Positions 1 to 64,000 of a stretch of 64,000 nucleotides of DNA are shown here, one piece after another (position 1 is the first letter of the stretch; each line of letters starts with the position of its first letter). The notes under the pieces are model-generated. The model did not search any database. It was given only the letters and a program-made list of their open reading frames with translations, and was not told the origin of the DNA. A program made the position numbers and the translations under genes. The stretch spans positions 62,001 through 126,000 of the forward strand of contig NZ_SGXJ01000002.1 of the NCBI RefSeq assembly GCF_004216905.1, given 5' to 3'. The DNA comes from Kribbella sp. VKM Ac-2569. GTDB taxonomy: Bacteria; Actinomycetota; Actinomycetes; Propionibacteriales; Kribbellaceae.

Positions 1-751
1 GTTCCGGGATGGGGACGTAGCTGATGTCCGGACGTGAGTAGAACACAGTCTCCGAACGCCCCACGAACGAGATGCCCCGGCCGGCTGCGACGTGCTCGAG
101 CTTCTCCTCCACGCCGCGGACCCGGAGCCCGGAGTCGGACAGCGGGCGCCTGGTGGGCTGCGTGCTCGGGTCGGTATGCCAGACCAGCGGCTCACCGGCC
201 AGGTCGGCCTCGGTGACCTCCTCCTTGCCGGCCAACCGGTGGCCTGCGGGCAGCACCACCATGAGCGGCTCGGTGTACAGCGGGGTCACGCGCAGGCCGG
301 TCTCGTCGATGGGCAGCCGCACATAGCCGACGTCGATGCGGCCGTCGAGCAGCATCGAGGCCTGGTCGTCCCATTCGATCCGCTGCACGTCCACGACCAC
401 GTCCGGATGTCGGGCCTCGAACGCCTGGGCCGCCGGGATGACCGGGATGCCGGTCCGGAAACCGACCGCCAGTCGCCGGCTGCCGCGGGCAGCCACGGTC
501 ACCCGGCGGCGGACCGCGTCCGCGGAGGCGAGCAGCGGACCGGCGTCGGCCAGCAGTTGCCGGCCGGCGTCGGTCAGCACCACGCCGTGGCGATCCCTGA
601 TGAACAGCGAGGCGCCGAGATCCTGTTCCAGCACGCGGATCTGCCGACTGAGCACCGGCTGCGCGATATGCAGCTCTTCAGCGGCGCGGCCGAAGTGCAG
701 CCCGTCGGCGACGGCGCGGAAGTAGCGCAGTTTGCGCAGATCCAGATCCAT
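1..751 (-). CDS. LysR family transcriptional regulator (C-terminus cut by window edge)
   Basis: Reading leftward from ATG at 751, a good Shine-Dalgarno (GGAGGTT) precedes the start and 250 codons stay open to the window edge, so the C-terminus is missing. The N-terminal 60 residues form the LysR winged helix (LRKLRYFRAVAD, then FGRAAEELHIAQPVLSRQI), followed by the two-lobed effector domain starting near residue 90 (LAVGFRTG). It is divergent from the F420-type oxidoreductase at 884, the usual LysR layout for local control, and a palindrome lies between them. The effector cannot be read from sequence. Confidence 0.93.
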   Translation of the reverse strand, partial: MDLDLRKLRYFRAVADGLHFGRAAEELHIAQPVLSRQIRVLEQDLGASLFIRDRHGVVLTDAGRQLLADAGPLLASADAVRRRVTVAARGSRRLAVGFRTGIPVIPAAQAFEARHPDVVVDVQRIEWDDQASMLLDGRIDVGYVRLPIDETGLRVTPLYTEPLMVVLPAGHRLAGKEEVTEADLAGEPLVWHTDPSTQPTRRPLSDSGLRVRGVEEKLEHVAAGRGISFVGRSETVFYSRPDISYVPIPE

Positions 752-766
752 GGAACCTCCCGGTCT

Positions 767-789
767 GGTGATGCCTCCAGGGTATCACC
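767..789. promoter_or_regulatory. Probable LysR operator
   Basis: An interrupted palindrome, GGTGATGCC, 5 bases, GGTATCACC, matches at 8 of 9 arm positions. It contains a T-N11-A core, the classic LysR site. It starts 16 bases upstream of the lysR ATG and lies about 95 bases upstream of the divergent reductase gene, consistent with autoregulation plus control of the divergent gene. Confidence 0.55.
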
Positions 790-883
790 ATGGCTGAAAG
801 AGGTCTTGGAAAAACAGTGCGGCGCCTGACAGCCTTAAGAGGTAAATGAATTTTCAATATCAGCTCCAGAAAGCAGGCACACT

Positions 884-1504
884 ATGAGTAGCGTCAGCAT
901 TATCGGCGTGGGAAATATGGCCAGTGCTTTGGCCGCCCGGGCGGTTGCCGGCGGCAACATTGTCGAGATCATCGGCCGCGACCCGGCCAAAACCAAGGAA
1001 GTGGCCGCCGCGCTCGGCGGCGCCACTGTCGGGACGGCCGGCACCGCCCCGGCCGGAGACATCGTCATCCTCGCCGTACCGTACGCCAGCGCGGCGGCGG
1101 TGGTCAGCGAGTACGGGGACGCACTGGCCGGCAAGGTCATCATCGACATCTCCAACACCTTCAACGCCGACGCCACCGGGCTGGTCACTCCTGATGGCAC
1201 TTCCGGAGCGCAGGAGATCGCCAAGGCCGTCCCAGCGAGCGCGCACGTCGTGAAGGCGTTCAACACCGTCTTCGGTCACGTCCTGGCCCAGGGACGCCCG
1301 CTGGACGTGTTCTTCGCCGGAGATGACGCGCGGTCCAAAGCCACCGTGTCGGCGTTCATCGAGAGCCTCGGACTGCGTCCGCTCGATGTCGGCGGCCTGG
1401 AGATGGCCCGCTGGCTGGAAGGCGTGGGGCCGCTGCTGATGGGTCTGGCCCGTCATGGTGCGGGGACCTTCAACCTCGCCCTCGGAGTCGATCTCCGCGG
1501 CTGA
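884..1504 (+). CDS. NADPH-dependent F420 reductase-like oxidoreductase
   Basis: The 206-residue protein opens with a dinucleotide-binding motif (VSIIGVGNMASALAARAV) typical of the F420-dependent NADP oxidoreductase family, which moves hydride between NADPH and a deazaflavin or related acceptor. A second conserved block, VILAVPYASAAAVV, follows near residue 65, and the C-terminal part (VVKAFNTVFGHVL, then MARWLEGVGPLLMGLA) fits the family. Length is normal. The gene is divergent from lysR and 41 bases before an epimerase-like gene on the same strand, probably one transcript. Whether it truly uses F420 cannot be decided; several family members use NADPH only. Confidence 0.85.
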   Translation: MSSVSIIGVGNMASALAARAVAGGNIVEIIGRDPAKTKEVAAALGGATVGTAGTAPAGDIVILAVPYASAAAVVSEYGDALAGKVIIDISNTFNADATGLVTPDGTSGAQEIAKAVPASAHVVKAFNTVFGHVLAQGRPLDVFFAGDDARSKATVSAFIESLGLRPLDVGGLEMARWLEGVGPLLMGLARHGAGTFNLALGVDLRG

Positions 1505-1545
1505 GCGCCATTTCTCGCGCCACATCATTCACAAGGAGCAGTAGC

Positions 1546-2472
1546 GTGCGCGTTTTCGTCACTGGCGGGACCGGCCATACCGGTTCGTACATCATCCCCG
1601 AGCTCGTCGCCGCCGGACACGAGGTCACCGGCCTGGCCCGGTCGGACACGGCCGCGGCGGCGCTGTCCGCACTCGGCGCGAAGGTGCGTCGCGGCGACCT
1701 CGAGGATCTCGACGGGCTCAAGGAGGCGGCCGCGGATTCCGACGGCGTCATCCACGTCGCGCACCGGCAAGACCTGCTTCCGTCCGGCGGGCTCGACGCC
1801 GTGGCCGCCGCGGAACTCCCGATCATGCTCGCGTACGGCGAGGCACTCGCGGGAACCGGCAAGCCGCTGGTCGCGGCGGGGAGCATTGGCTCGCCCGGGA
1901 ACCTGGGCCGGCCGGCCACCGAGGAGGACCCGGCCCTTCCCGGCGGCGATGAGTACAAGGGCACCCTGCGGGTTCGTAACGTCGTGGAATCCGCCGTAGT
2001 CGGCCTCGCCGACCGCGGAGTGCGGTCTTCGGTCGTGCGGATTGCCAACATCGCGCACAGCACGACCGATCGTGTCGGCTTCCTCGTGCAGCTGATCGCG
2101 CTCGCGAAAGAGAAGGGCTTCGCCGGCTACCCCGGAGACGGCGCGAACCTGTGGAACGCCGTGCACGTCCGCGATGTCGCCTCCTTGTTCCGCTTGGCGC
2201 TGGAGGAGGGGCCGGCCGGCAAATACTGGCACGCGGTTCGGGACGGGGGCGTCCCGCTCCGCGAGATCGCCGAGGCCATCGGCAGCCGCCTGGGTCTGCC
2301 CGCCGTGAGCATTCCCTTGGACGAACTGATGGTGCCGGGATACTTCGGGTTCCTCGCGAACGTAGTCACGCAGAACTACCCGGCGTCCAACCTCATCACC
2401 CGCCGGACCCTCGGCTGGGAACCCGCTCAGCCCGGCCTGCTCGCCGATCTGGACAACGGCCACTACTTCTGA
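1546..2472 (+). CDS. NAD(P)-dependent epimerase/dehydratase family protein (extended SDR)
   Basis: This 308-residue extended short-chain dehydrogenase begins with the Rossmann motif VTGGTGHTGSYIIPEL. It starts at GTG 1546, supported by AAGGAG about 10 bases upstream. The middle contains GSIGS and a YKG segment in place of the classic YxxxK, and the C-terminal part resembles atypical extended SDRs that act on sugar nucleotides or small ketones. It follows the F420-type reductase and ends 3 bases from the convergent ribH gene. The substrate is unknown; the lysR-linked pair suggests an inducible reductive or detoxification step. Confidence 0.85.
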   Translation: MRVFVTGGTGHTGSYIIPELVAAGHEVTGLARSDTAAAALSALGAKVRRGDLEDLDGLKEAAADSDGVIHVAHRQDLLPSGGLDAVAAAELPIMLAYGEALAGTGKPLVAAGSIGSPGNLGRPATEEDPALPGGDEYKGTLRVRNVVESAVVGLADRGVRSSVVRIANIAHSTTDRVGFLVQLIALAKEKGFAGYPGDGANLWNAVHVRDVASLFRLALEEGPAGKYWHAVRDGGVPLREIAEAIGSRLGLPAVSIPLDELMVPGYFGFLANVVTQNYPASNLITRRTLGWEPAQPGLLADLDNGHYF

Positions 2473-2475
2473 CGA

Positions 2476-2952
2476 CTACACCTTCAGTTGGCGGACGGCG
2501 GCCAGGGTTGAGAGGGCGGCTTGGGTCGCTTCGTAGCCTTTGTCTTCGCGGCTGTCGGGGAGGCCGGCTCGGTCGAGGGCCTGGGGGTCGTTGTCGCAGG
2601 TGAGTACGCCGAAGCCGATCGGGACGCCGGTGGTGACGCCGACCTGCATGAGGCCGTCCGTCGCGGCCTGGCAGACGTATTCGAAGTGGGGAGTATCGCC
2701 CCGGATCACCACGCCGAGTGCGACCACCGCGTCGTACCCGGACTTCGCCGCATGCAACGACGCGACCGGGAGCTCGAACGAGCCGGGGACGCGGATGACG
2801 GTGTGGTCGGTGACGCCGGAGTCCTCCAGCGCGCGGAGGGCTCCGGCGAGCAGGCCGTCGGTGACCTTCGGGTGCCACTGGGCGGCGACGATCGCGACCC
2901 GGGCGTCTTCCACGCGGGTTACCTCGATGGTGGGTGCTCCACTGCCCGACAT
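2476..2952 (-). CDS. ribH: 6,7-dimethyl-8-ribityllumazine synthase
   Basis: The 158-residue enzyme condenses the ribityl-aminouracil from the RibD branch with 3,4-dihydroxy-2-butanone 4-phosphate to give lumazine, the penultimate step to riboflavin. Diagnostic motifs are VPGSFELP near residue 55 and [15 protein letters not shown] near 80, which carries the catalytic His. Length is typical. It is the last gene of the rib operon; its ATG overlaps the ribBA stop by one base (TGATG), so translation is probably coupled. It converges on the epimerase gene with only 3 bases between stop codons. Confidence 0.97.
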
Positions 2953-4190
2953 CAGCCGGCTCCGTTCTCTTCGGTCAGCAGGCCGCCCGGCAGGTGATGG
3001 CCCATTCGATCGCGCTTGGTGCGCAGGTACCGCAGGTTGTGCTCGGTCGGGTCGATGGAGATGCCCCGGCGCTCGACCACATCGATGCCGTACCCCTGCA
3101 CGCCCGCGAGCTTGTCGGGGTTGTTGGTCAGCAACCGCACTTCCTTCACGCCCAGGTCGGCCAGGATCTGCGCACCGGTCCCGTAGTCGCGCGCATCCGC
3201 CGGCAACCCGAGGTCCAGGTTCGCGTCCACCGTGTCCCGGCCGGCGTCCTGCAGCTCGTACGCCTGCAGCTTGTGCAGCAGCCCGATCCCGCGCCCCTCA
3301 TGACCGCGCAGGTACACCACGACACCGCCCTCGGCCGCGACCTGCCGCATCGCCTCGTCCAGCTGCGGCCCGCAATCACAGCGCAGCGACCCGAACACAT
3401 CACCGGTCAGGCACTCCGAGTGCAGGCGCACCAGCGTCGGCCCGTTCCCGATCTCGCCGCGCACCAGTGCGAGCTGCTCCGACCCGTCCACCGTGTTGCG
3501 GTAGCCGTGGGCAACGAAATCGCCGTACTGCGTCGGCAGCAAAGTGGTCGCGACCCGCTGGATCTGGGACTCGGTACGGCGCCGGTACCGGATCAGGTCG
3601 TCGATCGACACCAGGACCAGCCCGTGCTCGTCCGCGAACGTCCGCAGTTCGAGCCCGCGCTTCATCGTCCCGTCGTCGTTCACCAACTCCGAGATCACCG
3701 CAGCCGGCGTCAACCCGGCCATCCGCGCCAGGTCGATCGACGCCTCGGTGTGCCCGGGGCGGACCAGTACGCCGCCCTCGCGACCGCGCAACGGGAACAC
3801 GTGCCCCGGCTGGACAAGGTCGTACGACTCCGAGGCCGAGTCGGTCAGCACCCGGATCGTCCGCGCCCGATCAACAGCCGAGATCCCGGTCGCGATGCCG
3901 TCGCGGGCATCGACCGAAATCGTGTACGCCGTGCGCATCTTCTCCCGGTTGTGCGGCGTCATCAACGGGATCCCGAGCCGGTCGAGCTCCGAGCCCTCCA
4001 TCGGCACGCACACCACACCGGAGCTGTACCGGATCAGGAACGCCAGCAGCTCCGGCGTCGCCTTGGACGCGGCGAAGATCAGGTCGCCCTCGTTCTCGCG
4101 GTCCTCGTCGTCGACCACGATCACCGGCCGGCCGGCGCGGATCTCGTCGATCGCGTGCTCGATCGTGTCGAGCTTCAGCACGTCACCCAT
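2952..4190 (-). CDS. ribBA: Bifunctional 3,4-dihydroxy-2-butanone 4-phosphate synthase / GTP cyclohydrolase II
   Basis: The 412-residue fusion supplies both precursors of riboflavin. Residues 1-205 are the DHBP synthase domain, with [11 protein letters not shown] near 26 and [13 protein letters not shown] near 146, acting on ribulose 5-phosphate. Residues 210-400 are GTP cyclohydrolase II, with the zinc-site cysteines in [19 protein letters not shown] and the GTP site [10 protein letters not shown]. Both domains keep their catalytic motifs. The ATG directly abuts the ribM stop codon (TAGATG). Confidence 0.97.
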
Positions 4191-4865
4191 CTAACCCACC
4201 ACCACAGGCTCAGGAGCTTGGACCCGCTCACGGTTCTGGATCTTCCACCACGACACGAACCCGACGACGCAGAACAGCCCGTACACGATGTACATCGTCG
4301 CCGACGGGTAGAACTTCGCCTGCACCAGCAGCGGTACGCCGACCACGTCGACGGCGATCCAGATCAGCCAGAACTCGACGAAGCCACGCGCCATCCCGTA
4401 CGTCGCCAGGATCGACCCGGTGAGGATCCACGCGTCCCACTGCGGGCCCCACGATCCGAGCTCGCGCAGAACGAAGTACGAGATCGCGTACAGGACCACC
4501 GCGATGCCGCCGAGCTCGAGCCGCTCGCGGGCGGTCGCCCAACGCGGCTGCACGCCCGTGGCGGCGCCGCCGTGGCGGGTCTGGTACCAGCGGTACCAGC
4601 CGTAGAGGCTGACAATCGCGAAGAACACCTGGCGGCCGGCCTGGCCCCAGAGGTCCTTGTCCTGCGGGGTGTCGAAGATCCCGCCGACGAAGACCGTGAA
4701 CAGCAAAACGTTGCCGACGATGCCGACCGGCCACGCCGACACCAGCCGGCGCATACCGAACAGCGCGCTGGCCAGACCGAACACGTTGCCGACGATCTCC
4801 CGGACCAGGACCTCCGACCCGGCGATCGTCACCGTGGAGTGCAACAGCCAGTCGATCGGGTTCAC
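4191..4865 (-). CDS. ribM: PnuC-type transporter in rib operon, probable riboflavin transporter RibM
   Basis: The gene encodes 224 residues with about seven hydrophobic segments and a W-rich core (IVSLYGWYRWYQTRHGG; YGMARGFVEFWLIWIAVDVVGVPLLV) typical of the PnuC family. The start chosen is GTG at 4865: its GTGA overlaps the ribE stop by 4 bases, and upstream in-frame sequence is antisense-like. PnuC proteins take up nicotinamide riboside, but members inside actinobacterial rib operons (RibM/PnuX) carry riboflavin or roseoflavin, so location under the FMN riboswitch favours riboflavin uptake. That substrate is inference. Confidence 0.9.
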   Translation of the reverse strand: MNPIDWLLHSTVTIAGSEVLVREIVGNVFGLASALFGMRRLVSAWPVGIVGNVLLFTVFVGGIFDTPQDKDLWGQAGRQVFFAIVSLYGWYRWYQTRHGGAATGVQPRWATARERLELGGIAVVLYAISYFVLRELGSWGPQWDAWILTGSILATYGMARGFVEFWLIWIAVDVVGVPLLVQAKFYPSATMYIVYGLFCVVGFVSWWKIQNRERVQAPEPVVVG

Positions 4866-5488
4866 CGCACGCCTCCGTTGTCCTTCACATTGCCTGCCGT
4901 AAGAAGTCTTTCCACGTACTTCGCGATCACGTCGACCTCGAGGTTGACGGTGTCGCCCACCTTGTTCGCACCCAGCACGGTCAGCTCCAGCGTGGTCGGG
5001 ATCAGGCTGACCCCGAACGTCCCGGACGCGTCGTCGACGTCGGTCACGGTCAGCGAGACGCCGTCGATCGCGATCGAGCCCTTCTCGGCGACGTACTTGA
5101 GGATCTCGGGTGCGGTCGCGATCCGGACGTCTTCCCAATGCTCGCCGGGGGTCCGCGCCGCGATCGTGCCGGTGCCGTCGACGTGGCCCTGGACGATGTG
5201 CCCGCCGAGCCGCTCGTGCGCCGCGACGGCCCGCTCGAGGTTGACCGGCGAGCCCTTCTGCAGACCGCCGAGGCTGGTCCGCTGCAGCGACTCGCGCATC
5301 ACGTCCGCGGTGAACGCGCCGCCGCCGTACTCCACCACTGTCAGGCAACAGCCGTTGACCGCGATCGAGTCGCCGTAGCCGGCGTCCTCGGTCACCTTCG
5401 GGCCGCGGATGGTGAGCCGCGCGGCGTCGCCGTCGAGCAGGTCCAGGGACTCGACGGTGCCGAGTTCTTCGATGATGCCGGTGAACAT
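4862..5488 (-). CDS. ribE: Riboflavin synthase, alpha subunit
   Basis: The 208-residue enzyme dismutates two lumazine molecules to riboflavin. It starts with the family hallmark MFTGIIEELG and shows the expected internal duplication of two lumazine-binding halves: the first has NGCCLTVVEYGGGAF, the second DGVSLTVTDVD. VNLERA and GGHIVQGHVDGTG sit between them as in characterised enzymes. Its ATG follows directly after the ribD TAG, with GGGAGGAAAG inside ribD as ribosome binding site; its stop overlaps the ribM start. Confidence 0.97.
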   Translation of the reverse strand: MFTGIIEELGTVESLDLLDGDAARLTIRGPKVTEDAGYGDSIAVNGCCLTVVEYGGGAFTADVMRESLQRTSLGGLQKGSPVNLERAVAAHERLGGHIVQGHVDGTGTIAARTPGEHWEDVRIATAPEILKYVAEKGSIAIDGVSLTVTDVDDASGTFGVSLIPTTLELTVLGANKVGDTVNLEVDVIAKYVERLLTAGNVKDNGGVR

Positions 5489-6517
5489 CTACTTTCCTCC
5501 CAGAGGAACCAGGGTCAGCCGGACGTCGTCGCCGAGGCGGGTGACGTCCGCTAGCTTGAACCGCCGCAGGTGGTCGATCGATTCCGCGCCGAGGTCGCCG
5601 ACCGCGCCGTACCCGGATCCGAGCACGGCCGGAGCGACGTACGCGACGATCTGGTCGACGAGCCCGGCGCGCAGGAACGCGGCGGCCAGGGTCGGTCCGC
5701 CTTCGAGCCAGAGGTGCCGGATCTGCCGGTCGTCCAGCTGCCGGAGCACCTCGGCGGGATCGTGGGTCGGCAGCAGCAATGTCTCCGCGCGGTCGTTGCG
5801 GACCCGCGCGGTGGGTGGGATCTCACGGTCGCCGACGACCACCCGCAGCGGCTGCCGCGCCGCGGGTACGTCGTTCTCGTCGCGGACCGTCAGCTCGGGG
5901 TCGTCGTCCAGCACCGTCTGGGTGCCGACGGCAATCGCATCGCACTCGGCCCGCTGCCGGTGGACGTCGGCGCGCGCGATCGGCCCGGTGATCCACTTAC
6001 TGGTCCCGTCCGGGGCCGCGGACCGTCCGTCGAGCGTGGTCGCAAACTTCCAGGTGACGAACGGCCGGCCCACTCGGACGCTGTGCAACCAGACGTGGTT
6101 GACCGCCTCGGCCTCCGTCTGCAGAACGCCCCGTACGACGTCGATGTTCTTGTTCCGCAGCTTGTCGGCGCCGCCGGAAGCGGTCCGGTTCGGATCGGGT
6201 ACGGCGTACACGACCCGCGCGACCTCGGCCTCGATCAGGGCGTCCGCGCACGGACCGGTCCGGCCGGTGTGGTTGCACGGTTCGAGCGTGACGTACGCCG
6301 TACCGCCACGGGCTCGTGCCCCGGCCATCCGGAGCGCCTCGACTTCGGCATGCGGGCCGCCGGCAACGGCATGGAAGCCCTCGCCCACCGGATGCCCGTC
6401 GCGGCCGGTGATCACACACCCAACCACCGGGTTCGGATGAGTGCTGCCGGTACCTTTCGCAGCCAACTCGACAGCACGCCGCATCCAGGCGATGTCGATC
6501 GGCGACGCGTCGTTCAC
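5489..6517 (-). CDS. ribD: Bifunctional diaminohydroxyphosphoribosylaminopyrimidine deaminase / 5-amino-6-(5-phosphoribosylamino)uracil reductase
   Basis: The 342-residue protein performs the second and third steps after GTP opening. Residues 1-150 are the zinc deaminase domain with THPNPVVGCVI, HAEVEAL and the PCNHTGRTGPC zinc motif; residues 155-340 are the reductase, with RPFVTWKFATTLDGRSAA and LWLEGGPTLAAAFL. The start taken is GTG 6517, with GAGGGG 9-14 bases upstream. This is the first gene of the rib operon, directly downstream of the FMN riboswitch, so the whole pathway should fall when FMN is abundant. Confidence 0.96.
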   Translation of the reverse strand: MNDASPIDIAWMRRAVELAAKGTGSTHPNPVVGCVITGRDGHPVGEGFHAVAGGPHAEVEALRMAGARARGGTAYVTLEPCNHTGRTGPCADALIEAEVARVVYAVPDPNRTASGGADKLRNKNIDVVRGVLQTEAEAVNHVWLHSVRVGRPFVTWKFATTLDGRSAAPDGTSKWITGPIARADVHRQRAECDAIAVGTQTVLDDDPELTVRDENDVPAARQPLRVVVGDREIPPTARVRNDRAETLLLPTHDPAEVLRQLDDRQIRHLWLEGGPTLAAAFLRAGLVDQIVAYVAPAVLGSGYGAVGDLGAESIDHLRRFKLADVTRLGDDVRLTLVPLGGK

Positions 6518-6522
6518 TACTC

Positions 6523-6557
6523 GGGCCCCTCGTCGTCACGGACGCACTCCGGGGCCT
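6523..6557 (-). promoter_or_regulatory. Possible ribosome-site-sequestering hairpin before ribD
   Basis: On the ribD mRNA, GGCCCC (6556-6551) can pair with GGGGCC (6529-6524) across a 21-base loop. The downstream arm includes part of GAGGGG, the probable ribosome binding site of ribD. It lies between the riboswitch aptamer and the start codon, where an expression platform is expected. This points to translational rather than terminator-type control; no oligo-U terminator is visible. Confidence 0.45.
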
Positions 6558-6698
6558 CGACCGGCACGTCTGCTCCGTCGCCCTCACCGAACCGTTTGTC
6601 CGGTGCCGCGATCCGTTACCGGACCTCTCGCCGCCGCGTCCCGTGGGCTTGTGCAGTCCACGCTCCGCGCCGTCGGGCGCCAGAGCACACCCGCCGAC

Positions 6699-6830
6699 CG
6701 CGTGCGCCTCCCATCCGGACTTTCACCGTCGGTCCTGGAATTCCACCAGGTCAACCGATCGCCAAACCGCAGCGACCGGGTCGCGGACTGTTACCGCCGG
6801 CTCGGAATTACACCGACCCCGGAGCACGCG
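6699..6830 (-). promoter_or_regulatory. FMN riboswitch (RFN element)
   Basis: Read on the minus strand, this has the conserved RFN blocks in order: GGGGTCGGTGTAATTCCGAG, CCGGCGGTAACAGTCCGCGA, CCTGGTGGAATTCCAGGACC, GACGGTGAAAGTCCGGATGG. The closing helix P1 is a perfect 7-bp pairing of CGCGTGC (6830-6824) with GCACGCG (6705-6699). Element length (132 bases) is normal. It precedes ribD by about 180 bases and should shut down the rib operon on binding FMN. The remainder of 6518-6979 is leader, the hairpin described separately, and the promoter region shared with the divergent kinase gene. Confidence 0.97.
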
Positions 6831-6979
6831 AGTGGGTTCACTCGTGCTTCAAGTATGCCCCTCCCCGCAACCCGCACCACGACCCAGGTCACATCGTGAG
6901 CCGTCCCCGGACGCAACTGCCACGCGGCCGCGCTGCGGGAGCCGGTCGGGGAGTCCGGGGACCCTGTACCTTCTTGCCG

Positions 6980-8077
6980 GTGGAGGCGTTTGCTGGGCGG
7001 TATCGGCTGATCGACCTGATCGGAACCGGCGGCATGGGTTCGGTCTGGCGCGCCTGGGACCTGCGGCGCTCGGCCTACGTGGCAGCCAAGGTCCTCGGGC
7101 AGCACGACGCCGGCACGCTGCTGCGGTTCGTCCGGGAACAGTCGCTGCGGATCCAGCACCCGCACGTCGTCGCCCCGCACGGCTGGGCGGCGGACGACGA
7201 CAAGGTCGTGTTCGCGATGGACCTGGTCCGCGGCGGGTCAGTCGCCACGCTCCTCGGGGACCACGGGCCGCTCCCGCCGTCGTACGTCGCCGTACTGCTC
7301 GACCAGCTCCTGCACGCCCTGTCCGCGGTGCACGCGGCGGGCGTCGTACACCGCGATCTCAAACCGGCGAACCTGCTCCTCGACGCGACCGGCACCGGCC
7401 GTCCCCATCTGCGCCTGTCGGACTTCGGTGTCGCCGGCCTGATCGACGAGCCACGAATGACGCGCAACAGCACGATCCTCGGCACCCCGGGCTACCTCGC
7501 TCCCGAGCAGCTGTCCGGCGCGGACCCCGACCCCCGCCAGGACCTGTACGCCGTCGGCGCCGTCGCCCACGAACTCCTCACCGGCGACCGCCCCACCCCC
7601 AGCGGCCCCCTCCCACCCGCAGCCGGTCCCTTGGCCGATTTCATCCACACCTGTACGGCGACCAACCCGTCCGACCGCCCCGCCTCCGCCCACGAGGCCG
7701 GCCGCCTACTGGCCGAGTCCGGCGCACTCCCACCCGCCGACTCCCACCCCTGGGCCACCCACCCCGACGCCCCCGAAGTCTTCGACCAACTCCCACCCCT
7801 CCCACCCACCTGGACCCCCACCGGCCCAACCCACCCCACCGGTCCGGCGCGGCCCGATGGAGTCGGTCAGGTCGCGCGGCCTCAGGGTGCGGGGTCCTCG
7901 CGGCCGCAGGTGACCCAGCAGCTCCCCGCGGCGGACGCGCCGGTTCCGCGGGCTGCTGAGGCGGGGCGTGCGGTGGAAGCGCCCGGGCGGAGGCGGGGGC
8001 TGGTGTGGTTGGCGGTGGTTAGTTTTGTGGGGGCTGCGGGGCTGATCGGCAGTGCTGTTTGGATCTTGGTGCGCTGA
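6980..8077 (+). CDS. Serine/threonine protein kinase with C-terminal membrane anchor
   Basis: The 365-residue protein has a Hanks-type kinase domain at residues 8-225: glycine loop GTGGMGSV, AAK lysine (37), HRDLKPANLLL (124-134), DFG (148-150), GTPGYLAPEQL (168-178). A Pro/Thr-rich stretch (about 230-335) leads to one transmembrane helix near the C-terminus (LVWLAVVSFVGAAGLIGSAVWIL). There is no PASTA or other sensor domain outside the membrane. Start is GTG 6980; an in-frame TTG two codons earlier and a GTG at 6897 are alternatives. It converges on the von Willebrand A gene, 3 bases between stop codons. Confidence 0.92.
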   Translation: MEAFAGRYRLIDLIGTGGMGSVWRAWDLRRSAYVAAKVLGQHDAGTLLRFVREQSLRIQHPHVVAPHGWAADDDKVVFAMDLVRGGSVATLLGDHGPLPPSYVAVLLDQLLHALSAVHAAGVVHRDLKPANLLLDATGTGRPHLRLSDFGVAGLIDEPRMTRNSTILGTPGYLAPEQLSGADPDPRQDLYAVGAVAHELLTGDRPTPSGPLPPAAGPLADFIHTCTATNPSDRPASAHEAGRLLAESGALPPADSHPWATHPDAPEVFDQLPPLPPTWTPTGPTHPTGPARPDGVGQVARPQGAGSSRPQVTQQLPAADAPVPRAAEAGRAVEAPGRRRGLVWLAVVSFVGAAGLIGSAVWILVR

Positions 8078-8080
8078 AAG

Positions 8081-10059
8081 TCACGACTGCGGCCACTGTG
8101 TGGGGGCCGGCTTCTTCCGCAGCCGCGCGACGATCAGCCCACCGATCAGCAGGAGCACAACGCCACCCCCACCAAGCCCGGCGACCAACGCCACCGGCGT
8201 CCCGTCATCCGAGTCGGAGCGCCCCTGCACCGGCTCACCGGCCCGGTTCTTGTCACCGGAGTCCCCAGGCTCCGACGGCGTCGTACTCGCCGTCGCATTC
8301 GGAGTCTCGGTCGGCGACGGTGTCACGGACTCACCCGACACCGGCGTCGCGCCGTCGACGTACTCCGGCTTACCCGCCCCCGCCGTACCGACCACGCCGA
8401 CCGTCAGATTGAGCGGGATCGTGAACGCCTTGTCGCTGGCCTTCCGGGACAGCGACACAGCCAAGTAGTACTCGCCGGGCGTCGACGTTCCGGTGTCCTG
8501 GTTGTTGGCACCGTTGCGGTTCAGATACCGGATCTCCTTGGTGGTAAGCCCCTTCACCAGCCCGCGCTTGGTCAGCACAGCCTTCGTGTACGAGCCGCCC
8601 GGCACGTTCTTGGCGAAGACCGCGAACACGTCCTCACCGGTCGGTGAGATCAGCGCGGTGTCGAGATAGCGGATCCCGTCCAAGGCCTCGCCCGCGGCGC
8701 CGGCCATCTCCGGGACCGTCATCTGCGCCTGGATCCGCTGGCCCCAGTCGGCCTTCACCCGGTACAGCTGGAGTTCGCCCGGCATCAGCGTCGTCTTGTA
8801 GGTGCCTGGCTGCAGCAGCGGCGCGTCCGGGAAGCTCGAACCAGGCACGATCTCGCGCGGCGTCGACCCGGACATCTGCGTCCAGACCGGGTCAGCAGCC
8901 GCCGCCGGCAGGTTCGCGATCGAGTCGACCGGCGGCTCCTCGTCGATCCGCAGCTCGTACGGCACGCCCTTGAGCTCCCGGTAAGCCTTCCCAGGGTTCA
9001 CGGTGAGCACCAGCTGATCGGAGTCGGCGCATTCGTCGTTCTTCTTCTCGTACTTCGACCAACTGGCAGCCGTGCCGGTCGCCAACCCCTGGTCTCCGTC
9101 GAACCCCCGCGGGTAGCTCCAGCCGCACTGCTCACCGGCGAGCGTGTTGAGCCGCACCTCGGACTGGATCACGAGGCTCCCGCCGGCCGGACGCCGGAAG
9201 CTCACCCCCGCGCGCAGCGTCGAGCCCTTGATGGTCCGCTTGATCAGGTAGTGCTTCGAGGTGTTGTCCACACCGAACGTGTCGGAGTAGTGGCCCGGGG
9301 CAAGCACCGGTGCGCCTTCCTGCTGCGGCGCACCGTGCACCGGCGTACCCGAGATCCGGAACGGGCGGAAGGCTCGGGTCGACAACCTGCCCAGACCGCC
9401 TCGAGATCGATGGTCGAGTCGGCGTCGTAGTAGTCGCCGCGCCCTTCGCGAGCCACGCACTGCAGCTGCGTGCGCGCCTTCCCGCCGACGCGGAAGCCGA
9501 CCACGTCGATCTTCAGATCGATGCCCTGCTGGGCGATCGAACGCGCCACCGCACACGGCTCCGGCGCACAGGTGGCCTCGCCGTCCGAGACCAGCACGAT
9601 CGTGCGCTGACCGACCGGACCGAGATCCTTCGCGGCCTGCTGGAGGGCGTAGCCGATCGGAGTCTCGCCGTACGGCTTGTACTTGGCGATCGCCGTCTGC
9701 AGCTGGGGCCGGTTACCGGTCCCGATCGGGACGGTCAACTGGGTATCGGTGCAGGCGCCCGCCTGAGTGCGTTTGAACACGGTGGCGCCGTACACCCGGA
9801 GGCCGACCTCGGCCGCCTCGGGAAGCTTGGTCACCACACTCGACAGGGCCGTGCGGGCGGCGGCGATCTTGGTGTGCCCGTCGCCGGCCGGCTCCGCCAT
9901 CGAGCCGGACGAGTCGAGGACCAGAACGAGTTTGCCGCCGCTCGGTGCAGGGTCCGCGAGCGCGGTCGGGGCGGTCAGGCCACCCAGGACCGCGGCCAGC
10001 GTGACCGCGAGGAGCGCCCACACCACGGGCCGGCGGCGGTGTGCCTGGTGAGTCGTCAT
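8081..10059 (-). pseudogene. von Willebrand factor A-domain secreted/membrane protein, interrupted by a frameshift
   Basis: Two reading frames together make one protein of about 659 residues. The first (ATG 10059, GGAGGA upstream) has a signal peptide (WALLAVTLAAVLGG, cleavage near TALADPAP) and a von Willebrand A domain with MIDAS motif DSSGSM; it loses sense near residue 223. The second frame resumes at LSTRAFRPFRISG and runs through a beta-rich region to one C-terminal transmembrane helix (LVAGLGGGGVVLLLIGGLIVA) and a basic tail. The break lies at the three-C run 9390-9392 on the plus strand; a fourth C would restore VWGRLSTRAF. No slippery heptamer is seen, so this is a true mutation or a sequencing slip. 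Confidence 0.8.
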
Positions 10060-10087
10060 CGTTCATCCTCCGGTGAGATTCGCTGCC

Positions 10088-10160
10088 GCAAACTTTTGCA
10101 GTTTGCGATCGCAAATGTCAAGTCCGTTTCAGGCTGGAATTTCAGGTTCGCAAGTGCGAA
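10088..10160. promoter_or_regulatory. Three palindromic operator-like sites in a divergent promoter region
   Basis: Between the von Willebrand A gene and the HTH gene are GCAAA-CT-TTTGC (10088-10099), the perfect 14-base palindrome TTTGCGATCGCAAA (10102-10115) and TTCGCA-AG-TGCGAA (10147-10160). All are built from TTYGC/GCRAA half-sites. The last lies 9 bases before the HTH start. They are probably bound by that HTH protein to control both divergent genes; this is inference from position and symmetry. Confidence 0.6.
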
Positions 10161-10169
10161 GATCTTTGC

Positions 10170-10781
10170 ATGGAGCAGACGGCACACAATCTGCAGCAGC
10201 AGGTCGAGCTGTACGGCGAGCCCCTGGGCGAGGTCGTACGGCGGATCACCGGCGGGCTCGGCCTGACCCAGGGCGGGCTCGCCCAGGTGATCGGCCTGTC
10301 CGCGCCGATGCTCTCGCAGCTGGTCAGCGCGCACCGGGTCAAGATCGGCAATCCCGCGGTGGTGTCTCGTCTGCGGGCCGTGTCCGAGCTCACCGACCTG
10401 GCGGTGTCGGGCGGGATCGAGCCCGAGCACATCGCCCACGAGCTCGACGGGATCCGCGCCGCCACCGGCGCCTATACCCGGCCGACCACAGCCCAGCTGG
10501 CGCGGTCAGCCGCGCCGGGCCAACCCACCACAGGACAGACCACCGATCCGCCGGCCCGTTTCCTTCGTCCCACTACTTACCCCGGCGAGCTGCCCCCGTC
10601 CCCGTCCGCGCGCAGCGTCGTACGGGAGATCCAGGATCTGTTCAGGGCCGTCGCTTCGGCCGAGGAGATCCAGCAGGCGGCGGCCGCCGTGGACTCGCCG
10701 GCGATCGCCGAGTTGCTGCTTGCCTACGGCACCGGCAGGACGGCAGATGCACTGGCGCACTACGAGCAGCATCACGGCTGA
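10170..10781 (+). CDS. Helix-turn-helix DNA-binding protein
   Basis: The 203-residue protein has an XRE-like HTH at about residues 18-70 (GEVVRRITGGLGLTQGGLAQ, then IGLSAPMLSQLVSAHR), a low-complexity Pro/Thr linker at about 95-150, and a C-terminal helical part (SVVREIQDLFRAVASAEEIQ) ending near AELLLAYGTGRTADALAHYE. The C-terminal part matches no effector domain I recognise. ATG at 10170 has only a weak ribosome site and a palindrome just upstream. It is divergent from the von Willebrand A gene and probably autoregulated. The signal sensed is unknown. Confidence 0.8.
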   Translation: MEQTAHNLQQQVELYGEPLGEVVRRITGGLGLTQGGLAQVIGLSAPMLSQLVSAHRVKIGNPAVVSRLRAVSELTDLAVSGGIEPEHIAHELDGIRAATGAYTRPTTAQLARSAAPGQPTTGQTTDPPARFLRPTTYPGELPPSPSARSVVREIQDLFRAVASAEEIQQAAAAVDSPAIAELLLAYGTGRTADALAHYEQHHG

Positions 10782-10810
10782 TATAGCACAACCTGAGTAG
10801 ACATTCGGCG

Positions 10811-10913
10811 CTGTCTCACGCCTCGTCGGAGCGGAATGCGCGTCGCGCGGCTGATGTTGGCTTGCTCCGGCGGGGCGAACCGTCCTGCTTTCGTTGACGT
10901 TGTGAGGAGACAG
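10811..10913 (+). promoter_or_regulatory. Structured 5' leader of the amino acid ABC operon, possible RNA regulator
   Basis: CTGTCTC (10811-10817) can pair with GAGACAG (10907-10913), which holds part of the ribosome binding site. Inside, CGCCTC (10819-10824) pairs with GGGGCG (10872-10877) with one G-U, then CGGAGC (10827-10832) with GCTCCG (10864-10869), topped by a small GCGC hairpin (10838-10848). Such nesting with a sequestered ribosome site is what a translational riboswitch or leader looks like. It does not match any riboswitch class I can recall by sequence, and chance pairing in GC-rich DNA remains possible. Confidence 0.35.
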
Positions 10914-10915
10914 TT

Positions 10916-11767
10916 GTGCGCGCGTTCGGCGCTTTTCGGCGGGTTGTCGCAGTGGTCGGGTCCATCACCTTGGCGAGCGCGATGGTTGCCTGTGGCAGCA
11001 ATCAGGACGATGCGGCGGGTGGTCCGGATCTGGGCCTGATGAAGGCGGGGACGCTGCGGATCGGGACGCTCACCGACGCGCCGCCGAACGTCTACGTGAA
11101 GGACGGGAAGTTCACCGGTTTCGACAACGACCTGATCACCGCGGTCGCGGCGAAGCTGAACCTGAAGCCGGAGTTCGTCGGGACCGACTTCTCCGCGCTG
11201 CTGTCGCAGGTGAACGGCGGCCAGTTCGACCTCGGCAGCTCGTCGATCACGGTCACCGAGGCCCGCAAGAAGACGGTTGCATTCAGCAACGGCTACGACT
11301 TCGGCTACCTCGGCCTGAACACCACCGAGGATTCCGGGATCACCTCGTTCGACCAGCTCACCGGCAAGCGCGTCGTGGTCGTCCAGGGCACCGTCCAGGA
11401 CGACTACGCCACACAGAAGAACCTGAACCCGGTCCGCGTCCCGAACTACAACGCCGCGCTCGGCCAGCTCAAGGCCGGTACGGCGGACGCCTGGGTGAGC
11501 CCGGCCGAGATCGGCGAGAAGATGGCGAAGGAGCAGGGCGGCGGCACGGTGATCCTGGCCGCGAAGGAGCTCAGTGACGCGCCGATGGCGTTCGCGGTGG
11601 CGAAGAGCAACGACAAGCTCCGCGAGGCCGTGGACAAGGCGCTCGACGAGGTGATTGCCGACGGCACCTGGACCAAGCTGGTGGAGCAGTACTACCCGGG
11701 TCGCGCCGTACCGGCGAACTTCAAGCCGGGCAGCGGATCGGTCAAGTTCACGGCTCCCAAAGCCTGA
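10916..11767 (+). CDS. Amino acid ABC transporter substrate-binding lipoprotein (family 3)
   Basis: The 283-residue lipoprotein has a basic N-terminus, a hydrophobic stretch and lipobox (LASAMVAC, Cys near 27), then a family 3 solute-binding fold: GTLRIGTLTDAPPNVYVKDG, FTGFDNDLITAVAAKL, FDLGSSSITVTEARKKTVAF, KRVVVVQGT. This family captures polar amino acids outside the membrane for import. Start is GTG 10916 with GAGGAGA 7 bases upstream. Its stop overlaps the permease ATG (TGATG). The exact amino acid is unknown. Confidence 0.93.
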   Translation: MRAFGAFRRVVAVVGSITLASAMVACGSNQDDAAGGPDLGLMKAGTLRIGTLTDAPPNVYVKDGKFTGFDNDLITAVAAKLNLKPEFVGTDFSALLSQVNGGQFDLGSSSITVTEARKKTVAFSNGYDFGYLGLNTTEDSGITSFDQLTGKRVVVVQGTVQDDYATQKNLNPVRVPNYNAALGQLKAGTADAWVSPAEIGEKMAKEQGGGTVILAAKELSDAPMAFAVAKSNDKLREAVDKALDEVIADGTWTKLVEQYYPGRAVPANFKPGSGSVKFTAPKA

Positions 11768-12522
11768 TGGACATCTGGTCCACCCTGAGTGACACCTTCC
11801 TCGACTGGGAGTCGATGAAGGCTGTCCTGCCGGAGATGCTGAAGGTAGGACTGGTCAACACTCTGATTCTGGCGGCCGCCTCGGTCGTGCTGGGCACTTT
11901 GCTCGGCATGGTCGTGGCGGTCCTCGCCCTGTCCAGCAAGCGCTGGCTGCGCTGGCCGGCGAAGATCTACACCGATATCTTCCGCGGCCTGCCCGCGATC
12001 CTGACCATCCTGCTGATCGGCCAGGGCCTGTCTCCGATCACCCGGCACTGGTGGGGCCCGAACCCGTACCCGCTCGGCATCCTCGCGCTCTCGCTGATCG
12101 CCGCGGCGTACATCGGCGAGATCTTCCGTTCCGGCATCCAGAGCGTGGAGAAGGGTCAGCTCGAGGCCGCCCGTGCGTTGGGCTTCAGTTACACGAGCGG
12201 CATGCGGCTGGTCGTCATCCCGCAAGGGGTACGGCGGGTGCTGCCGGCGCTGGTGAACCAGTTCATCGCGCTCGTGAAGGAGTCGAGCCTGGTCTACTTC
12301 CTCGGCCTGCTGGCGAGCCAGCGCGAACTGTTCCGGATCGGCCAGGACGCGGCCGCGACCAACGGCAACCTGTCCCCGTTGCTGCTCGCAGGCATCTTCT
12401 ACCTGGTGATCACGGTCCCGCTGACGCACTTCGTGAACCACTTCGACAAGCGGCTACGCGAAGGACGGCCGGTCGAGTTGGAGGACGTAGAACTGAAGGA
12501 GCTCGCGCATGCGAACCGTTGA
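11767..12522 (+). CDS. Amino acid ABC transporter permease (HisM/GlnP type)
   Basis: The 251-residue inner-membrane protein has about five transmembrane segments and the signature [19 protein letters not shown] (about residues 112-130) followed by [20 protein letters not shown], the cytoplasmic loop that contacts the ATPase in HisM/GlnP-type permeases. It is coupled to the binding protein upstream and overlaps the ATPase gene by 14 bases. A single permease gene implies a homodimeric channel. Confidence 0.95.
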
Positions 12523-13246
12523 GGCAGCGAGCCTGGAGGTGAGCGGTGTCGAGCTCGCGTTCGGCAGCAACAAGGTGCTGCGGGGCGTCGATCTCGTCGT
12601 ACCGGCCGGGCAGACCGCGTGCGTGATCGGCCCGTCAGGGTCCGGGAAGTCGACGCTGCTGCGTGCGATCAACCGTCTGCTCGAACCCGACGCGGGTGAT
12701 GTGAAGCTCGGCGGCGAGTCGGTACTGCGAGGCGATGCCGACGTACTGCGGCGACGCATCGGCATGGTGTTCCAGCACTTCAACCTGTTCCCGCACAAGA
12801 GCGTGCTCGACAACATCACGCTCCCGCTGCGCAAGATCAAGAAGCTCGACGCCGAGGCCGCACAGGCGGCGGCCCGCGCGCAGCTCGATCTCGTCGGCCT
12901 TGCGCACAAGGCCGGAGCGCGACCCGGGAACCTGTCTGGCGGTCAGCAGCAGCGGGTCGCGATCGCGCGGGCGCTGGCGATGGAGCCCGAGGTGATGCTG
13001 TTCGACGAGGCGACATCGGCGCTCGATCCCGAGCTGGTCAAGGGCGTGCTGTCGCTGATGGCGGACCTCGCCGAGGCCGGCATGACGATGGTTGTGGTCA
13101 CCCACGAGATGGGGTTCGCCCGCGAGGTCGCCGACCAGGTGGCCTTCATGGACCACGGCGTCGTGGTCGAGTCCGGCGTACCCGAGCAGATCTTCGACTC
13201 AGCCGACTCGCCGAGGCTGCGACAGTTCCTGTCCCAGGTGCTCTGA
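12509..13246 (+). CDS. Amino acid ABC transporter ATP-binding protein (GlnQ type)
   Basis: The 245-residue ATPase powers the importer formed with the two preceding genes. Walker A is GPSGSGKST (about 45-53), the Q-loop region [18 protein letters not shown] is typical of polar amino acid ATPases, signature [19 protein letters not shown], Walker [13 protein letters not shown], and the switch His lies in [15 protein letters not shown]. It is the last gene of the operon, followed 8 bases later by a strong hairpin. Confidence 0.96.
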
Positions 13247-13254
13247 GACGGTCC

Positions 13255-13282
13255 CGCCCTGGCAGAAACGGCTGCCAGGGCG
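13255..13282 (+). terminator. Terminator hairpin of the amino acid ABC operon
   Basis: CGCCCTGGCAG, loop AAACGG, CTGCCAGGGCG: a perfect 11-bp stem starting 8 bases after the ATPase stop codon. There is no U-tract, as is common in actinobacteria. Confidence 0.85.
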
Positions 13283-13333
13283 CACGATGGAAGGTGGTCC
13301 CGCTCTGGGGCTGAGCTACACCTGGGGGTAGCC

Positions 13334-14026
13334 GTGTCGTTCCGATTCACGATCGCAGCAGTTGCCGTCGGATTGATCACCACATCCGGGCTCGCGGCAA
13401 CCGCCGCGCCCACGACCGGCACAACCAGCACGGTCAGTACGGTGGCGGCCGCGCCGGCCCGTGCCAAGTACGTCTATCTCACGTTCGACGACGGCCCGAG
13501 TACGCCGTACACCGCGCAGATACTGAAGATTCTTCGGGCCTACGGGGCACGGGCAACCTTCTTCGAGATCGGCCGGAATGTGGCGCGCTACCCGTCCTTG
13601 ACCCGCCGCGTCGACCAAATGGGCAACAGCGTGCAGAACCACACCTGGTCGCACCCGAATCTCCGGAAGGTCTCCTCGGCAACGTTCAGGTCCCAGGTCC
13701 AGAAGACGGACCGATACATCCGGGCCCAGACGGGGTACACCCCGCGCTGTCTCCGGCCGCCGTACGGCGCGACGAACAAACTGGTCTCCCGGCGGGCCGC
13801 CGCCCTCGGCAAGAGCATCCGCTTGTGGACCATCGACACCCGCGACTGGTCCCGCCCGGGAACGTCGGTGATCGTGCGTCGGGCACTGGCGAACGTGCAC
13901 AGCGGTTCGGTGATCCTGATGCACGACGGCGGCGGCAACCGCAGCCAGACAGTCGCCGCGCTGCCGAAGATCCTGCGGACCCTGAAGGCCAGAGGCTACG
14001 GCTTCACCACCATGTCCTGCACCTGA
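13334..14026 (+). CDS. Secreted polysaccharide deacetylase (NodB domain), copy 1
   Basis: The 230-residue protein has a signal peptide (about residues 1-28), then the complete NodB/CE4 fold: LTFDDGPSTPYT (motif 1, metal Asp near 52), NHTWSHPNL (motif 2, metal His residues), LRPPYGATN (motif 3), DTRDWSRPG (motif 4) and LMHDGGGNR (motif 5). Such enzymes remove N- or O-acetyl groups from peptidoglycan, chitin-like or other glycans in the cell wall. Start is GTG 13334. A close paralog follows 107 bases downstream on the same strand, indicating tandem duplication. Confidence 0.93.
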   Translation: MSFRFTIAAVAVGLITTSGLAATAAPTTGTTSTVSTVAAAPARAKYVYLTFDDGPSTPYTAQILKILRAYGARATFFEIGRNVARYPSLTRRVDQMGNSVQNHTWSHPNLRKVSSATFRSQVQKTDRYIRAQTGYTPRCLRPPYGATNKLVSRRAAALGKSIRLWTIDTRDWSRPGTSVIVRRALANVHSGSVILMHDGGGNRSQTVAALPKILRTLKARGYGFTTMSCT

Positions 14027-14133
14027 CACTTGGCGCGGGGCCGCGCGGTTACGTCAATTCCTGTCACAAGTGCCTTAGCGTGGGCCCTGAGGATTCAGTG
14101 AGGACGTGAACCACCCACCGCCCTGGGGGGACA

Positions 14134-14868
14134 ATGGACGTTCGCTTGACGCGTGCGGGGAACCGCGCCGTCGGCCTGGCGATGATGATGCTGGTGAGCG
14201 CGGTGATCGGCTCGGTCGTGGTCGCGGCCGCGAAGTCGCCGGCCAAACCAGCCATGCCCTCGCCGTCCGCAGCAGCACCGGTCACGCCGACGAAAACGCC
14301 GCTGCCGACCAAGTACGTCGTACTGACGTTCGACGACGGGCCCGATGTCGAGTACACCCCGAAGGTGCTCGACATCCTCGCGCAGTACGGCGCCAAGGCG
14401 ACGTTCTTCGAGATCGGGCAGAACGTCCGGAAACATCCCGAGCTGACCAAGCGGGTCCACGAATCCGGTCACAGCGTGCAGAACCACACCTGGACGCACG
14501 CCGACCTCCGCCCCCTCAGCGCGACCGCGTTCCGGCAGCAGGTGATGTCGACGGACCAGGCCATCCGGGCTCAGATCGGCAGTACGCCGGGCTGCCTGCG
14601 ACCGCCGTACGGCGGGGTGAACCCGACCGTCCGGCAACGGGCGAGGGCGCTCGGCAAGGACCTCGTGGTGTGGACCGTGGACTCGCGGGACTGGACCAAA
14701 CCCGGCACGACGGCGATCGTGCAACGCGTGCTGAAGAACGTGCACAGCGGCTCGGTGATCCTGATGCACGACGGCGGCGGCAACCGCGCTCAGACCGTGG
14801 CGGCATTGCCCACGATTCTCAAGACCCTCAAGGCGCAGGGCTACGGCTTCCGCGTCTTGACCTGCTAG
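14134..14868 (+). CDS. Secreted polysaccharide deacetylase (NodB domain), copy 2
   Basis: The 244-residue paralog of the preceding gene has an N-terminal membrane/signal segment (GLAMMMLVSAVIGSVVVAAA), a Pro/Thr linker to about 60, then all five CE4 motifs: LTFDDGPDVEYTP, NHTWTHADL, LRPPYGGVN, DSRDWTKPG and LMHDGGGNR. Every metal and catalytic position of copy 1 is kept, while the export segment and linker differ. ATG 14134 is preceded by GGGGGGA. Its stop overlaps tail-to-tail by 2 bases with the stop of the HAD gene. Likely substrate is cell-wall glycan. Confidence 0.93.
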   Translation: MDVRLTRAGNRAVGLAMMMLVSAVIGSVVVAAAKSPAKPAMPSPSAAAPVTPTKTPLPTKYVVLTFDDGPDVEYTPKVLDILAQYGAKATFFEIGQNVRKHPELTKRVHESGHSVQNHTWTHADLRPLSATAFRQQVMSTDQAIRAQIGSTPGCLRPPYGGVNPTVRQRARALGKDLVVWTVDSRDWTKPGTTAIVQRVLKNVHSGSVILMHDGGGNRAQTVAALPTILKTLKAQGYGFRVLTC

Positions 14869-15656
14869 GACAGCGCGGTCACCAGTGGTACGACGTCGGC
14901 GATCGACCGGACCACGCGGGTCGGGCGGTACGGGAAGCGCTCGACCTCGTGCTCGCCGGTCGATCCGGACAGCACGAGCACGCTCCGCAGACCCGCCTCG
15001 AGACCGCTGATGATGTCGGTGTCCATCCGATCGCCGATCATCACGGTGGTTTCGGAATGTCCCTCGATCCGGTTCAGCGCGCTGCGCATCATCAGCGGGT
15101 TCGGCTTGCCGACGAAGTACGGTGCGACGCCGGTGGCCCGGGTGATCAGCGCGGCCACCGAGCCGGTTGCCGGCAGCGGGCCCTCTTGTGACGGGCCGGT
15201 CGGGTCCGGGTTGGTCGCGATGAAGCGGGCGCCTTCGGCGATCAGCCGGATCGCCTTGGTGATGGCCTCGAACGAGTACGTCCGGGTCTCGCCGAGGACG
15301 ACGTAGTCCGGGTCGCGTTCGGTCAGTACGTACCCGATCTCGTGCAGCGCGGTGGTCAGTCCCGCCTCGCCGATCACGTACGCCGTCCCGCGCGGGCGCT
15401 GGTCGTCGAGGAACTGGGCGGTGGCGAGCGCGCTGGTCCAGATCGACCGCTCCGGGATGTCGATGCCCGCGGCAAGCAGGCGGGCGCGGAGGTCACGCGG
15501 CGTGAAGATCGAGTTGTTCGTGAGGACCAGGAACTTCTTGCCGGACGCCTGCAGAGCCGCGATGAACTCACTGGCTCCGGGGATGGCGCGCTCCTCGTGC
15601 ACCAGCACGCCGTCCATGTCGGTCAGCCAGGTATCCACCGGTTTGTGCTCGCTCAC
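14865..15656 (-). CDS. HAD-IIA family hydrolase (NagD-like phosphatase)
   Basis: The 263-residue protein has the HAD motifs TDMDGVLV (nucleophile Asp and acid/base Asp), LVLTNNS (motif 2), KPNPLMMRSAL (motif 3 Lys) and MIGDRMDTDI (motif 4), with a cap of the HAD-IIA type (NagD, nitrophenyl- or glycerol-phosphate phosphatases). The start used is GTG 15656; an in-frame upstream extension of 45 codons is low-complexity and overlaps the promoter of the divergent transporter. Substrate is probably a sugar or glycerol phosphate; unproven. Confidence 0.9.
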   Translation of the reverse strand: MSEHKPVDTWLTDMDGVLVHEERAIPGASEFIAALQASGKKFLVLTNNSIFTPRDLRARLLAAGIDIPERSIWTSALATAQFLDDQRPRGTAYVIGEAGLTTALHEIGYVLTERDPDYVVLGETRTYSFEAITKAIRLIAEGARFIATNPDPTGPSQEGPLPATGSVAALITRATGVAPYFVGKPNPLMMRSALNRIEGHSETTVMIGDRMDTDIISGLEAGLRSVLVLSGSTGEHEVERFPYRPTRVVRSIADVVPLVTALS

Positions 15657-15724
15657 CCGCTCATCGTAGAGGCCCGACCGGCTGGGGCACGGAAACTGTC
15701 GGCGGCGGGGGCAAGAATGCGGGC

Positions 15725-16951
15725 ATGGAATTGGCTGGGTACCGCGAGTTGTGGCGAGCGCACGGTGTGATGACGCTGCTGGTGTCTTCACTGCTCGCCC
15801 GGCTGCCCATGCTCGCGACGATGGTGCCGATCGCGTTCCTCGCCAAGGATGCGAGCGGCTCGTTCCGGTGGGCAGGCGTTGTTGCCGGCGCCTATTCGGT
15901 CGGTGCGGCGGTTGCGGGACCGCTCTGGTCGCGCGCGGCCGACCGGCGCGGGCCTCGTGGCGTGTTGCTCGCGACCGGGATCGCCTGGAGCCTCGCGCTG
16001 TTCACGATCGCCCTTCTGCCGACCGGGCTGCATCGATTGCTGCCGTTGCTGGCTCTGCTCGCCGGCGCCCTGGTGCCGCCGGTCATGCAGACGTTGCGCG
16101 CCGCGTGGCCGCGGGTCGTCTCCGGCCCGGCGCTGCGGACGGCGTACTCGGTGGATGCGACAGCGCAGGAGCTGTTGTTCATGGTCGGGCCGATGCTCGG
16201 GGCAACCGCGGTGAGCGTGGCGAGCCCGCGGGCCGGCGTACTGCTCGCGGCGGTGATGTCAGCCGTCTTCATCTGGTGGTATGCGCTCCGACAACCCGAG
16301 CCGCTCCCCCGCGACCAGCACACCACGGTGCCGCTGACCGCGCGGCAGCTGCTGTGGCATCGACACCGGTTGCCGCTGATCCTCGCGTTCGGCCTGTGGG
16401 TCATGTCGTTCAACGGGATCTCGCTGGCCATCGTCGCGTTCGCCGACGACCACGGGCAGCGGCTGATCGCCGGGATCCTCGAGGCCGTATGGGCGTTCGG
16501 CAGCCTCGTCGGCGGGGCTGTCGCGGGTGCGTTGCCCGGTCGGCGTACGTCGTACCTGTGGCGGCGGGCTGCTCTCGTCGCGGTCGGGATGCTGTTGTGC
16601 GTGTTTGCGACCTGGTCGTCGGTGTCGCTGGGGATCGCGTTGACGGTGTCGGGGCTGACGTTGGCGCCGGCGATCGGTGCGCTGTACGGGCGGCTGGGTT
16701 CGTTGACACCGGACGTCGCGCGGACCGAGGTCTTCGGATGGATGGGCAGCGCGGCGACCGGCGGTGCGGCGATCGGGGCTGCGGTGGCGGGTGCGGTGAT
16801 CGAAGGCTTCGGCGTGCGGTACGTGTGGCTGTTGGCCGCCGTACTCGCGGTGGTGTCGACGGTGTTGCTGCTGCGGGTGCCGCCGGAGGTCGAGCCGGAG
16901 CCGAGCGAGCCTGACTTACCGGCCGGCGGACTGCTCGGCGAGACCGCGTAG
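15725..16951 (+). CDS. Major facilitator superfamily transporter
   Basis: The 408-residue protein has about twelve hydrophobic helices in two halves, and the loop between helices 2 and 3 reads [14 protein letters not shown], the MFS motif A region. It resembles small drug or metabolite exporters. It is divergent from the HAD gene, and its last 36 bases overlap the convergent rpe gene. No substrate can be assigned from sequence. Confidence 0.88.
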
Positions 16952-17581
16952 CTGCTCGACCATCGCGTTCGGGTCGTCGGCGGCGTACACCGCCGAGCCG
17001 GCCACAAACACGTCCGCGCCGGCTTCGGCGCAGCGCTCGATGGTGTCGGCCGAGACACCGCCGTCGATCTCGATCCACAGGTCCAGGCCGTGCTTGTCGA
17101 GCAGTTGGCGGGTGCGGCGGATCTTCGGTACGCAGACGTCGAGGAACTTCTGGCCACCGAACCCGGGCTCGACGGTCATGATCAGGATCATGTCGAGCTC
17201 GGCCAGCAGGTCCTCGTACGGTTCGATCGCAGTTGCGGGCCTGAGTGCCATCGCGGCCCGCGCGCCCTTGGCCCGGATCTCCCGCGCGGTCCGGATCGGC
17301 GCCCGGCAGGCCTCGACGTGGAACGTGACGCTCGACGCACCCGCCTCGACGTACCCAGGCGCCCAGCGGTCCGGGTCCTCGATCATCAGGTGACAGTCGA
17401 GCGGCATGTCGGTCGCCTTGGCCAGTGACTCGACCACCGGCATCCCGAGAGTCAGATTCGGCACGAAGTGGTTGTCCATCACGTCGACATGCAGCCAGTC
17501 CGCATTCGACACAGCGGCCGCCTCGTCAGACAGCCGCGAGAAGTCGGCGGCCAGGATGCTCGGCGCGATCTGAATCCCCAT
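16916..17581 (-). CDS. rpe: Ribulose-phosphate 3-epimerase
   Basis: The 221-residue TIM barrel interconverts ribulose 5-phosphate and xylulose 5-phosphate in the pentose phosphate pathway. Motifs: [13 protein letters not shown] at the N-terminus, [18 protein letters not shown] (metal His/Asp), [24 protein letters not shown] and [11 protein letters not shown]. Length and motifs are standard. The 3' end overlaps the convergent transporter gene by 36 bases, so the two transcripts are antisense to each other there. Confidence 0.97.
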
Positions 17582-17657
17582 GGCGTCAATCTATCGACCC
17601 ACCCGCCGCCGATCGTCAGCGCATGCCGCGCAGTGGGCGGGACTCGTCGGACGTGCT

Positions 17658-18506
17658 CTACGCGGTGAGCTCGGCGGCGAGTACTTCGCGGAGGGTCGTG
17701 GCCGGGCGGCCGAGGAGTGCCGGCAGCGTGGGGTCGACGACGGCGAACTCGCCGCGCCGGGCGGCTGCGAAGATGCCCAGCGTCAGGTCGGCCAGGAACC
17801 CCGGCATCCCGCGGCCGAGTGCCGCCCGCCTCCACTCCTCGTCCGGCACCGTGATCCGGGTGATCTTCCGCCCGACGAGGTCCGAGGCGATCGCGGCGAT
17901 GTCCGCGTAGTCGAACAGTTCCGGCCCGGTCAGCGCGGGCGTGATGCCGTCGAGACGCCCGGGCTCGGTCAGCGCGAGCACCGCCGCGTCAGCCAGATCT
18001 CGGTGCGCTGTCCAGGAGAACGGCCCGTCCTCCGGCAGGATCAGCTCGCCCGTCTCCAGCGCGGATCGCAGCAGGAAGACCGGCGTACTCGCATAGAAAC
18101 CGTTGCGCAGCGCCGTGAACGGTACGCCGGAATTCACCAGGTCCTGTTCGGTCGCGGCGTGGCCTCGGGTCGCGAGGAACAGGGAGTCCGGGTTCGCGGC
18201 CTGGTGGCTGGTGTAGAGGATGCGCTCGGCGCCGGCGGTCTTGGCGAGGTCGATCGCGACGTGGTGCGGCTCCGGGTCGGCCGGGCCGGAAACGATCAGC
18301 ACCTGGGTGGCGCCTTCGAATGCGTGCGCGAGCGAGTCCGGGTCGCCGAAGTCTCCGCGCCGTACCCGGACGCCACGGGCGGCTAGGTCCGCGGCCTTCT
18401 CCGGGTCACGCACGCTGACGCCGAGCTGACTGGTGGGAAGACGGTCCGCGAGGCGGTCGACAACAGCACGGCCGAGACGGCCGGTCGCTCCGGTGACGAT
18501 GATCAT
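17658..18506 (-). CDS. NmrA/QorB-like NAD(P)H-binding protein (atypical SDR)
   Basis: The 282-residue protein starts with IIVTGATGRLGRAVVDRL, an atypical SDR dinucleotide site, and continues like the NmrA/QorB group (RRGDFGDPDSLAHAFEGATQ; ILYTSHQAANPDSLF; GVPFTALRNGFYAST). Members act as NAD(P)H-dependent quinone reductases or redox sensors. ATG 18506 has GAGGAG at a good distance. It is divergent from a TetR regulator, the common arrangement in which the TetR protein controls this gene. Confidence 0.88.
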   Translation of the reverse strand: MIIVTGATGRLGRAVVDRLADRLPTSQLGVSVRDPEKAADLAARGVRVRRGDFGDPDSLAHAFEGATQVLIVSGPADPEPHHVAIDLAKTAGAERILYTSHQAANPDSLFLATRGHAATEQDLVNSGVPFTALRNGFYASTPVFLLRSALETGELILPEDGPFSWTAHRDLADAAVLALTEPGRLDGITPALTGPELFDYADIAAIASDLVGRKITRITVPDEEWRRAALGRGMPGFLADLTLGIFAAARRGEFAVVDPTLPALLGRPATTLREVLAAELTA

Positions 18507-18519
18507 GCACAGCTCCTCG

Positions 18520-18557
18520 TTATCAGTGGATACAGATTGACGCTATCACTGTTAACA
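18520..18557. promoter_or_regulatory. Repeated operator-like motif between nmrA-like gene and tetR
   Basis: Two related copies, CGTTATCAGTGGATAC (18518-18533) and CGCTATCACTGTTAAC (18541-18556), agree at 11 of 16 positions, and CAGTGGATA faces TATCACTG as an imperfect inverted repeat. This AT-rich patch sits just upstream of both starts in otherwise GC-rich DNA. It is a plausible site for the adjacent TetR protein; promoter elements may also lie here. Confidence 0.4.
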
Positions 18558-18584
18558 ACATGAGCCAACCGCTACCGTTGGCGC

Positions 18585-19352
18585 GTGGACGAGCTGCAAA
18601 CCGACGAGACGCCAGGCGACCCGATCACCAGCGGCGACGGTGTAAGTGGGCGGGATCGGATGCGGGCGCACATCGTCGAGGTTGCTGCCAGGCTGCTCGC
18701 GGCGGGTGGGCGGGACGCTGTATCGACGCGGGCGGTCGCGACTGCGGCGGGTACGCAGGCGCCGACGATCTACCGGCTGTTCGGCGACAAGGACGGGCTG
18801 CTCGCGGCGGTGCTCGAGTACGGGTTCTCGACGTACCTCGCGGACAAACCACCGCTCGATCCGACGGCAGACCCGATCACGGACCTCCGCGCGGGATGGG
18901 ACCTGCACATCGGGTTCGGGCTGGCGAATCCGGCACTCTTCCTGCTGATGCATGCCGACACGCAGCCGGGCCGGCGCCCCGCTGCAGCCGAGGCCGGGTT
19001 GGCGATCCTGCGAACCCGGATCCGCAATATCGCGGCCGCCGGACGGTTGCGCGTCGACGAGGGCCTGGCCGCGGAACTGGTACAGGCGGCCGGTTCAGGC
19101 GCCGTACTAGCACTGCTAGCCGTCCCGGAGGAGAGCCGGGATCCACGGCTGGCAGATGCCATGTTCAACGCCTTGATCACGGCAATCACAACAGACCCAG
19201 CACACCACGAGACCGCGGATGACAGGGCGCGGGCGGATGCGGGGGTGGTGACGGCTGCGAATGCGCTGCGGGCGCGGTTGCCGGAGCTTGAGATGCTGAC
19301 CGAAGGCGAGCGTCACGTGCTCGGTGAGTGGCTCGCTCGCATTACCCACTGA
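18585..19352 (+). CDS. TetR/AcrR family transcriptional regulator
   Basis: The 255-residue protein has an N-terminal TetR HTH at about residues 24-72 (IVEVAARLLAAGGRDAVSTR, then AGTQAPTIYRLFGDKDGLLA) and a long helical ligand domain, longer than the usual 190-220 residues. Start is GTG 18585, which leaves about 24 residues before the HTH. It is divergent from the NmrA-like gene, its likely target. The last 40 bases overlap the convergent cobK gene. Confidence 0.92.
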   Translation: MDELQTDETPGDPITSGDGVSGRDRMRAHIVEVAARLLAAGGRDAVSTRAVATAAGTQAPTIYRLFGDKDGLLAAVLEYGFSTYLADKPPLDPTADPITDLRAGWDLHIGFGLANPALFLLMHADTQPGRRPAAAEAGLAILRTRIRNIAAAGRLRVDEGLAAELVQAAGSGAVLALLAVPEESRDPRLADAMFNALITAITTDPAHHETADDRARADAGVVTAANALRARLPELEMLTEGERHVLGEWLARITH

Positions 19353-20056
19353 ACGGCCTCCGCGACCGTCTCGACCACCTCAGGCCCCGCGGGTAGGGCT
19401 GGGCGGTGGATCACTACTACAGGGATTGCGAGTCGGCGGGCTGCGGTGAGTTTGGCGGTTGTGGCGGGGCCGCCACTGTCCTTGGTGACCAGTACGTCGA
19501 TGCCGTGGTCGCGGAGGATCGTCTCCTCGTCGGCGACAGTGAAGGGGCCGCGGGCAAGGATCAGCGTGCACCAGGTGGGACGAGGCTCGGGCGGATCGAC
19601 GCACCGAGCGAGCGTCCTCAGCCCGGTACCAGCGAAGGCATCGAGCCCCTGCCGGCCGACCGTGAGAAACACCCGAGTCCCCAGCCCCGGCAGCAACTCA
19701 GCAGCACCGGAAGCGCTGTCGACCCAATGCCAATTGTCGCCAGGCTCCGGGGCCCATCCCGGTCGCCGCAGCACGAGCAGCGGCGTACCGACCTCCCGCG
19801 TCGCAGCGACCGCATTAGCGGTGATGTTCGCCGCGAACGGATGCGTCGCATCGATCACCGCATCAACCCGATGCTCCCGCAACCAGCCCGCAAGCCCGCC
19901 CACCCCACCGAACCCACCAACCCGAACCTCACCAACCGGCACCCGCGCATCGGCGGTCCGCCCGGCAAGCGACGACACCACCTCGACCCCAGCCTTAGCC
20001 AGCAGACCCGCCAGCTCGCGAGCCTCCCCCGTCCCGCCGAGCAGCAGAACCTTCAT
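19313..20056 (-). CDS. cobK: Precorrin-6A reductase
   Basis: The 247-residue enzyme reduces precorrin-6A to 6B with NADPH in aerobic cobalamin synthesis. It has the N-terminal [16 protein letters not shown] motif, then [36 protein letters not shown] and LVTKDSGG as in CobK/CbiJ. The ATG overlaps the cobM stop (ATGA). It is the last gene of the small cob operon, and its 3' end overlaps tetR. CobK feeds CobL, encoded two genes upstream. Confidence 0.95.
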
Positions 20057-20793
20057 CGCGAGCGATCGGCCGAATAGAGATGACTGTCCCGAAAGGCCGT
20101 TGCCGACAGCACCTTTCCGACGATGATGACGGCGGTACGGCGAACGCCCGCAGACTTCACCTGCTCCGCGATATCGGCGAGCGTGCCGCGCAGGACGACC
20201 TCGTCGTCGCGAGAAGCACGCGCGACCACCGCGACCGGGCAGTCCGCGCCGTAGTTCGGGACGAGTTCCGCGACGACGCGGTCGATCTGCTGCACCGCAA
20301 GATGCAGAACGATCGTCGCCTGACTCGCGCCGAGGGTCGCGAGGTCTTCACCGGCCGGCATCGCGCTGGCGCTGCCGCCGATCCGGGTGAGGACGACGGT
20401 CTGCCCGACCTCGGGGACGGTCAGCTCACGGCGGAGAGTGGCGGCGGCCGCGGCGTACGCCGGTACGCCGGGCGTCACGTCGTACGGGATCTCGAGGGTG
20501 TCGAGGCGGCGCATCTGTTCGGCCATCGCGCTGAAGACGGACGGGTCGCCGGAGTGCAGGCGGGCGACGTCGAGGCCGGCGGCGTGGGCGGTGGCGAGTT
20601 CGGCGACGATCTCGTCGAGGGTCAGGTTCGCGGTGTCGACCTTGCGGGCGCCGGGCGGGCAGTGGTCAAGGAGCTCGGCCGGGACGAGTGCACCGGCGTA
20701 CAGACAGACAGGTGAAGAAGCGATCAGGTCGCGGCCGCGGACGGTGATCAGGTCGGCGGCGCCTGGTCCGGCACCGATGAAGTGAACCGTCAC
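20053..20793 (-). CDS. cobM: Precorrin-4 C11-methyltransferase
   Basis: The 246-residue SAM-dependent enzyme methylates C11 of precorrin-4. Hallmarks are [17 protein letters not shown] at the N-terminus, [28 protein letters not shown] and the tetrapyrrole methylase block [19 protein letters not shown]. The start is GTG 20793, chosen because GTGA overlaps the cobL stop; 39 in-frame upstream codons lie inside cobL. Confidence 0.95.
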
Positions 20794-21983
20794 TTCGTCA
20801 CGCTCCAGATGGTTACAGGCATGGCTGGGCGCCAGCCGGTCATGGTGCCGATGGCGGAAGCGCGTTGTACGTCGAGGCGGATGAGGTCGCCGCCGACGGC
20901 CTTGTACCACTGGGCGATCAGGGATTCGGTCTCCAACGTGACGCCGTTCGCGACCAGGCGACCGCCCGGGCGGAGTGCGTTCCAGCAGGCGTCGAACATG
21001 CCGGCGGCTGTCGCTCCCCCGCCGATGAAGATCGCGTCCGGCGATTCGAGACCGTCGAGCGCTGCCGGGGCTGCACCTTCTACGGTCTCCACCGCCGCAC
21101 CAAGCGCGGCAACGTTGCGTTCCAGGCGTTTCGCGCGGTCAGGGTCGCGCTCGACGGCGATCGCACGGCAGGACGGATGGTGCCGGGACCACTCGATCGC
21201 GATGCTTCCCGCGCCGCCGCCGATGTCCCAGAGCAGTTGCCCGGGGACGGGCGCGAGGCGGGACAGGGTGACTGCGCGGACTTCGCGCTTGGTCAGTTGA
21301 CCGTCGTTCTCGTATGCGTCGTCGGGCAGGCCGGGTGCTGTCGAGAGGACGGGGGCGTCGGGCGGGCAGAGTACGGCGATGACGTTGAGCGGGGCGACGT
21401 CGTCGGACCAGTCGGTGGCGTTCGTCGTACGGACGCGTTCGGCTGGGCCGCCGAGCTGTTCGAGGACGGTGAACTCGCTTGAACCGTAGCCGCGGGCAAC
21501 CAATAGGTCCGCGACCTCGGCCGGGGTCTGGGCGCCTCGACTGAGGATCAGGACTCGTCGACCGGGCTGGAGGTGCGGGTGGAGTCGCTCGACCGGGTTG
21601 GTCACCAGGCTCACCACTTGCACCTGATCCTGTGCCCAGCCGAGCCGCGCACACGCCAACGAGACGCTCGACGACTGCGGGATCACGCGTACGGCGTCAG
21701 CGCCGAGCAACCGGACCAACGTCGTACCGATGCCGTGGAACGTCGGGTCACCACTGGCCAACACACAGATCCGCCGACCCCGGTGCTCTTCCAGCAACCG
21801 CGGAAGCGCCTCCGACAAAGGCGACGGCCAAGGAACCTGCAAGACATCTCGTTCAGGAATGAGAGCGAGTTGGCGGGGGCTGCCTAGGAGGATGTCGGCT
21901 TGCTCGATGGCTGTGCGGGCTGGGGTCGACAGGCCGTTCCAGCCGTCGGCGCCCAGGCCTACGACGGTGATGGGGTCAGGCAT
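20790..21983 (-). CDS. cobL: Precorrin-6Y C5,15-methyltransferase (decarboxylating)
   Basis: The 397-residue two-domain enzyme methylates precorrin-6B at C5 and C15 and decarboxylates the C12 acetate. Residues 1-210 are the CbiE-like methylase ([15 protein letters not shown], then [15 protein letters not shown] type block); residues 220-397 are the CbiT-like methylase with [20 protein letters not shown] and [18 protein letters not shown]. The fused form is typical of aerobic producers. Its start overlaps the upstream oxidoreductase by 8 bases. Other cob genes are not in the window. Confidence 0.96.
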
Positions 21984-22353
21984 TGCCGAGGACCTTTGTC
22001 ACGGTGATCTCGATGACTACGCGTTGTGGGTTGACCCGTGGCTCCTTGTAGCGCTTGGCGTACCGCCGTTCGGCCTCGTGTACCCGCGCAGGGTCGTCGC
22101 TGACCACGGCACGCCCCTCGATCGTGCTCCAGCGCCGGCCGTCCACCTGAGTCACCGCGACAGCCGCCTCCCCGAGCCGCCGGATCGCTCGGGCCTTGTA
22201 CGACGTACCGGAGCAAATCACCCGCAGCAACCCCACCTCGGCGTCCAAGGTCGCCCCGACCGGCGTCGCGTGCACCGTCCCGTCTGCTCGGACAGTACTC
22301 AGCACACAAAGGTGCCGCTCGCTCCAGAACCCAACCAGCTGCTCACTGAACAC
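21976..22353 (-). CDS. Pyridoxamine 5'-phosphate oxidase-fold, probable F420-dependent oxidoreductase
   Basis: The 125-residue protein has the split-barrel fold signature LVGFWSERHLCVLSTVRADG and HATPVGATLDAEVGLLRVIC seen in actinobacterial F420-dependent reductases (biliverdin reductase-like group). The start chosen is GTG 22353: a longer reading from 22434 would translate a strong terminator hairpin. It overlaps cobL by 8 bases and so heads the cob operon. A redox role on a tetrapyrrole is an attractive guess given the neighbours, but this fold also binds FMN or heme. Confidence 0.82.
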   Translation of the reverse strand: MFSEQLVGFWSERHLCVLSTVRADGTVHATPVGATLDAEVGLLRVICSGTSYKARAIRRLGEAAVAVTQVDGRRWSTIEGRAVVSDDPARVHEAERRYAKRYKEPRVNPQRVVIEITVTKVLGNA

Positions 22354-22370
22354 CCAGCGATCGTAGACAG

Positions 22371-22428
22371 GCCCGCCCGGTGAGGCACCGGGCGGGCCTG
22401 TGAGCGCTGGACCCCTCAGACCAGCGCT
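22371..22428 (-). terminator. Two tandem terminator hairpins after the ABC-2 exporter operon
   Basis: AGCGCTGG, 10-base loop, CCAGCGCT (22403-22428) is followed on the minus strand by GCCCGCCCGGTG, loop AGG, CACCGGGCGGGC (22371-22397), a perfect 12-bp stem. Both lie between the exporter permease stop (22449) and the oxidoreductase start (22353), so they probably separate the two operons. Confidence 0.8.
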
Positions 22429-22448
22429 GATCATGGTCAGCCGAAACG

Positions 22449-24047
22449 TCAGCCGATGTCGCGGCGACGGAACGTGGCGAAGCCGGTGATCGTGAGCGCT
22501 GCGGCGATCGCAGTCAGCCAGAGCACCGGTGCGACGGAGAAGTCACCGCCCGGCAGCCGCGGCGTGTGGCCGTACGGGCTGAGGTTGATCATCCACTGCG
22601 GCAGGTTGAAGATCTCGCCGAACTGACCGATCAGCAGGAACACGCCGTACAGCGCCCACCCGCCGGTCACCAGCTTGGGCGCGAACCCGAACAGGATGAC
22701 GACCAGCGCGGTCACCAACCAGATCGCAGGCAGCTGTACGGCGGCTGCGGCGAGCATCCGCGGCACCTGACGGCCGACGTTGCCGAGCGACGCACCACTC
22801 GAGATCCCGGAGCCCAGTCCGGCGACCAGGATCAGTACGCCCGTGCCGAGCAGCGCCATCAGCACATGACTCGCCAGCCACTGCGCTCGAGAGACACCGG
22901 TCGCCAGCAACGGCTCGGCCCGCAGCGCGGTCTCCTCCGACCGCAGTCGCAACGCCGCCTGAATCCCGAACGCCGACGCCAGCAGCCCGACCATGCCCAT
23001 CTCGGTCGCCAGGAACGCATCCGTGATGCCCTCCACTCCACCGAGCTTCTGCACCATCTCCTTCGCGCTGTCACTGGTGACGAACCCGTCGACGTTGCTG
23101 GCGATGTTGCCGACCAGCAGACCCAGCAGCAGGAACGCGAAACCCCAGGCGAGTAACGAGCCCCGGTGCAGCCGCCAGGCCAACGCGAGCGGGGAGCGCA
23201 ATGACTTGGCCGCCCGGGGCGGTCCGGGACGTGGCCGCACCAGACCAGCCCCCAGGTCGCGCCGGCCGATCAGTGCGGTCGCTGCTGCGATCAGTACGGC
23301 GAGGAACACCAGCGGCACCAGTAGTACGGCCCAGCGGTCACCGGCGTACGCACGGACCTGCTGCGACCAGCCGATCGGTGACAGCCACGAGACCCACTGC
23401 GTGCTGCCGTCTGCGGACGAGTCGCCGATGGCGCGCAGTACGTACGCCATGCCCAGCACGACTGCTGTCAGTCCGTTCGCAGCCCTCGCACTCTCAGTGA
23501 CCTGCGAGGTCACCGCAGCCACACCGGCGAACGACAGTCCGGCTGCCGCCCACATCAACCCGAATGCGAACGACCCCTTCGTGTCCAAGCCACTGCCCAT
23601 CAGCGACAGCGCGGTCAGCAGCCCGAGCACGATCACAGTCGCCCCGGACACGATCAGTGCGGAGGTCAGAGCGGCGTACCGACCGAGTACGCCGGCACTC
23701 AGCAGCTCGAGCCGCCCGGACTCCTCCTCGCTGCGGGTGTGCCGTACGACGAGCATTCCGCCGAGCAACGCGACCAGGAGCGCGCCGAATGCGGTGAGCT
23801 TGAACAGCGAGACCTCCCCGAGCGAGGACTCGTCGAAGATCCGCCCGTACAGCGAGACCAGCGCGGGTGACGCGTTGGACGTCCGAGCCGCGTCGACCAG
23901 CGCCTTGGGGTCCGTGTACAGGTCCATCGTCGCCTTGGCCGAGCCGGCGGCCGTCATCACGAACACGACGATCCAGATCGGGATCAGGATCCGGTCCCGG
24001 CGTAGCGCGAGCCGCACCAGCGTCCCGGTACCGACGAAGTCGTTCAT
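22449..24047 (-). CDS. ABC-2 type exporter permease (TnrB/polyketide-exporter type)
   Basis: The 532-residue protein has twelve or so transmembrane helices in two repeated halves, each starting with a short cytoplasmic amphipathic piece ([38 protein letters not shown]) and containing an [17 protein letters not shown] or [18 protein letters not shown] loop. This is typical of actinobacterial antibiotic-resistance exporters such as tetronasin TnrB. It overlaps the ATPase gene by 4 bases. The exported compound is unknown. Confidence 0.9.
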
Positions 24048-24970
24048 CGGACGGCCGCCTCAGGCTCCTGTGAATCCTGGGCAGGTACGTCGTCCTCGTA
24101 GTGCCGCAGGAACAGCTCCTCGAGCGTCGGCGGCTGCGCCACCAGGCTCGTGATCCCGCTCGCGGACAGCTGCCGCATCACGGCCTCGAGCTGGGCGGTG
24201 TCCACCTCGAGGCGGACCCGGTTGCCCTGGACGTCGAGGTCGTGGATCCCCGGCAGCTGCGCGAGGCCGTTCGGCGACCCGGCCAGCTCCGCGTGGATCG
24301 ACGTACGCGTGAGGTGGCGCAGGTCGGCCAGCGTGCCGGTCTCGACCACCTTGCCGCGGCGGATGATGCTGATCCGGTCACACAGGGCCTCGACCTCGGA
24401 CAGGATGTGGCTCGACAGCAGCACGGTGCGGTCGCGCTGACGCTCCTCCTCGATGCACTGCCGGAACACCTCCTCCATCAGCGGGTCCAGACCGGACGTG
24501 GGCTCGTCCAGGATCAGCAGCTCGACGTCACTCGCGAGAGCGGCGACCAGGGCGACCTTCTGCCGGTTGCCCTTGGAGTACGTCCGGCCCTTCTTGGTCG
24601 GGTCGAGGTCGAACCTGCGCAGCAGCTCGTCGCGCTTCTTCTCGTCCAGCCCGCCACGGAGCCGGCCGAGCAGGTCGATCACCTCGCCGCCGGTCAGGTT
24701 CGGCCACAGGTTCACGTCGCCCGGGACGTACGCCAGCCGCCGGTGCAGCTTCGCGGCGTCGCCCCACGGGTCCCCGCCGAGCAGCGAGACATCACCGGCG
24801 TCACCGCGCAGCAGTCCGAGCAGGACGCGGATGGTGGTGGACTTCCCGGCGCCGTTCGGCCCGAGGAAGCCATGCACCTCACCGGTCGCGACCTCAAGGT
24901 CGAGACCGTCGAGGGCGTGCGTACTTCCGTACGACTTGTGCAGTCCAGAGACCACGATGGCTGATGTCAT
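24044..24970 (-). CDS. ABC exporter ATP-binding protein
   Basis: The 308-residue ATPase pairs with the downstream permease. Walker A is [10 protein letters not shown] (about 38-47), the signature region reads [19 protein letters not shown], Walker [16 protein letters not shown]-loop [14 protein letters not shown]. The C-terminal 70 residues form the extra domain seen in drug-export ATPases (DrrA/TnrB2-like). ATG 24970 faces the GbsR/MarR gene across 97 bases carrying inverted repeats, so the neighbour is the likely repressor. Confidence 0.94.
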
Positions 24971-25008
24971 GATTCATAACGTACACTTCATTCAGAAGTT
25001 TGTGAATC
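24971..25008. promoter_or_regulatory. Inverted repeats between exporter operon and GbsR/MarR regulator
   Basis: ACTTC-ATTCA-GAAGT (24985-24999) is a perfect 5-5-5 inverted repeat, bracketed by GATTCA (24971-24976) and TGAATC (25003-25008). The patch is strikingly AT-rich and directly upstream of the exporter ATG, as expected for a MarR-type operator and promoter. Function is inferred from position. Confidence 0.5.
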
Positions 25009-25067
25009 TTGCTAACACGTTTCTCACAAGTCAGGTAATCGAGTGACCCAAAGGGGATGATGGGGCG

Positions 25068-25580
25068 GTGAGTGCACTTCGAGACGACGACGCGGTCCGG
25101 CGATACACCGAGCAGTTCGGCAACCTGCTGGCCGAGACCGGCTGGCCGCGGATGGCCGCCCGGGTGTTCGCCGCGATCCTGTCCAGCGTGGACGGTCGGA
25201 TGACGGCCGCCGAACTGTCCGACCAGCTGCAGGCGAGCCCCGCCGCGGTCTCCGGCGCGGTCAACTATCTGCTGCAGCTGCGCCTGGCGACCCGTGAGCG
25301 CGAGCCCGGCAGTCGCCGCGATGTGTACGTCGTGCAGGACGACGCCTGGTACCAGACGATGATGAGCGAGGACGCCTCGCTGGTGCGCTGGTCCGAATCC
25401 CTCCGCAAGGTCCTCGACGCCGCCGGCGAAGGCACCGACGCCCACCACCGCATCCGCATCTCCCTGGCCTTCATCGACTTCATCAGCGAAGAGGTGAAAG
25501 GCCTCACCGAACGCTGGGTAAAACGCAAAGCCGAACTGGACGCCGAAATCGCCGCGGAGTACGACACGCCCGACCGCTGA
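25068..25580 (+). CDS. GbsR/MarR family transcriptional regulator
   Basis: The 170-residue protein has a winged helix at about residues 35-100 (ARVFAAILSSVDGRMTAAEL, SDQLQASPAAVSGAVNYLLQ, LRLATREREPGSRRDVYVVQ) with helical dimerisation segments, matching the GbsR branch of MarR regulators. Start is GTG 25068. It is divergent from an ABC-2 drug-type exporter operon, suggesting repression relieved by the exported compound. A bidirectional hairpin follows. Confidence 0.93.
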   Translation: MSALRDDDAVRRYTEQFGNLLAETGWPRMAARVFAAILSSVDGRMTAAELSDQLQASPAAVSGAVNYLLQLRLATREREPGSRRDVYVVQDDAWYQTMMSEDASLVRWSESLRKVLDAAGEGTDAHHRIRISLAFIDFISEEVKGLTERWVKRKAELDAEIAAEYDTPDR

Positions 25581-25599
25581 GCGCCGTACTGCGCACAGG

Positions 25600-25645
25600 C
25601 AACGGGGACCTTGCACAGGCTATTGCTTGTCCAAGGCCCCCATTG
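25600..25645. terminator. Bidirectional terminator between regulator and secreted peptidase
   Basis: CAACGGGGACCTTG (25600-25613) pairs with CAAGGCCCCCATTG (25632-25645) at 12 of 14 positions. It sits between two convergent genes, 20 bases after the regulator stop and 12 bases beyond the peptidase stop. Confidence 0.75.
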
Positions 25646-25656
25646 GGTGTCTCCGG

Positions 25657-27516
25657 TCAGCGGAGAGTGCTGTTCGCCACCGCGTCGAGGCTCTGCTGCA
25701 GGATCGGGTTCACCCGCGGCTGCTTCGACTTCGGCAGGTGTACGGCGTTGCCGTCGACCGGGCCGTCGACCGGGTAGACCGACAGCTCGGCGGGTAGCGG
25801 TGACGTCCCGCAGACCTGGTCCTTGCCGGGTAGCTCGCCGGCGAACACGAACCGGTCGCCGATCTCCTCCACACAGGCCGACGGCGAGCCGACGTACTGC
25901 CCGTGCTGACCTTCGTCGTCGATGGCAACGAACCGGGTCGCCTTGGCGGTGCCCTCATGGGTCCGCAGCGCACCCTCGTACGCCGTCGCCGGGTCCAGCT
26001 CGTCCTGCACCATCAGGATTCGCGGCGAGCCCACAAGGTCGACCTTGCGGTCCTGCGGCGGGTACGGCCAGAACGCGCACATCGGTACGCCGTTCAGATA
26101 GCCGAAGAAGCTGTACTTGCGCGCCATCTTGTCGGCCTCGCGCAGGTAGTACCCCGGGTCGTGGCTGAACGCGGTGTCGTTGCAGCGGACCGTCGTACTG
26201 ATCGCGCCGAGGTTGACGGTCGCGTCACCGCTCGACCTGGCCGCAGTCGCCCAGGCGTCCGCAATGACCGACCGGGCCGAGTCGACACGCACCGCGGCGG
26301 CTGCCGCGGACGTGGCCGCGGGTGTCACGCCGTACCGGGCGCGAATCGCGGCGAGAGTGTCGAAGGCCTGCAGTTCAGGCGAGATCCGGGCCCACGCGCG
26401 GTCGACGTGCCGCAGCTCGACCTCACCGGACGCCGACGGGTCCTTCACGTACTCGTCGTGCACGAGGATGTCGACGGTGGCCCGGATGAAGCGCACGTTG
26501 CCGTACTGCGCGCTGTAGATCATGCCGTCCAGGTTGTCGCCGCGGACACTACTGGCGCCGGCCTTCACCAGCTTCACCAGGTCGGCTCGGACCTGGTCGT
26601 ACTTCGCGGTCACCTGCTTCGGCGTCGACCCGAGCCCCTGGATCATGTCGGCGTGCCGGGCGATCCACGGGATGAGCTGGGTGTCCCGCCGCCGCTGGCC
26701 GGAGAACGGGTCGAAGTTCATGTTCTCCCACTGCGTGTGGGTCCAGTCCATGTTCGAGTCGAGCACGAACCGGCCGACCCGCTCCGGGTACGCGTCGGCG
26801 TACCAGCCGCCGAGCCAGGTCCCGTAGCTGTAGCCGATGAAGTTCAGCTGGCGGGCCTTCAGCAGCGCCCGCAGGAACTCCATGTCGTACACGGTCTGCT
26901 GGCTGCTGACGAACCGGCCGAACTCGGTCGCCGCGCACGCCTCGGCCTGCAGCTTCGCCTCGGCCACCTCGACCTGATGGGTCAGCTTGGTGCGCTCCTT
27001 GTAGTCCGGCGTCACCGGCAACGCGTTCAGCTTCTCGGTCGTGGTAATGCACTGCAGCGGCGTGCTCTGACCGAAGCCGCGCGGGTCGAACCCGAGCAGG
27101 TCGAAGTCGCTGAACAGCTGCGGCTTCTCGACCGCGAGCGACGCGGACAGCGTCAGGCCCGCGCCACCCGGTCCGCCCGGGTTCGTGGTCATCAGGCCCT
27201 TCGAGGTACCGGTGGCCTTGCTGTAGGAGATCGCCACCTTAACGTCCGGGTGCGCGTCCGGGTGCGCCCAGTCCATCGGGACGGTGACCGTAGCGCAGTT
27301 GGTGGTCGGCGCTTGCGGGTACAGGCGCTTGACCGCGGCGTCGAACGAGCAGACCGACCAGTTGACCGGCTGGTCGAGGTACTTCTGCGGAATGGCGGGC
27401 ACCGGCGGATCCACCGGTCCCCTCGACGGGTGCACCGCGTCGGCGGTGCCGACGGCCAGCTGCGGTACGACGAGCAGCGTGGCGAGGGCCAGGGCGATCG
27501 TGCGAGATCTCATCAT
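25657..27516 (-). CDS. Secreted alpha/beta hydrolase, tripeptidyl aminopeptidase-like (SlpD/SlpE type)
   Basis: The 619-residue protein has a signal peptide (TIALALATLLVVPQLAVGTADA), an alpha/beta hydrolase core with oxyanion region TTNPGGPGGAGL (about 112-123), DLLGFDPRGFGQS, nucleophile elbow GYSYGTW (about 225) and DSNMDWT, and a C-terminal TAP-like domain with VQDELDPATAYEGAL and the His in DEGQHGQY. These are the Ser, Asp and His of the triad. Family members remove N-terminal peptides outside the cell. Two adjacent ATGs are possible starts; the first is given. Confidence 0.92.
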   Translation of the reverse strand: MMRSRTIALALATLLVVPQLAVGTADAVHPSRGPVDPPVPAIPQKYLDQPVNWSVCSFDAAVKRLYPQAPTTNCATVTVPMDWAHPDAHPDVKVAISYSKATGTSKGLMTTNPGGPGGAGLTLSASLAVEKPQLFSDFDLLGFDPRGFGQSTPLQCITTTEKLNALPVTPDYKERTKLTHQVEVAEAKLQAEACAATEFGRFVSSQQTVYDMEFLRALLKARQLNFIGYSYGTWLGGWYADAYPERVGRFVLDSNMDWTHTQWENMNFDPFSGQRRRDTQLIPWIARHADMIQGLGSTPKQVTAKYDQVRADLVKLVKAGASSVRGDNLDGMIYSAQYGNVRFIRATVDILVHDEYVKDPSASGEVELRHVDRAWARISPELQAFDTLAAIRARYGVTPAATSAAAAAVRVDSARSVIADAWATAARSSGDATVNLGAISTTVRCNDTAFSHDPGYYLREADKMARKYSFFGYLNGVPMCAFWPYPPQDRKVDLVGSPRILMVQDELDPATAYEGALRTHEGTAKATRFVAIDDEGQHGQYVGSPSACVEEIGDRFVFAGELPGKDQVCGTSPLPAELSVYPVDGPVDGNAVHLPKSKQPRVNPILQQSLDAVANSTLR

Positions 27517-27568
27517 CTGCGAACTCCGTGTATCCGGGCGGGGATCAGGAATGCAGGCAAACCTATCG

Positions 27569-28252
27569 TCAGAGCTCGTACGCGGTGAAGATCGTGCAGA
27601 AGATCGGTGGTGACTCGAGGCCCGGGTAGTAGAGCCGACCGGCTGCGTCGGTGATCTTGAAGTACGCCGTCGACGCGCCGACCTGGGACGGCGCCCGCAA
27701 GGTCATCCGCACCGTCACGACGTCGCCCGGCCCGGCGTCGGGCACCCGCTCGCGCGCCGGTGACCTCAGCCATCCCGGCGCGCCGGCGGCGCCTTGGCGG
27801 GTGAGGTAGCGGTTGTGCCACGGGCGTTCGCCGCTGTTGCGGAGCTCCCAGGTCTTCTCGAACACCTGCTCCCGGCACACCCGCGTACCGTCAGGCACCG
27901 TCTCCCCCACCAGTTCGGCCCGGTCGTCGGGGTGATGATCGATCGGCACGGATCCACCGAGCAGCACCGGTTGCACATGCCGGCGCATGTCCCGCTGCGA
28001 CATGTCCCGGCCGGCACGTACGGCGGCGTCGAGTTCCATCAGCTGGTTGACCAGCGCCTGGTTCGCTCCGAACGAGTCGTCGTACCACTCGATCAGCTCG
28101 CGGCTCGGCTTGGTGTGGCCGCGCTCGACCCGGGACAGATGCCCCTTGTCCCAGCCGGATTCGGAGGCGGCACGGGTCAAGGCCACCCCGGCGGCCTCGC
28201 GCAGCTCGCGCATGCGCGCTCCGATCACGTACCGAGCCTGGGCTGGGCGCAC
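27569..28252 (-). CDS. XRE-type HTH protein fused to an NBR1 Ig-like domain
   Basis: The 227-residue protein has an XRE HTH at about residues 8-62 (GARMRELREAAGVALTRAAS, then GWDKGHLSRVERGHTKPSRE). Residues about 115-227 match the NBR1/FW (four-tryptophan) Ig-like domain: GETVPDGTRVCREQVFEKTW, ELRNSGERPWHNRYLTRQG, PGDVVTVRMTLRAPSQVG, ASTAYFKITDAAGRLYYPG. It starts at GTG 28252 with GGAGAG upstream. FW domains are best known from the autophagy receptor NBR1; in bacteria their role is unclear. It lies divergent to a secreted wall hydrolase. Confidence 0.85.
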   Translation of the reverse strand: MRPAQARYVIGARMRELREAAGVALTRAASESGWDKGHLSRVERGHTKPSRELIEWYDDSFGANQALVNQLMELDAAVRAGRDMSQRDMRRHVQPVLLGGSVPIDHHPDDRAELVGETVPDGTRVCREQVFEKTWELRNSGERPWHNRYLTRQGAAGAPGWLRSPARERVPDAGPGDVVTVRMTLRAPSQVGASTAYFKITDAAGRLYYPGLESPPIFCTIFTAYEL

Positions 28253-28349
28253 GGCGCACTCTCCGCTCTCGCCGTCACTTATCTACATAAAGTACCAAAC
28301 CGCAGTGAATCAGCTCCGTTGCCCACTGCGACAACGCCGTCACTTTTTG

Positions 28350-28380
28350 GTTCCCTGCGAGTACAACTCCAGAAGGGAAC
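28350..28380 (+). promoter_or_regulatory. Hairpin covering the ribosome site of the secreted hydrolase
   Basis: GTTCCCT (28350-28356) pairs with AGGGAAC (28374-28380) over a 17-base loop. The second arm is the AAGGGA ribosome site of the gene starting at 28387, so the fold would hide it. Whether it is regulatory is unknown; it does not resemble the c-di-AMP riboswitch often found before wall hydrolases. Confidence 0.35.
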
Positions 28381-28386
28381 ACCACC

Positions 28387-29079
28387 ATGCGTACCGCCCT
28401 CATGCGCATCACGTCCCGTCTCACTGCCGTCGCCCTGCTCAGCGGCGCCGCCCTCGTCGGCACCGGTGTCCTCCCGGCCAGTGCCGCCACCGGAACCGTT
28501 GTCACCGACAGCGGCGCCGGCGTCACCATCCGGTCCGGCAACGCGACCAGCTTCGGCTCGGTCGGCACCCAGCCGGACGGAGCCGTCGAGATCGACTGCC
28601 AGATCTACGGCGAGCCGGTGACCGGCAAGTTCGGCCGCAGCCTGATCTGGGACCACATCCCCGGCAAGGGCTTCATCACCGACGCCTACGTCAACACCGG
28701 CAGCAGCGGCCTGGTCGCGCCGCTGTGCACGAGCAACCCGCGCGCCGACAAGGCCGTCGCCTGGTACGCCGCACGCAGCGGGTCGACCGCCTTCCAGGGG
28801 TACTGCGAGATGGCCGCCGAGAACTCGTACGGGAAGACCGGTATCTGGGCCTCGGCCATCGCCGACTGGAACGACGCCGTGGCCCGTGGCGCCGCACACC
28901 GCGGCGATCTGAACCCGCCGAAGGGCGCCCTGGTCTTCTGGAACATCAGCGCCTACGGCCATGTCGGAGTAGCCAAGGGCGACGGCACGTTCTGGGCCAC
29001 CAGCGTCAGCGGCGCGATCGGCACCCGCGCGCTGCCCTACTTCAACAACTACCTCGGCTGGGCCTGGCCGAACTTCTGA
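28387..29079 (+). CDS. Secreted SH3-like plus CHAP/NlpC-like cell-wall hydrolase
   Basis: The 230-residue exported protein has a signal peptide to about residue 35 (LTAVALLSGAALVGTGVLPA, then SAATG), a bacterial SH3-like segment (GVTIRSGNATSFGSVGTQPD; GKGFITDAYVNTG) and a C-terminal peptidase-like region with AVAWYAARSGSTAFQGYCEM (candidate nucleophile Cys), GDLNPPKGALVFWNISAYGH (His) and VGVAKGDGTFWATS. This layout is common for actinobacterial amidases that cut peptidoglycan. The upstream 134 bases are the control region shared with the HTH-FW gene and carry two CCGTCACTT repeats. Confidence 0.85.
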   Translation: MRTALMRITSRLTAVALLSGAALVGTGVLPASAATGTVVTDSGAGVTIRSGNATSFGSVGTQPDGAVEIDCQIYGEPVTGKFGRSLIWDHIPGKGFITDAYVNTGSSGLVAPLCTSNPRADKAVAWYAARSGSTAFQGYCEMAAENSYGKTGIWASAIADWNDAVARGAAHRGDLNPPKGALVFWNISAYGHVGVAKGDGTFWATSVSGAIGTRALPYFNNYLGWAWPNF

Positions 29080-29092
29080 CCCTCCCCTAGAC

Positions 29093-29136
29093 GAGCGCCC
29101 GGACGCGCGTTCCGCCCCTCACGCGTCCGGGTGCTC
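29093..29136. terminator. Bidirectional terminator hairpin
   Basis: GAGCGCCCGGACGCG (29093-29107) and CGCGTCCGGGTGCTC (29122-29136) form a 15-bp stem with one G-U type mismatch. It lies 14 bases after the wall hydrolase stop and covers the end of the convergent hydrolase gene. Confidence 0.8.
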
Positions 29137-29856
29137 GATCCTTTCCAGCCAGTCAGCCACGAGCGCGCGATACAGACCCACCCGTTGCACCGGCAGGTCG
29201 TGGCCCTCCTGGTCCAGGACGGCGTACGTGGCCCGGGGATAGTCCTCGAGGATCGGCCAGGCGTCGGCATAGCCCGTCATCGTGTCCTGCCGGCCGGTCA
29301 CGATCAGCGTCGGCCCTTCGAAGCGCGCGGCCGGGTCCTCGCGCAGCGCGTACGTCGCGACGTCGCCCTGGATGCGGCCCAGGAACTCGAGGTCCGCCTG
29401 CGCTTCGGCCGGGTCGTAGTAGCGGCGCTGCTTGTCCGTCCAGGCTTCTTGGTACGCCGCCGTCTTGATCAGGTCCTCCTCCGTCGGCAACGTCCGCTTC
29501 GTGCGGTCGACGACGATTCCCGGCACGCGCAACAGCAGACCGAGAACGCGGGCCGGGTCGCGCTTCACGATGCCGCGGGCGTGCAGTCCGCCGGCCGACG
29601 TACCCGCGAGAGCGAACGGTTCATCGTCGACCAGTTCGTCGATCAGTTCCGCGATCGCCGAGAGCATGCCGTCCTGGTCGGTGATCGACGGTACGGCGGG
29701 CGACTGCCCGGTGCCCGGCGGGTCGATGTAGATCCGGCGCCATCCCGGACGTCCCTCGAACACCGGCTCGTGGACGTCGCGGCCTTCGCCGTTCGCGCCG
29801 CCCCAGCCGGGCAGGAAGACGATCGGCCGTCCCGTACCGAAGGATTCGTAGTGCAC
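29119..29856 (-). CDS. Alpha/beta hydrolase
   Basis: The 245-residue cytoplasmic protein has PIVFLPGWGGANGEGRDVHE (oxyanion-hole region), YIDPPGTGQSP, the nucleophile elbow LAGTSAGG (Ser near 95), and a late TLIVTGRQDTMTGY Asp and QEGHDLPV His. Start is GTG 29856. It resembles proline iminopeptidase-like or esterase-like hydrolases without a specific match. It stands 29 bases upstream of the lacI stop side and is probably a separate unit. Confidence 0.87.
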   Translation of the reverse strand: MHYESFGTGRPIVFLPGWGGANGEGRDVHEPVFEGRPGWRRIYIDPPGTGQSPAVPSITDQDGMLSAIAELIDELVDDEPFALAGTSAGGLHARGIVKRDPARVLGLLLRVPGIVVDRTKRTLPTEEDLIKTAAYQEAWTDKQRRYYDPAEAQADLEFLGRIQGDVATYALREDPAARFEGPTLIVTGRQDTMTGYADAWPILEDYPRATYAVLDQEGHDLPVQRVGLYRALVADWLERIEHPDA

Positions 29857-29884
29857 GCGGCGACCCTACCCGCGCGGCCGGCCG

Positions 29885-30934
29885 TCAACGACTGCTTCTC
29901 TTCCCAGCAGAACCCGGCGGCCGCTCCCCCGATCCGCGCTCGATCAGTGCGCACGGCAGCACGATCCGTTGCGGCGGACGGGTGTCCGCACCCGACGCGC
30001 GATCGAGCAACAGCCGCGCCGCACTACGGCCGAGCTCGGCGATGTCGGAGGCAACGACCGTGACCGGCGTCGGCAGCATGTCGGCGAGCCGGAAGTCGTC
30101 GAACCCAACCACTGCGGGCTCCCGGCCGAGCTCACCAAGAGCACGCAGCACACCTTCGGTGAGGAAGTTCGTCGAGGAGAAGATCGCGGTGGGTGGATCG
30201 GTCCGCAGCATCACCTCGCGGGTCGCCTTCTCCGCGGCCTCCGCGTTGCCCTCGGGGAGCTGGATGACCAGCGACTCGTCGACCTCGATCCCCGCGGCCC
30301 GATGTGCGCGCCGGAACCCGCGCAGGCGACGCCCGATCGTGTAGTACGACGGGGCAAGGATGATCGCGATCCGCTCGTGGCCCTGCTCCAGCAGGTGTTC
30401 GGCCGCGATCCGGCCGCCGCCCTCGTTGTCGACCATCACGATGTCCGCGTCGATCCCGGTCGCCGGGCGGTCGACGAACACGACCGGTACGCCGGCGCCC
30501 TGCAGGAACGCGTGATCGCCCTGGTCGGGCACGATCATCAGACCGGCCACCTGCCGGCTGACCAGCTCCTGGATGGCCCGCTTCTCGCCCTCCGGGTCCT
30601 CGTCCACACTGCCCAGTACGACGGCGAAGCCGGACTGCCCGGCGACTTCGAGCGACGCCTTCGCGATGCTCGCGTAGAACGGGTTGGTCAGGTCGCCGAG
30701 CACCAGCGCGAGACTGGTCGACTTCTTGCCCGGCCGGAGCGCCCGGGCCACCTCGTTGCGCTGGAACCCGAGCTCGTCGATCGCGGCCCGGACTCGCTGC
30801 GCGGTCTCGTCGCGGACGCCATGGCCACCGTTCACCACACGCGACACCGTGCCGAGGCCCACACCGGCCCGCCGGGCGACGTCGATCATCGTCGGCCGGC
30901 TGACCTCTGGCTGGCTTGGAAACGTTTCGGACAC
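29885..30934 (-). CDS. LacI family transcriptional regulator of the sugar ABC operon
   Basis: The 349-residue repressor has the LacI HTH and hinge at residues about 14-70 (TMIDVARRAGVGLGTVSRVV, NGGHGVRDETAQRVRAAIDE, LGFQRNEVARALR) and a periplasmic-binding-like sugar domain (LALVLGDLTNPFYASIAKAS; PAVVGFDDFRLADMLPTPVT). Start is GTG 30934 with AGGAAG 8 bases upstream. It is divergent from the sugar importer at 31013, and two operator-like palindromes occur in and beside its start, so it probably represses both directions until the transported sugar binds. Confidence 0.94.
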   Translation of the reverse strand: MSETFPSQPEVSRPTMIDVARRAGVGLGTVSRVVNGGHGVRDETAQRVRAAIDELGFQRNEVARALRPGKKSTSLALVLGDLTNPFYASIAKASLEVAGQSGFAVVLGSVDEDPEGEKRAIQELVSRQVAGLMIVPDQGDHAFLQGAGVPVVFVDRPATGIDADIVMVDNEGGGRIAAEHLLEQGHERIAIILAPSYYTIGRRLRGFRRAHRAAGIEVDESLVIQLPEGNAEAAEKATREVMLRTDPPTAIFSSTNFLTEGVLRALGELGREPAVVGFDDFRLADMLPTPVTVVASDIAELGRSAARLLLDRASGADTRPPQRIVLPCALIERGSGERPPGSAGKRSSR

Positions 30935-30998
30935 GGGGTTGACTTCCTTTTCACGACACGGCATCGTCACCCAACAGTAAAACGTTGGAAACGTTACC
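30918..30998. promoter_or_regulatory. Pair of LacI-type operators in the sugar transporter control region
   Basis: GGAAACGTTTCG (30918-30929) contains a perfect 10-base palindrome centred on CG, and GGAAACGTTACC (30987-30998) repeats the same AACGTT core with GG/CC flanks; an extra AACGTT lies at 30981-30986. Central CG within an AAACGTTT-like palindrome is the LacI family norm. The first site overlaps the lacI coding start; the two centres are about 69 bases apart, allowing looping. Confidence 0.75.
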
Positions 30999-31012
30999 GT
31001 CCAGGAGGCCGG

Positions 31013-31972
31013 ATGAATTCAGTCTCTTTAGGCGGATCGACCACCAAGAGGCGAAGCCGCCGGGGTGGGATGAGCCGGAACGCCGGCTCCGACGTGAAGG
31101 CGGCGTACCTGTTCATCGCACCCGCGGTGATCGGGTTCCTGGTCTTCGTGGGGTATCCGCTGATTCGATCGTTCTATCTCGCGCTGACGAAGTACAACGG
31201 GTTGACCGACCCGGTGTTCGTTGGCCTCGGCAACTTCCGGAGGCTGTTCACCACCGACCCGGCGTTCTGGCCGGCGTTGCGGGCGACCGGCTACCTGGTG
31301 TTGCTCTATGTCCCGTTGTCGCTGATCCTCGGCCTGGCGCTCGCGATGTTCTGCAACCAGCGCTTCGCCGGCGTACGGATCGTCCGCACCCTGGCGTACC
31401 TGCCGGTCGTGCTGCCGGCCGTCGCGACGATCACGCTCTGGAAGTTCATGCTCGATCCACAGGTCGGGTTGCTGAACACGATCCTCGACCGGCTCGGCCT
31501 GCCGACGAGCCTGTGGTTGCAAGGCCCGAGTACGGCGATGCCCTCCGTGGTGCTGGTGATGCTGTGGGGCGTCGGCGGGACGATGATCATCTTCCTGGCC
31601 GCGCTGCAGTCGGTGCCGACCGAACTGTACGAGGCGGCTCGGGTGGACGGTGCCGGCCCGTGGTCGGTGTTCTTCCGGATCACGTTGCCGATGATCAGCC
31701 CGATCGTGCTCCTGCAGGTGATCCTGCAGACCACGGCCGCGTTGCAGACGTTCAACCAGCCGAAGATCCTGACCGGCGGTGGACCGGGATTCAGCACCAA
31801 CGTGCTGATGCTCTCGATCTACAACAACGGCTTCCCCACCCTGGGCCGGATCCCGCAGCTCGGGTACGCGTCCGCGCAGGTGTGGGTGCTGTTCATCATC
31901 ATCATCGCCGTGATCGCCCTGACCGCGAAGTTCTCCTCGCTCTGGACATACAGTGACAGCACTTCAGACTGA
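31013..31972 (+). CDS. Sugar ABC transporter permease (MalF/UgpA type)
   Basis: The 319-residue membrane protein has six helices starting with AAYLFIAPAVIGFLVFVGYP after a basic cytoplasmic tail, and the EAA loop ELYEAARVDGAGPWSVFFRI with TLPMISP that contacts the ATPase. ATG 31013 is preceded by AGGAGG. It overlaps the next permease by 20 bases. No sugar ATPase is encoded here; CUT1 importers in actinobacteria commonly share one, MsiK. Confidence 0.95.
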   Translation: MNSVSLGGSTTKRRSRRGGMSRNAGSDVKAAYLFIAPAVIGFLVFVGYPLIRSFYLALTKYNGLTDPVFVGLGNFRRLFTTDPAFWPALRATGYLVLLYVPLSLILGLALAMFCNQRFAGVRIVRTLAYLPVVLPAVATITLWKFMLDPQVGLLNTILDRLGLPTSLWLQGPSTAMPSVVLVMLWGVGGTMIIFLAALQSVPTELYEAARVDGAGPWSVFFRITLPMISPIVLLQVILQTTAALQTFNQPKILTGGGPGFSTNVLMLSIYNNGFPTLGRIPQLGYASAQVWVLFIIIIAVIALTAKFSSLWTYSDSTSD

Positions 31973-32861
31973 AGCCGCCTTGCCCGATACGGCGCAGATC
32001 GTGCCCCCGCCGAAGAAGAAGTCGCGTCTGGTCGGTACGACGTCGTGGTACGTCGTCGCGTTGTTCATCTGCGCGGTGATGGTCGTACCGCTGCTGTGGA
32101 TGATCACGATCGGCCTGAAGAGCCGGACCGCGGTGTTCGACATCCCGCCCAAGCTGCTGCCGCACGAGTTCCACTGGAGCAACTTCATCAAGGGCCCGGA
32201 GACGATCCACTTCCCGCGGCTGTTCCTGAATTCGATGATCATCACCACGCTCAGCGTGCTCGGCGGCGTGATGACCGCGATGATGGCCGGCTACGCGCTG
32301 GCCCGGTTGCGGTTCCCCGGGCGCAAGCTGTGGTTCTACCTGTTCGTCGGCAGCATGCTGCTGCCGGGTGTGGTCGGGCTGATCCCGTTGTTCCAGATGT
32401 ACAAGAGCATCGGCTGGTACGACACCTGGCTGCCGCTGATCGTCCCGGCGTTCCTCGGCGGGAACCCGTTGTTCATCTTCCTGGCCAGGCAGTACTTCCT
32501 GGCCATCCCGTACTCCATCGACGAGGCGGCGAAGATCGACGGCGCCGGGCACCTGCGGATCTTCGTCAGCGTGATGCTGCCGTTGACCCGGCCGGCCTGG
32601 CTGACAATGGCGATCCTGGCCTTCCAGGCGTCCTGGAACGACTTCCTGAACCCCCTGGTCTACCTGTACTCGTCCGGCAAGTGGCCGTTGTCGGTGGGTA
32701 TGGCGTCGTTCATCTCCCCGTTCGCCGGCAAGACGCCGGACTGGAGCTACTACATGGCCACCAACCTGCTCTACATGCTGCCGCCGCTCATCATCTTCTT
32801 CGCCGCGCAGCGCTACTTCATCCAGGGCCTCGGCGCTCTCGGCAGCACGAACCAGAAATAG
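31953..32861 (+). CDS. Sugar ABC transporter permease (MalG/UgpE type)
   Basis: The 302-residue partner permease has six helices, a start GTG at 31953 inside the previous gene, and the EAA loop SIDEAAKIDGAGHLRIFVSV with MLPLTRPA. With the gene upstream it forms the heterodimeric channel of a CUT1 importer. The lysine-rich PPPKKKSRL tail before helix 1 fits cytoplasmic orientation. Confidence 0.95.
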   Translation: MTALQTEAALPDTAQIVPPPKKKSRLVGTTSWYVVALFICAVMVVPLLWMITIGLKSRTAVFDIPPKLLPHEFHWSNFIKGPETIHFPRLFLNSMIITTLSVLGGVMTAMMAGYALARLRFPGRKLWFYLFVGSMLLPGVVGLIPLFQMYKSIGWYDTWLPLIVPAFLGGNPLFIFLARQYFLAIPYSIDEAAKIDGAGHLRIFVSVMLPLTRPAWLTMAILAFQASWNDFLNPLVYLYSSGKWPLSVGMASFISPFAGKTPDWSYYMATNLLYMLPPLIIFFAAQRYFIQGLGALGSTNQK

Positions 32862-32874
32862 AGGGGACATTCCT

Positions 32875-34179
32875 GTGAAGAGAACATCAGTTGTGACGGC
32901 CCTGGCGTGTGCCGGGTTGCTGACGGCAACAGCCTGCAGCGGCGGCGGCTCCGACTCCGGCGGCTCCAGCGGCGGGCCGGTCACCGTCACCGTGATGACG
33001 TGGGAGTCGGCGGAGACCAACGCCGCGATCAAGAAGGCGCTGGCCGACTTCAAGGACGACAACATCACCGTCCAGCTACTCGACACCCCGGCCGGCAACT
33101 TCGGCGACAAGCTCGCCTCGCTGACCCAGGCGAAGAAGCTGCCGGACCTGTTCTGGTGCGGCAACGACACCGAGCAGCAGTACACCTCCCAGGGTTTGCT
33201 GGTCGACTGGGCCGACAAGATCAAGAACGCCGACGGCGACTTCACGGCCGACAAGTTCGTCCCGTCCGCGATGGAGAACTGGAAGACCGCCGACGGCCAG
33301 ATGGGCGGTCTGCCGTCGCTGATGAACACGTACGGCGTCTGGTACAACGCCGACGCCTTCACCGCGGCCGGCCTGCCGCTGCCGAAGGCCGGCTGGACGT
33401 GGGACGAGATGTACGCCGACGCCGCCAAGCTGGCCGGAAAGAACGGCGCGAAGTACGGACTCGTCGCCGATCAGCTGACGTCCGCCGACGGACCGTTCAC
33501 GATGAGCATGTACTCCGTGTCGGCGGGTGGCGCGCCGTTCACCGACAACGTCAACCACCCGACGAAGGCCGAGGCCGACGAGAAGTACACGGAAGGCGTC
33601 GAGAAGCTGGTCGCCGCGATCAAGAACGGGTCGGTGGCGCCGCCCGGGTACGACGCGGCGAACGTGCAGTCGCTGTTCTCGGCCGGCAAGGTGCCGATGA
33701 CGTTCGGCGGGCAGTGGCTGGCGGCCGGATTCCAGACCGACAAGCCGAAGATCAAGTACGGGTTCGCGCCGTTCCCGCAGGTGCAGACGCCGACCACTAT
33801 TGCCGACTCGGTCGGGATCTGCACGCCGCAGTACACCAAGGACCAGGACGCGACGTTCAAGGTGCTCGAGTACATCAACACCAAGGTCTGGGACGCCGTA
33901 CTGCCGGCCTCCCCGGTCGCGCCGCCGGCGTACACGCCCGCCCAGACGAGCTACTTCGACGCCCTCACCAAGGCGCAGCAGACCACCGTCGTCGACACGG
34001 TCAAGGCTGACCTGGCGGCCGAGAAGACGGTCGGCAACCGCTTCACCACCCAGTGGGCGCAGCAGGTCGGCGACCTGACGACCGCCAACTACCAACCGAT
34101 CCTGAGCGGCAAGAAGCCGATCAGCGACCTCCCGGCGTACATCGACAAGATCAACGGACTGATCAAGCAAGGCGGCTGA
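32875..34179 (+). CDS. Sugar ABC transporter substrate-binding lipoprotein (family 1)
   Basis: The 434-residue lipoprotein has lipobox LLTATACSGGG (Cys near 21), a Ser/Gly linker and a family 1 solute-binding fold (TVTVMTWESAETNAAIKKAL; LPDLFWCGNDTEQQYTSQGL; GLPSLMNTYGVWYNADAFTA; PMTFGGQWLAAGF). It follows the two permeases, the reverse of the commonest order. Specificity cannot be read; the LacI neighbour and CUT1 type suggest oligosaccharides or glycosides. A strong terminator follows. Confidence 0.94.
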   Translation: MKRTSVVTALACAGLLTATACSGGGSDSGGSSGGPVTVTVMTWESAETNAAIKKALADFKDDNITVQLLDTPAGNFGDKLASLTQAKKLPDLFWCGNDTEQQYTSQGLLVDWADKIKNADGDFTADKFVPSAMENWKTADGQMGGLPSLMNTYGVWYNADAFTAAGLPLPKAGWTWDEMYADAAKLAGKNGAKYGLVADQLTSADGPFTMSMYSVSAGGAPFTDNVNHPTKAEADEKYTEGVEKLVAAIKNGSVAPPGYDAANVQSLFSAGKVPMTFGGQWLAAGFQTDKPKIKYGFAPFPQVQTPTTIADSVGICTPQYTKDQDATFKVLEYINTKVWDAVLPASPVAPPAYTPAQTSYFDALTKAQQTTVVDTVKADLAAEKTVGNRFTTQWAQQVGDLTTANYQPILSGKKPISDLPAYIDKINGLIKQGG

Positions 34180-34186
34180 GTCAGAA

Positions 34187-34216
34187 CACCGCACCCGCCA
34201 AGCGGCGGGTGCGGTG
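34187..34216. terminator. Bidirectional terminator between sugar ABC operon and egt operon
   Basis: CACCGCACCCGCC, loop AAGC, GGCGGGTGCGGTG: a perfect 13-bp stem in the 43 bases between the convergent binding-protein and egtD stop codons. Confidence 0.88.
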
Positions 34217-34222
34217 GCCGGG

Positions 34223-35188
34223 TTAGACGGCTTGCCAGAGTGACAGGGCGAAGCGGGCTTCATCGTCGGTCCACCACGCGGCCGGGGTGAAGCCCGCTTT
34301 GTCGAGTTCGGCTTCGACGCCGGAGCGGTGGAACTTGGCGGAGATCTCGGTGCTGATCTCCTCGCCCTCTTCGAACGTGATCTCCAGGTGGATCTCCGGG
34401 ATCAGCACCCGCATCGCGCGGGTGGCGCGCAGATGCATCTCGATCCACTCGTTGTCTTCGTCCCAGAGCGCGACGTGCTCGAACGCGTCCACGTCGAAGT
34501 CCGCGCCGAGCTGCCGGTTGATCACCCGCAGCACGTTCTTGTTGAACTCGGCGGTGACGCCCGCGGAGTCGTCGTACGCCGCGACCAGCGTGGCGGGGTC
34601 CTTCACGAGATCGGTGCCGAGCAGCAACCACTCGCCGTGCTCGAGGACCTCGCGAACGGAACGGTAGAACGCCTCCCGCTCGGCTGGGATCAGGTTGCCG
34701 ATCGTGCCGCCGAGGAACGCGACGACCCGCGGCGGATCACCCGGGAGCTTGTCGAGGTGCGCGGTGAAGTCGCCGACCACACCATGTACGTCGAGACTCG
34801 GGTAGTCGGCGTTGATGGCGTCGGACGCGTCCCGCAGCGCGGACTCCGACACGTCGAGCGGCACGAACGACGTGAGCGTGCCGTGGGCGCGGAGCCCGTC
34901 GAGCAGCAGGCGGGTCTTCTCCGACGACCCGGACCCGAGCTCGACCAGCGTGTGCGCATTGGTGATCGACGCGATCTCACCGGCCCGCGCATGCAGGATC
35001 TCCCGCTCGGCCCGCGTCGGGTAGTACTCCGGCAGCCGCGTGATCTCCTCGAACAGCTCACTGCCCCGCGCGTCGTAGAACCACTTCGGCGGCAGCCACT
35101 TGGGCGTCGCCGCCAATCCCGCCCGAACATCCTCCCGCAATGCCCGAGCCGCATAGTCCGGCGTGAGATGTACGTCGATGAGGGTCAC
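34223..35188 (-). CDS. egtD: L-histidine N-alpha-methyltransferase (ergothioneine pathway)
   Basis: The 321-residue enzyme uses three SAM to convert histidine to hercynine, the first committed step to ergothioneine. Family features are PPKWFYDARGSELFEEITRL with PEYYPTRAEREIL near the N-terminus, LVELGSGSSEKTRLLLDGL (SAM site), FLGGTIGNL and the C-terminal EEGEEISTEISAKF segment. Start is GTG 35188 overlapping the egtC stop (GTGA). It is the last gene of an egtA-B-C-D operon. Confidence 0.97.
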   Translation of the reverse strand: MTLIDVHLTPDYAARALREDVRAGLAATPKWLPPKWFYDARGSELFEEITRLPEYYPTRAEREILHARAGEIASITNAHTLVELGSGSSEKTRLLLDGLRAHGTLTSFVPLDVSESALRDASDAINADYPSLDVHGVVGDFTAHLDKLPGDPPRVVAFLGGTIGNLIPAEREAFYRSVREVLEHGEWLLLGTDLVKDPATLVAAYDDSAGVTAEFNKNVLRVINRQLGADFDVDAFEHVALWDEDNEWIEMHLRATRAMRVLIPEIHLEITFEEGEEISTEISAKFHRSGVEAELDKAGFTPAAWWTDDEARFALSLWQAV

Positions 35189-35928
35189 TCTCGTCCTTCC
35201 ATCGGGGTGATCTGCAATGTGGTGGCGGTGGCCACGAGCAGCGAACGATCGGGTACTTCGTCCCAGTCGGCGGACCCGAACGGTTCCGAGCTGACGGTCA
35301 CCGAGTCGGCGGTCTGCCGGACCCGGAGCGAATGTGTCCAGGAGGTGGCGACGATCTGCTCCCCGTCCGTCAGTAGCAGGTTCAACCGCGAGCCGGGCGC
35401 GACCGACTCCACCTCCCGGACGACGGACGCGACCGCATCGGCGGGCGTGATCCCGTCGCGCAGCCGGTTGGAGACGAGCGCGAACAGCAGCGCGGAGTCG
35501 ACCGGTGCGTCGAGCTTCAGCAACTCGGCGACCGGCAACTGCTCAGCCAACTTCACAGTCGACTCCGGGTAGCCCGGGAGCCTTCCGTTGTGACTGAACA
35601 GCCAGTTCCCGACCTTGAACGGCGACACCGAGGATTCGGTATGAGGCATGCCGTCGGTCCCGTTGCGGACGGCGGCGATCACGGCGCCGGATCGGATCGA
35701 GCCGGCCAGCTCCGGGAAGTTGTCGTCGGTCCAGATCGGCACGTTGCGCCGGTACCGGACCGAGTTGCCGTCGACGTACCAGCCGAGGCCGAAGCCGTCG
35801 GCGTTGACCGAGCCGCCGCCGCGCATGTCGCGCGGCGACCAGCTCTGCTCGAACAGCGAGTGGGAGGGCTCCTGGACGAGGGACGCCAGCGTGACCGCCG
35901 GTCCCAGGTAGGCGAGGTGGCGGCACAT
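35185..35928 (-). CDS. egtC: Ergothioneine biosynthesis glutamine amidotransferase-like hydrolase
   Basis: The 247-residue protein removes the gamma-glutamyl group from gamma-glutamyl-hercynylcysteine sulfoxide. It is an N-terminal-nucleophile enzyme: Met1-Cys2 start (MCRHLAYLG), RGGGSVNADGFGLGWY and the GNWLFSHNGRLPGYPE block of class II amidotransferase domains. ATG 35928 sits one base over the egtB stop (TGATG); upstream in-frame codons lie within egtB. Confidence 0.96.
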   Translation of the reverse strand: MCRHLAYLGPAVTLASLVQEPSHSLFEQSWSPRDMRGGGSVNADGFGLGWYVDGNSVRYRRNVPIWTDDNFPELAGSIRSGAVIAAVRNGTDGMPHTESSVSPFKVGNWLFSHNGRLPGYPESTVKLAEQLPVAELLKLDAPVDSALLFALVSNRLRDGITPADAVASVVREVESVAPGSRLNLLLTDGEQIVATSWTHSLRVRQTADSVTVSSEPFGSADWDEVPDRSLLVATATTLQITPMEGRE

Positions 35929-37280
35929 CAGGTGTGCAGCTCCCCGGCCTGCAGTTCGTCGGGGCGCGGGTCCCTGGCGCAGCGGAAGCCGGCGAAGATC
36001 TGCCGGCGGATCGGGTAGTCCCAGTTCCGGAAGGTGCCGCGGGCAACGACATCGTCGGTGCCGAACGAGCCGCCGCGGAGCACCTTGTAGTCGGGCCCGA
36101 AGAACACCAGCGAGTACTCGTCGTACGGCCACGCGCGGAACCCCGGGTACGGGCGGAAGTCGCTCGACGTCCACTCCCACAGATCCCCGATCAGCTGCTC
36201 CACGCCGAGTGGCGAGGCGCCCGCCGGATATGCCCCGACCGGTGCCGGCCGGAGGTGCCGCTGGCCCAGGTTCGCGTGCTGCGGACCGGGCGACTCGTCA
36301 CCCCACGGGAACCGCCGCGTCCGGCCGCTCGACGGGTCGTACCGCGCCGCGAACTCCCATTCCTCCTCGGTCGGCAGTCGCTTGCCGGCCCACTTCGCGT
36401 ACGCCTCCGCCTCGTAGAAGCAGACGTGCATCACCGGCTCGTCGAGCGGCAACAGCTCCCGGTGCGCGAACCGCAGCCGCCACCACTCGCCGTCGACCTG
36501 CGACCAGAACCGCGGCGCGACCAGCGAGGCCTTCTGGACATGCGCCCACCCGGCCTCGGACCACCACTGCGGATCCTGATACCCGCCGCCGAGCACGAAC
36601 CGCAGGTAGTCCCCGTTCGTCACCGGCACGGTGTCGATCACGTACGGCCTCACGTGGACGCCGTGCGCGGGCCGCTCGTTGTCCAACGCCCACGGCTCGA
36701 TCGACGTACCCATCTCGAACACGCCACCCGGCACGAACACCTCGGCCGACGGCAGCGGCCGACCCGCAGGCGGCGGGGGCGCGTCGAGCACCGGCGCACC
36801 CTCCCGCAACTGGTGCGTCGCCAGCATCGTCTCGTCGTGCTGCTGCTCGTGCTGCGTGATCATCCCGAACGCGAACGCGTTGTCCACCAGCTCACGCCCT
36901 GCATCGAACTTCACGTGGTCCAGGACATCCAGCACCTTGTCCCGTACCTCGGTCACATAGCTACGCGTTTCCACCGGACCGAGCAGCGGCAGCGAAGGAC
37001 GGTCCGCGCGCGGGTGCTGGAACGCGTCGTACAGCTCGTCGATGTCCTGGCGCAGGGGCTCGCGGCCGCCGACGTCGCGGACCAGCCAGAGCTCCTCCTG
37101 GTTGCCGATGTGCGCGTAGTCCCAGACCAGCGGCGACATCAGTTTGGAGTGCTGCTTGACCAGGTCTTTGGTGTCGACCGCATCGGTCAACTGGACCGTC
37201 CGTGCCCTGGACCGTTCGAGCTGCTCACCGACGAACGCCCGCAGGCCCTCCGGCGACAGATCGGACAGTTGGTGATTCAT
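35928..37280 (-). CDS. egtB: Hercynine oxygenase (iron sulfoxide synthase)
   Basis: The 450-residue iron enzyme joins hercynine and gamma-glutamylcysteine with O2 to form the sulfoxide. Residues 1-170 are a DinB-like domain supplying the iron His ligands (DYAHIGNQEELWLVR, HEQQHDET with H-x3-H-x-E); residues 195-440 are the formylglycine-generating-enzyme-like domain (GGVFEMGTS; RLPTEEEWEFAARY; LWEWTSSDF; KVLRGGSF). Use of gamma-glutamylcysteine fits having egtA and egtC. ATG 37280 overlaps the egtA stop (ATGA). Confidence 0.97.
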   Translation of the reverse strand: MNHQLSDLSPEGLRAFVGEQLERSRARTVQLTDAVDTKDLVKQHSKLMSPLVWDYAHIGNQEELWLVRDVGGREPLRQDIDELYDAFQHPRADRPSLPLLGPVETRSYVTEVRDKVLDVLDHVKFDAGRELVDNAFAFGMITQHEQQHDETMLATHQLREGAPVLDAPPPPAGRPLPSAEVFVPGGVFEMGTSIEPWALDNERPAHGVHVRPYVIDTVPVTNGDYLRFVLGGGYQDPQWWSEAGWAHVQKASLVAPRFWSQVDGEWWRLRFAHRELLPLDEPVMHVCFYEAEAYAKWAGKRLPTEEEWEFAARYDPSSGRTRRFPWGDESPGPQHANLGQRHLRPAPVGAYPAGASPLGVEQLIGDLWEWTSSDFRPYPGFRAWPYDEYSLVFFGPDYKVLRGGSFGTDDVVARGTFRNWDYPIRRQIFAGFRCARDPRPDELQAGELHT

Positions 37281-38497
37281 GAAGCTCGCCTTCCGTGGGT
37301 GTTGTCGACGACGCGCTGCAGCCGGGTTACGACGGCAGCGATGTGTTCGGGATCCGCACCGGTCCGGTCCATGACCTCGGTACCCAGCGCGACCACATCG
37401 CGCGCCGCACGCAGTACCAAGGTGTCGTTGAGCCCCTCGCGAGCTGCCGGGAACCAGCGGCCGGCAGCAGGCTCGGCCGCGGCCAGCACCTGGTCGATCG
37501 GAGCGGACATCAGTGCGGTGAGCAGCAGGGTCGGGGCGATCCACCCGTCCCCCGGCTGCGCGTCGAGGTAGCGCACCTCGAGATACCCGCGCGGCCGGAC
37601 CGGCGGGAACAGCGTGGACAGGTGGTAGTCGAGATCGTCGTACGTCGGTCTGTCGCCGGGCAGCTGTCCGTCCGCCCAGGCCCCGAACGTCAGCCCGGTG
37701 GGTGCATCCCACGTGTCGCCCCGCCGCATGCAGAGCACCGGCGCCTCCATCGCCGTCCGGGCCCAGGCAGCGGCCGGGTCGGTGTCGAGCGGCGGTGGCT
37801 CGGTGAAGGGGGCACAGGTGCCGAACGTCGCCTCTGTGCGGGCCGAGGCCCAACCTGTGTCCGCACCGGCGCGGCGGCGGGAGTTGGCGAACAGGCCGAC
37901 CAGAGCGGGACCGAGGTCGTGCAGTGCTCTCCAGCGGAGAGCGGTCTGGTCCGTTTCGCCGGCGTCGAGGCAGATCTGCAGGCCGGCGGTGCTGCACATC
38001 ATCCGCGGCCCGTGCGGTCCGAGGCGCCGGAAGGCGTGTTCCATCGCGGCGTACCGCGGGACGGTGAGGATGCGGCGGGGTGTGCGGAAGGGGTCGAGGC
38101 CGTAGTCGCCTGGGACCAGGTCCGCATCCAGCAGCAGAGCCGTCAGCTCGGCCGCGTCGGCGGCGGTGTCGTCGATCAGCTGCGGGATCGAGTCCGACGC
38201 GGGGCCGGAGATCTCTACCTGGCCACCCGGCTCCACGGTGACCAGCGCGCCCCGGCTCAGCGGCAGTTGCGGACTGCCTCGGACCAGGGTCGCGGGGGCG
38301 TGCACGCCCAGGGCTTCGCTCAGTCGGCCGGCGTCGAGGGGCCGGTGCGGATCATCCGCATGATGCACGGTCCACTCGAGCTCGACGCCGTACAGCCGAG
38401 GTGGACCGTGCTTGAAACAGACCATCGCGACGTAGCCCTCCGCCTCGGCCCGGGAGCCGATCGGAGTCGTCGCCGGAGAACCACCGGACGAGGTCAC
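37277..38497 (-). CDS. egtA: Glutamate-cysteine ligase of ergothioneine pathway
   Basis: The 406-residue ligase makes gamma-glutamylcysteine, the sulfur donor for EgtB. It has LYGVELEWTVHHADDPHRPL near the N-terminus, VTVEPGGQVEISGPA, MMCSTAGLQICLDAG and PRGYLEVRYLDAQPGDGW, as in actinobacterial EgtA. The start used is GTG 38497; an in-frame TTG at 38533 is an alternative with no better ribosome site. It is the first gene of the operon; its control region is 38498-38667. No egtE (C-S lyase) is adjacent. Confidence 0.94.
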   Translation of the reverse strand: MTSSGGSPATTPIGSRAEAEGYVAMVCFKHGPPRLYGVELEWTVHHADDPHRPLDAGRLSEALGVHAPATLVRGSPQLPLSRGALVTVEPGGQVEISGPASDSIPQLIDDTAADAAELTALLLDADLVPGDYGLDPFRTPRRILTVPRYAAMEHAFRRLGPHGPRMMCSTAGLQICLDAGETDQTALRWRALHDLGPALVGLFANSRRRAGADTGWASARTEATFGTCAPFTEPPPLDTDPAAAWARTAMEAPVLCMRRGDTWDAPTGLTFGAWADGQLPGDRPTYDDLDYHLSTLFPPVRPRGYLEVRYLDAQPGDGWIAPTLLLTALMSAPIDQVLAAAEPAAGRWFPAAREGLNDTLVLRAARDVVALGTEVMDRTGADPEHIAAVVTRLQRVVDNTHGRRAS

Positions 38498-38631
38498 GTC
38501 AGCGAACCTAGCTCCGGGCCAGGGGCTGGACAACCGACCAGAAATTACCTGCCGGTGACGTCTGGGGTGTGTGTCGACTCATGCCGACCATGCTTCCCGA
38601 GGCCACCGACAGTTTCCGGCCGGATCCGGAC

Positions 38632-38648
38632 GAACCCAGCGCTGGTTC
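38632..38648 (-). other. Near-palindrome between fhuF-like gene and egtA
   Basis: GAACCCAGCGCTGGTTC contains the perfect palindrome CCAGCGCTGG. It begins 20 bases past the FhuF-like stop and 135 bases before egtA, so it may be a weak terminator or a regulator site. The rest of 38498-38667 shows no other structure I can support. Confidence 0.3.
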
Positions 38649-38667
38649 AGCTCTGAGCGAAATCGGG

Positions 38668-39327
38668 TCAGCGGAAGCGCGGACAGGTGGTGCAGGCGGC
38701 CACGTTCGGCAGCACGTAGAAGTAGCAGCAGGATGTGCGCAACTTCTCCTCCAGCGACACCCCGAATGCCGTCGCCGCGCGGTCGGCGTACGGCGCATCC
38801 TCCGACAGCCGGATCGCCGCCCGCACCTCGTCGTCCACGGCACCGAATCGCTGCAGCGACCCCAGCTTCACACCAGGTTGGTAGCCGTCCAGAAACGCCT
38901 TGGTGTGGTCCTTGAGCTGTACCGCCGCCGTAGCCAGTGGCACGACCTCGTCCGACAGCAGCGCGACCTCTGCCGGGTAGTGCGCGACCGGGTGCCGCTT
39001 GAACGCCAATGACGACGGCGACACGTCCGGAGACATCCCGGTGACTGCACTGGTCACACCCGCGACCAGCGACGGCACCTGGACGTACCACATGAGCGTG
39101 AACATGGCCGCGACCTGCACCGGCGGCTCGATCGAGTAGTCCCGTGCGTAGTCAGCCGCTGCGGCCGCGCGCCACGAGTACGTCGGGTCGCCACCGGCCT
39201 GCTGTTCCGCGATCAGGTCCGCACACGAGACCCAGTCCGGTCCGGGCACCGCATCCGCCGTACGCACAGACATCCAGCTGACCGAGTCAGCCAGGACCTC
39301 CGCCAGACGGCTCACGGTGTAGCTCAT
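38668..39327 (-). CDS. FhuF-like [2Fe-2S] ferric-siderophore reductase
   Basis: The 219-residue protein ends with two adjacent Cys followed ten residues later by C-x2-C (RTSCCYFYVLPN, then VAACTTCPRFR), the FhuF-type [2Fe-2S] ligand set. FhuF proteins reduce ferric siderophores in the cytoplasm to free the iron. It overlaps the ATPase gene by 4 bases (ATGA), making it the last gene of a siderophore import operon, which agrees with the role. Confidence 0.9.
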   Translation of the reverse strand: MSYTVSRLAEVLADSVSWMSVRTADAVPGPDWVSCADLIAEQQAGGDPTYSWRAAAAADYARDYSIEPPVQVAAMFTLMWYVQVPSLVAGVTSAVTGMSPDVSPSSLAFKRHPVAHYPAEVALLSDEVVPLATAAVQLKDHTKAFLDGYQPGVKLGSLQRFGAVDDEVRAAIRLSEDAPYADRAATAFGVSLEEKLRTSCCYFYVLPNVAACTTCPRFR

Positions 39328-40097
39328 CCAGCCAGCCTACGATCCGGTACGACGACCGGTGCGCCGCCGACCTCCACCACCGTGGCCTTCAGCCCGAACA
39401 CCTCGTCCAGCAACGTCGCTGTCAGTACGTCGACCGGGCGGCCCTGCGCAGCGATCTGCCCGTCCCCCATCACGACCAGGTGGTCGGCGTACTGCGCTGC
39501 CAGCGTCAGGTCATGCAGCACCGCCACGACGGTCCGCCCCGTCGTTGCCGCCGCGTGGACCACGTTCATCACGTCTACCGCGTGTGCGAGGTCCAGGTAC
39601 GTCGTTGGCTCGTCCAGCAACAGGTGCTGTGTCCCCTGGGCCAGCACCATCGCAATCCACACCCGCTGCCGCTGGCCGCCGGACAGCTGGTCAACTGGCC
39701 GGTCGCGGAGCTCTGTCAGCTCTACTGCCTGCAGCGCCTCGTTGATCGCGGCATCGTCCTCGCCCGTCAGCCGCCCGAACAGACCGCGATGCGGGTGCCG
39801 TCCCCGCGACACCAACTCGGCTGCCGTGATCCCCTCCGGCGTCACTGGCCCCTGCGGCAGAACACCGAGCTTGCGGGCCAGTTCACGCGCCGGCAACTCG
39901 TGAATGTCCTTGCCGTCCAGCAGCACTCGCCCACTCTTCGGAGCGAGCAGTCTGCTCATCCCACGCAGCAGTGTGGACTTGCCGGACCCGTTCGGCCCGA
40001 CAACCGCAGTCAGCTGACCGGACGGCACCTCCAGCGTCAGTCCGTCGACCACCGGCACAGCAGCGTCGTACGCGAGGGTCAGGTTCTCGACGTGCAC
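39324..40097 (-). CDS. Iron-siderophore ABC transporter ATP-binding protein (FecE/FepC type)
   Basis: The 257-residue ATPase has Walker A GPNGSGKST (about 34-42), KLGVLPQGPVTPEGITAAEL (Q-loop), signature LSGGQRQRVWIAMVLAQGT, Walker B LLLDEPTTYLDLAH and H-loop VLHDLTLAAQYADH, all characteristic of iron-siderophore ATPases. Start is GTG 40097, 3 bases after the second permease stop. It drives uptake with the two permeases upstream and the divergent binding protein. Confidence 0.96.
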   Translation of the reverse strand: MHVENLTLAYDAAVPVVDGLTLEVPSGQLTAVVGPNGSGKSTLLRGMSRLLAPKSGRVLLDGKDIHELPARELARKLGVLPQGPVTPEGITAAELVSRGRHPHRGLFGRLTGEDDAAINEALQAVELTELRDRPVDQLSGGQRQRVWIAMVLAQGTQHLLLDEPTTYLDLAHAVDVMNVVHAAATTGRTVVAVLHDLTLAAQYADHLVVMGDGQIAAQGRPVDVLTATLLDEVFGLKATVVEVGGAPVVVPDRRLAG

Positions 40098-40100
40098 GGT

Positions 40101-41129
40101 TCAGCGTCCCTTCTGCTGACGGCCGATGAGGTGAAGCAGGTACGGCGCTCCGCACGCGGCCGTGAGCACTCCGACAGGTAACTCGTACGGGCCGACCTGC
40201 GCCCACTGCAGCCCGTTCCGCGCCAACAGGTCAGCCAGTACGACGAACAGCGCGCCCAGCATCGCAGTGGTCAGCAACGGCGGTCGTTCCATCCGGGTCA
40301 GGCGCAGCGCGACCTGTGGCGCGACCAACGCAACGAACGCGATCGGTCCGGCTCCGGCGGTCGCCATCGCGGCCAGCACCGTCGCGATCACCAGCAGCAC
40401 CAGCCGGATCCGCGCCACCCTGACGCCGAGCGACGACGCCACGTCGTCACCGAGCACCAGCGCGGACAGGTCCCGGTTGAACATCATTGCTACCGGCAAC
40501 AGCAGCACAACGGCGATCAAGACTGGGATCGCATCACTCCAGGCCCGGGAGTTCAACGAGCCCGCCAGCCAGGCGGCCGCCCGGCCGGCGTCGTTGACGT
40601 CGCCGATCACCAACAGCCAGGCGACCAGCGAGTTCGCCGCGGCCGCGATCCCGACGCCGATCAGCACCACCTTGCCCGCGTCCACCACGCCGCGCTGGAT
40701 CGACAACGCACCGACGATCAGCGTGGCCAGCAGCCCGCCGAGGACCGCGGCCAACGGGATCCCGACCTTGGCCGCGACGCCCGAGATGTTGCCGCCGCCG
40801 GTGCCGGCGAGCACGATCACCGCGACGGCGCCCGCGGACGCACCGGAGTTCACACCCACGATGTCCGGGCTGGCGAGCGGGTTGCGGGACAGCGTCTGCA
40901 GCAGCGCACCGGACACGGCGAAGGCGATACCGACGAGCAGTCCGGTCGCGATTCGCGGCAGGCGCAGTTCCAGTACGACGAGCCGGGTGCCACGACGGCC
41001 GCCGCCGAGCAGTACCTCGACCACGTCCGCCAGCGGGAGTTTCGTCGTACCGACGCTCAAAGAGACCAGCGCGACGACGATCGCGAGGGCCGCGAACAAG
41101 ATGCTGAGGACGACCGTCCGCGATCTCAT
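40101..41129 (-). CDS. Iron-siderophore ABC transporter permease 2 (FecD/FepG type)
   Basis: The 342-residue protein has about ten transmembrane helices and FecCD signatures: LRLPRIATGLLVGIAFAVSG with ALLQTLSRNPLASPDIVGVN, then AAWLAGSLNSRAW, LGVRVARIR and GPIAFVALVAPQVALRL. ATG 41129 overlaps the first permease stop (ATGA). It forms the heterodimer with the gene upstream. Confidence 0.95.
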   Translation of the reverse strand: MRSRTVVLSILFAALAIVVALVSLSVGTTKLPLADVVEVLLGGGRRGTRLVVLELRLPRIATGLLVGIAFAVSGALLQTLSRNPLASPDIVGVNSGASAGAVAVIVLAGTGGGNISGVAAKVGIPLAAVLGGLLATLIVGALSIQRGVVDAGKVVLIGVGIAAAANSLVAWLLVIGDVNDAGRAAAWLAGSLNSRAWSDAIPVLIAVVLLLPVAMMFNRDLSALVLGDDVASSLGVRVARIRLVLLVIATVLAAMATAGAGPIAFVALVAPQVALRLTRMERPPLLTTAMLGALFVVLADLLARNGLQWAQVGPYELPVGVLTAACGAPYLLHLIGRQQKGR

Positions 41130-42142
41130 AGGGCCACCGCCCGGCGACGTACGACGAGCACGAACATCGGGGCGCCGACGATGCCGAGGACGACACCCGC
41201 CTGTACTTCGCCCGCGCCGCCGACGAGGCGCCCGACGAGATCCGCGAGTACCAACGCGGTCGCTCCGATGACGCCCGCGGCCGGGATCAGCCAGGTGTTG
41301 CGGGCACCGAAGATCCGTCGCGCGACGTGGCCGGACAGCAGGCCCAGGAACCCGATCGGGCCGCACGCGGCCACGCCGGCCGCGGTGAGCAGACCGATCG
41401 CGCCCAGCCCGAGCAACCGAGCCCGGCGGATCGACAGCCCGAGGCCCGCAGCCACATCGTCGCCCAGAGCAAGCATGTCGAGATCACGGGCGTTGACCGC
41501 GGCGAGCAGCAAACCGATCACCGCGAAGGGCAGGACCTGGCCGGCGACATCCATCCCGCGGCCGGCAACGGACCCGACCGCCCAGAACCGGTAGCTGTCC
41601 AAAGTGTCCGCATCGAGGAGCACGATCGCCGACGTCAGCGCACCGAGGAGCGCCGCGACGGCCGCGCCCGTGAGCGCGAGGCCGACCGGAGTCGAGCCGG
41701 TCCCCCGCGATGCCAGTTGCTGTACGGCGAACGTCGCGATCAACGCGCCCAGCAAGGCGACCCAGACCGTCGACGAGACGGACTCGACCACTCCGAGCTG
41801 GAGCCCGAGGACGACCGCGAACGCCGCGCCGGAACTCACACCGAAGATGCCCGGCTCGGCCAGCGCGTTGCGGGTGTGCCCCTGCATCAACGTGCCGGCG
41901 ATCCCGAGACAGAGCCCGATCAGGACCGCGACGACCGTCCGCGGGAACCGCAGGCTGCGCACGATCACGTCCGGGTCCGAGCCGGTGTTCGAAGTCAGCG
42001 CGTGCCACAAGGCGCCCGGTCCGAGCCAGCGCGAGCCGAGCGCGAGGCTGGCGGCGAACGCGAGCACCAGGACTACTACCAGGGCGAGGAGTGCGGCGGC
42101 ACGGCGTACCGGTCGACTCGCAGTGGGAGTGGCGGAGCACAT
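41126..42142 (-). CDS. Iron-siderophore ABC transporter permease 1 (FecC/FepD type)
   Basis: The 338-residue protein has about ten helices with FecCD motifs (LRFPRTVVAVLIGLCLGIAG, TLMQGHTRNALAEPGIFGVS, SIRRARLLGLG, GPIGFLGLLSGHVARRIFG). ATG 42142 lies only 4 bases from an IdeR-like iron box, so its leader must be very short or absent. It heads the permease-permease-ATPase-FhuF operon, divergent from the binding protein gene. Confidence 0.95.
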   Translation of the reverse strand: MCSATPTASRPVRRAAALLALVVVLVLAFAASLALGSRWLGPGALWHALTSNTGSDPDVIVRSLRFPRTVVAVLIGLCLGIAGTLMQGHTRNALAEPGIFGVSSGAAFAVVLGLQLGVVESVSSTVWVALLGALIATFAVQQLASRGTGSTPVGLALTGAAVAALLGALTSAIVLLDADTLDSYRFWAVGSVAGRGMDVAGQVLPFAVIGLLLAAVNARDLDMLALGDDVAAGLGLSIRRARLLGLGAIGLLTAAGVAACGPIGFLGLLSGHVARRIFGARNTWLIPAAGVIGATALVLADLVGRLVGGAGEVQAGVVLGIVGAPMFVLVVRRRAVAL

Positions 42143-42146
42143 ATGG

Positions 42147-42165
42147 TTAGGTTTGCCTTACTTCG
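42147..42165. promoter_or_regulatory. IdeR/DtxR-type iron box
   Basis: TTAGGTTTGCCTTACTTCG matches the 19-base IdeR/DtxR consensus at about 14 positions, best in the TTAGGTT and GCCT cores. It lies in the 65-base region between the divergent permease and binding-protein genes, so iron-loaded IdeR could shut both directions. The regulator is not in the window. Confidence 0.75.
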
Positions 42166-42207
42166 CTGAGGTCGTGAGTCACCTTATCCCGTTGCTTGGA
42201 GACACCT

Positions 42208-43194
42208 GTGCGCCTGCCCCGCATCACCGCCCTGCTCGCTGTCGCGGCCCTCGCCCTGTCGGCCTGCGGGTCCTCGGACCCTGGCGATTCCGGAGATTCC
42301 GCCGATTCGGCCGCCGCGAGCGCCGGGTACCCGCGGACGATCGAGCACGCGATGGGCAAGACCGAGATCAAGACCAAGCCGAAGCGGGTGGTCGCGCTCG
42401 ACACCAGCTACGTGGACGCGACGCTGATCCTGGACACCCCGGTCGTCGGGTACACCGACTACCGCACGATCAACGGGAAGCTGCCGGACTACCTCGGCGA
42501 CGACCGGACGACGTACGGCTCCGAGGCCCAGTCGGTCGGCACCCTCGCCGAGCCGAACCTGGAGAAGATCGCCGCGCTGAACCCGGACCTGATCATCAGC
42601 GCGAAGGTCCGGCACGAGAAGCTGTACGACCAGCTCTCCGCGATCGCGCCGACGATCATGTCCGAGACCACCGGGGCGACCTGGAAGGACAACATCCGGC
42701 TCGAGGCGAAGGCGGTCGGCGCCGAGGACTTGGCCGAGAAGGAGATCTCGTCGTACGAGCAGGCCGCGAAGACGGTCGGCGCCGCGATCAACGCCAAGGC
42801 CGGTGATCCGACCATCTCCGTGGTGCGGTTCGTCGACGGCCCGACCCGGCTGTACCAGAACGCGAGCTACTCCGGGATCGTGCTCAAGGACGCCGGCCTG
42901 AAGCGGCCGAAGTCGCAGGACGTCGCCGGCTTCGCGCTCGAGATCAGCCCGGAACGGATCAAGGACGCCGACGCCGACGCGATCTTCGTGGCGACATACG
43001 CCGACGACAAGGGCCTCAGCAAGAAGACCGAAGCCCAGTTCAAGGCCAACCCCCTGTGGAAGCCGCTGGCCACCAAGGTCCACGACGTCCCCGACCTCAC
43101 CTGGATGACCGCCGTCGGCCTCCAAGGCGCCTGGTCCATCCTCACCGACCTCGCCAAGACCTTCGACGTACCGGCACCCGTCAAGCCCGCCTGA
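42208..43194 (+). CDS. Iron-siderophore ABC transporter substrate-binding lipoprotein
   Basis: The 328-residue lipoprotein has lipobox LALSACGSS, an acidic Ser/Asp linker, and a family 8 binding fold (PKRVVALDTSYVDATLILDT; NLEKIAALNPDLIISAKVRH; ISPERIKDADADAIFVATYA) of the ferric-siderophore group. Start is GTG 42208 with TTGGAGA upstream; a TTG 12 bases earlier is the alternative. It is divergent from its permease operon across the iron box. Its stop abuts the stop of the next, convergent gene. Confidence 0.94.
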   Translation: MRLPRITALLAVAALALSACGSSDPGDSGDSADSAAASAGYPRTIEHAMGKTEIKTKPKRVVALDTSYVDATLILDTPVVGYTDYRTINGKLPDYLGDDRTTYGSEAQSVGTLAEPNLEKIAALNPDLIISAKVRHEKLYDQLSAIAPTIMSETTGATWKDNIRLEAKAVGAEDLAEKEISSYEQAAKTVGAAINAKAGDPTISVVRFVDGPTRLYQNASYSGIVLKDAGLKRPKSQDVAGFALEISPERIKDADADAIFVATYADDKGLSKKTEAQFKANPLWKPLATKVHDVPDLTWMTAVGLQGAWSILTDLAKTFDVPAPVKPA

Positions 43195-43833
43195 TCAGCT
43201 CACCTTGAAGTCCTCGGTCTTCGTGCCCTTGGCCCCGGCCTCGGTCACGACGGACACCGTCAGGCTATAGACGCCCCGAACCTCCAGCGAGTCGCGGGAC
43301 AAGTAGAAACTCTGGCCGCAAGACTCACCACGCGCGGTTTTGATGACGACGGATCCCCGTTTGAGCACCCAGGTCGGATAGCAGCCGGTGGCCGGGTAGT
43401 TGCCGGTCTCATCCAGCACCTGGGCGCTGGCGGTCGGCAGCGAGCCGGCGCGATACTCGCCCGGTCCGATCCTGCCGCTGGCGCCCATCCGGATGGTGAT
43501 GGCCAACGTGCCGGGCGACAAGGTCTGCGGTGTGCTGGAGCTCCCTGGACCAGTGATCTGGGCGACCGGCGTCTCCGTCACGGTCTCGGTGACCGTGCTG
43601 GTGGCGGTCGTGGTTGCAGTCGCGGTGGTGGTCGACAGGATGGTGGTCCGCGGTGGGGCCGGATTGATGGCGGCCGGTAGTACGCCAGACTGGCCGAGGA
43701 CGATGGTCAGGATGCTGCCGATCAGCGCGAAGACCGCGGGAATCGCGGCGATCAGCGCCGGATGCCGGTGCCAGGCGTACTGCTTCTTCTGGTCCGGGTC
43801 CCCGGCAGGCGTGACTGTCTTGCTCTTGTGCAC
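43195..43833 (-). CDS. Membrane-anchored protein with Thr-rich linker, function unknown
   Basis: The 212-residue protein has a cytoplasmic tail (HKSKTVTPAGDPDQKKQ), one membrane helix at about 26-50 (HPALIAAIPAVFALIGSILTIVLG), a Thr/Val-rich linker (TTTATATTTATSTVTETVTE) and a soluble outer domain of about 110 residues with two Cys (GCYPTWVLKRGSV; GESCGQSFYLSRD) that could form a disulfide, probably beta-rich. Start is GTG 43833 with GGGGGGAA upstream. I recognise no family. It is divergent from another unknown gene. Confidence 0.75.
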   Translation of the reverse strand: MHKSKTVTPAGDPDQKKQYAWHRHPALIAAIPAVFALIGSILTIVLGQSGVLPAAINPAPPRTTILSTTTATATTTATSTVTETVTETPVAQITGPGSSSTPQTLSPGTLAITIRMGASGRIGPGEYRAGSLPTASAQVLDETGNYPATGCYPTWVLKRGSVVIKTARGESCGQSFYLSRDSLEVRGVYSLTVSVVTEAGAKGTKTEDFKVS

Positions 43834-43950
43834 AGTGGTTCCCCCCACGTGACATGTCCGATGGCCCCCGGCCACGGTGTGATGCTCAACCATGGACCAA
43901 AACCGTGCGAGCGTCCACTGCGGAGAGTGACGGAGTTTAGGGTTCGGGGT

Positions 43951-44595
43951 ATGACGGCTCTGACGCGATGGCATGTCGGTCCGTGGACGACGCGTGGGAC
44001 GCAGGTTGGGGAAGCGTCCGAGCCGGGGCGGAAGCGGACGCCGGACGAGTTGAACTTCGATGTCGTCGGGCTGGCGCGGATTCTCGGGCGGCGGTTGTCG
44101 GGGCGGGACGAGCTGCAGGTGCGGCTGTGGCAGAACGAGCTGCGGCCGACGCACACGCGACAGTGCGGGGTGCACACACTGGCGGATCCGGACAACGCCC
44201 GACTGCTTCGCGAGACCGCGCAGGAGGCCCTTGCCTGGTTGGGCGAGCGCGCGCCGAGCGGTTACGAGTTCGTCCTCACGGACGCGGTCGAGCTCCGTCC
44301 GCTCCTCGACCTGTCCGCCCCGGTGGTCGCCGTCGACGCCGTCGTACAACTCGCTGGTTTCCCGCTCCCTGCTGCTCGTTTGGCAACAGCACATGTACGT
44401 CGTTCCGCCACAGGTGACTGGTACGCCGGGGACGCGGTGTGCAACTGGTCCGGCCCGCACACCACGCCTGCCGAGGCGGTAGCCGCCGTACGCCGTGCCC
44501 GCCACGAGCTCGTAGACCAACTACGCACCGCGGGCCGTGACGACCTCGCCAACACCGCGCCCCGATGGCCGGATGTCCCGATCGAGTCCGGCTAA
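43951..44595 (+). CDS. Hypothetical protein
   Basis: The 214-residue soluble protein starts at ATG 43951. It has an acidic helical middle (DNARLLRETAQEALAWLGER) and a C-terminal helix (AEAVAAVRRARHELVDQLRT); no motif I recognise and no signal peptide. Reading frame, strong third-position GC and position between genes support it as real. Its stop overlaps tail-to-tail the stop of the convergent hydrolase. A much longer in-frame extension from 43762 overlaps the divergent gene and is not used. Confidence 0.65.
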   Translation: MTALTRWHVGPWTTRGTQVGEASEPGRKRTPDELNFDVVGLARILGRRLSGRDELQVRLWQNELRPTHTRQCGVHTLADPDNARLLRETAQEALAWLGERAPSGYEFVLTDAVELRPLLDLSAPVVAVDAVVQLAGFPLPAARLATAHVRRSATGDWYAGDAVCNWSGPHTTPAEAVAAVRRARHELVDQLRTAGRDDLANTAPRWPDVPIESG

Positions 44596-45524
44596 CCGGT
44601 GGTTTCCGGAAGGTTTTCGGCAGCAGGTGACTGTTTGTTTCCGGAAAGCGCCAGGTGACGGTTGAGGAAGGTGAGTTCTGCGTCGACCACCTGTTCGTGT
44701 GCGTCGAGGAAGGGCGCGTAGTGGTTGCCGGGGACCTGGAGTACGTCGGCGTTCGGTGTGCTGGCGGCGGCCTTGAGAGTCGGGGCTGCTAGAGCGGACT
44801 GGTCGTCCTCGCAGACGACGTACAGGATCGGGCAGCGGACCTGCGACGCGTACTTGGCCGGGCGGAAGCGCGCAGCGGGGAAGACGGAACGGGCCGCGAT
44901 CGCCTGTTGCCATTCGGGGTAGCGGTTGCCGGGGTTGAGGGTCGCGTTGCTCAGCTGAGCGTCAGGGGTGTTGAGCAGCGCCACCGTCCCGGGCGGGCCG
45001 GCGAGATCCACCAGTCGAGGCGGACGGCCGACGAGGCTCCCGGCCAGGTCGAGCAGGCTGCGGCCGATCAGGCGGAGCGCGCTGCCGGGCGTCTGGTAGC
45101 GGGAGGCGTTGCGGGTCACGGTCGGACCGTCGACGTTGGCTGACTGGGCGATCGCCGCCGAGATGCCGAGGCCTTCCGCGGCGAGCTGCACGATGTATCC
45201 GCCGGGCAGCGAGAACGCCCAGATCGCCACCCGTTCGACGCCCGGGAGCGTGTTGGCGTAGGCGATTGCGGCCCGCCAGTCAGCCAGTTGATCGGAGACG
45301 CGCGCGACCTGCCGCGGTTCGCCCTCGCTCTCGCCGAGGTTGCGGTAGTCGAAGGCCAACACACTGAAGCCGGCCGCGGCGAACCGCTCCGCGAACCGGT
45401 CCGTCCCCGGCTCCTTCGTGACCCCGAAGCCGCCGGTCATCACCACGCACCCGCCGTTGGTCCCCGGGTAGTGCCAGGCCGCGCACGCGACGCCGCCACT
45501 CGTGAAGCTCACCTTCTCGCGCAT
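44592..45524 (-). CDS. Alpha/beta hydrolase (dienelactone hydrolase/acetyl-xylan esterase-like)
   Basis: The 310-residue protein has GCVVMTGGFGVTKEPGTDRF (oxyanion-side loop), LAFDYRNLGESEGEPRQV, an elbow with Leu-Pro in IWAFSLPGGYIVQLAAEGLG (nucleophile Ser), VVCEDDQSALAAP (acid) and GNHYAPFLDAH (His). Start is ATG 45524; an upstream TTG at 45551 would cross the palindromic operator. It is 33 bases downstream of a tetR on the same strand, so the two probably form one regulated unit. Substrate is unknown. Confidence 0.87.
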   Translation of the reverse strand: MREKVSFTSGGVACAAWHYPGTNGGCVVMTGGFGVTKEPGTDRFAERFAAAGFSVLAFDYRNLGESEGEPRQVARVSDQLADWRAAIAYANTLPGVERVAIWAFSLPGGYIVQLAAEGLGISAAIAQSANVDGPTVTRNASRYQTPGSALRLIGRSLLDLAGSLVGRPPRLVDLAGPPGTVALLNTPDAQLSNATLNPGNRYPEWQQAIAARSVFPAARFRPAKYASQVRCPILYVVCEDDQSALAAPTLKAAASTPNADVLQVPGNHYAPFLDAHEQVVDAELTFLNRHLALSGNKQSPAAENLPETTG

Positions 45525-45533
45525 CCTGAAAGT

Positions 45534-45547
45534 GAACCACGTGGTTC
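45534..45547. promoter_or_regulatory. Perfect palindrome between tetR and its downstream hydrolase
   Basis: GAACCACGTGGTTC is a perfect 14-base palindrome lying 9 bases before the hydrolase ATG and 10 bases after the tetR stop. It is a good candidate operator for the TetR protein, separately controlling the hydrolase from an internal promoter. Confidence 0.6.
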
Positions 45548-45557
45548 GCAAAACTGT

Positions 45558-46157
45558 CTAGGCCTGCTCCTCGCGCTCCAGCGCCCGCAGCAGCGCCGCG
45601 AACCCGGCCTCGATCCCGGCCGCGTCCCCGCTCGTCCGCCACTCGATCAGGAATCCGCGCAGTGTCGCCAGGATCAGCTCCGCGACCTCGGTCTTGCGCT
45701 GGTCCTCCCACCCGTCCGGGCACAGCGACAGCAACGCCGGCAAGTACTGGCGCGACGCCGACCGCGCGAGGTCGGCGTACCGCCCGGCGTCGTACATCGC
45801 GAGCCCGATCGCCTGGTCCAGCACCCCCGACTCGACGCCGATCAGGGTCGGCCACATCGACCGCACCCGGTCCGCCAACGGCCTGTCCGGCCCCTCGCCA
45901 GCGGCAGCCATCGCCCGGGTGATCCGACGTTCGCGCAGTTGCAGGACCGCCTGCGTGAGCAGGTCCTCGGGTCCGTCGAAGTGGTACAGCAGCACCTTGT
46001 GCGTCGTACCGGCCGCGCGCGCCGCCCGCCGGAGCGAGAAGTCGACCAGCCCGTTGACCCCGAGCTCGTCCGCCACCTTGTCCAGCAACTCGCGCCGCCG
46101 CGCCTCACCCCGCGGCGACTTCGCCGACCGCCGATACCCCGTCCGTTCCTCAGTCAC
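45558..46157 (-). CDS. TetR/AcrR family transcriptional regulator
   Basis: The 199-residue protein has an N-terminal HTH at about residues 17-62 (RRRELLDKVADELGVNGLVD, FSLRRAARAAGTTHKVLLYH, FDGPEDLL) and a helical ligand domain. GTTHKVLLYHF replaces the usual TTGTLYHHF turn. Start is GTG 46157. It precedes an alpha/beta hydrolase on the same strand with a perfect palindrome between them, its likely operator. Confidence 0.93.
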   Translation of the reverse strand: MTEERTGYRRSAKSPRGEARRRELLDKVADELGVNGLVDFSLRRAARAAGTTHKVLLYHFDGPEDLLTQAVLQLRERRITRAMAAAGEGPDRPLADRVRSMWPTLIGVESGVLDQAIGLAMYDAGRYADLARSASRQYLPALLSLCPDGWEDQRKTEVAELILATLRGFLIEWRTSGDAAGIEAGFAALLRALEREEQA

Positions 46158-46170
46158 CCGGCCAGTATCT

Positions 46171-46854
46171 CTAGCTGAAGCTCGCGACGAAGTATCCGAC
46201 GCCGTACGGCGCTGCTTCGTAGGTCAGGTCGCCGGAGAGCGACGTACCTTCGAGGGCTCCGGCGAGCACCTGCCACGGCGCGCGCCCCGCGGCCTGCAGT
46301 TCGTCGGCGAGGTCTGGATCGAGGGCCTTGAGTACGTCGAGATCCCTGTGCTGCAAGGCGTTTGCGACCGTGGTGTCGAAGATCTCTGCGCGCGGATGGA
46401 GGTGTACGGGCGAGTGCTCGCTGCGGCGGGCCGAGCCGTCGCCCATCACCAGCAGGCCGACGCGGTCGTTGCTGTCAGCAATCTCTCGTCCGAGTTGTAC
46501 GCACAGGTCAGGCGCGGTGTCGGCCAGGATCGCGCGATAGGTGCGCGGCAGCTGCGCGGCCTTGGTCTGCTCAAGCAACCAGCCGCCGATCGCCAGCGAC
46601 AACGGGAGGACCGCTGGACCGGAACCGACCCGGACACCAGGCGCACCGTAGGCAACGAACGCGCCACCTGCCTCGGCTTCGTAAGTGCGCGGAGAGCCGG
46701 CGCCGATCACCACTACGTGCGCTGCGGTGGCGAGTGATTCGACGGCTGCCAGGCAGGCGGCGCGCAGGTCGTCGAGCTCGGATGCGGCGCCGGACGCGAC
46801 CTCAGGCACGAGCAGCGGCGGATGCGGGCAGACCGCGGCAGCAACGACAGGCAC
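46171..46854 (-). CDS. Class III extradiol dioxygenase-like (LigB/MEMO-fold) protein
   Basis: The 227-residue protein opens with AAAVCPHPPLLVPEVASGAA, the metal-site His pattern of the class III extradiol dioxygenase B-subunit fold, and has VVVIGAGSPRTYEAEAGGAF and LLVMGDGSARRSEHSPVHLH PRAEIFD-type sequence typical of an actinobacterial conserved family related to mycobacterial Rv2728c. No catalytic role is established for that group that I know of. Start is GTG 46854, 3 bases after the reductase stop, so it is likely cotranscribed with it. Confidence 0.85.
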   Translation of the reverse strand: MPVVAAAVCPHPPLLVPEVASGAASELDDLRAACLAAVESLATAAHVVVIGAGSPRTYEAEAGGAFVAYGAPGVRVGSGPAVLPLSLAIGGWLLEQTKAAQLPRTYRAILADTAPDLCVQLGREIADSNDRVGLLVMGDGSARRSEHSPVHLHPRAEIFDTTVANALQHRDLDVLKALDPDLADELQAAGRAPWQVLAGALEGTSLSGDLTYEAAPYGVGYFVASFS

Positions 46855-46857
46855 GCC

Positions 46858-47583
46858 TCAGGCCTCCCGGACGTAGCGGAAGAAGAAATAGTCGTCCCCC
46901 GCGGACAGAGCCGTCTCGAGCTTCATCCGCCGGGTGAGAGTCGACGGGGCCCCGGCGATGATCCGGCTGGATCCCGGTCCCGCCAGCAGCGGCGCCAGCG
47001 CGAGACACAGTTCGTCGACCAGATCGGCCGCGGTCAACGCACCAAGGAGATGCGGCCCGCCCTCGGACAGGATCTGCGTCAGCTCGCGCGCGGCGAACTC
47101 GTCGACGACCGCCTTCAGGTCGACTTCGGCCTCCCCTAGTACGAGCACCTCGGCAACCTCCGCCAGCGCCTCCCGGCGGTCCTCCGGTGAGCTCGCATGC
47201 GTGACGACGATCGGCCGTACGGCGGACTTGAACACCGGATTCACCGGACTCAGCTCGAGCCGCGACGACACGATCGCGAGCGTCGGGTTCTCGGCGAGCC
47301 CGGCCGCCGTACGCCATTCGCGTGCCTTCGCGGACAGCTTCAGCGGGTTGTAGCCCTCGTCCCGGATCGTCCCTGCGCCGACCAGGACGACGTCCGCCAA
47401 CCGCCGGATCACGCTGAAAACCCGGCTGTCGGAGTCGCTCGACAGCGCCTTCGACTGACCGTCGATCTCGACCGCCCCGTCCAGGCTGCTGACGAAGTTG
47501 GCGCGCAGGTGCGGCACCGCTCGGTCCGCGACCTCGTAGGCCGCGATCAGTTCCTCGTCGCTCAGATCGTCCAGGCGGCGCAT
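46858..47583 (-). CDS. RibD C-terminal-domain reductase, Rv2671-like
   Basis: The 241-residue protein is a stand-alone RibD reductase domain: LRANFVSSLDGAVEIDGQSK, DVVLVGAGTIRDEGYNPLKL and ILSEGGPHLLGALTAADLVD. These blocks parallel M. tuberculosis Rv2671, reported to substitute for dihydrofolate reductase, more than the true RibD in the rib operon of this window. ATG 47583 shares one base with the folP-like stop (TGATG), pointing to a linked, possibly folate- or pterin-related role. Classical riboflavin synthesis is already covered elsewhere. Confidence 0.88.
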   Translation of the reverse strand: MRRLDDLSDEELIAAYEVADRAVPHLRANFVSSLDGAVEIDGQSKALSSDSDSRVFSVIRRLADVVLVGAGTIRDEGYNPLKLSAKAREWRTAAGLAENPTLAIVSSRLELSPVNPVFKSAVRPIVVTHASSPEDRREALAEVAEVLVLGEAEVDLKAVVDEFAARELTQILSEGGPHLLGALTAADLVDELCLALAPLLAGPGSSRIIAGAPSTLTRRMKLETALSAGDDYFFFRYVREA

Positions 47584-48461
47584 CAAGCCAGGCTCCTTCG
47601 GGTTCCAGCGGGCTGCGCGGTGCCACGCAGTACGGCGATGAAGTCGAGGGCCTGCCGCGCGGCCGGTACGTCGTGCACGCGGAAGACGCGGGCGCCCAAC
47701 CAGGCCGAGACACTGAGCGCCGCGAGGGTACCGTTGCCGCGCTGCCCCGGTGGCAGTTCGAGGGTCTCGCCGATGAAGTCCTTGTTCGACACCGCGACCA
47801 ATACCGGCCAGCCGGTGGCGGCGAGTTCGTCGAGGCGGCGGGTCAGCTCCAGCGACTGCAACGTGTTCTTGCCGAAGTCGTGCGTCGGGTCGATCAAGAT
47901 CCCGTCCGGCCGGACGCCGGCGGCGAGCGCGCGGTCCGCGAGGGCGGTGGTCGTGCGGATCACGTCCGCGACCACGTCGTCGTACGCCATCCGGTGCGGA
48001 TCGGTGCGCGGTGAGAGACCGCCGACGTGACTGCAGACCAGCCCGGTGCCGGCCTCGGCGGCGGCGTTCACCAGGTCGGGATCGGCGCCGGCCCAGGTGT
48101 CGTTGATGAGGTCGGCGCCGGCCTCTGCGACCTGCCGCGCGACACCGCTGCGGTACGTGTCCACGCTGATCACCAGGTCCGGGTGCCGGGCGCGGATCGC
48201 GGCCACGAAGTCCACGGTCCGGCGGAGCTCCTCGGACTCGCTGACCGGTTCGCCGTACCCGGCTTTCACGCCACCGATATCGACCAGGTCGGCCCCCTCG
48301 GCGACGGCCTTGTCGATCGCCGCGAACGCCGCGTCGGTCGCGTACGTCGCCCCGCGGTCGAAGAACGAGTCCGGCGTCCGGTTGACGATCGCCATCAGCG
48401 CGAATTCGCCCGGCCCGAAGGACCGGCTACCCAGCCGCAGCACCCCGTCGCCTGTGTTCAC
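47583..48461 (-). CDS. folP2: FolP2-like dihydropteroate synthase homolog
   Basis: The 292-residue TIM-barrel protein has the pterin-binding family motifs but in the mycobacterial FolP2 form: [13 protein letters not shown] (27-36) rather than the canonical [21 protein letters not shown] (61-70) where true enzymes have GGESTRPG, and [10 protein letters not shown] where they have SRKSFIG. FolP2 proteins of mycobacteria are reported to lack dihydropteroate synthase activity, so a different pterin role is likely. Start is GTG 48461 (a GTG at 48497 is the alternative, with GCGATAG upstream). It is coupled to the Rv2671-like reductase. Confidence 0.85.
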
Positions 48462-48515
48462 GGGACCGACTGTACGGGGGCGGACCGACCGGTCCACCTA
48501 TCGCCATAGCCCCAT

Positions 48516-48527
48516 ATCCTATAGGAT
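48516..48527. promoter_or_regulatory. Palindromic operator upstream of the fuconate gene cluster
   Basis: ATCCTATAGGAT is a perfect 12-base palindrome in the AT-rich gap between the divergent folP2-like and fuconate dehydratase genes, about 40 bases before the latter. TATA-centred palindromes with flanking CC/GG are typical of GntR/FadR-type sugar-acid regulators. No such regulator is in the window. Confidence 0.55.
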
Positions 48528-48567
48528 TCGTCCCGACAGTCCGCCCACGCAGCAGATCGGGTCCTCG

Positions 48568-49884
48568 ATGCCACGATTCACCGAGTTCGAGACGTACGAC
48601 GTCCGCTTCCCCACGTCGCTCGACCTGGACGGCTCCGACGCGATGAACACCGACCCGGACTACTCCGCGGCGTACGTGATCCTGCGGACCGATGCCGGCG
48701 ACGGGCTCGAGGGGCACGGGTTCGCGTTCACGATCGGTCGCGGCAACGACATCCAGACGACCGCGATCGAGGCGCTCCGCGACCACGTCATCGGGCTCGA
48801 CCTGGACTCCACGCTGAACGACCTCGGCGGGTTCTGGAAGTCGCTCGTGCACGACTCGCAGCTGCGCTGGCTGGGCCCCGAGAAGGGCGTCATGCACATG
48901 GCGATCGGCGCGGTCGTCAACGCGGTGTGGGACCTGGCCGCCAAGCGCGCCGGCGTACCGCTGTGGAAGTTGCTGTCCGACCTGACCCCGGAGCAGATCG
49001 TCGGCCTGGTCGACTTCCGGTACCTGACCGACGCGCTGACGCCGGACGAGGCGCTGGACATCCTGCGCAAGGCCGAGGCCGGTCGCCCCGAGCGGGAAGC
49101 GGTACTGCGCGAGCGCGGCTACCCGGCGTACACGACGACCCCCGGCTGGCTCGGGTACGACGACGCGAAGCTGGTCCGGCTCTGCCACGAGGCGATCGCC
49201 GAGGGGTTCACGCAGATCAAGCTCAAGGTCGGCGCGAACCTGGACGACGACATCCGCCGGATGCAACTGGCCCGCGAGGCCGTCGGCCCGGACATCCGGA
49301 TCGCGGTCGACGCGAACCAGCGCTGGGACGTCGGCGAGGCGATCACCTGGATCGAGGCCCTGAAGCCGTACGACGTCTGGTGGGTGGAGGAACCGACCAG
49401 CCCGGACGACATCCTCGGGCACGCGGCGATCGCGCGGGCGATCGCGCCGATCAAGGTCGCGACCGGTGAGCACGTGCAGAACCGGATCGTGTTCAAGCAG
49501 ATGCTCCAGGCCGAAGCTCTGTCGGTCCTGCAGCTCGACTCGGCCCGGGTCGCGGGCGTCAACGAGAACATCGCGAACCTGCTGCTGGCGGCGAAGTTCG
49601 GCGTACCGGTGTGCCCGCACGCTGGTGGGGTAGGACTGTGTGAGCTGGTCCAGCACCTGTCGATGTTCGACTACGTCGCGGTGAGCGGTTCGCTGGACGA
49701 CCGGGTGATCGAGTTCGTGGATCACCTGCACGAGCACTTCCTGGATCCGGTGGTGATCCGGGACGGGCACTACGTGGCACCGGTGCGGCCCGGGTTCGGC
49801 GCCGAGATGGACGCGGAGACGCTGACCGACTTCCGGTTCCCGGGTGGCAAGATCTGGACCGACCTGAACAAGGAGAAGAAGTGA
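48568..49884 (+). CDS. L-fuconate dehydratase (enolase superfamily)
   Basis: The 438-residue enzyme dehydrates L-fuconate to 2-keto-3-deoxy-L-fuconate. It is a mandelate racemase-subgroup enolase: capping domain with [20 protein letters not shown] typical of fuconate dehydratase, then ITQIK-like [14 protein letters not shown] (catalytic Lys), [34 protein letters not shown] and [11 protein letters not shown] (His). ATG 48568 is used; upstream in-frame sequence overlaps the divergent gene. The SDR gene overlaps its stop by 4 bases. Confidence 0.93.
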
Positions 49885-50630
49885 CTGATTTCGCCGGCCT
49901 CCGCGCGGTTGTCACCGGAGGCGCCTCGGGGATCGGGCTCGCCGCTGCCTCGTTGCTCGCCTCCCGGGGCGCCCAGGTGGTCGTGTTCGACCTGAAGCCG
50001 GACGTCCCCGAGCCACTGTCCGGGATCGCGGCCGATGTCAGCGACGACAACTCGGTGCGGGACGCGGTCGCCGCGGCCGCGCTGCAGCTCGGCGGGATCG
50101 ACATCGTGGTGAACAACGCCGGCATCGGCGCACAGGGCAACGTGACTGCGAATGACGACGACGAATGGCACCGCGTGCTGGACGTCAACGTGGTCGGGAT
50201 CGCGCGCGTGACCCGGGCCGCGCTGCCGCACCTGCGGAAGTCGGACGCGGCCGCGATCGTCAACACCTGCTCGATCGCCGCCACCGCGGGCCTGCCGAAC
50301 CGGGCGCTGTACTCGGCCAGCAAGGGCGCCGTCCTGGCGCTGACGATGGCGATGGCCGCGGACCACGTGCGGGAAGGGATCCGGGTGAACTGCGTGAACC
50401 CGGGTACGGCGGACACACCGTGGGTCGGACGTCTGCTCGACGTCGCGGCGGACCCGGCCGCGGAGCGTGCGGCCCTCGAGGCGCGCCAGCCGATGGGCCG
50501 CCTGGTGTCGGCCGACGAGGTCGCCCAGGCGATCGCGTACCTGGCCAGCCCGCTCTCCGGATCCACCACGGGTACGGCGGTGGCGGTCGACGGCGGGATG
50601 CAGAACCTGCGGATTCCGGCGGCCCGCTGA
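49881..50630 (+). CDS. SDR oxidoreductase, probable 2-keto-3-deoxy-L-fuconate dehydrogenase
   Basis: The 249-residue classical SDR has [20 protein letters not shown] (cofactor site), [14 protein letters not shown], catalytic [20 protein letters not shown] with YSASK (Ser, Tyr, Lys) and [19 protein letters not shown]. Placed between fuconate dehydratase and an aldo/keto reductase with translational overlaps on both sides, it most likely oxidises 2-keto-3-deoxy-L-fuconate with NAD. L-fucose dehydrogenase activity is the alternative. Confidence 0.88.
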
Positions 50631-51592
50631 TGAGGCTCTTTCCGGAAGGTCAGCGCGTCGGCCTCGGCGGTGCCCCGTTGGGCAGTCTGCTCGGTGAGGT
50701 GACCGACGCCGAGGCGATCGCGACCGTGAACGCGGCCTGGGACGAGGGCTGGCGATACTTCGACACCGCGCCGCACTACGGGCTCGGGCTGGCCGAGGAA
50801 CGGCTGGGTCTGGGGCTGGCCGGGAAGCCGCGCTCTGAGTACGTCCTGTCGTCCAAGGTCGGGCGGATCATCTACGAGGCGGACGCCGACGCACCCGACG
50901 ACGAGGGGTTCGCGGTCAACACGCGGCGCCGACGGCGGTGGGACTTCTCGCGGGACGGCGTACTGCGAAGCATCGAGGACTCGTTGCGGCGGATCGGGAC
51001 CGATCGGCTGGACGTGGTGTTCGTGCACGACCCGGACGATCACTTCGAGGAGGCGGTCGCGACCGCGTTCCCGACGCTGATCGAGCTGCGGGAGCAGGGT
51101 GTGATCGGCGCGATCGGGTCCGGGATGAACCAGTCGGCGATGCTGACCCGGTTCGTGCGGGAGGTCGACATCGACGTGATCATGCTGGCCGGCCGGTACA
51201 CGTTGATCGATCCGGACGGTCTGGACGACGTACTGCCGGCCTGCCTGGAGAACGACGTCCAGGTCGTTGCTGTGGGCATCTTCAACTCGGGGCTGATGTC
51301 GCAGCCGCGGCCCGCGGCCGGGACCACGTTCAACTACGAGCCGGCGGCGCAAGCGCTGATCGACAAGGCCAACAAGCTCGCGGATGTGTGCGAGTCTCAC
51401 GGCACCACGCTGCCGGCCGCGGCGATCGCGTTTCCGTTGGCACACCCGGCGGTCGCGGGCATCGCCGTCGGCTGCCGTACCGCGGAAGAGGTCCAAACCA
51501 ACGCGACCCTCGCTCGCACCGAGGTCCCCACGGCCCTCTGGTCGGACCTGAAGTCAGCCGGCCTACTACGCGAGGACGCACCTACTCCGTAG
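50630..51592 (+). CDS. Aldo/keto reductase, probable L-fucose dehydrogenase
   Basis: The 320-residue protein has the AKR pattern: VGLGGAPLGSLLGEVTDAEA, YFDTAPHYGLGLAEERLGLG (catalytic Asp and Tyr), LSSKVGRIIYEADADAP (Lys) and VVFVHDPDDHFEEA (His replaced in context of HDPD typical of the fucose/pyridoxal 4-dehydrogenase group). ATG 50630 shares one base with the SDR stop (TGATG). In the oxidative fucose route it would make the lactone from L-fucose, feeding the dehydratase; a lactonase and importer are not here. Confidence 0.87.
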   Translation: MRLFPEGQRVGLGGAPLGSLLGEVTDAEAIATVNAAWDEGWRYFDTAPHYGLGLAEERLGLGLAGKPRSEYVLSSKVGRIIYEADADAPDDEGFAVNTRRRRRWDFSRDGVLRSIEDSLRRIGTDRLDVVFVHDPDDHFEEAVATAFPTLIELREQGVIGAIGSGMNQSAMLTRFVREVDIDVIMLAGRYTLIDPDGLDDVLPACLENDVQVVAVGIFNSGLMSQPRPAAGTTFNYEPAAQALIDKANKLADVCESHGTTLPAAAIAFPLAHPAVAGIAVGCRTAEEVQTNATLARTEVPTALWSDLKSAGLLREDAPTP

Positions 51593-51614
51593 GCCCATCG
51601 CCTAGCGCAGTCCT

Positions 51615-53153
51615 CTATTCCGTAGGTGATGTGCGCGAGGCGAGGTGGAGGGCGAGGCGTTCGTCCGGGTTCGTGAGGTCGACGCCCAACAGGTGCTGGA
51701 TCTTGGTGATGCGGGCGGCGGCCGTATTGCGGTGGATGCCTAGTACTGCGGCTGTTTCGGCCAGGGACGACTCGGTATCCAGGTAGACGGCCAGCGTGGT
51801 GACCAGGTCACCAGGCTGGTCCTTGATCGGAGCCAGCAGCGCCTGCGCAGCGGGCTGGAACGTATCGGTCCGGGTCCAGGCCAGCAGAAGCTGCGCCAGG
51901 CCCAGACGGTCCACATGGAGGAAGCGACCCGTTTCAGCTCGCCCACGAGCCAGACCGGCCGCGTCGCCCGCCTCAGCGAGTGTCGTGGCGATTCCACTCG
52001 GACCCGGCTGCACTCGCCCGACGCCGACGTACGCGTCCACTGTCTGCACCAGTCGGCGTTGAACGCGGCGGATCACGGCGGCCTGCTGCTGCACCTCGGT
52101 CGAGGTCGGTTCGCGTACGGCGGTGATCCACGCGGACCAGCCGTCGCCCTGCTCCACCACCACCGCCCGCAGCCCCTCGGCGTCGAACGCCTCCACCACA
52201 TCGGTGCGTCGACCAGCAACATCCACTTGCCCCTCGGCGCCGATCCGGATGCCCGTGTGCCAGCCGTCGAGTTGCCATCCGAGATCCACCGCGCGCCGCC
52301 GCGTCGCCTCAGACGGTTCGCCGTGCAGGAGTTCACCAAGCAACGACGTACGTTGACGGGCGTCCCGCTCCAACTCCAGCCGCCGCAACGCCAGCCGCTC
52401 CCCCACCGCCGGTGCCACGACGCTGAGCACATCAGGTACGGCGGCAACCTCAGCCGGCACCACACCGGGCAGCCGTGCGACCAACCAGCACACCGGACCG
52501 ACACCGACCACAGCAACCGCGATCAGCACCGCACCACTCGGCAGATCAACCCGGTACGGCGCTGCCCACGCCACTGGTACACGCGGCAACGCAGCCACCA
52601 ACGCCGTACGCTCACCAGCCTCCAACGGCCCACCGGCCAGCGTGCCGCCGTCAGCTCCGGCCAACGTGACGGGGCGTTCCAGTACGTCGGACGTTGTCCG
52701 CAGTACCGAGGTGAGGTCGCCGCCCGCGCGCCGCAACGCTGCGACCGCCCGCAGTACCAGGTCCGACCGCACTACCTCTGGCTCGGCGGTCACGCGTCGC
52801 AGATACTCATGTGCTGCGAGCGGGTCCGAGCAACCCAGCACCGGCAGTTGCACCCGCTCCGCCAGCAACTGAGCGCCGCGCCCCAACGGCTCCACACCAG
52901 CGAGCAGCAATGCACCTGCTCCAGCAGCGGACGCCCTACTGATCAGAGCGTCGATCCGCCAGTCGGTGTGGTCATCTGCCAGCAGTACGACGAGCAACTG
53001 CCCGTCAAGCGACTCCGGATGCGCAGACACCTCCAGCAACACGTGCGAGCCCGTCAGCCGGGGACCATCGTCGGCCGCGGCGCTGAGCACCACCACGTTC
53101 GTCCAGCCGGGTGAGCTGAGCATGGCCGCCAACGATGGCGCCAGGTCCCTCAT
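51615..53153 (-). CDS. PucR family transcriptional regulator
   Basis: The 512-residue regulator has a PucR-type N-terminal purine-catabolism domain (LLEVSAHPESLDGQLLVVLL), a central GGDEF-derived region and the C-terminal HTH_30 helix-turn-helix (TLAVYLDTESSLAETAAVLG, IHRNTAAARITKIQHLLGVD). The start used is ATG 53153, overlapping the stop of the third DUF917 gene by 4 bases (ATGA). Linkage to hydantoinase, NCS1 permease and DUF917 genes indicates control of the neighbouring nitrogen-compound catabolic operon, probably by sensing its substrate. Confidence 0.92.
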   Translation of the reverse strand: MRDLAPSLAAMLSSPGWTNVVVLSAAADDGPRLTGSHVLLEVSAHPESLDGQLLVVLLADDHTDWRIDALISRASAAGAGALLLAGVEPLGRGAQLLAERVQLPVLGCSDPLAAHEYLRRVTAEPEVVRSDLVLRAVAALRRAGGDLTSVLRTTSDVLERPVTLAGADGGTLAGGPLEAGERTALVAALPRVPVAWAAPYRVDLPSGAVLIAVAVVGVGPVCWLVARLPGVVPAEVAAVPDVLSVVAPAVGERLALRRLELERDARQRTSLLGELLHGEPSEATRRRAVDLGWQLDGWHTGIRIGAEGQVDVAGRRTDVVEAFDAEGLRAVVVEQGDGWSAWITAVREPTSTEVQQQAAVIRRVQRRLVQTVDAYVGVGRVQPGPSGIATTLAEAGDAAGLARGRAETGRFLHVDRLGLAQLLLAWTRTDTFQPAAQALLAPIKDQPGDLVTTLAVYLDTESSLAETAAVLGIHRNTAAARITKIQHLLGVDLTNPDERLALHLASRTSPTE

Positions 53154-54220
53154 GACGCTTCCATCAGTTGCGGAGCGCAGGCCAGACCGAACGCTTGTGG
53201 GCCGACGTGGGTGATTCGGTCGGGGCGACGCCACCAGGTGGGACCAGGGAGGGCCAAGACGAGGACCTCGTCACCGCTGCGGATGGCGTCCACGGCAATG
53301 GGCTGGAGCGTACGGCGGTCCAGGACACAGAGCAGGTCCGGTGTGGTGACCACGGGAGTGCCGTCGACCAGTGCGAGCAGGTACTCGTTCTCGGTCTCGA
53401 TCCGGATGACTGCGCGACTGCCGGTGTCGACGACGCAGACACTGCCGCGTCCGAACGCTGCGCCTCCGTCGCCGATGAGGTGGCGGGCGACCTCCTCGAC
53501 GCGACCGGTGCCCAGCAACCGCCCGCCCAGGCCCTCAGCAACATCAGCCGGGGTGGCGCCAGGCTCGAGGGCGGCGTGGGCTCGGCCGAGTGCCAGCGCC
53601 CGGGTCAGGCTGCCCTGCACCGCGTCCGCCGCCGCAGCCTCGACTGGCGTAGGAGCCAGTGCGAGCACCGCCCACCCGCCGGTGTGCGCGACGAAGCTGC
53701 GCACCGCTCGTTCGAGACCCGCGGCGTCGACGTTGTCCACGACGATCACCTGACCGCTCGGCTCACTCAGCGCACAAGGTGTCAGCGAGCGGCCGGCCAC
53801 CGCCCATGAGAACTGGTCGAGCCGCGGCAAGGCCCGCCCCATCAGGTCCGCGTCGACTACCGGGAGGCCCAGATCCAGCGCGGCGATCAACGGTGTCAGC
53901 CCGTTGAGTCCACCAGCCTCCAGCGACATCAGCCCGGTGACCTCGGTACCCGTCCAGCGGCTGACCGCCTGCACCGCCGCGTCGAACTCACCACCACCCG
54001 GAAGCTTCTCCATCAGCACACTGGTCGCTCCGACCACGCCGATCGGACTCACCGACACACCAGTCACGTCGGCAGCGTCCCGCAGTACCAACTCGCCCGC
54101 ACCGAGCCGACGGCGCAGCATCCGGCCGAACGCACCCGTGTCCCCGCCACCACCGGAGCCGAGCAGCGTAACCCCGACAACCAGCGCCCCCAGGTCCTGC
54201 TCCCGGATGACCGTGCCCAT
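53150..54220 (-). CDS. DUF917 (S-methyl thiohydantoin desulfurase-like) protein, divergent third copy
   Basis: The 356-residue protein shares the fold markers of the two upstream paralogs: glycine-rich TLLGSGGGGDTGAF (about 18-31), ATSVLMEKLPGG, LEAGGLNGLTPLIAALDLGL, and C-terminal VTTPDLLCVLDRRTLQPI. It differs where the others agree: DADLMGRALPRLDQ replaces D(A/G)DGMGRAFPELQM, and the central region is rewritten. It may be inactive, differently specific or a partner for PucR. ATG 54220 is chosen with AGGATCC upstream. It has its own control region after a terminator and is coupled to pucR. Confidence 0.87.
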   Translation of the reverse strand: MGTVIREQDLGALVVGVTLLGSGGGGDTGAFGRMLRRRLGAGELVLRDAADVTGVSVSPIGVVGATSVLMEKLPGGGEFDAAVQAVSRWTGTEVTGLMSLEAGGLNGLTPLIAALDLGLPVVDADLMGRALPRLDQFSWAVAGRSLTPCALSEPSGQVIVVDNVDAAGLERAVRSFVAHTGGWAVLALAPTPVEAAAADAVQGSLTRALALGRAHAALEPGATPADVAEGLGGRLLGTGRVEEVARHLIGDGGAAFGRGSVCVVDTGSRAVIRIETENEYLLALVDGTPVVTTPDLLCVLDRRTLQPIAVDAIRSGDEVLVLALPGPTWWRRPDRITHVGPQAFGLACAPQLMEAS

Positions 54221-54325
54221 GAGGGGATCCTGCCATTGGCGGACCTGTGGCACTCAGTAAACGCGCCAAATGAGCCGGGCTGAGCGTGGCGGTCCCACGA
54301 TCAGGGCGGTTGGTGAGTGGTGGAA

Positions 54326-54365
54326 CCTCGGCCCGCCGTGGAGGGGTCAGCGCGGCGGGCCGAGG
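54326..54365 (-). terminator. Terminator after the DUF917 pair
   Basis: CCTCGGCCCGCCG (54326-54338) pairs perfectly with CGGCGGGCCGAGG (54353-54365), a 13-bp stem just past the stop codon (54367) of the second DUF917 gene on the minus strand. It separates the permease-hydantoinase-DUF917 operon from the DUF917-pucR pair. Confidence 0.85.
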
Positions 54366-54366
54366 G

Positions 54367-55476
54367 CTATGGGACGAGCACCTCAGTACGGCGCTCGACG
54401 GGGTCGAACTCGACGTCCAGCCCGAAGCAGGACGGGCCGAACACCGCCAACGCCTCAGGTGTTCGCATCAGGTCCGGCGTCGAGATGCCCACCACGGTCA
54501 CGCGCTGGCCGTAGCGCAGGCCCTCGGTGGTGATCGGCTCCGCGGTGTCCGCCTCCAGTACGCAGATCAGGTCCGGCACGGTGCACACCACCTCACCGTC
54601 GACCTCCGCGACCAGGTTCTCGTTCTGGAACCGCAGCTCCAGCTGCGACGTACCGTCGAACCCGGTGAAGCGGGCCCGCCCGCGCGCGAAGCCCTCAAGG
54701 GTACGGCGTTCCACGTCGACGACCTTCCCACGGAACAGCACCCGCAGGTGGTTGTAGAGCGTCGGAGCCAGCGCCGCCCGCACAGCCTCGATCGGATCCT
54801 CGTGCGCCGCCCGCGCCTCCCGGACCGCGCGCCCGATCGACAACCCGATCGACAGCGTCCGCGGTACGGCGGTCCGCTTCACCTCGGCGCCCGTCATCGA
54901 GTACTCCGCGATGTGCGCGACCCCGCCGAGCCGGATCGTGATCCCGCGCGCCAGCCACTCCATCTGCTTGTTGTCCGCGCCGGTGTCGATCACCACGGTC
55001 TCGTCGTGTTCTCCGGCGATCGCCATCGGCGACCCCGGTACGCCGTACACCGAGAACGTCTCCATCTGCAGTTCGGGGAACGCCCGCCCCATCCCGTCCG
55101 CGTCGACGACCGGCAGCCCGGTGCGCGCGGCGACGAGCAGGGGGATCATCGAGTTGATGCCGCCGCACTCGATCGGCATCGTCGCGTCGGCGCGCCGGCC
55201 GAGGTGCTTCTCGAGCGCGCGCAGGGCGCCGACCGGTTCGCTGCCGCGCGGGATCTTCTCCACGATCACGGTCGGCGCGCCCATCTGCGCGGTCGGGATG
55301 ACGAACGCGTCGTCGTCCAGCTCGTCCGGATCGAGCACCGTGATCGGGCCGTGCTCACGGATCGCCTGCTCGACGAGCAGCCGCCCGATCAGCGGGTCAC
55401 CGCCGCCACCTGTCCCGAGGATCGCCGCCCCGCGGGCGAGATCCTTCAAGTGCTCAAGTCCGAGCTGCCAGCTCAT
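54367..55476 (-). CDS. DUF917 (S-methyl thiohydantoin desulfurase-like) protein, second copy
   Basis: The 369-residue protein has N-terminal LARGAAILGTGGGGDPLIGR, MGAPTVIVEKIPRGSEPV, PIECGGINSMIPLLVAARTG, DADGMGRAFPELQME and C-terminal FQNENLVAEVDGEVVCTVPD with EPITTEGLRYGQRV. This is the two-domain DUF917 family, which I recall being renamed from an S-methyl thiohydantoin desulfurase of ergothioneine-derivative breakdown; members usually sit beside HyuA-type genes as here. ATG 55476 overlaps the stop of the first copy (ATGA). Exact substrate is unknown. Confidence 0.88.
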   Translation of the reverse strand: MSWQLGLEHLKDLARGAAILGTGGGGDPLIGRLLVEQAIREHGPITVLDPDELDDDAFVIPTAQMGAPTVIVEKIPRGSEPVGALRALEKHLGRRADATMPIECGGINSMIPLLVAARTGLPVVDADGMGRAFPELQMETFSVYGVPGSPMAIAGEHDETVVIDTGADNKQMEWLARGITIRLGGVAHIAEYSMTGAEVKRTAVPRTLSIGLSIGRAVREARAAHEDPIEAVRAALAPTLYNHLRVLFRGKVVDVERRTLEGFARGRARFTGFDGTSQLELRFQNENLVAEVDGEVVCTVPDLICVLEADTAEPITTEGLRYGQRVTVVGISTPDLMRTPEALAVFGPSCFGLDVEFDPVERRTEVLVP

Positions 55477-56540
55477 GACAGTGCCCGGATCGGGTCGAGG
55501 TCGTAGCCGAAGTACCGCGGGCCGACCAGCTCGATACCTTCCGGGGAGTGCCAGCGTTCGTCGGCCGGTGCGGCCAACACGCTCACCCGGTGGCCGTAGC
55601 GCAGGGCCTCGGTGGTGATCGGCTCGCCGGACTCGGTGTCGAGCACGATGATCAGATCCGGCGTGGTCGCCACCGCCGTACCGTCGAGCTCCGCGACCAG
55701 GTGCTCGTTCTGGAACCGCAGCACCAGCAGCCGGCCGTGTGAGGCATCCAGTCCGTCGACCGCCGCGTCACCGCGCGCGAAGCCGGTCGTCGTACGGCGT
55801 TGCACGTCGACGACCTTGCCGACGTGCAGCAGTCGACCGCCCAACTCGTGCACGACTGCCGCGACCGGATCGGTGTGCGAACGCTGCGCCTGCTCGATGG
55901 CGCGGCCGATCGTGACGCACTTGCTGAGGGTGCCGGCGACGAACGAGCCACGGGCCTCCGCGCCGGTCATCGCGTACAGCGAGACGATCGCCGAGCACCC
56001 CATGTCGATGGTCGCCGAGCGCGCCAGCCGTTCGGCCCATTCGTTGGTGATCGTGTCGAAGACGCCGCGGTTGCCCTTCTCGTCGACGATCGACATCGGC
56101 GTCGCCTCGATGCCCGCGAGCGTCGGCAGCACCATCTGGAGTTCGGGGAACGCGCGTCCCATGCCGTCGCCGTCCACCAGCGGCAGCCCGAGTTGTGCGG
56201 CGGCGATCACCGGGACGGTCGAGTTGACCCCGCCGGCCTCGATACAGGCCAGGTGGGTCGGCGTCTTCCCGACGTACTTGGCCAGCGTCTCGACCGCGAC
56301 CGAGATCTGGTCGGCCGACGGCAGCTTCTCCACCATCACGGTCGGCGCGCCCATCATCGCCACCGGGAGTACGCACGCGTCGTCCGGAAGGTCGCCGACG
56401 GCAACGATCTCGACCGGCCCGTGCTCGCGCAACGCCTGCTCGGCCAGCAGTCGCCCGATGTGTGGGTCCCCGCCACCCCCGGTGCCCAGCACGGCGGCAC
56501 CGCGGGCGAGGGGCCCCAGATCTTCGGCACGCAGCTTCAT
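55473..56540 (-). CDS. DUF917 (S-methyl thiohydantoin desulfurase-like) protein, first copy
   Basis: The 355-residue protein parallels the second copy: LARGAAVLGTGGGGDPHIGR (11-30), MGAPTVMVEKLPSADQ, CIEAGGVNSTVPVIAAAQLG, DGDGMGRAFPELQMV, and FQNEHLVAELDGTAVATTPD. Start is ATG 56540, overlapping a 38-codon ORF by 4 bases (ATGA). First and second copies keep the same conserved residues and could form a hetero-complex or act on successive intermediates. Confidence 0.88.
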   Translation of the reverse strand: MKLRAEDLGPLARGAAVLGTGGGGDPHIGRLLAEQALREHGPVEIVAVGDLPDDACVLPVAMMGAPTVMVEKLPSADQISVAVETLAKYVGKTPTHLACIEAGGVNSTVPVIAAAQLGLPLVDGDGMGRAFPELQMVLPTLAGIEATPMSIVDEKGNRGVFDTITNEWAERLARSATIDMGCSAIVSLYAMTGAEARGSFVAGTLSKCVTIGRAIEQAQRSHTDPVAAVVHELGGRLLHVGKVVDVQRRTTTGFARGDAAVDGLDASHGRLLVLRFQNEHLVAELDGTAVATTPDLIIVLDTESGEPITTEALRYGHRVSVLAAPADERWHSPEGIELVGPRYFGYDLDPIRALS

Positions 56541-56653
56541 CGCAACCACTCCACCCCGGACGTCAGGCCCATCACAATTGCGGTCTTGGCCGCCCGTCCC
56601 GCGTGGCCGGCCGCTCGCGGCGCATTTGTGATGGCCTGGAGGTCCGCGCTCAT
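56537..56653 (-). CDS. 38-residue micro-ORF coupled to hyuA and DUF917 genes
   Basis: The frame runs ATG 56653 to TGA 56537. Its ATGA overlaps the hyuA stop and its own TGA overlaps the next ATG (again ATGA), so ribosomes finishing hyuA would pass through it to reach the first DUF917 gene. The peptide is MSADLQAITNAPRAAGHAGR followed by 18 residues ending VEWLR; it has no membrane helix. Third positions (ACA, AAT, GCA, ATT, CGA) are less GC-rich than in neighbours, so it may be a coupling device or a decayed remnant rather than a functional peptide. Confidence 0.45.
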   Translation of the reverse strand: MSADLQAITNAPRAAGHAGRAAKTAIVMGLTSGVEWLR

Positions 56654-58209
56654 CGGGTCTCCCCCAGCCGCAGGTCGCCGACCGCCTTGCAGCGGATGCG
56701 GGTTGCGTTGCCGGGGAGGTACGGGATCGGGACCTCGTCGAAGTCCACGATCCGCACGGCTGCGGGGTCGGCGCCGGCCGCGATCGCGCGGTCGACGGCC
56801 TCCTGCCGAGCCTCGTCGACCACCGCGTCCCGGCGGCCCGGATCAATCGCGTACACCCGGTCGACCTCGCCGCCGACCTGCGCGATCGCGGCACCGATCG
56901 CGTTCGCGACCGCGAAGTGATCCGGCCGATGTACGGCGAGACTCCCGGGAAGATCGTCCGGCAGCAGGATCGACCCACCTCCGACCGCCACCACCGGCAG
57001 CGGATCCGGTGACGTACGCATCCGTTCCACCGCATCCGCGATGTCCGCAGCCACTCGCGCGAGAGCCGACTTCACCAGCGTCGGATCCAGATCGGCAACC
57101 GCAGCGGAATCACCGACGTCAGCCCGGCCGGCCGCCACCGCGATGTCCGTCGCGGTCAGCGTCTTGCCGCCGAAGACGAGCGCTTCCTCGGTCAACCGAT
57201 AGCCGACGGACCGCGGCCCGACAGTCACCTGGTCGTTGCCTTCGGCCACCAGACTGCCACCGCCGATTCCGATGCTCAGTACGTCGGGCATCCGGAAGTT
57301 GGTCCGCACACCTGCGACGTCGACCTCGGTCGTGGCCTCCCGCGGGAAGCCGTGCGTGAGTACGCCGACATCGCTCGTCGTACCGCCGACGTCGACGACC
57401 GCGCACGTGTCGAGGCCGGACAGCAGCGCCGCGCCACGCATCGAGTTGGTCGGGCCGGACGCGAACGTGGCGACCGGGTACCGGCGGGCGAAGTCGACGT
57501 CCATCAGCGTGCCGTCGTTCTGGCTCAGGTACAGCGGTGCGGAGATGCCGTGACCGGCGACCGCACCGGACAGTCCGTCGACGATGCTGGCCGCCAGCTC
57601 ACGGAGCGCGGCGTTGATGATGGTCGCGTTCTCCCGCTCCAGCAGGCCGATCCGGCCGATCTCGTGCGACATCGAGATCGCCACGTCGTCGCCGAGCTCG
57701 GACCGCAGGATCTCGGCCGCACGCAGCTCGAACTCGTTGCTCACGGGCGAGAACACCGACGAGATCGCCACCGACCGAACGCCGTGCGCGACCATGTCCG
57801 CCGCGTGCCGGCGCAGCTCCTCCGGGTCCAGTTCGGCGATGTGCCGGCCGTCGAACTCGTGACCGCCGTGCGCCAGGTAGCTGCGGCCGCTGATCGCCTC
57901 GACCAGCCGCTCGGGCCAGTCGACCAGCGGCGGCAGCGACGCGGTCGCGGGCAGTCCGAGCCGCAGCGCCGCGGTCGGTGCCAGCCGCCGCGCCTCGACG
58001 AGCGCGTTGATGAAGTGTGTGGTGCCGATCATCACGGCCTGCACCTGCGCCGGGTCGAAGGATCGCTCCGCCTGCAGCCGGTCCAGGGTGTCGATGATGC
58101 CGGCCGTCACGTCCGCGCTGGTCGCCGACTTGTTCGCCGCCAGCACGGTCGTGCCGTCCAGCAGCACGGCGTCGGTGTTCGTGCCACCGACATCGATGCC
58201 GATACGCAT
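56650..58209 (-). CDS. HyuA-type hydantoinase/oxoprolinase family protein
   Basis: The 519-residue protein has an N-terminal sugar-kinase-like fold: RIGIDVGGTNTDAVLLDG, ITHFINALVEAR-type segment GTTHFINALVEARRLAPTA, RSVAISSVFSPVSNEFELRA, DVGGTTSDVGVLTHGFPREA (phosphate loop) and VAVGGGSILLPDDLPG. This is the ATP-dependent hydantoinase A family that opens hydantoin or oxoproline rings by activation. No HyuB partner is encoded next to it; DUF917 genes take that position. ATG 58209 is 31 bases after the permease stop. Confidence 0.92.
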   Translation of the reverse strand: MRIGIDVGGTNTDAVLLDGTTVLAANKSATSADVTAGIIDTLDRLQAERSFDPAQVQAVMIGTTHFINALVEARRLAPTAALRLGLPATASLPPLVDWPERLVEAISGRSYLAHGGHEFDGRHIAELDPEELRRHAADMVAHGVRSVAISSVFSPVSNEFELRAAEILRSELGDDVAISMSHEIGRIGLLERENATIINAALRELAASIVDGLSGAVAGHGISAPLYLSQNDGTLMDVDFARRYPVATFASGPTNSMRGAALLSGLDTCAVVDVGGTTSDVGVLTHGFPREATTEVDVAGVRTNFRMPDVLSIGIGGGSLVAEGNDQVTVGPRSVGYRLTEEALVFGGKTLTATDIAVAAGRADVGDSAAVADLDPTLVKSALARVAADIADAVERMRTSPDPLPVVAVGGGSILLPDDLPGSLAVHRPDHFAVANAIGAAIAQVGGEVDRVYAIDPGRRDAVVDEARQEAVDRAIAAGADPAAVRIVDFDEVPIPYLPGNATRIRCKAVGDLRLGETR

Positions 58210-58240
58210 TGCAGATCCTCCCGTTGGGTGACTCAGTTGC

Positions 58241-59587
58241 TCAGCTGGTGGCGGGTACGGCGTTCGGCGCGGCCGTCTCGCTGTCCATCGTGCGGCTCGT
58301 CCCGAGGCCGCGGATCAGTCCGAGCTTGCCCGCCACGACGTACGCCAGGAAGCCGACGAGGAGCGAGTTGATGCTCGGCAGGCCCCACGCGACGTACTTG
58401 CCGATCAGCGCGGCGCCGATCCAGATCACGATCGTGGCCGGCACCCAGGTCGGGGCGGTCGCGGGCAGTGTGCCGGTCGCGCGGGAGGCCTCGAGGTCGG
58501 GGCGCCAGCGCTTCACGACGAAGTACTCCGCGACCATGATCCCGGCGATCGGCGGGAACGCGACGCCGAGCACGATCAGGAAGTCGGTGAACTTATCCAG
58601 GATCCCGCCCGCCGCGAGCACGCTGCCGAGGACACCGACCACGAGCGTGACGGCCGCCCGGTTGACGTGCCGGCCGAAGACGGTGCCGATGAAGTTCACC
58701 ACGCCGAGGCCGGAGCTGTAGAGGTTCCAGTCGTTGATCTTGATCGTGCCGAGGATGATCACCAGCGTGCCGACCCAGCCGACCGACGAGGTGACGATGG
58801 TGACCACGTTCGCCGAGCCGATCGCGTGCGCCAGCAGTACGCCGACCAGACCGATCACGTACTCGCCGAGGGTGATGCCGAGCACGGTCTGCTTGACCAC
58901 GTCGCCGACCGTCCGGTTGTAGCGGGTCATGTCCGGCGTGATCACCGCGCCGACGATGAATCCGCCGGCGACCAGCGTCGTACCCTCCAGCAGACTCAGG
59001 TGCGGACCGGCCGGTGCGGCGTTGACCAGCGAGCCGAAGCTGTGGTCGGACAGTTCGCTGATGATCGACCAGCCGACCAGGAGCAGGAAGGCCGGGACGG
59101 TCACGTACGCGACCCAGGCCATCGAGTGGAAGCCGCGCAGGACGACGAGCGTGACGGCGAGGCCGAAGACGAGCGACCAGCCCCAGGTCGGCAGGACGCC
59201 GATCAGCTGGCTCAGGCCGGCCGCGGACACCGCCGACTGGATCCCGAACCAGCCGATCAGGCTGATCCCGATCGCCAGACCGATCAGCGACGAGCCGGCC
59301 TGGCCGAACCCGGTCCAGCGAGCGATCACCGAGGTCTGCAGGCCCTCGCGGGTGCCGATGACACCGATCAGGATCGCCACCAGTTCGAGGATCACCGCGC
59401 CGAGCGTGAGCGCCCAGAACGCGGTCCAGAAACTCATGCCGAACCCGAGCGTCGCGCCGAGCAGGAACTGACTGAGCGCCGAGATCTGCCCGAAGCGCTG
59501 GGTCGCGACCGACCACCACGAGTACCGCGCGTGGTCAGGGACCCTGGCGAGCGCGTAGTCGTCCGCACCAACAGATGTACCGGCCAT
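58241..59587 (-). CDS. NCS1 family nucleobase/hydantoin permease
   Basis: The 448-residue protein has twelve predicted helices and NCS1 features: YSWWSVATQRFGQISALSQF before helix 1, GAVITPDMTRYNRTVGDVVK near helix 6-7, and FPPIAGIMVAEYFVVKRW late. NCS1 carriers import cytosine, allantoin or hydantoins (Mhp1). Start is ATG 59587 with GGAGGTTTCC. It heads the operon with HyuA and DUF917 genes, so hydantoin-type uptake is the best guess. Confidence 0.92.
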   Translation of the reverse strand: MAGTSVGADDYALARVPDHARYSWWSVATQRFGQISALSQFLLGATLGFGMSFWTAFWALTLGAVILELVAILIGVIGTREGLQTSVIARWTGFGQAGSSLIGLAIGISLIGWFGIQSAVSAAGLSQLIGVLPTWGWSLVFGLAVTLVVLRGFHSMAWVAYVTVPAFLLLVGWSIISELSDHSFGSLVNAAPAGPHLSLLEGTTLVAGGFIVGAVITPDMTRYNRTVGDVVKQTVLGITLGEYVIGLVGVLLAHAIGSANVVTIVTSSVGWVGTLVIILGTIKINDWNLYSSGLGVVNFIGTVFGRHVNRAAVTLVVGVLGSVLAAGGILDKFTDFLIVLGVAFPPIAGIMVAEYFVVKRWRPDLEASRATGTLPATAPTWVPATIVIWIGAALIGKYVAWGLPSINSLLVGFLAYVVAGKLGLIRGLGTSRTMDSETAAPNAVPATS

Positions 59588-59709
59588 GGAAACCTCCAGC
59601 CCTGGGATTTCATCGAACGTACGACGGTTGTCCTGGGGCCTCACCGTGGAATCTGCACAGCCGGTGGGTGCTGACTGTGCAACCGGCCCAGCTCGCTACT
59701 CTTGTCGCG

Positions 59710-60060
59710 ATGGCCGGTCGCATGCTGCGGTTGCTCGGCGTACTCACAGTAGTCGCCGGTGTATTCGCCATGCACGGACTCACGTCTCACCACGACGCCG
59801 CGATGGCCGCGCCAGGCATGGTGATGACGCATACCGAGCCGGTCGGGGTGCATGTCGATCCGTTGGACGACATGCACGACATGGGTGGGGCATGCATGGC
59901 GGTGCTGACCGGGCTCGTGCTGCTGCTCGCGTTGGCGCTGGGATTGCGGAGTCAGCTGGTCTGGCGGGCGGTGTCGTTGCCCGCCACGAGTGCACGGTTC
60001 GTGCTGGGGGAACGGTCGCCGCCTCGATTGGTGTCGTCGTTGGGTGTACTGCGGATATAG
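59710..60060 (+). CDS. DUF6153-like small membrane protein with Met/His-rich loop
   Basis: The 116-residue protein has two hydrophobic segments (MLRLLGVLTVVAGVFAMHGL; AVLTGLVLLLALALGLRSQL) separated by a His/Met/Asp-rich loop (HVDPLDDMHDMGGACM, plus MVMTHTEP) that could bind copper. It precedes a DUF305 gene by 53 bases, a pairing I know from other actinobacteria. ATG 59710 is used; in-frame upstream codons belong to the control region of the divergent permease. Confidence 0.8.
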   Translation: MAGRMLRLLGVLTVVAGVFAMHGLTSHHDAAMAAPGMVMTHTEPVGVHVDPLDDMHDMGGACMAVLTGLVLLLALALGLRSQLVWRAVSLPATSARFVLGERSPPRLVSSLGVLRI

Positions 60061-60113
60061 GCCGACGTGCGCCTGTTCCGCCGTACCCGATTTCGACGAC
60101 CCCTAGGAATGTG

Positions 60114-60725
60114 ATGACGCACGTCTACCGTACGACCGCGGCTTCGGCCGCCCTTCTCGCCGCCGTGTTCGGCGCCGCCGGCTGCGGCGACTCGGACGCC
60201 GGCTCGATGCCGGGGATGAGCCACGGCAGCCCGAGTACGCCGGCGTCGGCCGCGGCTGCCTTCAACGACGCGGATGTGGCGTTCGCGACGCAGATGATCC
60301 CGCACCACCAGCAGGCCGTGACGATGGCGGACCTGGCGTTGCGGAAGGCAACCACCGCCGAGGTGAAGAGCCTCGCGACCGCGATCAAGGCCGCGCAGGC
60401 ACCGGAGATCGAGCAACTCTCCGGGTGGCTGACCGGCTGGGGCAAGCCGGTGCCGACGCCCAACGAACACAGCGGTCACACCATGGCCGGGATGATGAGC
60501 CCGCAGGAGATGGACGACCTGAACCGGGCGACCGGGAGCATGTTCGACCGGATGTGGGTCGAGATGATGATCAAGCACCACCAGGGCGCGGTTGCCATGG
60601 CCAAGACCGAACAGACCACCGGCAAGGACGCCGCCTCGGTCGCCCTGGCGAAGAAGATCCAGACCGCTCAAACCACCGAGATCGCCACCATGCAAAGGCT
60701 CCTCGGCAGGCTGCCCACCGCCTGA
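60114..60725 (+). CDS. DUF305 family lipoprotein, probable metal-binding
   Basis: The 203-residue exported lipoprotein has lipobox AAVFGAAGCGDS, then the DUF305 ferritin-like helical repeat twice: FATQMIPHHQQAVTMADLAL and MWVEMMIKHHQGAVAMAKTE, each with the M-I-x-HH pattern, plus Met/His-rich SMPGMSHGS and EHSGHTMAGMMSP. Members are linked to copper or silver stress. ATG 60114 is used; GTG 60111 one codon earlier is possible. A long hairpin follows. Confidence 0.9.
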   Translation: MTHVYRTTAASAALLAAVFGAAGCGDSDAGSMPGMSHGSPSTPASAAAAFNDADVAFATQMIPHHQQAVTMADLALRKATTAEVKSLATAIKAAQAPEIEQLSGWLTGWGKPVPTPNEHSGHTMAGMMSPQEMDDLNRATGSMFDRMWVEMMIKHHQGAVAMAKTEQTTGKDAASVALAKKIQTAQTTEIATMQRLLGRLPTA

Positions 60726-60733
60726 CCGGCCCT

Positions 60734-60782
60734 GTTCTCCGGAAAGAAATCGTCGCCCAGCGGCAACTTCTTTCCGGAGAAC
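60734..60782. terminator. Bidirectional terminator hairpin
   Basis: GTTCTCCGGAAAGAA (60734-60748) pairs perfectly over 15 bases with TTCTTTCCGGAGAAC (60768-60782). It begins 8 bases after the DUF305 stop and ends 3 bases before the convergent DUF2218 stop. Confidence 0.88.
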
Positions 60783-60785
60783 GGG

Positions 60786-61082
60786 CTAGGCGGACTTCCA
60801 GGTGACCTGCAACCCGTCGCGTCGCGCAATCTGCTCGACCCGGTGCGCAACTCGGGCGCTCTGCTGCTCGAGCTCGGCCACGTCGTCCGACTCGATCCGC
60901 AGCACCAACTCCTCGGGCGCAGCACGCACCGACCAGGTCGCCGTACCGAGGTCGACGACCAGCTCCTCGGCGGACGTGGACAGCACCGTCAACCCACCCG
61001 GGCCGTGCGAGAGATGACTCGTCAGCTGGGCGAGATACCGATCCGCACGCGCCGTACCGAGCCGCGCTTCGAGAGCAGCCAC
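60786..61082 (-). CDS. DUF2218 domain protein
   Basis: The 98-residue protein matches the small DUF2218 family in length and pattern (ARADRYLAQLTSHLSHGPGG; LRIESDDVAELEQQSARVAH RVEQIARRDG-type ending with WKS). Start is GTG 61082 with AAGGAGG. Family members often sit near iron-siderophore genes, but function is unknown. It is divergent from a TetR regulator across a perfect palindrome, so that TetR probably controls it. Confidence 0.85.
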   Translation of the reverse strand: MAALEARLGTARADRYLAQLTSHLSHGPGGLTVLSTSAEELVVDLGTATWSVRAAPEELVLRIESDDVAELEQQSARVAHRVEQIARRDGLQVTWKSA

Positions 61083-61097
61083 GGCGTCCTCCTTTTT

Positions 61098-61114
61098 CGA
61101 GACACTGTGTCTCG
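61098..61114. promoter_or_regulatory. TetR operator between DUF2218 gene and tetR
   Basis: CGAGACACTGTGTCTCG is a perfect palindrome (8-1-8) 16 bases upstream of the DUF2218 start and 34 bases before tetR, right where a TetR dimer could block both promoters. Confidence 0.75.
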
Positions 61115-61147
61115 ATCATAGGCAGACTGTCCCGCTAGAATCCAGCC

Positions 61148-61693
61148 ATGCCGAAGTTGTGGAACGAGAGCATCGCCACCCACCGCCAGGCGGTCCGGGA
61201 AGCGATCCTCGACGCCACCGCGGCCCTCGTCGCCGAACGCGGCCTGACCGGCATCACCATGGCCGAGGTCGCGCACCGCGCCGGTGTCGGGCGGGCGACG
61301 CTCTACAAGTACTTCGCCGACGTCGACTCGACCCTCGCTGCCTGGCACCAGCGTCAGGTCGCCGGGCACCTGCAACAGCTCTCCGAGATCTGGGAGCGGA
61401 CCCACCGCATCGACGACGTGCTGGAGACGTACGCGTTCATCTGCCACGAGCACCCGCCGACCGAGGCCGCCCATTCGCTGCATCGGTCGGAGCAGGTCGG
61501 TCACGCCCGCGAGCATCTGGTGGAGTTCATCGCGGAGCGGTTGGGTGACGTGCGCGTCGACGTACCGCCGAAGGAGTTGGCGACGTACTGCGTGCACGCT
61601 CTCCAAGCAGCAGGCGCCGTACCGTCGAAAGCGGCGGTACGGCGCCTGGTGCAGGTCACGTTGGACGGGCTACGCGGCCAGCCGGGTGGGTGA
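61148..61693 (+). CDS. TetR/AcrR family transcriptional regulator
   Basis: The 181-residue protein has a TetR HTH at about residues 16-60 (VREAILDATAALVAERGLTG, ITMAEVAHRAGVGRATLYKY, FADVDSTL) and a short helical ligand domain. ATG 61148. It is divergent from the DUF2218 gene with a perfect palindrome between. The last 24 bases overlap the convergent P-type ATPase gene. Confidence 0.94.
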   Translation: MPKLWNESIATHRQAVREAILDATAALVAERGLTGITMAEVAHRAGVGRATLYKYFADVDSTLAAWHQRQVAGHLQQLSEIWERTHRIDDVLETYAFICHEHPPTEAAHSLHRSEQVGHAREHLVEFIAERLGDVRVDVPPKELATYCVHALQAAGAVPSKAAVRRLVQVTLDGLRGQPGG

Positions 61694-63745
61694 GAGGTTG
61701 AGGCGGCGGAGCAGCTGGGCGTTGAGGGCCACGACGATCGTGGAGATCGACATCAGGAGGGCGCCGACGGCGGGTGAGACGACCACTCCGGCGAACGCGA
61801 GCACTCCGGCGGCGAGCGGGACCGTGATCACGTTGTAGCCGGTGGCCCAGACGAGGTTTTGCCACATCTTGCGGTAGCTCGCCTTGGACAGGTCGATGAC
61901 CGAGAGGACGGCGCGCGGATCGTCGGCGGCGAGAACGACGCCGGCGGACTCGATCGCGACGTCGGTGCCGGCGCCGATCGCGATCCCGACCTCGGCCCGG
62001 GCCAGCGCCGGGGCGTCGTTCACCCCGTCACCGACCATCGCGACCTTCAGCCCACGGGACTGCAGCTCCGCGACCTTGGCGTCCTTGTCCTGCGGCAGCA
62101 CCTCGGCGAATACCTCATCGATGCCCAGTTCCTTCGCCACCGCCTCGGCGACCTGGTGCGCGTCGCCGGTGATCATTGCGACCTTCACCCCACGCTTGTG
62201 CAGCGCGGCGACCGCCTGCCGGGACTCTTCGCGGACCGCGTCCTCGAGCGCGATCGCACCCAGCACCTGTCCATCCCGAACCACATGCAGCACCGCAGCC
62301 CCGCGAGCCTTCCAGTCCGCGACCTCCGCGTCGAGCGCGTCCGGCTCGGTCAGGCCGTTCTCCCGCAGGTACGCCGGTCCGCCGACCGCAACCTCCGCAC
62401 CGCCGACGGTCGCCTGCACACCCCGGCCGGTGAGCGACCGGAAGTCCGTCGCCACCACACGCCCAGCGCCCACTGGCACCCGGTCGGAATGTGCGCGAAC
62501 GATCGCCTTCGCCAACGGGTGTTCACTGTCGGACTCGACCGCCGCCGCCAGCTCCAGCAACTCGTCGTGCGACACCGCCTCGACAGTCGCGACCCCGGTG
62601 ACGGCCGGCTCGCCCTTTGTCAACGTGCCGGTCTTGTCGAACAGGACCGCGTCGATCGTCCGCATCCGCTCCAGCGCCAACCGGTTCTTCACGAGTACGC
62701 CGGCCTTGGCCGCACGCTCCGTGGAGATCGCGATCACCAGCGGGATGGCCAGCCCGAGGGCATGCGGGCAGGCGATCACCAGGACGGTCACGGTTCGCGT
62801 CACGGCCTCGTCGAACTTGCCGAGCAGCGCCCAGACCACGAACGTGATCAGGCCGGCGATGGACGCGAAGTAGAAGAGGAACGCGGCGGCGCGATCCGCG
62901 AGTGCCTGCGCACGGGACGACGAGGCCTGCGCCTCGGCCACCAACCGCTGGATGCCGGCCAGAGCCGTGTCGTCGCCGACCGCGGTGATCTCGACGCGCA
63001 GAGCGTTGTCAGTGGCAACAGTTCCGGCGACCACGGCGTCACCGACGGCCCGCGACACCGGCCGCGATTCGCCGGTGATCATCGACTCGTCGACCTCGGC
63101 CTGCCCCTCGACCACGGCGCCGTCCGCCGGCACACGTCCGCCGGAACGCACCAGTACGACGTCGCCGGCCTGCAACTCGTGCAGCGACACCTGGACGACC
63201 CCGTCGTCGGTGACCTTCTCGGCCGAGTCCGGAAGCAGCGCGGCCAGGGCGTCGAGCGCACCGGATGCGGCACCGAGCGCCCGCATCTCCAGCCAGTGCC
63301 CGAGCAGCATGATCACGATCAGCAGCGCGAGCTCCCACCAGAAGTCCAGGTCGAACCCGCCGAGCTGCAACGTGGTCACCCACGAGGCGACGAACGCGAC
63401 GGTGATCGCCATCGAGATCAGCAGCATCATCCCGGGGCGCCGCGACTTCAGTTCGCTCCATCCCCCGGTCAGGAACGGCTGCCCGCCGTACACGAAGATC
63501 ACCGTGCCGAGCACCGGCGCGATCAGCCCCGACCCGGGGAACTCCGGCCGCTTGTACCCCAGCAGGTCCGCGAACATCTCACTGAAGAACACCACCGGCA
63601 CTGCCAGCCCCAGGCTGATCCAGAACCGGTCCTTGAACTGCGCCGCATGATCCCCGTGCCCACCGTGACCACCGTGCGCATCATGCCCGCCGTGGTTCAT
63701 GTGGTCCTCGTGACCACCGTGTTCGTGCTGCTCATGCTCGTTCAT
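61670..63745 (-). CDS. copB: CopB-type (P1B-3) copper-transporting P-type ATPase
   Basis: The 691-residue pump has a His-rich cytoplasmic N-terminus (EHEQHEHGGHEDHMNHGGHD and more), no CXXC metal domain, about eight helices, actuator loop TGES, the metal-site motif CPH in VLVIACPHALGLAIPL, phosphorylation DKTGTLTKG, nucleotide-site SEHPLAKAI and hinge GDGVNDAPALARAEV. A His tail with CPH marks the P1B-3 class, reported to export Cu(II) or Cu(I). A CsoR-type box directly precedes it. ATG 63745. Confidence 0.94.
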   Translation of the reverse strand: MNEHEQHEHGGHEDHMNHGGHDAHGGHGGHGDHAAQFKDRFWISLGLAVPVVFFSEMFADLLGYKRPEFPGSGLIAPVLGTVIFVYGGQPFLTGGWSELKSRRPGMMLLISMAITVAFVASWVTTLQLGGFDLDFWWELALLIVIMLLGHWLEMRALGAASGALDALAALLPDSAEKVTDDGVVQVSLHELQAGDVVLVRSGGRVPADGAVVEGQAEVDESMITGESRPVSRAVGDAVVAGTVATDNALRVEITAVGDDTALAGIQRLVAEAQASSSRAQALADRAAAFLFYFASIAGLITFVVWALLGKFDEAVTRTVTVLVIACPHALGLAIPLVIAISTERAAKAGVLVKNRLALERMRTIDAVLFDKTGTLTKGEPAVTGVATVEAVSHDELLELAAAVESDSEHPLAKAIVRAHSDRVPVGAGRVVATDFRSLTGRGVQATVGGAEVAVGGPAYLRENGLTEPDALDAEVADWKARGAAVLHVVRDGQVLGAIALEDAVREESRQAVAALHKRGVKVAMITGDAHQVAEAVAKELGIDEVFAEVLPQDKDAKVAELQSRGLKVAMVGDGVNDAPALARAEVGIAIGAGTDVAIESAGVVLAADDPRAVLSVIDLSKASYRKMWQNLVWATGYNVITVPLAAGVLAFAGVVVSPAVGALLMSISTIVVALNAQLLRRLNLSPTRLAA

Positions 63746-63754
63746 GCCTCAGAA

Positions 63755-63773
63755 GATACCCCTAGGGGGTATC
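63755..63773. promoter_or_regulatory. CsoR-type copper-responsive operator
   Basis: GATACCCCTAGGGGGTATC is a perfect palindrome (8-3-8) with the TACCCC-TA-GGGGTA core that CsoR repressors bind. It is 9 bases upstream of the copB ATG, so the pump is probably derepressed by Cu(I). The csoR gene is not in the window. Confidence 0.88.
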
Positions 63774-63791
63774 AGAAATCAAGGCATGGAA

Positions 63792-63821
63792 AAGCCCCGC
63801 CACCCGAAGGTGACGGGGCTT
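63792..63821 (-). terminator. Terminator of the right-edge ABC-F gene
   Basis: AAGCCCCG (63792-63799) pairs with CGGGGCTT (63814-63821), and the stem can extend inward through CACC/GGTG. It lies 13 bases past the ABC-F stop on the minus strand and upstream of the copB control region. Confidence 0.8.
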
Positions 63822-63834
63822 ACTCCCGAGCCGG

Positions 63835-64000
63835 CTAGAGCGGATCGATGTCGGTCAGTGTCTCCGGTGTCAGTTCCACCCACCGCGTGATGCCGATGTC
63901 GCGCAGGAACGGCACGTCGTGACTGGCGATCACGAGCGCTCCGTTGTACGACGCCAACGCGTCCTTCAGCTGCGCCACGCTGGCGAGGTCGAGGTTGTTC
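63835..64000 (-). CDS. ABC-F family ATP-binding protein, C-terminal fragment (window edge)
   Basis: Only the last 54 codons are present, stop TAG at 63837-63835. The sequence reads NNLDLASVAQLKDALASYNG, then ALVIASHDVPFLRDIGITRW: the Walker B continuation and switch-His region of the second ATPase domain of ABC-F proteins, which act on ribosomes in antibiotic protection or translation rather than in transport. The N-terminal part is outside the window. Confidence 0.85.
   Translation of the reverse strand, partial: NNLDLASVAQLKDALASYNGALVIASHDVPFLRDIGITRWVELTPETLTDIDPL

Follow-up and report, generated by a model that had tools for sequence, protein, structure and literature searches.

The FW domain, which reportedly owes its name to Svenning in 2011, is best known from eukaryotic proteins such as the autophagy receptor NBR1, as an earlier note on the DNA examined here rightly stated. 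Fusions of FW to an XRE-type DNA-binding domain have nevertheless been in print since 2012, so that the architecture described below is not itself new: in the accessible part of their paper (PMC3357945), Marchbank et al. named XRE-FW proteins, listed Kribbella flavida among the organisms concerned, reported that Streptomyces has FW proteins bound to the membrane, and proposed that the domain has to do with dimerisation or with a small signalling molecule. That part of the paper names neither a target nor a DNA site nor a neighbouring gene. A protein of R. fascians is drawn in the available portion of a review of NBR1 (PMC9582228). As for the eukaryotic domain, Zhang et al. (2022; accessible sections of PMC9233695) solved its recognition of an N-terminus, the FW pocket of CtNbr1 holding the N-terminal di-glycine of Ams1. 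The literature searched, which covered few subscription papers, did not assign a function, a target or a DNA site to any bacterial XRE-FW protein. With the architecture of the K. flavida member, the protein of the present locus belongs to this known, uncharacterised kind, to which the present analysis adds a DNA site and a probable target.

The window, a stretch of 64,000 nucleotides from the soil bacterium Kribbella sp. VKM Ac-2569 (contig NZ_SGXJ01000002.1, positions 62,001 to 126,000), carries the gene of this protein together with the features collected in the table.

Table. Features of the XRE-FW locus, numbered from the first position of the window
Feature	Position	Strand	Basis and remarks
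Secreted TAP-like serine peptidase, downstream of XRE-FW	25657..27516	-	Pfam; adjoins XRE-FW in 14/21 loci
XRE-FW regulator gene	27569..28252	-	227 aa, GTG start; the open reading frame of the earlier note
FW / N_BRCA1_IG domain	27629..27901	-	PF16158, residues 118-208; about 110-224 in the model; fold match
Residues 114-121, beta1-beta2 edge of putative N-terminus pocket	27890..27913	-	Profile alignment, CtNbr1 numbering of PMC9233695 (accessible part), conservation
XRE helix-turn-helix, residues 10-71	28040..28225	-	PF13560 (HTH_31) and model
Conserved 18-bp site GTTGCCCACTGCGACAAC, presumed operator	28318..28335	+	Between XRE-FW and SEC
Second conserved block, T.AC.cTcTGaTTc.CTG	28340..28357	+	Ungapped column consensus of 50 sites; follows the 18-bp site at a constant distance
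SEC, divergent secreted protein, presumed target	28387..29079	+	Signal peptide judged by eye; SH3-like region; CHAP/NlpC-like C-terminal region containing Cys140 and His192

Both halves of the fusion that the earlier note had proposed are matched by Pfam families above their cut-offs, HTH_31 with E 6.5e-12 (46 bits, cut-off 27) and N_BRCA1_IG with E 2.8e-13 (50.8 bits, cut-off 28), the latter lying C-terminal to the helix-turn-helix and near the end of the protein. The AlphaFold2 model, computed from 20 aligned sequences (mean pLDDT 80.3, pTM 0.66), comprises five N-terminal helices, a disordered linker at residues 84-100 and a beta-sandwich. Three solved FW domains head its structural matches, namely those of ILRUN (6vhi, Z 14.3), human NBR1 (4ole, Z 13.7) and CtNbr1 (7vqo, Z 12.6), as compared with Z of about 9 for Ig-like folds other than FW, and the FW fold claimed for the C-terminus is thus borne out. 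Likewise, a profile built from nine bacterial FW stretches was aligned by HMMER with ILRUN (E 5.7e-13), human NBR1 (4.9e-10) and CtNbr1 (2.6e-7). The N-terminal part of the model resembles XRE regulators of the ClgR type (3f51 and 5woq, Z 10.8-11.7), and 3f51 is also the best PDB match in sequence, through the helix-turn-helix (E 0.00047). The ClgR-type proteins, however, have no FW domain, and XRE-FW reaches 20.6 of 170 bits, far below the ClgR equivalog cut-off. Another actinobacterial system in which an XRE protein stands beside a partner gene is that of the XRE-DUF397 pairs of Streptomyces (accessible parts of PMC10364602 and PMC6262351); there the small DUF397 partner is encoded downstream, whereas in Kribbella the constant neighbour is a divergent gene for a secreted protein, and FW forms part of the regulator.

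An orthologue of XRE-FW was found in 37/37 Kribbella genomes, that of the window included, although the one of genome G018 (locus L101) is broken, most of its FW domain having been lost through a deletion with a change of frame. FW proteins over the cut-off occur in all 38 Kribbella genomes (G034 has a single one, 83% identical to the XRE-FW of the window) and in only 14 of 393 genomes sampled elsewhere in the class, which argues that XRE-FW is not a chance feature of the genus. With regard to a phage origin, the protein had no match among 50,697 phage records. The record NZ_JAAGLV010000009.1, titled Streptomyces sp. SID13031, also bears the Kribbella XRE-FW locus and is probably misnamed. A second FW-like stretch, below threshold (23.7 bits, cut-off 28), is present in the genome of the window itself (G000:C9:4238-4459), inside an RHS/YD-like repeat protein with an open frame of 2498 aa and, by eye, a signal peptide.

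The gene opposite XRE-FW, here called SEC, had been described as that of a secreted wall hydrolase. The divergent arrangement stands and secretion is indicated by the sequence as judged by eye, but the label of hydrolase is weak: the CHAP match of SEC remains below threshold (23.8 bits, cut-off 26), and its SH3-like part matches the wall hydrolase GsmA weakly, at 39.3 bits, far below the family cut-off of 240. Cys140 and His192 are invariant in all 19 aligned orthologues; the model of SEC is too poor for use (pLDDT 43). XRE-FW and SEC form a divergent pair at each of the 30 loci compared and in eight of eight further genomes, that is, in 38/38 Kribbella genomes. A search of these whole genomes at E <= 1e-15 gave 51 matches to SEC. 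Two of these come from a single broken gene in G018, which leaves 50 genes; 38 of them stand next to XRE-FW, 10 are second copies in tandem and two are unlinked. The tandem duplicates stand beside XRE-FW in 10/38 genomes, and in such pairs the copy proximal to XRE-FW is the shorter, its similarity to SEC being confined to the CHAP-like part. Control of SEC through an RNA leader was considered and rejected: the stretch of the window gave z -2.16, but 47 leaders had a mean z of -0.15 with none below -2 (plain, not dinucleotide, shuffles).

The invariance of this pairing bears on the suggestion that XRE-FW mainly controls the peptidase gene downstream, or itself, which we consider improbable. The peptidase gene does lie on the same strand, behind a gap of only 52 bp in the window. 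Yet it adjoins XRE-FW in no more than 14 of the 21 six-kb loci, as against 38/38 genomes for SEC, and is therefore not an obligatory partner. In addition, the XRE-proximal copy of the site described below has decayed at locus L016, where XRE-FW itself has not been lost.

Between XRE-FW and SEC lies a conserved 18-bp site, 65 bases from the start of XRE-FW and 51 bases from that of SEC. Its pattern, GTTGCCYACTGCGACAAY, occurs with at most one mismatch at 53 sites in 38/38 Kribbella genomes, as compared with 0/38 for the reversed pattern used as control. Within the gap of the window, 18-mers lying over the site are found again, with up to two mismatches, in 27 of 28 other loci, the median for all 18-mers of the gap being three loci. 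The XRE-FW locus accounts for 48 of the 53 sites (two each in ten loci, one each in 28). Two of the five sites elsewhere are exact and precede unlinked SEC paralogues of 160 and 162 aa by 67 and 77 nt, while the other three have no SEC nearby, which counts against XRE-FW as a dedicated regulator of SEC. All 50 SEC genes, tandem and unlinked copies included, thus have the site upstream, and 50/53 sites are linked to SEC (a regular-expression count found SEC after 47 of the 50; in the remaining three, the second copy at L005, L101 and L103, it was found by tblastn). Thirteen of the 18 positions are invariant over the 50 SEC-linked sites, whereas the preceding 30 bases share almost nothing. In the other genomes of the class, the site is at chance level, being found with at most one mismatch in 7 of 393 and nowhere exactly, as against 12 for the reversed control. 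Five SEC relatives from genomes without a listed FW protein lacked the site upstream, the best candidate having six mismatches. A wider regulon was considered and dismissed, since the genome of the window holds 19 sites at up to three mismatches (the exact one and 18 with two or three) as compared with 12 for the reversed control; two of these have two mismatches, and neither is near SEC.

Since it follows SEC through duplication and relocation, the site is to be assigned to SEC, and its presence beside XRE-FW is dispensable. This is best seen in genome G010 (loci L016 and L111), where extra DNA separates XRE-FW from SEC: at L016 the copy on the XRE-FW side has decayed to four mismatches and the copy at the displaced SEC is intact. 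The proposal of the earlier note that the facing secreted gene may be the target is therefore well supported, if indirectly, by the divergent arrangement in 38 of 38 genomes and by a site that accompanies SEC copy for copy.

In the main rival explanation, the site and the block downstream of it would be a SEC promoter recognised by an alternative sigma factor, or bound by an unlinked regulator, XRE-FW being no more than a neighbour of long standing. The rival owes its weight to the second block, which keeps a fixed spacing to the site and is probably part of the SEC promoter, and it agrees with the site staying with SEC rather than with XRE-FW (L016, the unlinked paralogues, one site for each SEC). 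The same spacing and the decay at L016 count against XRE-FW as a dedicated regulator, as does the weak symmetry of the site (5/9 pairs, the outer four included). A sigma factor or global regulator should, however, serve more than one gene, whereas 35 of 38 Kribbella genomes have no site (at most one mismatch) away from SEC; such scarcity is more in keeping with a dedicated regulator than with a sigma factor that serves many promoters. The divergent pairing of XRE-FW with SEC in 38/38 genomes also speaks against the rival. Genome G018 provides a further, single case: of all the sites, its one alone is altered at position 11, and both XRE-FW and SEC are broken there, which suggests decay of the whole module, whose parts may be lost together. 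We do not read the changed site of G018 as a sign of coupling to the broken XRE-FW alone, since SEC is broken too and the case is single; G030, in which XRE-FW is intact, has a site change of its own as well, at position 6. Scans of 27450-28450 for sigma-70 promoters and terminators gave no match. A promoter read without XRE-FW appears unlikely to us, though it deserves to be taken seriously.

That XRE-FW would be the reader of the site is suggested by the invariant divergent pairing, by the scarcity of the site and by the region around the presumed recognition helix (residues 33-44, GWDKGHLSRVER), which is identical in 37/37 intact orthologues. Regulation of SEC by XRE-FW through the 18-bp site consequently seems to us quite likely, as far as comparison of genomes can tell.

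Turning to the effector part, the designation of the FW domain as a four-tryptophan domain needs correction. Of its four signature positions, just two still hold tryptophan (W135 and W145), and the others are occupied by phenylalanine (F198 and F218). The aromatic character itself is kept: W135, W145 and F198 are found in 37/37 intact Kribbella orthologues, and position 218, which was aligned by eye with the fourth signature position (W763) outside the HMMER stretch, is Tyr in 34, Phe in two and Cys in one, hence Y/F in 36/37. Mapping of the CtNbr1 pocket onto XRE-FW equates F651 with L114, D654 with E117, D658 with D121, W672 with W135 and W763 with F218. L114, E117 and D121 are, like W135, W145 and F198, invariant over the 37 intact orthologues, so that both acidic residues of the pocket are kept throughout. 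Among the aromatic side walls, F651 is replaced by L114 in all 37. What the aligned sequences retain is accordingly the acidic end of the pocket together with, in nearly every case, one of its aromatic walls; the second wall is lost. In the FW domain of Actinopolymorpha, the walls are apparently swapped, with Trp at 114 and Leu at 218. As compared with the FW domains of Nbr1 (CtNbr1, human NBR1) and ILRUN, the Kribbella protein thus has in common the fold, the acidic pocket residues and the tryptophan at the place of W672, and differs from NBR1-type proteins in its replaced signature tryptophans, in the leucine at the place of F651 and in being fused to a DNA-binding domain; PB1, ZZ and UBA domains are absent around FW, Pfam giving HTH and N_BRCA1_IG only.

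What this implies for binding may be judged from the mutants described in the accessible part of PMC9233695. The exchange D654E, the same as that found at E117, relaxed the second ligand position in CtNbr1, while F651A abolished binding in fungal Nbr1; in view of the latter, the lost wall counts against a regulator that would use FW as its effector. It is conceivable, and among the options raised by Marchbank et al., that FW is only an oligomerisation module of a DNA-binding protein and not a sensor, which would be compatible with the proposed site and target. Multimerisation domains are frequent in XRE regulators, according to the accessible part of PMC3357945, and the loss of one pocket wall points the same way; FW in the complex of PMC9233695 (part available) nonetheless recognises the free N-terminus of another protein, and the acidic residues kept in 37/37 and 37/37 orthologues, like the aromatic residue kept at 218 in 36/37, count against this reading. 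We regard a purely oligomerising FW as possible but rather doubtful. By analogy with fungal Nbr1 (PMC9233695, accessible part), with which the retained acidic pair agrees, FW would rather be, as the earlier note suggested, a domain for the binding of a ligand or partner, and we lean towards this assignment. Whether it would do so by reading a free N-terminus is a narrower proposal, which we put forward tentatively and think less likely to hold than to fail.

Outside Kribbella, the comparison gives a mixed picture. Plasmid-borne XRE-FW proteins of Rhodococcus fascians D188 and Gordonia hongkongensis, 33-34% identical to the protein of the window, are also encoded divergently to a gene for a secreted protein, in their case one with DUF2690 (signal peptides by eye), and the two gaps have a palindrome in common, CGGTAAAAGGTTTTTCACCG and CGGTGAACCAGTTTCACCG. 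In six of nine proteins from other actinomycetes inspected by eye, DUF2690 forms a fusion with a preceding HTH-like region and membrane segment. The 14 FW proteins found class-wide show, again by eye, a hydrophobic, membrane-like segment before FW and mostly an HTH-like N-terminus; this would put their FW domain outside the cell and make them membrane-anchored relatives of the soluble regulator. On HTH-membrane scaffolds, FW and DUF2690 apparently take the same position. The XRE-FW of Actinopolymorpha and its relative G047, on the contrary, faces a short-chain dehydrogenase (the gene was read in G047), so a secreted neighbour is not universal for XRE-FW. In M. adipatum, an FW protein faces a gene without Pfam match or evident signal peptide; we do not count this protein as XRE-FW, since Pfam finds no HTH in it. 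Such FW genes without a secreted gene opposite count against the dedicated-regulator reading.

Taken together, we consider it somewhat more probable than the contrary, from the sequence comparisons, that XRE-FW is a dedicated local regulator of SEC acting through the site, with FW as its ligand- or partner-binding effector. We infer that its helix-turn-helix, probably as a dimer, binds 28318-28335, which probably overlaps or abuts the SEC promoter, and that this binding would switch SEC, repression being slightly likelier than activation. For FW, we infer an effector role in which the binding of a partner protein or peptide would alter DNA binding, recognition perhaps being of a free N-terminus, as in fungal Nbr1.

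The accessible part of PMC6113628 reports that the wall peptidoglycan of Kribbella holds LL-diaminopimelic acid and glycine and that Kribbella hyphae fragment to rods and cocci; fragmentation is also known for K. flavida. With hyphae that fragment and a wall of LL-A2pm and glycine, a switch on a secreted wall protein could plausibly have a role in hyphal fragmentation. It is tempting to go further and to speculate that FW is a cytoplasmic sensor of free peptide N-termini whose ligand is a peptide from wall turnover that exposes a glycine at its N-terminus, or else a protein given such a glycine, in which case FW would couple wall turnover to the gene of a secreted wall hydrolase. We attach very little likelihood to this last idea.

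In any event, the locus offers a handle on the role of FW in bacteria, namely a single 18-bp site, one presumed target gene and three residues of the pocket. If it is true that a bacterial FW domain senses a free N-terminus, this would suggest what the domain of NBR1 did before autophagy. Should the wall-peptide reading also be true, an ancient domain that reads N-termini would act as the signal input of bacterial transcription factors and would later have come to serve NBR1 in the recognition of autophagy cargo.
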